A stretch of DNA of 28,075 nucleotides from the IMG/VR virus record IMGVR_UViG_3300020172_000358, positions 1 to 28,075 of that record; one strand, 5' to 3'. Each line of letters opens with the position of its first letter. The stretch's first letter is position 1. A program made the position numbers and the translations under genes. The notes below the pieces were generated by a model. That model searched no databases, was not told the origin of the DNA, and worked only from the letters and a program-made list of their open reading frames with translations. The DNA is from a virus. This document shows, one piece after another, positions 1 to 28,075 of this stretch.

Positions 1-1
1 A

Positions 2-103
2 CGTAAGGACTCAATCGAGTACACAATGTATACTCGTGTTGGCGTTCAAATCGAGCAGGCAGACGCTTGGGTAGTTGTAAAGAACGTTAAGGTTGCTTCT
101 TAA
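2..103 (+). CDS. probable major capsid protein, C-terminal fragment
   Basis: An open frame enters from the left edge and ends at TAA 101-103, giving 33 residues that finish DAWVVVKNVKVAS. The short beta-strand pattern at the end, the position just before the neck genes, and the strong terminator directly behind it fit the C-terminus of an HK97-fold major capsid protein. Arginine codons here are CGT (2 of 2), the same preference as the tail tube gene at 3431 and unlike the AGA-rich minor genes, which suggests a highly expressed protein. The start and most of the gene lie outside the window, so the identity is inferred from context and could be another abundant head protein. Confidence 0.55.
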   Translation, partial: RKDSIEYTMYTRVGVQIEQADAWVVVKNVKVAS

Positions 104-129
104 TTAATTAAGAATTAAACTACCGAAAG

Positions 130-155
130 GCCCCCAATTAATTTTGGGGGCTTTT
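130..155 (+). terminator. intrinsic terminator after the capsid gene
   Basis: The arms GCCCCCAA (130-137) and TTGGGGGC (144-151) pair over a 6-nt loop and are followed by TTTT (152-155). This is a GC-rich hairpin with a short T-run, 26 nt after the stop of the upstream gene. It is likely to end most transcription of the capsid gene. Confidence 0.85.
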
Positions 156-180
156 CATTTAAATTTAACAATGCTATAAT
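152..180 (+). promoter_or_regulatory. extended -10 promoter for the neck genes
   Basis: TGC-TATAAT (172-180) is a perfect extended -10 box. The hexamer 17 nt upstream, TTTTCA (152-157), matches the -35 consensus at 4 of 6 positions. The predicted start is near 187, giving a leader of about 24 nt that contains the ribosome site AAAGGAG (195-201) of the gene at 211. It sits directly on the T-run of the terminator, so transcription is stopped and restarted at this point. Confidence 0.65.
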
Positions 181-210
181 TAAAGGACCTAGAAAAAGGA
201 GAAATAGAAT

Positions 211-603
211 ATGTCGTTTGACACATTAAAGGTAGCTGAATTAAAAATAATTGCAACAGATTTTGCGGTTGATACAGAAGGCCTAAAGAATAAAAAAGAC
301 ATTATTGCTGCTCTAGCAGAAGAAGGCGTTACTTGGAGCGTATATCAAAGCACATTAGATGCAATTGAGAAGGACACAGAGGAAATTGAAATTCTTCCAA
401 AGTTTGACCCAAAGGCACAGGCTGAAGATACAATCTTAGTTAGAATGACAAGAGAGAACATGAGATACGATATTCATGGAAAAACTTTTACAAAGGACCA
501 TCCTTTTGTGGCTATGTCAGAAGAAGATGCTCAAAAAATCTTTGATACAGAGGAGGGTTTTCGTTTAGCGACACCAAAGGAAGTTCAAGACTTCTATAAC
601 TAA
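211..603 (+). CDS. SAP/HeH-like small head-module protein
   Basis: This 130-residue protein has an N-terminal helix-extended loop-helix segment (about residues 4-38, LKVAELKIIATDF followed by GLKNKKDIIAAL) resembling SAP/HeH or Rho-N folds, which often bind nucleic acid. The rest is an acidic linker and a small alpha/beta part containing FTKDHPFVAMSEEDAQ, of unknown function. The start is fixed by the ribosome site AAAGGAG 9 nt upstream. It is the first gene after the capsid terminator. Similar small SAP-bearing genes occur beside capsid genes in other siphoviruses, where the role is not well defined; a minor head protein is possible. The coding assignment is secure, the function is not. Confidence 0.8.
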   Translation: MSFDTLKVAELKIIATDFAVDTEGLKNKKDIIAALAEEGVTWSVYQSTLDAIEKDTEEIEILPKFDPKAQAEDTILVRMTRENMRYDIHGKTFTKDHPFVAMSEEDAQKIFDTEEGFRLATPKEVQDFYN

Positions 604-619
604 ACGTTAACATAAGTTA

Positions 620-1597
620 ATGGCAGAAATATATAAAGATCAAGCCTCAAGAGTAATAACTAAAATTTACTGGGCAGGTGAAATAACCGATGCAGATGGA
701 ACAGTCACTGCATTAGTTAAAAGATCAAACCCAGACGGAGCACCGTTTGGTAGCCTGCCGTCAGCCTCCTACACTGCAACAAAGTTGGATTCAGATTTTG
801 GAACTTATGAAATTATAATTCCACAAGCCGCATCTAATTTTAATGAGCCAACATTAGAAATTACATGGAGCTATTCTGTAAATGGAACACCAACAACACA
901 CAAGCAAATACTAGATGTTGTTAGACCATACGTTAGCATTTCTGAATCTCTTGATAGACTAAATGTTGGAACAGACGTATCTGATCCAAACTATAGGTCA
1001 TATAATGAATTAAAAAATGCAGAACGATATGCAAGAAAACTAATTGATGCTTATACAAATCAATTCTTTTCACAAAGATATATGACAGAGACGCAGTATG
1101 GCAATGGAACAGACATACTTCCATTAAAAACAAGAATTATTGGGATTACCGTTCTTAAAGAAGAAGACATTGTACTAAAAGATTATTCGTCACAAATTAA
1201 TAATTGGCCCTATGATTTAAAGATATCTGAATCAAATTATGGCCTTGCAGTAAATAAACAAGATATGTATGACAATTTGGTATACACAGCTAATGGGCTA
1301 GTTCCTCCAAGCATTAATGATAGATCCTACTTTGGAGCTTTTAAAAAAGATTATAAATATGTTGTTACTGGATGGTACGGGTGGGAGCGTGTGCCAGATA
1401 ATGTGTCTGAAGCTTGCCTGACATTAATGCAGCAGTACTTTGAAAAAGATCGTGCCTGGAAAGACAAGTACGTGAAAAATATAAGTACCTTTGATTGGAA
1501 GTTTGAATTTTTGGATAGCGCACACAAGGGCACTGGAAGTTTATATGCAGATCAGCTGCTTGCGCCATATGTTACAAATGGTATGGTTGTAATCTAA
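620..1597 (+). CDS. head-tail connector (adaptor) with N-terminal beta domain
   Basis: This 325-residue protein has two parts. Residues 1 to about 110 form a beta-rich domain (Ig- or BppU-like pattern, ending in ILDVVRPYVSIS). Residues about 110-325 look like a gp6-type head-tail adaptor: a helix (NELKNAERYARKLIDAYTNQ), a beta section, then VTGWYGWERVPDNVSEA and a long helix with QQYFEKDRAWKDKYVKN. Adaptors form the ring under the portal through which DNA passes. No good Shine-Dalgarno is seen before the ATG, so translation may depend on the upstream gene. The next gene starts directly at the stop codon. Adaptors of this family are usually shorter, so the N-terminal addition is notable. Function is by position and pattern. 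Confidence 0.7.
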   Translation: MAEIYKDQASRVITKIYWAGEITDADGTVTALVKRSNPDGAPFGSLPSASYTATKLDSDFGTYEIIIPQAASNFNEPTLEITWSYSVNGTPTTHKQILDVVRPYVSISESLDRLNVGTDVSDPNYRSYNELKNAERYARKLIDAYTNQFFSQRYMTETQYGNGTDILPLKTRIIGITVLKEEDIVLKDYSSQINNWPYDLKISESNYGLAVNKQDMYDNLVYTANGLVPPSINDRSYFGAFKKDYKYVVTGWYGWERVPDNVSEACLTLMQQYFEKDRAWKDKYVKNISTFDWKFEFLDSAHKGTGSLYADQLLAPYVTNGMVVI

Positions 1598-2023
1598 ATG
1601 AGCCTAGCAACTTCATTAATGCCGATGAAGCTAGACATCTATCTTCAATTAGACACTCAGGATGAGAATACTGGGGCTATTAAAAAGGAATGGATATTTA
1701 CTAGGTCCGTGCCATGTGCGGCAAAAGGAATAATTTCAAATTCTGCCACTGGTCGAGGCGGAGATAAACAGACATTTAACAATAGATACACAAATGAACA
1801 AATGCTTGAAATTAGAACACCAGACCAGATAACATATAGAGAAAAGATTACTAATGTTAGAGATATGTCTGGCAATGTAATATGGAAAGAAATAAATTAT
1901 CCAAACAATACTCCAACAGTATTTGAGGTAATAAGCTCTACCCCGATTACCGATCCATTTGGTAATGTTCTTGCATACAACTCTGTTGCAAAGAGATCGG
2001 AGAACCAGGAAATTGGATTCTAG
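1598..2023 (+). CDS. head closure / neck protein
   Basis: This 141-residue, beta-rich protein starts immediately after the upstream stop (TAA-ATG). After an N-terminal MKLDIYLQLDTQDENTG comes a tryptophan-containing strand, then a segment EMLEIRTPDQITYREKITNVRD, and near the end a strand TVFEVISSTPITDPFGN. The size, order and small beta-barrel look match head-closure (stopper) proteins that follow the adaptor in siphovirus neck modules. The end overlaps the next gene. A dedicated profile search would be needed to separate it from other small neck proteins, so the family name is inferred from gene order. Confidence 0.6.
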   Translation: MSLATSLMPMKLDIYLQLDTQDENTGAIKKEWIFTRSVPCAAKGIISNSATGRGGDKQTFNNRYTNEQMLEIRTPDQITYREKITNVRDMSGNVIWKEINYPNNTPTVFEVISSTPITDPFGNVLAYNSVAKRSENQEIGF

Positions 2024-2801
2024 CGTAGCCTTAATTCAAACTGCCAGCGGACTTGAAAGATTAATGGCTGGATCAGCCCCAGGAGTTCTTAGGGACAGCA
2101 CAGTGGCACAAGTATCTGCATTCTTGTATTACGAAGCAGCGGTACTTTCAAAGCTAACAACAAATGCTGAGTTTAAGAATTTATTTAAAACAACAATATT
2201 TAATCAAATAGAAAAAGATTTTGGCGAATATATTGATTCACAAGCAAGGGTAAGACCAAGATCATTGCATCACGTTTATGAATGGAACAAGGTTGGTGTT
2301 CCAACATCGAGACTATTTAGACTATCAAGATTTGATACTGACGGACTTTCTTTTAGAATTAATTATGATTTTAAATTATCTAAATCTTCAGTACCATCTA
2401 AAAATAAAAAACAAAAGAAGAAATACATATTTGCAAATAAAGCTCTTGTGATGGAGACTGGAATGCCCGTAGTAATCCGCCCAAGGTCCGCTGAGCGCCT
2501 AGTATTTGAACTAGATGGTGAAACCGTGTTCATGCCTAAAGGTACGTCAGTGACCGTCAAGAGGCCAGGAGGAGCACAGGCTACAAATCAATTTGCATTA
2601 TCTTACGGAAGATTTTTTGGCGGGCAGCTAGTAAACTCATCCATAAAGTCATCAGGACTACAAAGAATATTTAACTTAAAAATGACAAAAGCATTAAATA
2701 TCCCAATTAGTATAAAGAAGGTGCAATATAGCTTCAGTCCTGGTAAAATAAGAACACAGGCGGACGCATCACTACAGGCAGCATTTGGAGGCTCACTATG
2801 A
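2013..2801 (+). CDS. neck / tail completion protein (HK97 gp10-like candidate)
   Basis: The frame is open from 1959, but a start there would overlap the upstream gene by 65 nt. The TTG at 2013, preceded by GGAG at 1999-2002, gives 262 residues and an 11-nt overlap and is preferred; ATG 1965 and ATG 2064 are alternatives. The protein starts with a helical part (SSVALIQTASGLERLMAG, then AQVSAFLYYEAAVLSKL), followed by a basic segment RPRSLHHVYEWNKVG, a lysine-rich stretch KNKKQKKKY near residue 130, and a beta-rich C-terminal half with FGGQLVNS. Lying between head closure and tail terminator, it fits the tail completion slot. It ends with the ATGA overlap that starts the next gene. Confidence 0.55.
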   Translation: MDSSVALIQTASGLERLMAGSAPGVLRDSTVAQVSAFLYYEAAVLSKLTTNAEFKNLFKTTIFNQIEKDFGEYIDSQARVRPRSLHHVYEWNKVGVPTSRLFRLSRFDTDGLSFRINYDFKLSKSSVPSKNKKQKKKYIFANKALVMETGMPVVIRPRSAERLVFELDGETVFMPKGTSVTVKRPGGAQATNQFALSYGRFFGGQLVNSSIKSSGLQRIFNLKMTKALNIPISIKKVQYSFSPGKIRTQADASLQAAFGGSL

Positions 2802-3307
2802 CGGTAGATTATAAAATAGACGCAATGTTCGAGCTTCGTAAATTTTTGTGGAAAGAATTAAAAGACGCTGGAATATTTGATCAGTATGACTACTATTCAG
2901 ATAATCTAGGAAGAGAAATAATTCCTATTATCCCAGTCCAGCAGTCACCAGAAATGGATCAATTCCTAAATGGCAAAAAACATATTGTGTACGACAAGAT
3001 CGGAATGTCATTTGAAGACATCTGGCTAATAGCCTGCGAGAAGGTCCTATTTACAATTTACTCAACAGACATCACAGAGGTCTACGAAATAAGAAACCTC
3101 ATGATGGATCTATTCCGCAGAATGGATGAGTCAGCCAGGGATGCTAATAATGCCAGAGATACAGATAAATTAATATTCCACAGCATTCATGTGGTCGAGA
3201 CATCACCCATAGAGCCTTCAGCAGAACTTCAGGGTTTTATATCCACAGATGTCATCCTAGAGGTCAAATATTCAAGGACCACCGATTCCAAGGGCAGATT
3301 CAACTAG
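2798..3307 (+). CDS. tail terminator protein candidate
   Basis: This 169-residue protein starts in an ATGA overlap with the previous gene (2798-2801), so the two are probably translationally coupled. It opens with a helix (IDAMFELRKFLWKELKDAG). The central part has WLIACEKVLFTIYSTDITEVYEIRNLMMDLFRRMDESA, a strand-then-helix arrangement seen in tail terminator (gpU/gp17-like) rings, and it ends with strands FISTDVILEVKYSR. Tail terminators cap the finished tail tube and attach it to the head. The position directly before the tail tube gene is where this protein is normally found. Identification relies on order, size and secondary-structure pattern. Confidence 0.6.
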   Translation: MTVDYKIDAMFELRKFLWKELKDAGIFDQYDYYSDNLGREIIPIIPVQQSPEMDQFLNGKKHIVYDKIGMSFEDIWLIACEKVLFTIYSTDITEVYEIRNLMMDLFRRMDESARDANNARDTDKLIFHSIHVVETSPIEPSAELQGFISTDVILEVKYSRTTDSKGRFN

Positions 3308-3336
3308 TTGCTTTTAGTCTAGTTATCCAGTAAAAT
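3308..3336 (+). promoter_or_regulatory. candidate promoter for the tail tube gene
   Basis: TTGCTT (3308-3313) and TAAAAT (3331-3336) are spaced by 17 nt, giving a start near 3343 and a leader of about 88 nt. The -35 lies inside a weak dyad AACTAG (3302-3307) / CTAGTT (3319-3324). The leader then holds an alternating TA run (3395-3404) and a perfect AGGAGG (3417-3422) 8 nt before the ATG. Strong expression is expected for a tube protein, but the promoter match is moderate. Confidence 0.4.
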
Positions 3337-3430
3337 TAGCTAAGAGGAAAAAGAGAGCCTAGCCAGCTTTGATTAGATTTAAAATGTAAGTCAATATATA
3401 TATATGTTTATTTAACAGGAGGTTTTACAC

Positions 3431-4192
3431 ATGGCAACACAAATCGCAGGTAATGCAAGAAATATTCTTGTTGGTGCGTCACCACTATTCTTGTCAGTAA
3501 CAGATATTACTGATGCAGATTATGTCAATAACGCAGAAGCTGGTGCCGCAAAGGCATTCGTAGCTTCAAAGAACAAGGCTGTCCCAGCATTTGCTTCTGG
3601 TCTTTCATACACAGATTCACTAAATGATATCTCAACAGAAACAGCAGCTACAGATGGAACAGCACGTTCAGGTTCAACACCATCAACATCAAAGGGTGCT
3701 TTTTATCGTAACGTAGGTTACACAAACAACGGTCTTCAGGTTACATACAACCCATCATACGGTTCAGTAACAGTTGATCAGCTTCTTGATACAGCAAAGC
3801 TTTTCAAGGAGTCAATGGAAGTTATGATTGCAACAGAAATGGCAGAAGGTACTCTTGAGAACGTTCTAGCAGTATTCGGACAGCGTTCATCAACACTTGC
3901 TTCTACAGGAACAGGCCTTACAGCAACCGATAAGCTCGGTATTGCTGGAGGAGCACTAGGAGAAGCCCCAACAGAGCGTCAGCTAATTGCAGTTGGTAAC
4001 GCACCAACTTCAGAAGCAACAGCAACTGAGCGTGTATACTATGCACGTCGTGTTCTTTCTGTACAACAGTCACAGTTCTCTTTGGCTCGTAACCAAGCAT
4101 CAACATTCCCAGTAACATTCCGTTTGCTTCCAGACGGTGCATACGCAGGACAGGAATACGGATTTATCGTAGACCGTGTACTCGCCCTCTAA
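3431..4192 (+). CDS. major tail tube protein
   Basis: This 253-residue, alanine/threonine-rich beta protein (start MATQIAGNARNILVGASPLF) has a low-complexity loop rich in S, T and G near residues 70-90 and a helix LLDTAKLFKESMEVMIATEM near residue 120. It ends FRLLPDGAYAGQEYGFIVDRVLAL, a pattern of paired strands common in tail tube subunits. It has a perfect AGGAGG ribosome site and its own promoter and terminator. It also has the most biased codon use in the window: 10 of 11 arginines are CGT, while the neighbouring minor genes use mostly AGA. All this fits the most abundant tail protein, which polymerises into the tube around the tape measure. The family call rests on position between tail terminator and tail chaperones. 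Confidence 0.75.
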   Translation: MATQIAGNARNILVGASPLFLSVTDITDADYVNNAEAGAAKAFVASKNKAVPAFASGLSYTDSLNDISTETAATDGTARSGSTPSTSKGAFYRNVGYTNNGLQVTYNPSYGSVTVDQLLDTAKLFKESMEVMIATEMAEGTLENVLAVFGQRSSTLASTGTGLTATDKLGIAGGALGEAPTERQLIAVGNAPTSEATATERVYYARRVLSVQQSQFSLARNQASTFPVTFRLLPDGAYAGQEYGFIVDRVLAL

Positions 4193-4216
4193 TTAATATA
4201 ATTAATTAATAGATTG

Positions 4217-4240
4217 CCCCCTAAGAAATTAGGGGGTTTT
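4217..4240 (+). terminator. intrinsic terminator after the tail tube gene
   Basis: CCCCCTAA (4217-4224) and TTAGGGGG (4229-4236) pair perfectly over a GAAA tetraloop, followed by TTTT. It begins 24 nt after the stop codon. Its form and placement copy the terminator at 130-155. Confidence 0.88.
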
Positions 4241-4243
4241 CTA

Positions 4244-4272
4244 TTGCTATGATATTTCCAATATGATACAAT
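4244..4272 (+). promoter_or_regulatory. promoter for the tail chaperone and tail genes
   Basis: TTGCTA (4244-4249, 4 of 6 matches) and TACAAT (4267-4272) are 17 nt apart, with TG in the extended -10 position (4264-4265). The predicted start is near 4279. A second possible extended -10, TGC-TATGAT (4245-4253), overlaps the -35 and resembles the TGC-TATAAT at 172-180. The promoter directly follows a terminator, so the tail genes are transcribed separately from the tube gene. Confidence 0.6.
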
Positions 4273-4283
4273 AATTAAGACGA

Positions 4284-4298
4284 AATCCTAGGAGGATT
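4284..4298 (+). promoter_or_regulatory. ribosome site inside a small hairpin, TTG start
   Basis: AGGAGG (4290-4295) lies 6 nt before the TTG start at 4302. The arms AATCCT (4284-4289) and AGGATT (4293-4298) can pair over a 3-nt loop and would partly cover the ribosome site. Both the rare start codon and the hairpin could keep chaperone levels low despite the strong Shine-Dalgarno. The stem is only 6 bp, so an effect is uncertain. Confidence 0.35.
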
Positions 4299-4301
4299 AA
4301 A

Positions 4302-4634
4302 TTGGCAACTACAGTATATGATGTTGAAGAAATTCAACTACAAAATGGCGCAACAGTTAAACTCAAGCCTTTAACAATTAAAGAGCTTCGTGAGTTTATG
4401 AAAGTCATTCAGAGAACACAAGAAGTAACATCAGAAGATGAGACATTAACAATTCTTATTGAGGCATGCGGAGTAGCATTACAAAAGCAACTCCCAGACC
4501 TAGTAGCAGATAAAGACGCATTTGAAGACACACTTGACGTTCCAACTATCAATCGCATTCTAGAAGTTTGCGGCGGAATTAAGATGGACGACCCAAACCT
4601 ACTAGCGGCAGCAGTACTGGCTGGTCAGAACTAG
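4302..4634 (+). CDS. tail assembly chaperone, short form (gpG-like)
   Basis: This 110-residue acidic, mostly helical protein starts at TTG 4302 behind AGGAGG. It opens with strands (YDVEEIQLQNGATVKLKPLT) and continues with helices (IKELREFMKVIQRTQ, TLTILIEACGVALQKQLP). In siphoviruses such a protein, made just before the tape measure gene, coats the tape measure during tail assembly and is not part of the finished virion. The zero-frame product ends with LLAAAVLAGQN at TAG 4632-4634. A fraction of ribosomes is expected to slip at 4592-4598 and make the longer form. Confidence 0.85.
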   Translation: MATTVYDVEEIQLQNGATVKLKPLTIKELREFMKVIQRTQEVTSEDETLTILIEACGVALQKQLPDLVADKDAFEDTLDVPTINRILEVCGGIKMDDPNLLAAAVLAGQN

Positions 4635-4966
4635 ATCTAGCCGCTTTAGAAGGGGAAGTTTTTCTTCTTGGTAATTGGATAAATTACGAACAACTAGAAG
4701 ATAATCTTTCAATGCCAGAGTTAATCCAGACTTTTAAATCAATGCAAAAGACTGAATCGGAGAAAAGAAGATTCTTAGCTTCAATTCAGGGAGTAGATTT
4801 AAATGAAAGCAGTAATGAAAATGAGGGGGGTTCCTCCTTCGAAGATGTTAGAAGAAGAGCACTTGGCATAAACGCATCAGCAGATGATGTTGTTTCACTA
4901 CAAGGATCTTTTGCCAGCGAAGCTGGCTTTGGCATCAACGCAGGATTAGGATACCGAATAGAGTAA
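4302..4966 (+). CDS. tail assembly chaperone, frameshifted long form (gpGT-like)
   Basis: The joined product reads 4302-4598 in the zero frame (99 residues) and then 4598-4966 in the -1 frame (122 residues), 221 in all. The added part starts PTSGSSTGWSELDLAALEGE, then has FLLGNWINYEQLEDNLSMPE and a helical region KRRFLASIQGVDLNE, typical of the T part of chaperones in actinophage-type tails. It ends in a glycine-rich tail FGINAGLGYRIE. The T frame has no well-placed start of its own: the ATG at 4712 is inside the conserved part and has no ribosome site. The T domain is expected to bind tube subunits while G binds the tape measure. Confidence 0.85.
4592..4645 (+). other. programmed -1 ribosomal frameshift site
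   Basis: The heptamer CCCAAAC (4592-4598) is read in the zero frame as C-CCA-AAC, the canonical X-XXY-YYZ form: after slipping back one base both tRNAs can re-pair on CCC and AAA. The -1 frame is closed upstream by TAA 4580-4582 and the zero frame stops at 4632-4634, so the shift must happen in this 50-nt interval and this is the only good heptamer there. Five bases downstream, AGCGGC (4604-4609) can pair with GCCGCT (4640-4645) as a stimulatory stem. Its loop contains the zero-frame stop. Confidence 0.88.
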
Positions 4967-4975
4967 TATAAGTAT

Positions 4976-7900
4976 ATGGCAGATAATTTAATCACGACCA
5001 ATATTACCGCCCACGCAGACTTCACGAGTTTAAGAACTCAACTAGCTGCGGTTACTGCCCAACTCGTAAAATTACAAGAAACAACAGCGGGAACTAACGC
5101 TAAGCTTGCAAATCAAATTGCAGTAATGAACAAGTCGTTTGCAGAAACGATGCGTTCAACTGGCCAGTTCTCTTCACACTTTGTATCGCTATCTTCAGAC
5201 GTAGACAAGTTCGGCAAGAACTTAGATAGAGGCCGTTTAAAGCTCAACGATTACTATAATGCTTGGAACGGCCATACAAAGAAAACTAGCAACTTAATTA
5301 GAGATCTTGCAAAGCAGCAAGTAATGCTTCAGCAAGCAATAGTTCAGCCAGTTGGTAAAAATGCACAAGGCCTAATGCAGTACAACGTAATGGTTGCAAA
5401 AGGCTTAGATGAAGTAAAGAACAAGATGGCACTTGCTCGCCAAGAAGCAGCAATTATGAACAAGGTTATGCTTGATGGATCTAATCAGCTTATCAACTGG
5501 GGTAAGAATACACAGTGGGCTGGTCGTCAGTTAACTGTTGGTTTGACTGTACCGCTTGCAGCATTTGGAATGGCTGCACAAAAAGCATTTAGAGAAGCAG
5601 ATGCAGAGCTAGTAAGACTCACAAAAGTTTATGGCGGTCTTGCAGCCACATCTTCAGCAGACTTAGCCCAAGTTAGAAAAGACATAACTGCTACAGCAAA
5701 AGAGATTGCTAGCTCATACGGAGTTGCATACAAAGAAACAATTGCATTAGCAGCGGACCTTGCAGCAACTGGTCAGCAGGGAAATGATTTAATTCAAGCT
5801 ACTCAGCAAACAACAAGACTTGCAGTTCTTGGTGAAGTAGATAGACAAGATGCTATGAAAGCAACACTTGCTATTCAAAATGCATTTAAGCAAAATACAG
5901 AAGAGCTTACACAATCAATCGACTTTCTCAACGCAGTTGAAAACCAGACATCAACAAGCCTTGCAGATTTAACTGAAGCAATCCCTAAAGCGGGACCAGT
6001 AATCAAATCGCTTGGCGGAGATGTAAAAGATTTAGCACTTTACCTTACTGCCATGAAAGAGGGTGGAGTAAATGCTGCCGAAGGCGCTAACGCAATTAAG
6101 TCAGCAATGGCTTCTCTCATCAACCCAACTAAAGTTGCAACAGAACAGTTTGCAGGATTTGGAATTGATTTAAAAGGTATTGTAAATAGTAATGCTGGTG
6201 ATTTAACGGGAACCATTATGGCGTTACAAGCAGCGTTAGATAAACTAAACCCATTAGATAAGTCAAGAGCAATTGAGCAACTATTTGGCAAGTTCCAGTT
6301 TGCAAGAATGTCTGCACTATTTGAAAACTTAGGAAAGCAAGGATCGCAGACACTTCAAGTCATGGACTTAATGAAGGCAAGCGCAGTAGATCTTGCACAG
6401 ATATCTGAGCGAGAATTAAAGATGATGACAGAGTCAGCATCTGGACAATTTAAAAGAGCATGGGCATCAGTACAGGCAGACTTAGCACAAACAGGCGAGC
6501 AGTTCTTAAGAATAAGCACACAAGTATTAAAAGTTGTAGATTCAATTATCAAGTTCTTCCAGCACCTTCCAGGCCCAGTTAAAACATTCTTAAATGCATT
6601 GGGAGGCTTAACAGCAATTGCTGGTCCTCTCATTATGATGGCTGGTGTAATGGGTAACTTTATTGGATATGTAGTAAAAGGCATATTCCATTTAAGACAA
6701 CTTGCTAAAGGTGGACAAGGATTTAAGTTACTTACCCCAGAAATAATGGCTGCAGATGCAGCAGCAAAGGGATTAGCAACATCATTTTATTCGGACACGG
6801 AAGCTACAATTGTTTTATCAAATGCCGTAAACACATTAACACAATCTTTTAATAATCTTGAGCTTAAGGCAAACGCAGCAAAGGTTGCAGTGCAACCAGC
6901 AATTTCTACAGTAGCAGGTGGAGTAATTGCTGCTGGCGGAGCTGGACAAAGAATGGTAGATAAGAATAATCCATTAGTTGGTGATCCATATTCAAGAGAT
7001 ATGTCACACCTTATACCATCACAAAGCCAGCAGATGGGAACAATATTTGGAACAGTTCCTGGAGCAGGCCCAGTCAATGTAAGAATTGGAAAAAATCCAC
7101 AAGCATACATGAATCAAGATATGCCAAAGATTCCAGGTGTCACATCTATAAATGGAATATCTACTGGTATCGTTGCACAAGAGGCAGCAAAATGGCATGC
7201 AATGACAGCAGCAATAGCGATGCAGTCCGAAGCAGAAATCAAGATACTAAAGGCAGAAGTAACGGCAACTGGCACAGTCACATCCAGCCTAGCAGATTCT
7301 TATCAAGCATTACTACCACAATTTTCTGAAATAACACAATTAGCTGCTGCCGAAACAGAAGCAATAGTTGCACAGCTACAGGCTAGCAAGATAACCGTAG
7401 ATCAAGCAAGAGCAAAAGTTATGCAAATGAATGCGACAGTAGAGGCAATGCTTGCCGAAACTGCAGCAGCAACTGCAGCTGGTATGGGAAGAGTTGCAAA
7501 TCTAACTACAGTCCCATTGACATCACAACCAGTGGTAGACCCTTTAACTGGAAAATCAAACATGAAGGAAATGTTCCATAAAGGAACAACAAAAGATATT
7601 GTTGATAAGATTGCAAGATCACTAGGTGGAGTTAGAACATCAGGCGCAGGCTATAACATTCAAACAACAAAGCCTAAGTTTGCAAAGGGTGGTATTGTCC
7701 CAGGTACTGGCGACACAGACACATATCACACAACAGCAGAAGAGGGATCATTTGTAATTAACAAAGCTGGCACAGAAGCCAATATGCCAATAATTGAAAA
7801 TATTTTAGGCGGAAAGCCAGTATATAGAAATAATGGCGGTCAAGTTCCCGTTGTGTTGACACCAGGAGAGGCTGTCATTCCAGCAGATATTGCACAAAAA

Positions 7901-10900
7901 GATATGCCACTAATGCATGCATTAAATGGGGGGCCTGGAAATACATCTGGAATGGGAAGATCATCTGGTGGCGGAATTTCAATGAATATTTTTGAAGGGT
8001 TAAAGGCATGGCTTGAAAGAAACACAGACCCACAGTATGAGTCATCTTTAAAAAACAGAGTTGTGCTGCATGATTCAGCAGTATTAAATCATTTAGGATT
8101 TTCTGAAGACGAATCAATAAACATGGCAAAAAGAGATTTTGAAGAAGCAATTTTAAAGTCTACTGACTCTAAAACTGGAAAAGTAAATAGAGCAAAATAT
8201 AAGCAAATAAGAATTATGCAGGCAAGAGCGATGCAAGATTATATTGACATGCAGGGCATGGGAAGAACGGACAGTCGTGGCAACAAAGTTAACTATAGAG
8301 ACCTGCTTCGTCAAGACAAGCCAGAAGAATTATTACCTGGAAAAAGACCTCAAATTGCAGCAATTAAACCGACAAAAGCATTACTAGATACATTGATGTC
8401 AAGAATGGACATAGACCAGGTTAATTTACAGAGAGTATTAAATGGGTTTAAGCTTAGAGCGGATGGAACTATTGATTATGCGTCAGAGCACATGGATCCA
8501 GACCAAGATATGTTTACAAAAGAAAATGGTGTTACTAAAAGTAATAGAACTACTGGTAATGGATACAATGCACAAGCTGGAAGCAAAACTATAAACAGCT
8601 TTACAAACTGGCTACGTGCTATGACCCAGGGTAAATTTGAAGATAGAGTTCCATTAAATCAATCTACCGCACAAATATCAGCAGATACATTAGCAAAAGA
8701 ATTAAAATACGGTAAAGCTTCACAGCTTATAAAAAGACTGCCAGTAATTCAAAGAGGTCACATGATGACCGCAATGATGCGTATGCTCTTGACCAGAGGA
8801 AGATCTCTTCCACTAACAACGAAAATTACAGCAAATTCAGGCGGAGAAATTCCAGGACAGTTTGCACAAAGATTATTTGGCGGAGGAAAAGCATTGTTCC
8901 TTGGTATGCCTAAAACAATTAAGCAGGTAGAACAACAAAGAGCGATGAAAGCAGCAATGGAAAAGGCAGACATTGCAGTTAAAGATTCTAGATTTGCAAA
9001 GCATCCAGTAACAGAGTATGGAGATTTACTAGAGCCAACATCTGGAAGAAGCTTCCCAGTTCCTGGTATCGGTGGCGTATATACAAGAAACGGCGAAAAG
9101 GTTTTTGTTAAACCAATGCTTGATGAAAAGTCAGCACTTGCTGAAATGAGAGCAACACAAATTGCTCGTGAAGCACATGGACTAAAGGCTCCAAAACAAA
9201 GTCTCAATGTAATGCGTGATCCAACTGATCCAAAGGGATTGAGAAAGCTACTAGTTCTTGAATCACCATTCGATAAAGCCCTTACTGTGCAAGACGGTAA
9301 ATTTACTACAGATGAGTATTTCAGACAGCTTCTTGCATCATCTCTTCGTGGAGATAAAGATCTAGGAAGAGGGAATCTATCTGGAAATGTTTTGTCTGAT
9401 GTTGGGACTGCTGGAGTATTTTCAACAGCATCTGGGCTAAGAGACTATGCTGGATTCATGCCTTCAGTTGGAGACCAAGCAATGGTTAATTTACTTGGAA
9501 TTAAGGGAAGCGGAGCAAAGAAGTTCTTTGCTGAGTCTACAATGGACATTCCAAAGGGTATGACGCCAGACGCTTACAATTCAAGAATGCTTGAAGAAAT
9601 TGAAGCAACTCTGCCAAGACTCAAAAAAACTATTGGTAGCTTTGATCTAAATCAGCAAGAAAAAGTTGTCTATGCAAAAATGATTAAAAGACTTGAAGAT
9701 GCAAGAGAGGTAAAGTGGAGAGAGCTTCATGGAGTGCACTCCGCAGTAGTACCTTCAAAAGAAAGCAACCTTACACCAGCAGCATTGGCTAAGATTGCAG
9801 CAGCAGAAGAATTAAAGAGAAGACAGTCTGGACATATTGTTAGCCTATCGGATGCTGGATTTAAATCGTCAGCAAATGGATTTGCAATTGGCGGAATGAT
9901 TGGCAATGTATTAAAAGGTAAAGCAATGCATAGAATAGGTGCAGGATTTGGACCAACAGGTGCGCCAAAGCCAAGTATGTATGAGTCAGCGCCATGGGGT
10001 GTAAATTCATTGTCTATTGAAATGGCTAATACTTTGTTTGCAAATACTGGACTAAGAAAGCATACTCAAAAACTATTCTACGACAAGTTTGCAGCAGCTC
10101 TTGCAAAAGAAAAGCCTTACGGTTATGTTAAGGATGCAAAGGGATCTCTAAAGAATGCCCTAGAGCCAGACGTCCTAGACGCAGTAGTAAGATCAGCCGC
10201 ATCCGATTTGATTGGAGATAGGTCTGTATTAAAACAACTATCGCCAATAGATAAAGATATTTTAAGACAAAAGTATTTAAACTGGGAATCTAAAAAGGAT
10301 ACCCCACTTACAGAATCTTTAAAGAAGATTATATTTGGTCTAGAAGGAAGAGAAAAAGGCGGCCCAGTTAATGGAGGGCAGGCATATGTTGTTGGAGAAA
10401 AAGGACCTGAACTTTTTGTTCCTAGAGTTTCTGGCGGAATAGTTCCAAATAATAAATACGGAATTGGTGGACAGATTGCTGGTGGTATGGCAGTCGCAGC
10501 AGGAGCACAATTTATTGCTAGTAAGGTTGCAAACCCAATCATAGCTATGATAATCCAGCAAGTTGGTTTTATGTTGCCTATGATGATGCAGTCTGCTGCT
10601 ATGATGGGTGGCGGTGGCAAGGGCAAGTTGATGTCAAAAATACCTGCATCAATGAAGAGTCCAGTAGGAGTGTTCTCTGAAAAAACTGGTGGTTTAACTA
10701 AGTGGGGCGCAGGACTAGATAAATTAAATACTAGCGGGAAAATGCTTCCAGGGATTATTGGAAAAATTGGAATGGCTATGACAAGATTTAACCTAATAGC
10801 ATTCGCAACAGTCTCAGCAATAGGACTTACATTTAAAGCTTGGCAGGCTCAAAAAGAAAGCATGAGACTAAATGCACTAGGCTATGGAATGACAGCAGAG

Positions 10901-13321
10901 GCAGCAAAGAAGGCTGGGCTTAGATTTACCGACTTTAATAAGAAATTAAAAGAAACAGTAGCAGACGCACAGGCTGTTAAAGAAAGAAATCAAATGATGT
11001 ATGAGAGCATGACTACATCTGGGACACCATTAAAATTAACAATAGAGCAATACAAGAAGTTAAAGAAAGAAGTTAACTCTGTATATAAGGATCAAATAGC
11101 TCTTATTAATAAAACTGATTATGACGATCAAGCAGATCTTGCTATAAGATTAAAAGAGCAGCTAATGTCTATGGGGATGTCTGCAGAAGATGCAACAGCA
11201 AAAATTTATGCAATGTATAAAGCCTCTAATCAATCAAATAACACATCAGCTTTTACAACTTCATCTAAAGCCTTTATGAATATTAAAACTTCTGTTGATG
11301 CAGCCCGTGAAGCACTTAACACGTACAGCGATGCAGTTAGAAAAGATTTAGACCCAACTGAACAAGCAAATGCTCTTAACACTGCAGCAATGGGAATTGA
11401 CACTGCAATTGCAGATAAAGAATCTGAAGCAATGAAAGCACGTAAAAAAGATAAGAATAAGCCTTCATTTATTAGTACAGCCGAATCTGATTCAATTAAA
11501 TGGGATGCAGAAAAACAGGCGCTAGATGAGATATCAAGTAAGCTAGAAGGACAGAAAAGACTTAGCAAAGAAACACTTGATGAAATGGAAAAACAAAATC
11601 CTGCATTAAGAAAGATTGCCTCTGAGCAAGATACTGCGCTAACTCTTTGGAAAAAAACAAGAATTGAAGCAAGAGGATTTGTTGGAGATTTATCTGGTCT
11701 ATCTGCTGCACAAACAAATGCTCTGTATGCTTTGCAGAGCGCAGTAGCAAAAGGCGTTGAAACAACAAATAGAGGCGGAATACTAAAGACGCAATATGCT
11801 GCATTAGATAAACTTAAGGGATTGCAAGAAAAATATCAAAAAGCATTAAAAGGACAATCAGTAGCACAACAAATATCTGATAGAGATAGACTTGCTGCAA
11901 TTAACAAGCAAATTGATGCTAATAATAAATTAGCAGAGGCAAGAAAGAAAGCACTACAGGATAAAAAGAATGAACAAGATTCTGGAAGAGCAATTGAGGC
12001 TAAAAAACTTGAGCTTCAAAATGCAGAGGCTACTGGAAACACAGCTGGGGCACAGCAAGCAAGACTTGATCTTGAAGGCTTGGTTGCCACACAGCAGTAT
12101 GACGCACAGATTAAAGCCATTGATGAAGCAACAGAAAAAGCAAATGCTCCTCTTAAAAAAGCGGCAGAGGCTATGGCAAAGAAGCAGCAAGATCTTGGCG
12201 ATGCAGCCGCATACGCAGGAGAAAAGCTTGGCGATGTAACTAAAGAAATTGAAACTAATGAAGGTAAAATTGAAGCCTTAAATAAAGCCATGACTACATA
12301 TAGACTGGCCATTGAGATTCATAAGGATGACCTTAAGAAGTGGAAGACAACAGATGAAGCTAAGGGAATGCTTGCAGCAATTACTCAAGCAGCGACAGAT
12401 GCAAAAGTAGACATGTCTGGGCTTCCAAAAGATAAAGATGGAAATATTGGAATTGCAGCTGGGCAGGCCCTCTTCGATTCAGTATCATCTGGCCTTGAGG
12501 CATCTCTAAAAGAGCAAGGTATTGTTGTAAATGGTGATGTAATTATTAATGGCAAGAAAATAGATCTTGGTAACGCTGGCTCAAAGACAGCAACGCTGGC
12601 AGATCCTGGAAAAATTGCTGGAAAGAAAACTGGAACTGGGGACTCAACTAAATACTTTACTCAATCTGGAAAAGAAGTAAGTAAAAAAGAATACGACTCC
12701 ATGCCAGTAGGCGCACCTTCACAAGGCCAGTCCTATATAATTCCAGATAGCAAGTTAAGCGGTAAAGAATTTGCTAACAGAGATGCAGCAACAAGAGCAT
12801 TTTATAAGGCTCATAAAACTTCTTGGAAACAAGGTGATATGACATACTATTCCAACGGAATGGTAATGCAAGACGGAAAAGTAATTGGTTCATGGCTTGC
12901 AGCAATGGGAGATCAAAGCGGAAGAGTTAAGTCTTATAAAGATGGCGGTTTACTTTCTGGACCAGGAACTGGTACATCTGATTCTATTTATATGCCAATG
13001 ATGCCAAGCGGTAAATATGCTTCTGGCGCATATGTTTCAAATGGAGAATTTGTTGTAAATGCTCAAGCAGTCAGACAGCCAGGGATACTTCCACTTCTTG
13101 AAAGAATTAATAATATGCAGTATTCTGTACCGCAATCTAATTTCCAGGCAGCAGCATTTAATGTTGGATCAGGAAGCACAATTAATCTAACACAAAACAT
13201 TTATCCATCTGACGGAATGAACACAGATACATTTGTAAGACAGGTTGTCTCTATGACAAAACAAGCTATTGGACAAGATGCAAAGCTTAATGCTAAAATG
13301 ATAGGAACAAAGAGGACATAA
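4976..13321 (+). CDS. tail tape measure protein, 2781 residues
   Basis: The longest gene of the window sits directly after the tail chaperones. The N-terminal part is coiled coil. Residues about 165-460 resemble the TP901-type tape measure core (KVYGGLAATSSADLAQVRKD, LADLTEAIPKAGPVIKSLGG, then an FGK-containing helix). Hydrophobic segments lie near 542-571, 1835-1880 and 1925-1955. Short GG(x)VPG-type motifs recur near 905, 954, 1289, 1639, 1795 and 2657. Residues about 1360-1560 look like an embedded kinase-like domain. Residues about 2230-2480 form a long charged coiled coil. No peptidoglycan hydrolase motif is seen. At about 0.15 nm per residue the tail would approach 400 nm, less if the globular parts do not count. 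The TAA stop overlaps the next ATG by one base. Confidence 0.93.
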   Translation: MADNLITTNITAHADFTSLRTQLAAVTAQLVKLQETTAGTNAKLANQIAVMNKSFAETMRSTGQFSSHFVSLSSDVDKFGKNLDRGRLKLNDYYNAWNGHTKKTSNLIRDLAKQQVMLQQAIVQPVGKNAQGLMQYNVMVAKGLDEVKNKMALARQEAAIMNKVMLDGSNQLINWGKNTQWAGRQLTVGLTVPLAAFGMAAQKAFREADAELVRLTKVYGGLAATSSADLAQVRKDITATAKEIASSYGVAYKETIALAADLAATGQQGNDLIQATQQTTRLAVLGEVDRQDAMKATLAIQNAFKQNTEELTQSIDFLNAVENQTSTSLADLTEAIPKAGPVIKSLGGDVKDLALYLTAMKEGGVNAAEGANAIKSAMASLINPTKVATEQFAGFGIDLKGIVNSNAGDLTGTIMALQAALDKLNPLDKSRAIEQLFGKFQFARMSALFENLGKQGSQTLQVMDLMKASAVDLAQISERELKMMTESASGQFKRAWASVQADLAQTGEQFLRISTQVLKVVDSIIKFFQHLPGPVKTFLNALGGLTAIAGPLIMMAGVMGNFIGYVVKGIFHLRQLAKGGQGFKLLTPEIMAADAAAKGLATSFYSDTEATIVLSNAVNTLTQSFNNLELKANAAKVAVQPAISTVAGGVIAAGGAGQRMVDKNNPLVGDPYSRDMSHLIPSQSQQMGTIFGTVPGAGPVNVRIGKNPQAYMNQDMPKIPGVTSINGISTGIVAQEAAKWHAMTAAIAMQSEAEIKILKAEVTATGTVTSSLADSYQALLPQFSEITQLAAAETEAIVAQLQASKITVDQARAKVMQMNATVEAMLAETAAATAAGMGRVANLTTVPLTSQPVVDPLTGKSNMKEMFHKGTTKDIVDKIARSLGGVRTSGAGYNIQTTKPKFAKGGIVPGTGDTDTYHTTAEEGSFVINKAGTEANMPIIENILGGKPVYRNNGGQVPVVLTPGEAVIPADIAQKDMPLMHALNGGPGNTSGMGRSSGGGISMNIFEGLKAWLERNTDPQYESSLKNRVVLHDSAVLNHLGFSEDESINMAKRDFEEAILKSTDSKTGKVNRAKYKQIRIMQARAMQDYIDMQGMGRTDSRGNKVNYRDLLRQDKPEELLPGKRPQIAAIKPTKALLDTLMSRMDIDQVNLQRVLNGFKLRADGTIDYASEHMDPDQDMFTKENGVTKSNRTTGNGYNAQAGSKTINSFTNWLRAMTQGKFEDRVPLNQSTAQISADTLAKELKYGKASQLIKRLPVIQRGHMMTAMMRMLLTRGRSLPLTTKITANSGGEIPGQFAQRLFGGGKALFLGMPKTIKQVEQQRAMKAAMEKADIAVKDSRFAKHPVTEYGDLLEPTSGRSFPVPGIGGVYTRNGEKVFVKPMLDEKSALAEMRATQIAREAHGLKAPKQSLNVMRDPTDPKGLRKLLVLESPFDKALTVQDGKFTTDEYFRQLLASSLRGDKDLGRGNLSGNVLSDVGTAGVFSTASGLRDYAGFMPSVGDQAMVNLLGIKGSGAKKFFAESTMDIPKGMTPDAYNSRMLEEIEATLPRLKKTIGSFDLNQQEKVVYAKMIKRLEDAREVKWRELHGVHSAVVPSKESNLTPAALAKIAAAEELKRRQSGHIVSLSDAGFKSSANGFAIGGMIGNVLKGKAMHRIGAGFGPTGAPKPSMYESAPWGVNSLSIEMANTLFANTGLRKHTQKLFYDKFAAALAKEKPYGYVKDAKGSLKNALEPDVLDAVVRSAASDLIGDRSVLKQLSPIDKDILRQKYLNWESKKDTPLTESLKKIIFGLEGREKGGPVNGGQAYVVGEKGPELFVPRVSGGIVPNNKYGIGGQIAGGMAVAAGAQFIASKVANPIIAMIIQQVGFMLPMMMQSAAMMGGGGKGKLMSKIPASMKSPVGVFSEKTGGLTKWGAGLDKLNTSGKMLPGIIGKIGMAMTRFNLIAFATVSAIGLTFKAWQAQKESMRLNALGYGMTAEAAKKAGLRFTDFNKKLKETVADAQAVKERNQMMYESMTTSGTPLKLTIEQYKKLKKEVNSVYKDQIALINKTDYDDQADLAIRLKEQLMSMGMSAEDATAKIYAMYKASNQSNNTSAFTTSSKAFMNIKTSVDAAREALNTYSDAVRKDLDPTEQANALNTAAMGIDTAIADKESEAMKARKKDKNKPSFISTAESDSIKWDAEKQALDEISSKLEGQKRLSKETLDEMEKQNPALRKIASEQDTALTLWKKTRIEARGFVGDLSGLSAAQTNALYALQSAVAKGVETTNRGGILKTQYAALDKLKGLQEKYQKALKGQSVAQQISDRDRLAAINKQIDANNKLAEARKKALQDKKNEQDSGRAIEAKKLELQNAEATGNTAGAQQARLDLEGLVATQQYDAQIKAIDEATEKANAPLKKAAEAMAKKQQDLGDAAAYAGEKLGDVTKEIETNEGKIEALNKAMTTYRLAIEIHKDDLKKWKTTDEAKGMLAAITQAATDAKVDMSGLPKDKDGNIGIAAGQALFDSVSSGLEASLKEQGIVVNGDVIINGKKIDLGNAGSKTATLADPGKIAGKKTGTGDSTKYFTQSGKEVSKKEYDSMPVGAPSQGQSYIIPDSKLSGKEFANRDAATRAFYKAHKTSWKQGDMTYYSNGMVMQDGKVIGSWLAAMGDQSGRVKSYKDGGLLSGPGTGTSDSIYMPMMPSGKYASGAYVSNGEFVVNAQAVRQPGILPLLERINNMQYSVPQSNFQAAAFNVGSGSTINLTQNIYPSDGMNTDTFVRQVVSMTKQAIGQDAKLNAKMIGTKRT

Positions 13322-13782
13322 TGGCGCTAACTTTACCTGTAGGATCACTACTGTTTATTGACACTGGAACAGATGCAGCTACCCCTACCTGGACTAAGCT
13401 GTCAGAGCATAATAGGCAGACAGTAACTTTAGATACAAATAGAATTGAAAGAGCAGAGCGCATGGCTAATGGAACCATGCGTAAAATATTTATTGCAGAT
13501 AAATATTCTATTCAGTGCTCATGGAATACATTGCCTTCAACAAGCACAATGACTGTCGATGGCGGCTACGGCGCAGAACAAATTAGAGCATTCTATAAAG
13601 CAAAAGGAATAGGCTCATTTAAATTAAAAATATCTTACAACGGAGTCTCAGCAAGAGATGAAATAATAACAGTCATGTTTACCAATTGCAGCTTTAGCAT
13701 AAATAAAAGAAATGTCAAAATGGTAAGCGGAGTAGATCCACAAGAATTTTGGGATGTTAGTCTAACACTGGAACAAGTATAA
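13321..13782 (+). CDS. minor/distal tail protein, tube-like
   Basis: This 153-residue beta-rich protein starts in a TAATG overlap with the tape measure gene. It begins LPVGSLLFIDTGTDAATPTW and has a central FIADKYSIQCSWNTLPS and a GYGAEQIRAFYKAKG helix. Its closing strands (IITVMFTNCSFSINKR, then EFWDVSLTLEQV) resemble a tube-domain sandwich. The slot after the tape measure normally encodes the distal tail protein that closes the tube, but those are usually longer; a short tube-like ring protein is the more cautious reading. It overlaps the next gene by one base (TAATG at 13780-13784). Confidence 0.55.
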   Translation: MALTLPVGSLLFIDTGTDAATPTWTKLSEHNRQTVTLDTNRIERAERMANGTMRKIFIADKYSIQCSWNTLPSTSTMTVDGGYGAEQIRAFYKAKGIGSFKLKISYNGVSARDEIITVMFTNCSFSINKRNVKMVSGVDPQEFWDVSLTLEQV

Positions 13783-16700
13783 TGTTAAGCTCATCAACAG
13801 ACATTTTAAATCAAATTAAAAAGTCTTCAACTCTATCAATGTCGCCAGGGCTATGGGCTGAATATAACATGAACGACCTTATCGCTGGAGTTGCTGTTGA
13901 AAATCTAGGCGGGGAAACAGTAACACTAAAAGACTCTGCTGGCGTAGAGTACAAACCATTTTTAAAGCTATTCCCGCTTGCAAGTATTATAAGCCCTAAG
14001 AGACCATCTTCTGCTGGAATTAAATACTTTATATCTAATAATACAAGTAATTCTGGTATAACCTATAACGCTTTGTTGCCGTACAACACACTAATTAAAG
14101 AGCCATACAGAATGTATTACGCTGGATCAAAGAATAAGTATCAGTATTGGGTAACGCCAAAATCAAGCGGTACATCTCTATCAAATTGTAAATTAACAGT
14201 TTCCTATCCATCTGGTAAGAATACAGTTACAAATAAGATATCTATTAAGTTTGAAACATCATACGGACTAAGAAGCCTAGTGTCAGACAATGGAACTTCG
14301 AAAGTCTGGTCTGACATGACATATGTAAAGCCAGTAACATGGACAGTAAAAATTACAAAAGGCGGAACAACAACAACTGTTTTAACAAATGGTAGCGTTG
14401 ACTCAACTGGTGTGGTTAACTTATACTATCAGGGTGGAACAACCTGGTCCACAACAGAATGGACAACATCTCCTACGGAGCCAGTAGATATAGACTCTAT
14501 TATAGTTGAGATCAATTCAATAAATGTATCAGACACTTACTTGGGTGTAATTGAGATATCCGCCAGATATGTAAAGGATATGTCAGACAAGATAATGTCA
14601 TTTAGCACACAAAAAAAGGCATCTGATTCTTCTAATGGTCTAACCCCAGTAGGAAATGTTACTGCAAATTCTTTAAATGCTAGGTTATTTTTTGAAGACA
14701 GGTCTGGAATCTCTTACGACAAAACATTTGTTTTTGATAAAACCAAGTCATATTTTTATAACAATGTTCTTTTTAAGCCATATTACAATATAACTAAATC
14801 AGATAACACTATTGAAAAGATAAAGCAAGGATACTTCTATGCAGATTCTTGGACAGTAGATGAATTTGGTCAAGTTGATTTGCAAGCACTAGACCAGGCC
14901 CTACTATTGCAAAAAATAGTAGCGCCAGATATTTTGATAAAAGATGCACCATCACCTGCTATTATTAAAAGACTGCTAGATGGGATAGGATTTACAAATT
15001 ATAACTTTAACCTATCACCAGAGGGCAATGATAAATCTGCAATAACTCCGTACTACTGGTATACAGACGATACAAAAACTGTTTGGGAGTGCATACAGGA
15101 CTTATGTAAAGACACACAAATGGTAGCCACATTCGATGAGAATAATATACTTCAGTTCTATACAAGAGAATGGATTTATAATAAAAATAAAACTAAATCT
15201 TTTACTTTTAGATACAACCCGCTTGTTTCTAGCGGAGTTACTCAAGAAGAAGCAAATATTATATCAATGTCTAAAGAAGATTTGCCGTCAGTGCAGGGAG
15301 TTAAAATTCTTTATAGGCCACAAATGAGTTCTTCTTATAATGCTGGCGCTGATCTCCTATGGCAGTCACCAGTGTATTCTCTTGGAGCTGGCGCATTGGT
15401 AAAGAATTTAGCAGCATCTTCTTTGGCTGGATCTTCTCTATGGATAAATTTAATAACAACAATGGACGGACTTGATCTAAGAGCTTTAAATAAAACTGGG
15501 TTCCTAGTTTTAAATGATGAAGTTATAGAGTATGATGCAATCAGATATTCATATACAAGCCTTGCTGGCTCCCCTGAAAGCCAATGGATAGAGTCAGACA
15601 TAGACCTTCAAAAGTATCAGGCGCTAGGTCAAGTAAATAGTTTTAAGCCAACTGGAGAATATAGAATTAAAACTAGAGGAGCATTTGGCACCCCCGTATC
15701 TTCACACAGTGTAGACATAGCGGACTACAAAGATGATTTTGAGGTAAGGCTGTTAACAGAGTCCACACAGTCTACTGGCACTCCTTCTATAGATAATTCT
15801 AAAATATCTATAGAGGCTTCTGATAGTTTTGGTAAAAGTGTTCCGAGATCCATGCTCACAGTATCACAGCCAGGCACTGTGTCATTAAATAAAAACTACA
15901 CAGTTGCAACTATAGATGCAAAATTTATAGATTCAACTACAAAAAACTTTTCTGTTGGAACGAGCTTTTACTTCCCATTAATGAAAGACTCTGCTGGAAG
16001 ATTAACTGGGGCAGATCAGGTAATAGGTGGACTTGCCATATGCCTATCGGACAATGGGGCTACTGGTTACTATATTGAAATTAAGACAGAGCAGACAACC
16101 GCTACGGGTAAATTGACTGACAAGAATATAAGATTGTGGAGATTTAAAAAAGGATCCAAGCCTTATCAAGTTGCAATAACAGACTCTCAAAAAGGAGATA
16201 CAACAACTGTAACTGGTGTTTCTGGTGGTCAGTTGTATAACCTAGATGTTAAAGTTAATTACGATACAACAAGAAGAACATTTAAAATTAAATTTGATAA
16301 CACTACAATTATAGCCACAGACAACGGGGCTAGCTATGTATTGCCTATAACAGAAAAAGTAGGACTATTCTCACAAAAGGGTTCAATTAGCTACGACTAC
16401 TTGTATAGCAACGCAATTTCAGAATCTCAATTTGCTTCTACTACACCTTATAATCCTTATAGCGGAATGCTTGGTTCACAGTCATATCTATCTCAATCTT
16501 TTGGAGACTTTGTTTTAACAAAAGGATCAAAGGTTTCATCCCCAACCTTCTTTAAAGAGTTTGGCCCAGTAGCCAGAGAGCTAAAATATATAAGCGCTAA
16601 GTATGCACAAAGACCAGGCCAGCCAAGATTTGCACAAATAACTTTAAATCCATTTGTTACACTTATTGGATCATCAGTCAATTCTTTTGGTATAGAGGCA

Positions 16701-17141
16701 TATGTTTTAAATAATGCTGGGACCTTTGTTCCACTTGCTGACGGGCAGACAAGAAGCTTCCAGGTAGTAGGAGATCAAATCGTTGCAACGGATCCGTTTG
16801 AGTATATAGACCCAGAAATAGCAAAGTTAAAAGACATTGAAATTATTGGATTTGATTCAACCTGGATACAGAAAGAGCGGGAAGCAAAAGAGCTATCTAC
16901 ATGGATGAAAGACCAATGGTCCAGACAGCAAACATCAATAGATATACAATGCTTTCCAAACCCTCTAATTCAAGTAGGAGATATGGTTGAGATATCATAT
17001 CCCCTAAACTCAGTATATGCTTCAGACGATACAATTCCATCTGGTAAATCTGCAAGCAAATACGTTGTATTAGACATAGGTCATTCCTGGGACAACGGAC
17101 TATCCACCTCAGTAAAATGCAGGTCGATTTATACTGGATAA
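13782..17141 (+). CDS. tail hub / tail-associated protein with lectin-like domain
   Basis: This 1119-residue protein has beta-rich N-terminal domains (start MLSSSTDILNQIKKSSTLSM). A hub-like centre contains GYFYADSWTVDEFGQVDLQA, IIKRLLDGIGFTNYNF and TVWECIQDLCKDTQMVATFD. Residues about 668-880 resemble a ConA/LamG-type jelly roll (VATIDAKFIDSTTKNFSVGT, GLAICLSDNGATGYYIEIKT). A C-terminal baseplate-like segment from about 1036 contains STWMKDQWSRQQTSIDIQC and NPLIQVGDMVEI. This layout fits the hub at the tail tip, with the jelly roll as a likely carbohydrate- or surface-binding insert. No protease or lysozyme motif is visible. Its end carries the promoter of the next gene. Confidence 0.65.
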   Translation: MLSSSTDILNQIKKSSTLSMSPGLWAEYNMNDLIAGVAVENLGGETVTLKDSAGVEYKPFLKLFPLASIISPKRPSSAGIKYFISNNTSNSGITYNALLPYNTLIKEPYRMYYAGSKNKYQYWVTPKSSGTSLSNCKLTVSYPSGKNTVTNKISIKFETSYGLRSLVSDNGTSKVWSDMTYVKPVTWTVKITKGGTTTTVLTNGSVDSTGVVNLYYQGGTTWSTTEWTTSPTEPVDIDSIIVEINSINVSDTYLGVIEISARYVKDMSDKIMSFSTQKKASDSSNGLTPVGNVTANSLNARLFFEDRSGISYDKTFVFDKTKSYFYNNVLFKPYYNITKSDNTIEKIKQGYFYADSWTVDEFGQVDLQALDQALLLQKIVAPDILIKDAPSPAIIKRLLDGIGFTNYNFNLSPEGNDKSAITPYYWYTDDTKTVWECIQDLCKDTQMVATFDENNILQFYTREWIYNKNKTKSFTFRYNPLVSSGVTQEEANIISMSKEDLPSVQGVKILYRPQMSSSYNAGADLLWQSPVYSLGAGALVKNLAASSLAGSSLWINLITTMDGLDLRALNKTGFLVLNDEVIEYDAIRYSYTSLAGSPESQWIESDIDLQKYQALGQVNSFKPTGEYRIKTRGAFGTPVSSHSVDIADYKDDFEVRLLTESTQSTGTPSIDNSKISIEASDSFGKSVPRSMLTVSQPGTVSLNKNYTVATIDAKFIDSTTKNFSVGTSFYFPLMKDSAGRLTGADQVIGGLAICLSDNGATGYYIEIKTEQTTATGKLTDKNIRLWRFKKGSKPYQVAITDSQKGDTTTVTGVSGGQLYNLDVKVNYDTTRRTFKIKFDNTTIIATDNGASYVLPITEKVGLFSQKGSISYDYLYSNAISESQFASTTPYNPYSGMLGSQSYLSQSFGDFVLTKGSKVSSPTFFKEFGPVARELKYISAKYAQRPGQPRFAQITLNPFVTLIGSSVNSFGIEAYVLNNAGTFVPLADGQTRSFQVVGDQIVATDPFEYIDPEIAKLKDIEIIGFDSTWIQKEREAKELSTWMKDQWSRQQTSIDIQCFPNPLIQVGDMVEISYPLNSVYASDDTIPSGKSASKYVVLDIGHSWDNGLSTSVKCRSIYTG

Positions 17142-17152
17142 AATGGTAGAAT
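17124..17152 (+). promoter_or_regulatory. leaderless extended -10 promoter
   Basis: TAGAAT (17147-17152) is preceded by TGG in the extended -10 position and is exactly 6 nt from the ATG at 17159, so the predicted transcription start is the A of the start codon. The -35 at 17 nt spacing, TCGATT (17124-17129), is weak (3 of 6), as is usual with an extended -10. No ribosome site fits between the -10 and the start. Confidence 0.55.
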
Positions 17153-17158
17153 GATAAA

Positions 17159-17539
17159 ATGGCAACTGTAGATAATAATAAGATAAAGTTTAGTGGTTTT
17201 ACTACTAAGCAGAAAATTCAGCTACCAGCAGATGATCCGCTTGTAGACATTCTTAAAAGTCAATATTACGACCTGGTTGTAACAGCACAACTAGATGGAA
17301 GTGTAATATTAACACTGCCCAACTCAAAGCCACCGACTAGCGGTTATAAAAAGGGCGAAGAATACACCATACCAGATGATGGAACTGGCCAAAAGCCATT
17401 TCCAACATTAGCAGATATAACATTAAAGAAAATAGATGTAGTTAATGATATTAATGGAAATGCTAAATTAAAATTTAATTTTAATGTAAAAAATAATTCA
17501 GGAGATGCCGTTCGTGGCGTACAAGGGGGTGGTGGATAA
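17159..17539 (+). CDS. small minor structural protein, unknown
   Basis: This 126-residue protein reads MATVDNNKIKFSGFTTKQ at the start, then short beta stretches (YYDLVVTAQLDGSVILTLP), a loop rich in K, G and P (SGYKKGEEYTIPDDGTGQKP) and a final strand KLKFNFNVKN, closing with GVQGGGG. No family is recognised. It is probably expressed from a leaderless promoter in addition to read-through from the hub gene, and its stop overlaps the next start (TAATG). Its place among tail tip genes suggests a virion or assembly role. Confidence 0.75.
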   Translation: MATVDNNKIKFSGFTTKQKIQLPADDPLVDILKSQYYDLVVTAQLDGSVILTLPNSKPPTSGYKKGEEYTIPDDGTGQKPFPTLADITLKKIDVVNDINGNAKLKFNFNVKNNSGDAVRGVQGGGG

Positions 17540-18516
17540 TGGAGATGAAAGGCACTTATATCTTTTATCAAGATGGAGTAGAGCTTCATAGACAGGATAA
17601 TATTTTAACTAAGTTTGGAAAAAGATTCTTAACAAACTATTTAGCTGGCACCCTAGGTTTTAGCAGCAAGGCAATAGCTATTGGCATAGGGTCTGAAACC
17701 CCGACAGTCGATGATACAAGACTTGGTTTTGAATTTTACAAGGTCCCAGTTGATCTGAACTCACCTAATATTGAAACAGACCCAGTTACTGGAATATCAA
17801 CATACTCTGTCATATACAAGACTTCACTGCCTAATGACGTGGCTGGATCCATAAAGGAAGTTGGGCTGTTCCCATCACAATCAACAAGCAAGTCAGACTA
17901 TTCCAATAGATACATAAGCTCTTTTGAAAATGCTTTGCCGTGGGTAGACTCATCTGGCAATAACCCAACACTTGTTTCTACTCCAACGCCAAGGCTTGGA
18001 TCATATTTATTTCAAGTAACTGCACCAGCAGTAACATCACCAGCGACTTACTCTACAAAAGAATATTGGTTTAATGCCACATTTGATTTGTCTGGCTATA
18101 GCATATACGACAGTCTAACACTTGCATTCAGACAGGCAGACACTAATCTTGACTATGTGTACATAAGATTCTATAGCGGAGATACTGATTATTTTGAAAC
18201 TAGAATTACAGGTGACGCATCAATAACATCACCGCAGACACCAGATAAAATTAAAAGTAAAACGCTTTCTGAGCTTCTCGGATCTTCGTATAAATCTGGA
18301 ACACCAGACGCTAGCTCAATAAATAAAATACTTATTGGGGCTAAGTCAAAAACAATATCTGGTACAACAGTATATATGGATGGTCTAAGAATTAATGATG
18401 AGGATTCATTTGATCCAATATATGGATTGATAAGTCGATCTGTTTTGTCTTCTGAAATTGTTAAGGTTGCTGGTAAGCAAATGGATATAGAATACAGACT
18501 AGGACTTAGTTTTTAA
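17539..18516 (+). CDS. minor tail protein with probable sugar-binding domain
   Basis: This 325-residue protein has an N-terminal part (residues 1 to about 115) with the recurrent phage tail pattern NILTKFGKRFLTNYLAG, AIAIGIGSETPTVDDTRLG and SIKEVGLFPS, seen at the base of receptor-binding proteins. Residues about 150-290 form a second beta domain (YWFNATFDLSGYSIYDSLTL, LDYVYIRFYSGDTDYFETRI, TVYMDGLRINDEDSFDP), which resembles galactose-binding-like jelly rolls. The ATG lies in a TAATG overlap with the previous gene and the next gene follows the stop directly. It probably sits at the tail tip and takes part in host recognition; the binding target cannot be read from sequence. Confidence 0.6.
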   Translation: MEMKGTYIFYQDGVELHRQDNILTKFGKRFLTNYLAGTLGFSSKAIAIGIGSETPTVDDTRLGFEFYKVPVDLNSPNIETDPVTGISTYSVIYKTSLPNDVAGSIKEVGLFPSQSTSKSDYSNRYISSFENALPWVDSSGNNPTLVSTPTPRLGSYLFQVTAPAVTSPATYSTKEYWFNATFDLSGYSIYDSLTLAFRQADTNLDYVYIRFYSGDTDYFETRITGDASITSPQTPDKIKSKTLSELLGSSYKSGTPDASSINKILIGAKSKTISGTTVYMDGLRINDEDSFDPIYGLISRSVLSSEIVKVAGKQMDIEYRLGLSF

Positions 18517-21300
18517 ATGACAAAAGCTGACTACCTAGATTCTGGTGGGCATCAACCTTCACCACAAGATGCAGCACCAGACCTATCTTCTAATGCAGCT
18601 GCTGCTGCTAAAGCTGTATCATCTACTAGTCAGAGCTCCTATGATTTAGTCATAGAAAATATAGACTTAAACTTATTTAAAGACTACGCATTTATATTTT
18701 CATACATATTAACTAACGACGACCCAGCAGATAAAACTGTTGTATTTGGTCCACCATCACCAAGATTTATTGTAACTAGACAGCAGATTGCCGCAGCTGT
18801 TCCAGATTACACACAGCCGCCATCTAATGTTGTTGTTACTTCTGGCCTTCTTTCTTATCAGGTTAAATGGGATAAGCCAACATGGGAAAACTATGTTGAC
18901 ACAATTATTTGGGAGGGAACTTCTTCAACATTTACTGGCTCAGAGCCAGTTGTGTGGGTCGGAAACTCAACACAGGCAAACATTCTTACATCTAATACAG
19001 CAGATAGATATATAAAGGTTTTACATAGAGATAAGTTTTTTCATGCAGACACAACAAGTGCAAACAAGTACTACATAAGTGGAGTTATAAAACCCACAGA
19101 CCCAGTCATTGTCGATGTTGACGGGCCACCAGCAGTTGGCTCAGCAACAGTGAGTGGTGGCATTGACCCATCTGCCTATCTTGGATTTAATGGCTATGCC
19201 ACAATACAATGGAGCGCAGTAACATCTGGAGACATTCGAGGATACAGAATAAGGTTTAAGCCTGTTGGAGACTCTGTATATTCATATGCCGATTCTCCTG
19301 GTTCTAGTACATCGTACAAATTAGAAGGGCTTGGCGTTGGAGTAACATACGAGTTTGCAGTAGCGACATATGATCAATACAACAATACAACTTCTGGATA
19401 TGTTTCTGGTGGCACATTAGCAATACCAGGAACACCAGTCATGAATGGATATATATCTGCTGGCGCATTTAAATTCGGTGATGGCGTTGTATCTGGCAAG
19501 CGTGGCTTACTATTTAACGCCAGCAACTACTGGTACATAAACTCAGGTAGCACAGCAGAATTTAAAGTAGGTGGACCAACCAGCAATTACATTAAATGGG
19601 ATGGCTCAACCTTAAACATAGATGGAAATATCGGCGCAACAGGAACTGCAACAATTGGCGGAAACATAAATCTTTCTACATCTGGCGCATCTATTTATAA
19701 TGGAACAATCAGTACGGCAGGAACATTAACTGGTAACGGTTTTGCTTTAAACTCAACAGGACTCAAAATTGCTAATGGTGCCAACTCTGTAACATTAAAT
19801 GCAGCAGACGGAACAATAACTGCAAATGCAGGAACTATTGGTGGATGGACCCTATCTTCTACAACTCTTTCAAAAAATAATATATCCCTAGATAGCGCTG
19901 GACAAATTCGTGCTGGATCTTCTTTAGCTACAAGTGTTTATATAGATGGAACTACAACTTGGGCTGTTGCTGGAACGCCTGGAACATATTATAAGTTATG
20001 GTCTGGCAACAATAATCCAGCAAATGCATCTTTCAGCGTTGACTCCTCTGGAGTCCTAAGAGCAACCAATGCGATTATTAGTGGAAGCATTGGCCTTGGA
20101 AGTACATTTGGTACATCGAAAACAGCACAACAAATTTTAGACGACACTCTTGCAGCAAAGACCGCTGCCGACAATGCGCTTCAACCAAATGGAACATTGA
20201 CTGGTAATGTTAGCGGAACCATAGATGGAGTTGCAGCATCAACTGTAAAAGGAAATGCTGCTAAGGGCGCAACAGCAGTCCAAGAAGGTAACGGGCTAAG
20301 CGTAGACCCAACTACAAGAGTTATTAATGCTTTGCAAGCAAGTAATAATATGAAAATACGTTCTGGCGGAACAAGGCCAGTTTATTTAGATGAGACTGGC
20401 TTATATATGACGAATCCATCTACTGGACTATACTCAATACTACTAGATGCATCTACTGGAACTGCAATATTTAGAGGCGACGTGTATGCAGACAATGGTT
20501 ATTTTAAGGGTAGTATAACAGGAGCAAGCGGAACATTTAAAGGAAACGTTGAGTTAATCTCAAATAACACAGAGTGGTTTAGCAGCCCAGGTGTAAAAAT
20601 AGAATCAAAAAATTTATATAATCAAAATCAAACAGCATGGCTATATGCTGGAAGCTTAACTTTAGGTACGGCAGGATCATACGCCTACATATTTTCAGGC
20701 AATTCATCTGGAGGAGTAAATGATGGGTCGCTTGTTCTAACATCCGATGCAGGACAAATACATCTTTTTGGTGTCAATCAAGGATCTGGAATAATATATG
20801 CAAACAGAAGTATTATGCTTGGCCAAGGCCAGACACAAAATGTTTCTTTTAATGCAAATGATCTAACTAGAATATGGTCAGACGGAAGAATATTTGCTAA
20901 CTCATTGAACTCGGCAACTGGATCTGGAAATACTTCTGGAACATCCGTTGTTCAGAACTCAAGCGGATACCTAAAGGTACTTGGTTCTAGTAGAGCCCTT
21001 AAAGAAAATATAATTGAAATCCCTAAGTCTGGATATTTGGATGCAACTTTAAGAGTTAAGCCAGTTAACTTTAATTATATAAACGATGATGTGCTTGCCA
21101 TTGAGCCAATACAATCTGGACTTATAGCAGAAGACCTCGCCCTGATTCCAGAATTTAGGGGAGTCGTAAACTACAATTTACAGGGGGATCCAATAAGCAT
21201 AGGCTATGACAGAATGTCTGCCCTATTAGTATTAGCAATACAAGAATTAAAAGATGAAGTAGATACACTTAAAGAAAGACTTGACGGAATCCAGGCTTAA
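18517..21300 (+). CDS. tail fibre with FnIII domains and C-terminal S74 chaperone
   Basis: This 927-residue protein has two fibronectin III-like domains near residues 95-188 (QPPSNVVVTSGLLSYQVKWD) and 200-304 (GDIRGYRIRFKPVG, GVTYEFAVATYDQYNN). About 450 residues of G, S, T and A-rich repeats follow, of the kind that form trimeric beta-helices (for example GTIGGWTLSSTTLSKNNISL). The C-terminal 100 residues match a peptidase S74 intramolecular chaperone (SSRALKENI, PVNFNYIND, SGLIAEDLA) and end in a coiled coil (LAIQELKDEVDTLKERL). The putative catalytic pair is S824 and K829; self-cleavage would release the chaperone after trimer folding. A probable host-receptor fibre. It starts right after the upstream stop. 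Confidence 0.82.
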   Translation: MTKADYLDSGGHQPSPQDAAPDLSSNAAAAAKAVSSTSQSSYDLVIENIDLNLFKDYAFIFSYILTNDDPADKTVVFGPPSPRFIVTRQQIAAAVPDYTQPPSNVVVTSGLLSYQVKWDKPTWENYVDTIIWEGTSSTFTGSEPVVWVGNSTQANILTSNTADRYIKVLHRDKFFHADTTSANKYYISGVIKPTDPVIVDVDGPPAVGSATVSGGIDPSAYLGFNGYATIQWSAVTSGDIRGYRIRFKPVGDSVYSYADSPGSSTSYKLEGLGVGVTYEFAVATYDQYNNTTSGYVSGGTLAIPGTPVMNGYISAGAFKFGDGVVSGKRGLLFNASNYWYINSGSTAEFKVGGPTSNYIKWDGSTLNIDGNIGATGTATIGGNINLSTSGASIYNGTISTAGTLTGNGFALNSTGLKIANGANSVTLNAADGTITANAGTIGGWTLSSTTLSKNNISLDSAGQIRAGSSLATSVYIDGTTTWAVAGTPGTYYKLWSGNNNPANASFSVDSSGVLRATNAIISGSIGLGSTFGTSKTAQQILDDTLAAKTAADNALQPNGTLTGNVSGTIDGVAASTVKGNAAKGATAVQEGNGLSVDPTTRVINALQASNNMKIRSGGTRPVYLDETGLYMTNPSTGLYSILLDASTGTAIFRGDVYADNGYFKGSITGASGTFKGNVELISNNTEWFSSPGVKIESKNLYNQNQTAWLYAGSLTLGTAGSYAYIFSGNSSGGVNDGSLVLTSDAGQIHLFGVNQGSGIIYANRSIMLGQGQTQNVSFNANDLTRIWSDGRIFANSLNSATGSGNTSGTSVVQNSSGYLKVLGSSRALKENIIEIPKSGYLDATLRVKPVNFNYINDDVLAIEPIQSGLIAEDLALIPEFRGVVNYNLQGDPISIGYDRMSALLVLAIQELKDEVDTLKERLDGIQA

Positions 21301-21309
21301 TGGTATTCT
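21281..21309 (+). promoter_or_regulatory. promoter at the end of the fibre gene
   Basis: TTGACG (21281-21286, 5 of 6) and TATTCT (21304-21309) are spaced 17 nt apart, with TGG in the extended -10 position (21301-21303). The predicted start is near 21316, about 18 nt before the ATG at 21334. A second box, TAGAAT (21319-21324), lies 9 nt before that ATG and could give an almost leaderless message. Both overlap or follow the last codons of the fibre gene. Confidence 0.45.
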
Positions 21310-21333
21310 TTATATGAATAGAATGGAAATATA

Positions 21334-21477
21334 ATGGAAAAATTAGAACTTGTAGTTCAAGCACTACAACAGCGCATTGGAGAAATTGTCTCACAATATG
21401 AGACACATATCGCTATACTACGTGCAGAAATGACTACGCTAGCAGACACAAAGAATGCGGAAGACGCTAAGGAGTAA
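21334..21477 (+). CDS. 47-residue coiled-coil protein
   Basis: This small ORF reads MEKLELVVQALQQRIGEIVS and ends in charged residues NAEDAKE. Hydrophobic residues recur in a heptad-like spacing over the first 40 residues, so a short amphipathic coiled coil is expected. There is no membrane segment and no signal peptide. It has its own candidate promoter, is followed by the ribosome site AAGGAG (21469-21474) of the next gene, and fills an otherwise empty gap. It may help assemble the fibre or the lectin-like protein beside it. No family is recognised. Confidence 0.6.
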   Translation: MEKLELVVQALQQRIGEIVSQYETHIAILRAEMTTLADTKNAEDAKE

Positions 21478-21479
21478 TA

Positions 21480-21926
21480 ATGGCTATCAACATAGACCCA
21501 GTAGTAATAAATGATGGAGACCCAGTATCTGCTGAAGTCATCCAAAGAATGAATTCAAATATTGCTAAGGTTGCTCTTGGTGAAAAAATTACTGTAATTA
21601 ACATTACAAACCAAACTGGAGCTCCTAGTCTGAGGTCTGCAAATACTACAATACATAGCTCGTTTCCAGCAAAAGCAGAGCCAAAGAAAGCTGTCCCATA
21701 TACAGTCGAATACGGTAATGTTACATTTACCGACATCCCTTCAGTATCGCTACAAATTGAAAATCCTAATGCTGGCGTAAAAGCTTTGCATACAGTATGT
21801 TTGACAGAATCAACCAAGCTTGGTTTTAAGTGCTTGCTGATCCCATCTTCGATTGCAACAGCAACCGACGGACTATTTATACGATGGATAGCTGTAGGAA
21901 ACGTAGATAACAACACACAGGCTTAA
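21480..21926 (+). CDS. H-type-lectin-like minor virion protein
   Basis: This 148-residue protein has a good ribosome site (AAGGAG, 5 nt spacing). The N-terminal third, containing PVSAEVIQRMNSNIAKVALG, resembles a short trimerising helix. The C-terminal part, with the strands TVEYGNVTFTDIPSVSLQIE, VKALHTVCLTESTKLGFKC and FIRWIAVG, follows the H-type lectin pattern, in which a ST(x)GF segment and a final IxWIAxG strand recur. Such domains bind N-acetyl sugars at fibre tips in some phages. It is the last gene of the structural block, just before the promoter region of the replication operon. Lectin identity is by eye. Confidence 0.55.
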   Translation: MAINIDPVVINDGDPVSAEVIQRMNSNIAKVALGEKITVINITNQTGAPSLRSANTTIHSSFPAKAEPKKAVPYTVEYGNVTFTDIPSVSLQIENPNAGVKALHTVCLTESTKLGFKCLLIPSSIATATDGLFIRWIAVGNVDNNTQA

Positions 21927-21934
21927 ATAGCCTA

Positions 21935-21962
21935 TTGACAAGCCATATCAATATGTTACAAT
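21935..21962 (+). promoter_or_regulatory. main promoter of the replication operon
   Basis: TTGACA (21935-21940, perfect) and TACAAT (21957-21962) are spaced 16 nt, with TG in the extended -10 position (21954-21955). This is the closest match to a sigma-70-type promoter in the window. The predicted start is near 21969. It reads toward the metallophosphoesterase and the replication genes. The -10 and start point lie inside a palindrome, and a hairpin follows at once. Confidence 0.8.
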
Positions 21963-21973
21963 TACTGTAACAT
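21953..21973 (+). promoter_or_regulatory. palindromic operator over the -10 box and start point
   Basis: ATGTTACA (21953-21960) and TGTAACAT (21966-21973) are perfect 8-bp inverted arms around the 5-nt centre ATTAC. The dyad covers the whole -10 box and the predicted start near 21969, where a bound dimer would block RNA polymerase. A 16-position perfect match is unlikely by chance at such a place. The repressor is unknown; the helix-turn-helix protein at 22948-23433, in the same operon, is a candidate. Confidence 0.65.
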
Positions 21974-21974
21974 C

Positions 21975-21999
21975 AAAGTCACGTACCCGTGACTTTTTT
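21975..21999 (+). terminator. hairpin terminator or attenuator in the operon leader
   Basis: AAAGTCACG (21975-21983) and CGTGACTTT (21988-21996) pair over the loop TACC; the T-run extends from 21994 to 21999. It lies 49 nt after the last structural gene, so it can end late transcription. It also starts only about 6 nt after the start of the replication promoter, so early transcripts must pass it too. The ribosome site AAGG (22007-22010) of the next gene follows. Confidence 0.78.
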
Positions 22000-22016
22000 A
22001 CATATTAAGGTAGACA

Positions 22017-22817
22017 ATGAGTAACGATTTAAAGTGGATGATTTCATCCGACCAGCAGTTCCCATATCAGGATGATAAAATGATTGCACTTTGGTTTAAG
22101 GTGATGAAGTGGTTTAAGCCAGATGTCGTTGACTACCTTGGTGACACAGATGATCAGGCTTGCTACAGCAAATATACAGAAGGTCGATCAGCAGAGTTTT
22201 TAAACCTTCATAAAACAGATAGCAGGGATCTTATTGTTCCAATGATGCGTCATGAAGCAAAAGGCGCAAGAGATTTTTATGCAAAGACAAGAGATATGCT
22301 ACCAGATGCTCAATTGTTTTCAGCGCTTGGTAATCATGATGTAAGAATCTTTAATTATGTCGATGCAAAACTTCCAGACTACATAAATGAAGTAACACCA
22401 GAAGCTTTATGGGGACTTGACTCACTAGGATATGAATATATTCACTATAACGAATTGCCAAAGCGACGCTTTGGAGATATTCACGTACACCATGGACTCT
22501 CTATTGCAGCAACTGGATCTGTTCGTAAAGACATGGAAGACCTTCAGATTTCATTGATTAGAGGACACTCGCATAGAATTGCCTCACACCTAGTTACTTA
22601 TGAACTAAGAAATAATGGTGAGGGAGAAACGATTCGTGGCTACGAGCTTGGGCATATGTGTGATGAGAAGGGCCCAGGAATGAAGTATATGCAACACCAT
22701 GACTGGCAAAAGGGATTTGCAATTGCTCACATTGTTAACGACTACCCGCATATTCAGATGATCCATGTGGCTCCTGACTATTCATGTGTTGTTGACGGGA
22801 AGTTGTTTACACTATAA
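22017..22817 (+). CDS. calcineurin-like metallophosphoesterase
   Basis: This 266-residue protein carries the metal-binding motifs of the family in order: SSDQQ (D12, Q14, in place of the usual DxH), LGDTDD (41-46), ALGNHD (about 103-108), HVHHG (156-160) and RGHSHR (182-187). These residues bind two metal ions and hydrolyse phosphate esters; phage members act as nucleases or nucleotide phosphatases. There is no signal peptide, so it acts in the cytoplasm. It is the first gene of the replication operon, which suggests a role in DNA processing or nucleotide recycling. Start supported by AAGG 6 nt upstream. The substrate cannot be told from sequence. Confidence 0.85.
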   Translation: MSNDLKWMISSDQQFPYQDDKMIALWFKVMKWFKPDVVDYLGDTDDQACYSKYTEGRSAEFLNLHKTDSRDLIVPMMRHEAKGARDFYAKTRDMLPDAQLFSALGNHDVRIFNYVDAKLPDYINEVTPEALWGLDSLGYEYIHYNELPKRRFGDIHVHHGLSIAATGSVRKDMEDLQISLIRGHSHRIASHLVTYELRNNGEGETIRGYELGHMCDEKGPGMKYMQHHDWQKGFAIAHIVNDYPHIQMIHVAPDYSCVVDGKLFTL

Positions 22818-23002
22818 TGTGGTGCGGAAAATGTAATGGACGAGTTTTTGTAGATAGAGTTTTCTCTCAAAAACTACATATGGAATTATTCTGTATCATG
22901 TGCGGCAAACGCTGGATGTGCAATAAAGAAACGAGTGCTTTCGGAAAATGGCTGGAATCAAAAGAGACGGCAAATCAAAAAGCTTACGGTATTTCTTCTT
23001 AA
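22817..23002 (+). CDS. small zinc-ribbon protein
   Basis: This 61-residue protein has two CxxC pairs, CGKC (3-6) and CIMC (26-29), spaced as in a zinc ribbon, plus an extra cysteine at 35. The region between them is aromatic and basic, and the C-terminal 25 residues are charged. It starts in a TAATG overlap with the phosphoesterase and its last 55 bases overlap the next gene. Zinc ribbons of this size usually bind nucleic acid or a protein partner. No specific family is recognised. Confidence 0.75.
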   Translation: MWCGKCNGRVFVDRVFSQKLHMELFCIMCGKRWMCNKETSAFGKWLESKETANQKAYGISS

Positions 23003-23433
23003 ACGATAAGATACATAAGGTTTTAAAGGCATCCAGATCAAAGGATGAAATGATTGCTTGGTGCTACCCAGACAAGAAGAGAGTTATGTATTCATATTCT
23101 CAAGTTAAAAAGAATATGGAAACTGCCTATACTGTTGTAGAAGTTGCCTCTATTCTTAACAAGCATAGGGTAACTATACAAGAATATATATTAAATGAGA
23201 AGGTTGCTACCCCTCAAAAGATATATCCCATAGGACAACCAGATAGCGAAAGATGGTCTCAGTATATGTTTAATCAAAAGAACATATTGGATATGCATCA
23301 ACATATATTAGACTCAGGACACTCAAAAGAAATTCCTTCAAAGGCAGAGGTTCAGGCCCTTCTCAAAAACAACTTAGTATTGTATACTAAGACAGAAGAC
23401 GGAAAATTTGTTCCAGTATGGAAGGCGGAGTAG
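22948..23433 (+). CDS. helix-turn-helix DNA-binding protein
   Basis: This 161-residue protein has an N-terminal basic domain (SLRYFFLNDKIHKVLKASR, then WCYPDKKRVMYSYSQVKKNM) followed by a helix-turn-helix at about residues 61-81 (YTVVEVASILNKHRVTIQEY). A conserved-looking segment PQKIYPIG and a helical C-terminal part with KNILDMHQHILDSGH come next. The fold recalls MerR/excisionase-type winged helices. It overlaps the zinc-ribbon gene by 55 nt; the start is supported by a GGA just upstream and by sequence that looks protein-like from the first residue. It could act in replication or regulate its own operon through the operator at 21953-21973; both are inferences. Confidence 0.72.
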   Translation: MAGIKRDGKSKSLRYFFLNDKIHKVLKASRSKDEMIAWCYPDKKRVMYSYSQVKKNMETAYTVVEVASILNKHRVTIQEYILNEKVATPQKIYPIGQPDSERWSQYMFNQKNILDMHQHILDSGHSKEIPSKAEVQALLKNNLVLYTKTEDGKFVPVWKAE

Positions 23434-23564
23434 TGAGCTATATTGCAATATATAAACTTGAAACTGGCGCTGCTAAGAAAAGAAAAAGAGAAAAAGAAGT
23501 TGAGAATTGGAATTCTAAGAACGGCCCCGTGACTGTGAAAAAGGTGGAAGATGGAAAAAGGTAG
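23433..23564 (+). CDS. 43-residue basic protein
   Basis: A GTG start at 23433 overlaps the previous stop (TAGTG), with GGCGGAG directly in front as ribosome site. The product begins MSYIAIYKLETGAAKKRKRE and is strongly basic in its middle. It overlaps the next small ORF by 14 nt. Frame continuity, the same start-stop overlap style as its neighbours and the shared GGCGGAG signal support it as real. No family is recognised; a nucleic-acid contact through the KKRKRE patch is plausible. Confidence 0.5.
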   Translation: MSYIAIYKLETGAAKKRKREKEVENWNSKNGPVTVKKVEDGKR

Positions 23565-23664
23565 GGCTGTTACTTGCGATATCTGTAAGCGGGACATAGA
23601 AGTTCGTTGGGGCATTTTTGCCAGCGATACATTGAGTAGACACAAGAAGGCGGAACATAAATGA
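23551..23664 (+). CDS. 37-residue C2H2-like zinc finger protein
   Basis: ATG 23551 is preceded by GGTGGA. The 37-residue product has CDIC near residues 9-12 and HKKAEH near 31-36, the layout of a single C2H2-type zinc finger with a long centre that contains EVRWGIFAS. It ends in an ATGA overlap with the next gene. Single small fingers of this kind occur in phage replication and regulation modules; the role is unknown. The chance that the frame is real is raised by the metal-site pattern and tight overlaps on both sides. Confidence 0.6.
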   Translation: MEKGRAVTCDICKRDIEVRWGIFASDTLSRHKKAEHK

Positions 23665-23864
23665 CAACGAGAGTAAAGGTAGATCTTTCATTTACTAGAA
23701 ATCTTGGTAACTATGAGAGTATTAAAATTGGCGTGGGCATTGAAGATGACGTAAGGCAAGGCGAAACAGTAGATGCTGCCACGGAACGAGTATATGCTTT
23801 TGTTGAGAATAAGCTAATTCAAAAAACAGAAGAGGTCGAGGAAGAGCTAAAGCGTGGCAAATAA
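23661..23864 (+). CDS. conserved-looking small protein, unknown
   Basis: This 67-residue protein starts in an ATGA overlap, with GGCGGA upstream. It has an N-terminal strand pair (RVKVDLSFTRNLGNYESIKI, GVGIEDDVRQGE) and a C-terminal helix from VDAATERVYAFVENKLIQ to a charged end EEVEEELKRGK. Small alpha/beta proteins of this shape are found near helicase genes in other phages, without known function. It overlaps the following gene by 11 nt. No catalytic or metal motif is seen. Confidence 0.75.
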   Translation: MTTRVKVDLSFTRNLGNYESIKIGVGIEDDVRQGETVDAATERVYAFVENKLIQKTEEVEEELKRGK

Positions 23865-24177
23865 TAAAGAGCCGTATATTCTTCTCAGCCTATTTCAAAA
23901 TTTATATAAAGAGAAGTATGGCAAAGAGGCATCGATTAATAAATTTCGTGAGAAGTGGGCTATGCAAGATGTCATTGATAGTGTAGGATTTAACCGTGCA
24001 AAAGAGTTACTGGAATACTATTTCCATTTAACAAAGCATGGACACACCATACAGTTCTTCCTATATAACTTTGATAAAATGGATACAGTAAGGACTGAGA
24101 TTGAAAAAGATAAAGAGAAGCGTCGTTTGTTACTAGAAGAAACGAAGAAGATGGTAGAGCAAGGCGGAGTAGAGTGA
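23854..24177 (+). CDS. helical protein, candidate helicase loader
   Basis: This 107-residue, almost fully helical protein starts at GTG 23854. It contains INKFREKWAMQDVIDSVG, AKELLEYYFHLTKHGHTIQF and a charged C-terminal helix TEIEKDKEKRRLLLEETKKM. It lies directly before the DnaB-type helicase, with overlapping stop and start (GTGA at 24174-24177). Small helical helicase loaders are encoded at this spot in several phages (for example SPP1 G39P), so that role is suggested, but no loader motif can be seen. Confidence 0.6.
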   Translation: MANNKEPYILLSLFQNLYKEKYGKEASINKFREKWAMQDVIDSVGFNRAKELLEYYFHLTKHGHTIQFFLYNFDKMDTVRTEIEKDKEKRRLLLEETKKMVEQGGVE

Positions 24178-25436
24178 ATACAGAAGCGGAACTAATCTCA
24201 GCAGTATGTAAGAATAAAGATATAAGCACACTACTTGCAGATAACGTAGACGACCTATTTACATCACATAAAGATATTTGGGATGGGTTAAAATCCTATT
24301 ACTATAAATTTAAAGCTGTGCCAGAGGCTGGAATATTGCAGGAGAAGTTTAAGGACTTTGAGCCAGTTGATGTCAAAGGCCAAACGGGTTACTACCTTGA
24401 TACACTTAAGAATGAATTTATTTCAAATAAACTTAAGACTATTATTCTTCGTGCAGGATCATCCCTTAAAGAAGATGCTGCATCTAGAGTTCTTGAAAAC
24501 ATGCAGTCACAGCTAGCAGGCCTAAGTAGATTTACTAACAATGTCCGAGATCTAGACATTACAGATGCCGAAGCAGCAATTAGACATATGGAGTTGCTGA
24601 GAGTACGCTCTGCCGAGATGGGCGGTTCTCCAGGCATCAAGACGGGTTTTGAGGCCATAGACTTGGCATACCCAACAGGTATGGCTCCAGGACACCTTAT
24701 CGTTGCTATTGGCTGGCCAGGGCGTGGTAAGACATGGTTTACTTCCTACCTTGCATGCAAAGCGTGGGAGCAAGGGTTTAAGCCAATGATTGTTTCTCTT
24801 GAAATGTCACCAGAGAATATGCGTGATCGTATTTATACAATGCTTGGCTCTGGACTATTTAAAGCTTCTGACTTTTCAAAGGGAGATATTAATATTGACG
24901 ACTTCCGTTCATGGTCTACAAAGAAGTTTGCTGACAAGAATAGCTTTATTCTTATTTCAAATGAGGGTAATACAGAAGTCACACCAGCGACCATTCAGGG
25001 AAAGATTGACCAGCATAAGCCAGACTTGGTTATCCTTGACTACCATCAGCTGTTTAATGATAACAAGCGAAGCAATTCTGAAGTCGAAAGAAATAGAAAC
25101 GTTTCTCGTGAATTTAAAATGCTAGCGGTTTCTAACAACATTCCTATTATTGATATTACTGCAGCAACCGCAGATGATGTATCCGATCAAGACAACCCAC
25201 CGATGATGTCGCAGGTGGCATGGTCAAAGGCTATCGAGTACGATGCAGATATGGCTATGGCTGTGCACAGATATCCAGGAACTAACATGATTGAGATTGT
25301 TTCACGCAAGAATCGACATGGACACGAATTTGGTTTATACTTAGATTGGGATATCAACAGAGGTATCGTAAAAGAGATTTATGAGAATCCATTCCAGAAT
25401 AATGAACCACAAGCCGATAAAAAGATTTCAGGTTAG
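24174..25436 (+). CDS. dnaB: replicative DNA helicase, DnaB/RecA-like
   Basis: This 420-residue protein has an N-terminal helical part (residues 1-120) like a divergent DnaB N-domain. The RecA-like motor follows: Walker A GWPGRGKT (180-187), SLEMS (208-212), Walker B DLVILDY (284-290) with HQL, and a downstream QVAWSKAIEYDADMA and SRKNRHG typical of DnaB motif 4 and the arginine finger region. It unwinds the phage fork ahead of the polymerase and recruits primase. It starts at GTG in a GTGA overlap behind GGCGGAG. It is shorter than bacterial DnaB (about 450-470), as is common in phages. Confidence 0.92.
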   Translation: MNTEAELISAVCKNKDISTLLADNVDDLFTSHKDIWDGLKSYYYKFKAVPEAGILQEKFKDFEPVDVKGQTGYYLDTLKNEFISNKLKTIILRAGSSLKEDAASRVLENMQSQLAGLSRFTNNVRDLDITDAEAAIRHMELLRVRSAEMGGSPGIKTGFEAIDLAYPTGMAPGHLIVAIGWPGRGKTWFTSYLACKAWEQGFKPMIVSLEMSPENMRDRIYTMLGSGLFKASDFSKGDINIDDFRSWSTKKFADKNSFILISNEGNTEVTPATIQGKIDQHKPDLVILDYHQLFNDNKRSNSEVERNRNVSREFKMLAVSNNIPIIDITAATADDVSDQDNPPMMSQVAWSKAIEYDADMAMAVHRYPGTNMIEIVSRKNRHGHEFGLYLDWDINRGIVKEIYENPFQNNEPQADKKISG

Positions 25437-25692
25437 AGTTGAATTTTTAGACGACTCTGATATGGTTCGCATTAAGCATCAATATGAAAGTATGCTTACT
25501 CACCAGATGAGAGACAAAGGTTATCTTAGGGTACTTGACATAGATACTAACTTTTCGGTAGAATTTGACGGTACAACATGGATGTTCCTAATGACACTCT
25601 ATGGGACTTACGTAGGAAAGAAGATGGCATGGCGGCACGAAGCAATTACGCAAGGAAAGCTGATTCCACGCAATACTCTAAGCAACACATAA
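25402..25692 (+). CDS. unknown protein between helicase and primase
   Basis: The start chosen is ATG 25402 (96 residues, 35-nt overlap with the helicase gene); ATG 25381 would add 7 residues. The protein opens with a basic segment KPIKRFQVRVEFLDDSD, has a helix with YESMLTHQMRD, a strand pair LRVLDIDTNFSVEFDG, and a segment MTLYGTYVGKKMAW. No family is recognised. Its last 115 bases also encode the start of the primase in another frame. Conserved aromatic and basic positions suggest a nucleic-acid or replisome contact, which is inference. Confidence 0.7.
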   Translation: MNHKPIKRFQVRVEFLDDSDMVRIKHQYESMLTHQMRDKGYLRVLDIDTNFSVEFDGTTWMFLMTLYGTYVGKKMAWRHEAITQGKLIPRNTLSNT

Positions 25693-26633
25693 AGGCGATA
25701 GTAAAAAGCCTTGGCTTACAGGTAGCTGGTGAAACAGATATAGAGATCTCTTTCTACTGCCCATTTCATTCCAACAGACACAGTGCAAGTTGTAGTATAA
25801 GCAAAGTAACTGGTGCATGGCTATGTTTTAATCCATCATGTGGCGAAACTGGATCGCTAATAGAATTAGTTAAAAGAGTTTTACATAAGAATGACTTTGA
25901 AGCGATGAGATATGTTTACTCAAAGGAAGCGGAGACGCTAGAAAACTTTGACGACCTTTTAAACGATATGCTAGAAGATAAGCCAGAGTTCGTAGAGTTT
26001 CCAGAAGAGATACTAAAGAATTTACATAATGACCTAGTTGCAAGTCAAGAAGCACAAAACTATTTTAAATCTAGAGGGATCGATATGTCTGCAATAACAC
26101 ACTTTTCTCTAGGATATTCACCTAAGCAGAACATGGTTACGGTTCCAGTGCATAGTCCAGATGGACTACCAGTAGGAATTGTTGGCAGATCAATATCGGA
26201 AAAGAAATTTAAGAATAGCACCAATTTACCAAGAAGCAAAACTATGTTTAACATTCACCGTGCTAAAAAAATAGGTGATAATGTTATTATTGTAGAGTCT
26301 AGCTTTGATGCAATCCGTGTGCATCAGGCTGGATTCCCCAATGTTATTGCAACACTTGGAGGACATATATCTACAGAAAACCTAGCATTAATAAATAGAT
26401 ATTTTAATAAAGTTACTTTAATGACAGATGCTGATCACGCTGGGCGTGAGCTTGCTAATAGCATAGCTTCTAGATTAAAGAATAAAGACCTCTTGTGGGC
26501 TTCGTACGAATATGGTAAGATATATCCACATGATGCAAAAGATGCTGGCGACATGACCGAAGAGGAAATTAAAGCCTGTATTAAAAACGCAGTTTCCAAT
26601 ATTGAATATCAATCTTGGACCCATCAAAAATAA
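25578..26633 (+). CDS. dnaG: DNA primase, CHC2 zinc finger and TOPRIM
   Basis: This 351-residue protein has a CHC2-type zinc finger with C61, H64, C83 and C88 (CPFHSNRHS, CFNPSCGE). A linker helix and an RNA-polymerase-like middle (FKSRGIDMSAITHFSLGYSP, VPVHSPDGLPVGIVGRS) follow. The TOPRIM part has VESSFDAIRV (E240), TDADHAG (D284, D286) and KDAGD (D322). It makes RNA primers for replication. It is much shorter than bacterial DnaG, lacking a clear C-terminal helicase-binding domain, as is usual in phages. The ATG used overlaps the previous gene by 115 nt; ATG 25629 is the alternative (64-nt overlap, 334 residues). The zinc finger is intact with either. Confidence 0.9.
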   Translation: MDVPNDTLWDLRRKEDGMAARSNYARKADSTQYSKQHIKAIVKSLGLQVAGETDIEISFYCPFHSNRHSASCSISKVTGAWLCFNPSCGETGSLIELVKRVLHKNDFEAMRYVYSKEAETLENFDDLLNDMLEDKPEFVEFPEEILKNLHNDLVASQEAQNYFKSRGIDMSAITHFSLGYSPKQNMVTVPVHSPDGLPVGIVGRSISEKKFKNSTNLPRSKTMFNIHRAKKIGDNVIIVESSFDAIRVHQAGFPNVIATLGGHISTENLALINRYFNKVTLMTDADHAGRELANSIASRLKNKDLLWASYEYGKIYPHDAKDAGDMTEEEIKACIKNAVSNIEYQSWTHQK

Positions 26634-26675
26634 TAAACAGATGGATTTATACCATCAACTACAAAGGAGAAATAT

Positions 26676-27347
26676 ATGGGAATAGTAAAAGGTCTAAAAG
26701 ATCTTAATAAGGTTATGGACAAGCCGCAGTCAAATGGTGGCGAAGGAACAAAAGGTCGTTGGGTAAAGCTAGAAGATGCAGAGAGCGTAAAGATTCGCTT
26801 CTTACAGGAACTGGATCCAGACTCACCGACATACAGCGAAAAGGCTGGGCTTGGATTTATTGCTGTAGAGCACACAAATCCAAAAGATTATCGCCGTAAA
26901 GGTCTTTGCACAATGGAAGACCAAGGTAAGTGCTACGGATGCGAGCAGCACCGTAAAGATTACAAGGCTGGATGGAAGGGTCGTTCACGACTTTACATTA
27001 ACGTTCTTGTTGATGATGGCAAGGAAGATCCATATGTGGCTATCCTTTCTCAGGGGTCAAGCGGTAAAACAATTACCCCAACATTAATTGAATATGCTGG
27101 CGAAATGGGAAGCATCACTAATCTGATGTGGCGTGTTAAGCGTTCTGGAACAAAAACAGATACAAGTTACACAATCATTCCTTTGGCAAAAGACGAAGCA
27201 CCATTTGATGCTTCAGCGCTAGAACTGTTTGATCTTGAAACCTCAGCAGTTCGTGATATGCCTTACACAGAACAAGAAGCTTTCTTTGCTGGAGAAAGCA
27301 CTCATGCAGATGAGCCTTCAGCAACAAGTAGCAACTTAGACTGGTAA
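26676..27347 (+). CDS. single-stranded DNA-binding protein, gp32-like
   Basis: This 223-residue protein has a strong ribosome site (AAAGGAG). The N-terminal part is basic. The body has GRWVKLEDAESVKIRFLQEL, VEHTNPKDYRR and a zinc-site pattern with C78, C86, C89 and H92 (LCTMEDQGKCYGCEQH). These are followed by SRLYINVLVDDGKEDPYVAI and an OB-fold-like strand set. The C-terminus is acidic and ends DEPSATSSNLDW, like the acidic-plus-aromatic tails that phage SSBs use to contact polymerase and helicase. Arginine is mostly CGT, fitting high expression. It lies between primase and polymerase and ends before a strong hairpin. A structure comparison would settle gp32 versus another OB family. Confidence 0.78.
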   Translation: MGIVKGLKDLNKVMDKPQSNGGEGTKGRWVKLEDAESVKIRFLQELDPDSPTYSEKAGLGFIAVEHTNPKDYRRKGLCTMEDQGKCYGCEQHRKDYKAGWKGRSRLYINVLVDDGKEDPYVAILSQGSSGKTITPTLIEYAGEMGSITNLMWRVKRSGTKTDTSYTIIPLAKDEAPFDASALELFDLETSAVRDMPYTEQEAFFAGESTHADEPSATSSNLDW

Positions 27348-27359
27348 ATAATTAAATAC

Positions 27360-27393
27360 CAGGGGCAGTCTATTGACTGCCCCTGTGTTATTT
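27360..27393 (+). terminator. terminator after the SSB gene
   Basis: CAGGGGCAGTC (27360-27370) and GACTGCCCCTG (27375-27385) pair perfectly, 11 bp, over the loop TATT. The following tract TGTTATTT is only moderately T-rich. A second dyad, CTGGTA (27341-27346) / TACCAG (27357-27362), spans the stop codon and shares three bases with the stem, so the two hairpins compete. Confidence 0.72.
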
Positions 27394-27401
27394 AGTAGAA
27401 T
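27373..27401 (+). promoter_or_regulatory. leaderless promoter overlapping the terminator hairpin
   Basis: TTGACT (27373-27378, 5 of 6) lies in the loop and 3' arm of the hairpin, and TAGAAT (27396-27401) follows at 17 nt. The ATG at 27408 is exactly 6 nt after the -10 box, so transcription is predicted to start on the start codon itself. It drives the small gene at 27408 and the polymerase. Confidence 0.65.
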
Positions 27402-27407
27402 GCTTAT

Positions 27408-27614
27408 ATGAACACATACGAGATACCAGATCCTTTTGATACTTTTGTGGCGCACAAGTATAAGGACTATAAAGGAATGCTATATGATTTCTTTGCAAAA
27501 GAATGGCATTTAAAGGCAGCTTGTTGTGGCGAAGATTTATATGCACCAAATAAAAAAACAATGACAAAGATTAGACTTTATCATACTAGAAACGAATGCA
27601 TGGGCGGATATTAA
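27408..27614 (+). CDS. small cysteine-containing protein, unknown
   Basis: This 68-residue protein begins MNTYEIPDPFDTFVAHKYKD, has aromatic residues throughout (YDFFAKEWHLKA) and a possible metal site made of CC near 39-40, H59 and C64. No ribosome site precedes it; the message is probably leaderless. Its stop overlaps the polymerase start by one base (TAATG), so it may couple polymerase translation. No family is recognised. Confidence 0.7.
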   Translation: MNTYEIPDPFDTFVAHKYKDYKGMLYDFFAKEWHLKAACCGEDLYAPNKKTMTKIRLYHTRNECMGGY

Positions 27615-28075
27615 TGAGTTTTACACACCTACACGTTCATTCATACTATTCATTAATGGATGGACTAAATTCACCTAAAGAATTATGCCAAGCAGCGTTA
27701 GATGCTGGGCAAACTGCGATTGCAATTACAGACCATGGTACTCTCTCCTCACACAGAGATATGCAAATTGCCGCAAAGGAAACTGGCATTAAGCCAATTC
27801 TTGGTGTTGAGGCGTACATTTCTCCAACTGATAGGTTTGACAGATCGTCTAAAACAGACAAGTCTATTCAGGCCTACAACCATATTATTTTGCTAGCGAA
27901 AAATAAAAAGGGGTTGGAGAATATAAATATTCTACAAGAACTTGCTTGGAACGAAGGCTTTTATCATAAGCCACGTATTGACAGAGAGGTATTAAAAGAA
28001 TATGCGGAAGGTATTATTGTACTTAGTGGATGTCTTAATGGACTTATTAGCAAATGCATCGAAAAGGGCGAACTC
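27614..28075 (+). CDS. dnaE: DNA polymerase III alpha-type (DnaE-like), N-terminal part
   Basis: The frame starts at ATG 27614 in a TAATG overlap and runs off the right edge (154 residues seen). The PHP domain is clear: HLHVHSYYSLMDG (5-17), AIAITDHGTLSS, a GIKPILGVEAYIS segment and HIILLAKNKKGLENI, then LVLSG-like IIVLSGCLNGLIS. This is the N-terminus of C-family replicative polymerases, which some large actinophages carry instead of a family A enzyme. The PHP metal ligands that E. coli DnaE has lost, such as the first histidine of the HxH, look intact. Polymerase motifs lie outside the window. Confidence 0.9.
   Translation, partial: MSFTHLHVHSYYSLMDGLNSPKELCQAALDAGQTAIAITDHGTLSSHRDMQIAAKETGIKPILGVEAYISPTDRFDRSSKTDKSIQAYNHIILLAKNKKGLENINILQELAWNEGFYHKPRIDREVLKEYAEGIIVLSGCLNGLISKCIEKGEL

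Follow-up and report, generated by a model that had tools for sequence, protein, structure and literature searches.

A predicted atypical-kinase fold carried as an exchangeable cassette in a phage tape measure protein

The tape measure protein (TMP) encoded by a virus record of 28075 bases, the whole of which is termed the window here, contains a discrete domain at residues ~1305–1600 (positions 8888–9775, plus strand). Structural modelling indicates, with very little doubt, that these residues have a kinase fold. The fuller reading, in which an enzyme cassette with an atypical kinase fold resides in the TMP, is active and is delivered into the host, is one to which we give about an even chance.

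The tape measure protein and its modules

The gene at positions 4976–13321 (plus strand, as are the TMP features given below) encodes a protein of 2781 amino acids. Pfam PhageMin_Tail matches the product (E 3.4e-26), as does the PHROG family for tail length tape measure proteins (E 2.8e-116), and several PHROG TMP families match it as well. The gene is flanked by an Ig-domain protein gene upstream and a minor tail protein gene downstream. By both profile and place among tail genes, the product is a phage TMP. Residues 1–975 match 286 phage records, all at less than 60% identity. Phages of Streptomyces (127) and Gordonia (105) make up most of these, and we infer that the host of the window phage is actinobacterial.

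An alignment of 15 TMPs, i.e. that of the window and 14 relatives, one of which is identical to the window across the domain, reveals a conserved core at residues 1–1000, a hypervariable region at ~1001–1285 and a further conserved region at ~1300–1830. The hypervariable module neighbours the kinase-fold domain and is delimited by alignment and dN/dS to residues ~1006–1288 (positions 7991–8839). It displays 19–29% identity in four of seven pairs of otherwise close relatives, and judging from these comparisons it is possibly another swapped cargo. The module that follows the domain (residues ~1640–1830, positions 9893–10465) is conserved and helical-looking, and it is retained in the TMP of a relative, L224, where the cassette described below is missing. 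It has a partial match to phrog_30701, a family of unknown function (residues 1778–1829, E 3.5e-11). Linkers of the type GG...P...GEAVI/GEFVV are repeated in the TMPs. They are found in the window at positions 7763–7990 and about 12896–13135, and in the TMP of L101 at residues ~667–720 and ~1020–1075, where they flank the kinase domain on both sides; they are possibly recombination or hinge points. Elsewhere, the window has a metallophosphoesterase gene at positions 22017–22817 (phrog_221, E 3.1e-52).

Predicted structure of the domain

The initial annotation had proposed that a stretch of the TMP resembles an atypical kinase and not a coiled coil. The AlphaFold2 (AF2) model, with a pLDDT of 85, and its matches to atypical-kinase structures agree. 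The location given, residues ~1360–1560 (positions 9045–9660), was right and the size was not: the confident part of the model, the conserved block and the fold matches delimit the larger domain given above. AF2 was run on 51 distinct sequences (pTM 0.83; the pLDDT of the five models spans 79.7–85.0), and it is this model that was used in the fold searches; a run with only 15 close sequences gave a poor model with a pLDDT of 55.

The predicted structure is two-lobed and protein-kinase-like, having a five-strand N-lobe with one helix, and a helical C-lobe. N-lobe elements include strands at residues 1367–1371, 1374–1381, 1409–1414 and 1424–1431 and a helix at 1384–1399; a helix at 1445–1458 precedes the helical C-lobe. 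The motifs and residue numbers in the initial annotation all proved exact when rechecked against the TMP sequence, and the strands and helix it placed are seen in the model. K1379, said to lie on a strand, is in strand 1374–1381, and E1390, placed in a helix, is in helix 1384–1399. The motif KLLVLESPFD had been likened to a hinge, and strand 1424–1431 indeed leads to a hinge-like ES. Two outcomes had been named as counting against a kinase: a confident model without the kinase fold, and the lack of any kinase-clan profile match in a domain for which another fold is found. The confident model has a kinase fold, whereas no kinase-clan profile matches.

With VIA-align, 999 candidate chains from Foldseek were realigned, and the 50 best rows were listed. 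All 50 are kinases or kinase-like proteins, among them LepB and CylM, which we take to be kinase-like, and 18 chains have a Z of at least 8. CotH is the best solved-structure match among the rows listed, with Z values of 11.9 (5jd9) and 11.6 (5jda) over 215–218 residues. It is followed by CtkA (10.5 and 10.2), PI4KIIa (9.9), MavQ (9.8), PI4KIIb (9.7), HipA of Shewanella (9.2) and of E. coli (8.8), LepB (8.7) and VPS34 (8.2), and lower rows include actin-fragmin kinase and classical protein kinases. A best Z of 7–8 is frequent with VIA-align where there is no true relative, and the top values here are above that. CotH leads, yet rows of related kinases are within 1–3 Z of it.

Foldseek itself is less decisive. 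None of 676 matches in the PDB has an E value of 0.001 or below; the best is 2.1e-3, and TM-scores are 0.2–0.4 among the matches listed, with a probability of 0.98 for CtkA (3akl_C). A viral library gave two of 231 matches at E ≤ 0.001, one of which is unnamed; the other is named as a PI3-/4-kinase catalytic domain of an uncultured phage (E 1.7e-4). A 1479-aa protein of phage GodonK is in the same library's matches with a probability of 0.92. Taken together, the model comparisons suggest that the fold is nearest to CotH, CtkA, PI4K-II and HipA, all atypical kinases; PI4K-II and HipA had already been named in the initial annotation.

Candidate active-site residues

Residue conservation was determined in 68 distinct domain sequences (alignment A4 plus further relatives, with contained sequences removed). 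The candidate ATP-binding Lys, K1379 (9110–9112), is kept in all 68, and the candidate helix-C Glu, E1390 (9143–9145), in 67, the exception being a Gln in L267. The predicted catalytic loop, R-x-D-K-D-L-x-x-x-N, encompasses residues 1458–1467 (9347–9376). Its putative catalytic base, D1462, and putative metal ligand, N1467, are both present in 68/68 sequences; D1460 is also invariant, and K1461 is found in 65, with three having Arg. Thus, the kinase set of Lys, helix Glu, Asp-x4-Asn and DxG is present in 67–68 of the 68 sequences. There are ~69 invariant columns in all across these sequences, and therefore invariance alone is no proof of function.

Five of the six residues singled out at the outset, K1379, E1390, D1460, D1462 and N1467, are thus conserved; N1471 is less so, and with conservation in just 47 of 68 it was rejected as a catalytic or metal-binding residue. 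The initial annotation was also unsure of the metal-binding Asp after the loop. A candidate now exists in D1475-V-G1477 (9398–9406), where both Asp and Gly are kept in 68/68 sequences. On the alignment and the model, D1475 is probably the metal-binding Asp and D1475-x-G1477 the DFG equivalent; it should be pointed out that this assignment was made after the alignment was seen. Position 1483 was considered for the same role and rejected, as it is Asp in only seven of 51 sequences. The model has two short strands, 1468–1469 and 1472–1473, between N1467 and D1475, and because of these D1475 would follow a very short hairpin directly after N1467. The N1467–D1475 spacing is eight residues; the corresponding spacing in PKA is 13, and eight is shorter than in typical kinases. 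From the model and the conserved residues, it is likely that the domain is an active phosphotransferase.

Sequence searches

Sequence profiles provide no family name. None of the 51 members has a kinase profile match over the domain in Pfam, NCBIfam or PHROGs; phrog_36835, whose function is unknown, has a weak match over the K1379 strand in 10 of the 51 (best E 0.077). The 12 Pfam families matched at E ≤ 1 by any member do not include CotH or PI3/PI4 kinase. HipA_C (PF07804) and Kinase-PolyVal (PF18762) have no match in the window record and are absent from the Pfam matches of the 51 members; in control searches of 14 genomes, HipA_C matched in four and Kinase-PolyVal in none. With phmmer, the domain has no significant match in the PDB (best E 1.1), and its profile finds no kinase there, the best hit being a lectin (E 0.094). 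An hhalign comparison with the single E. coli HipA sequence is at chance level. No relatives were found by tblastn of GenBank phages with two domain representatives, nor in two scans of genome contigs; scans by pattern (at least 80 loci each in two scans) reach only those relatives that retain the chosen peptides, and more distant ones may exist. Pfam, NCBIfam and PHROGs thus leave a long conserved block of the TMP blank, and a kinase fold is its likely identity.

An exchangeable cassette

The cassette spans residues ~1305–1638 (8888–9889), with borders set by eye at the L224 junction. The L224 TMP is 85% identical to that of the window over residues 1–1004, has nothing that matches window residues 1325–1607 (the BLAST gap), and then resumes with the next module. 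More broadly, among the best 80 of 592 candidate loci, which were picked by TMP core and may include near-duplicates, 55 encode the whole TMP frame; the domain is present in 32 of those frames and missing from 23.

The domain is also found at other positions. In a second TMP lineage, that of L101, the same domain, ~305 residues long, is at residues ~703–1020 in most complete frames, at 1211–1515 in L115 and at 1197–1494 in L118. Two copies of a PGPKGAGD...SPGEAVIPA linker bracket it, by eye, in L101. Five members of this lineage have TMP cores that are 34–38% identical to that of the window, and the domain is 48–51% identical in four of them; in L115 it falls within a longer alignment at 40% identity. 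Presence, absence and relocation between TMPs, as seen in these sequences, suggest that the block is an exchangeable cassette in mid-TMP.

The domain is under purifying selection. Nei–Gojobori dN/dS for seven pairs is 0.044–0.105 for the domain and 0.022–0.139 for the TMP core. The variable module has values of 0.21–0.85 in six of the seven pairs and 0.034 in the pair L015–L020. These are rough values, given the high dS in many pairs and the poor alignment of the variable module.

N-lobe similarity to other phage proteins

Gordonia phage GodonK encodes a protein, gp67 (L195, positions 26522–30961), with a kinase-like domain that is unannotated and has no Pfam name. The gp67 gene directly follows the portal gene in GodonK, and members of the family adjoin portal in three Gordonia phages. 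By eye, gp67 has the motif order of the window domain; hmmsearch with the window-domain profile did not find it. A tblastn search with gp67 gave 19 records, and in eight of these only query residues ~101–319 match. The eight are phages of Yersinia, Morganella, Enterobacter, Pseudomonas (three) and Aeromonas and one Dishui Lake phage. Seven of the eight were examined; several of them bear an ADP-ribosyltransferase annotation, and one has the remark ‘phage particle associated protein’. The gp67-type kinase-like domain is thus also seen in phage ADP-ribosyltransferase proteins (L198–L206); of four such proteins scanned, the Pfam ADP-ribosyltransferase domain is above cut-off in two and below it in a third.

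Alignment of ten gp67-type sequences with the 51-sequence window family by hhalign gave a score of 30.9 (P 0.0017, probability 15%), and with the 68-sequence alignment 34.7 (P 0.0005, probability 32%). The highest control scores were 21.4 among 50 column shuffles of the 51-sequence alignment and 19.2 among 12 TMP windows from outside the module; the reversed alignment gave 12.7. Four TMP windows overlap the module: the two that bear the N-lobe scored 25.0 and 25.6, and the two free of it 13.9 and 16.6. The latter, which hold only catalytic loop and C-lobe (1396–1705 and 1551–1860), show no similarity to the gp67-type family in hhalign. Confidence is confined to the N-lobe, in which the glycine-rich turn, Lys and Glu align. 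In the low-confidence part, D1475 aligns with the Asp of RVDxGG in both runs, and D1462 with NWD and N1467 with DN in the 51-sequence run only. The ten gp67-type sequences have no profile match to a solved kinase. GodonK gp67 and the L198–L206 proteins are therefore like the window domain in their N-lobe similarity and in being phage proteins, one of them annotated as particle-associated; they differ in that the carriers are not TMPs and the catalytic-loop alignment is of low confidence.

Other cargo in sibling TMPs

In the 4210-aa TMP of L023 (L023:951–13580), Pfam finds an OmpA domain (E 1.7e-18); a second stretch that is kinase-like, with the motif GHGDMHPGN...FDWG, lies at residues ~3000–3280 of this TMP, and its residues 2711–2804 were also flagged. 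Pfam matches of the kinase-like stretch to ABC1 (E 0.005) and APH (E 0.019) are weak and below cut-off, and a PDB search found kinases only at E 0.4–0.6. Long sibling TMPs noted together with L023 for these features are those of L020, L214, L216, L220 and L229. The GHGDMHPGN...FDWG motif is in four of the best 80 of 592 candidate loci. A different stretch, with HRG, SxST and ESEV, is in five of the same 80 TMPs (L231, L232, L258, L259 and L261), and we take it, by eye, to be ADP-ribosyltransferase-like. It occupies the TMP slot at residues ~1450–1620, and the kinase cassette is absent from all five TMPs. The motif has no match in Pfam (L231 and L258) or the PDB (L231).

Other kinase-lacking TMPs that were scanned (L224, L284, L274 and L286) show no Pfam enzyme domain, and so the notion of a cargo slot rests on few cases. 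Perhaps the TMP serves many uncultured phages, a large and probably actinobacterial group, as a polymorphic effector cartridge, i.e. a fixed ruler core with a slot that exchanges host-modifying enzymes (kinase, APH/ABC1-like kinase, ADP-ribosyltransferase), which would be among the first proteins to enter the host and would modify it at DNA ejection. As the evidence for other cargo consists of a few, partly by-eye cases, this broader view is a tentative one that falls somewhat short of an even chance.

Proposed function and alternatives

In the proposed mechanism, K1379, N1467 and D1475 would hold ATP-Mg, with D1462 as catalytic base. The most economical reading is that the enzyme domain travels as part of the TMP. 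It would exit the tail tube with the TMP during DNA ejection, unfolded or pliable in the lumen, and refold at the membrane of the host or within its cytoplasm. There it would phosphorylate a host protein, or less likely a lipid, ahead of phage gene expression. Virion-delivered T4 Alt and the T7 kinase are precedents for early host modification; the available portions of PMC7824862, PMC5512222 and PMC8008677 name them in part. We lean slightly towards delivery into, and action within, the host, and favour a protein over a lipid as the substrate somewhat more readily; the scores of PI4K-like folds are close behind, which makes a lipid target possible.

The alternative that survives best, although unlikely, is a pseudokinase, where the role of the kinase-like fold, whether in the tail or at the host membrane, is that of a spacer or binding platform. 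The short N1467–D1475 spacing and the lack of a sequence-profile match to kinases would fit such a role. Pseudokinases usually lose some of the Lys, catalytic Asp, Asn and DxG, but here every one of the 68 distinct sequences retains all of these, and a needed spacer is ill-suited to a block that is present or absent in otherwise similar TMPs. An active kinase could also work in the producing cell or in tail assembly, for instance on tail or host proteins late in infection, and not after injection. The TMP is a tail structural protein, which is in keeping with this. We nevertheless consider it rather improbable, since carriers of the related domain include a particle-associated protein and since TMPs are ejected, according to the portions available of two reports (PMC11126660, PMC13277306).

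A kinase-fold enzyme of other chemistry is more doubtful still. Some kinase-fold proteins catalyse AMPylation, glutamylation or lipid phosphorylation, and here the scores of PI4K-like and lipid-kinase folds nearly equal those of protein kinases. Nothing specific speaks against such a chemistry, which we nevertheless regard as improbable for this domain. That the model is wrong and the domain has another alpha/beta fold is very improbable: the lack of a profile match and PDB Foldseek E values above 1e-3 are set against a confident AF2 model, a homogeneous list of kinase matches and the conservation of residues that had been named beforehand.

Relation to known systems

CotH (5jd9, 5jda) is the best structural match to the window domain, but at 9–10% identity, and it differs in that the window domain sits in a TMP and has no Pfam kinase match in 51 members. 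CtkA, PI4K-II, MavQ and HipA resemble the domain in fold (Z 8.7–10.5), lobe order and Asp-x4-Asn loop (D309 and N314 in HipA); they differ in having 10–15% identity to it, and the HipA_C profile is without a match in the record.

Kinase domains have been described in polyvalent proteins, large phage proteins that are believed to enter the host along with the DNA (Iyer et al. 2017, PMC5512222). These are reported, in the available portion of that paper, to be without the whole C-terminal subdomain, whereas the window domain keeps a predicted helical C-lobe; tape measure proteins are mentioned 0 times in the same portion. In Gratiaviridae, a HipA-family kinase with a proposed role in superinfection immunity is encoded between the portal and capsid genes, according to the accessible text of PMC8008677, which also notes phage kinase domains of the CotH family. 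The Gratiaviridae kinase shares with the window domain a HipA-related fold and a structural-gene setting but is not in a TMP. A precedent for a TMP-related carrier is given by the effectors Tme and Sle1, which belong to contractile injection systems of Streptomyces, have an exchangeable domain and are loaded and ejected (PMC11126660, PMC13277306, as far as the text available extends). They resemble the window TMP as TMP-like carriers of an exchangeable functional domain in a tail-like particle; they differ in that the domains are endonuclease or other C-terminal domains and the systems are bacterial. PMC13277306 has no instance of the word ‘kinase’, and PMC11126660 a single one.

No report of a kinase inside a phage TMP was found in the open-licence literature searched, within the text available, and a kinase within a TMP is not described in the accessible portions of PMC8876498, PMC7824862, PMC8008677, PMC5512222, PMC10684548, PMC9341999, PMC6102473, PMC11126660, PMC10611076 or PMC13277306. 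Earlier work thus already describes kinase domains of large phage proteins located near the head, as it does exchangeable domains in TMP-related effectors of injection systems; what would be new, if the model holds, is the TMP as carrier of a kinase-fold effector that travels with the virion.

Significance

The cassette, if active, would offer a natural case for studying the passage of a folded enzyme of ~300 residues through a tail tube. An active domain would also mean that the ruler protein, on leaving the tail with the ejected DNA, reprograms the host ahead of all phage gene expression. Phages of this kind may, as the model suggests, have a host-modifying enzyme within their own tail.
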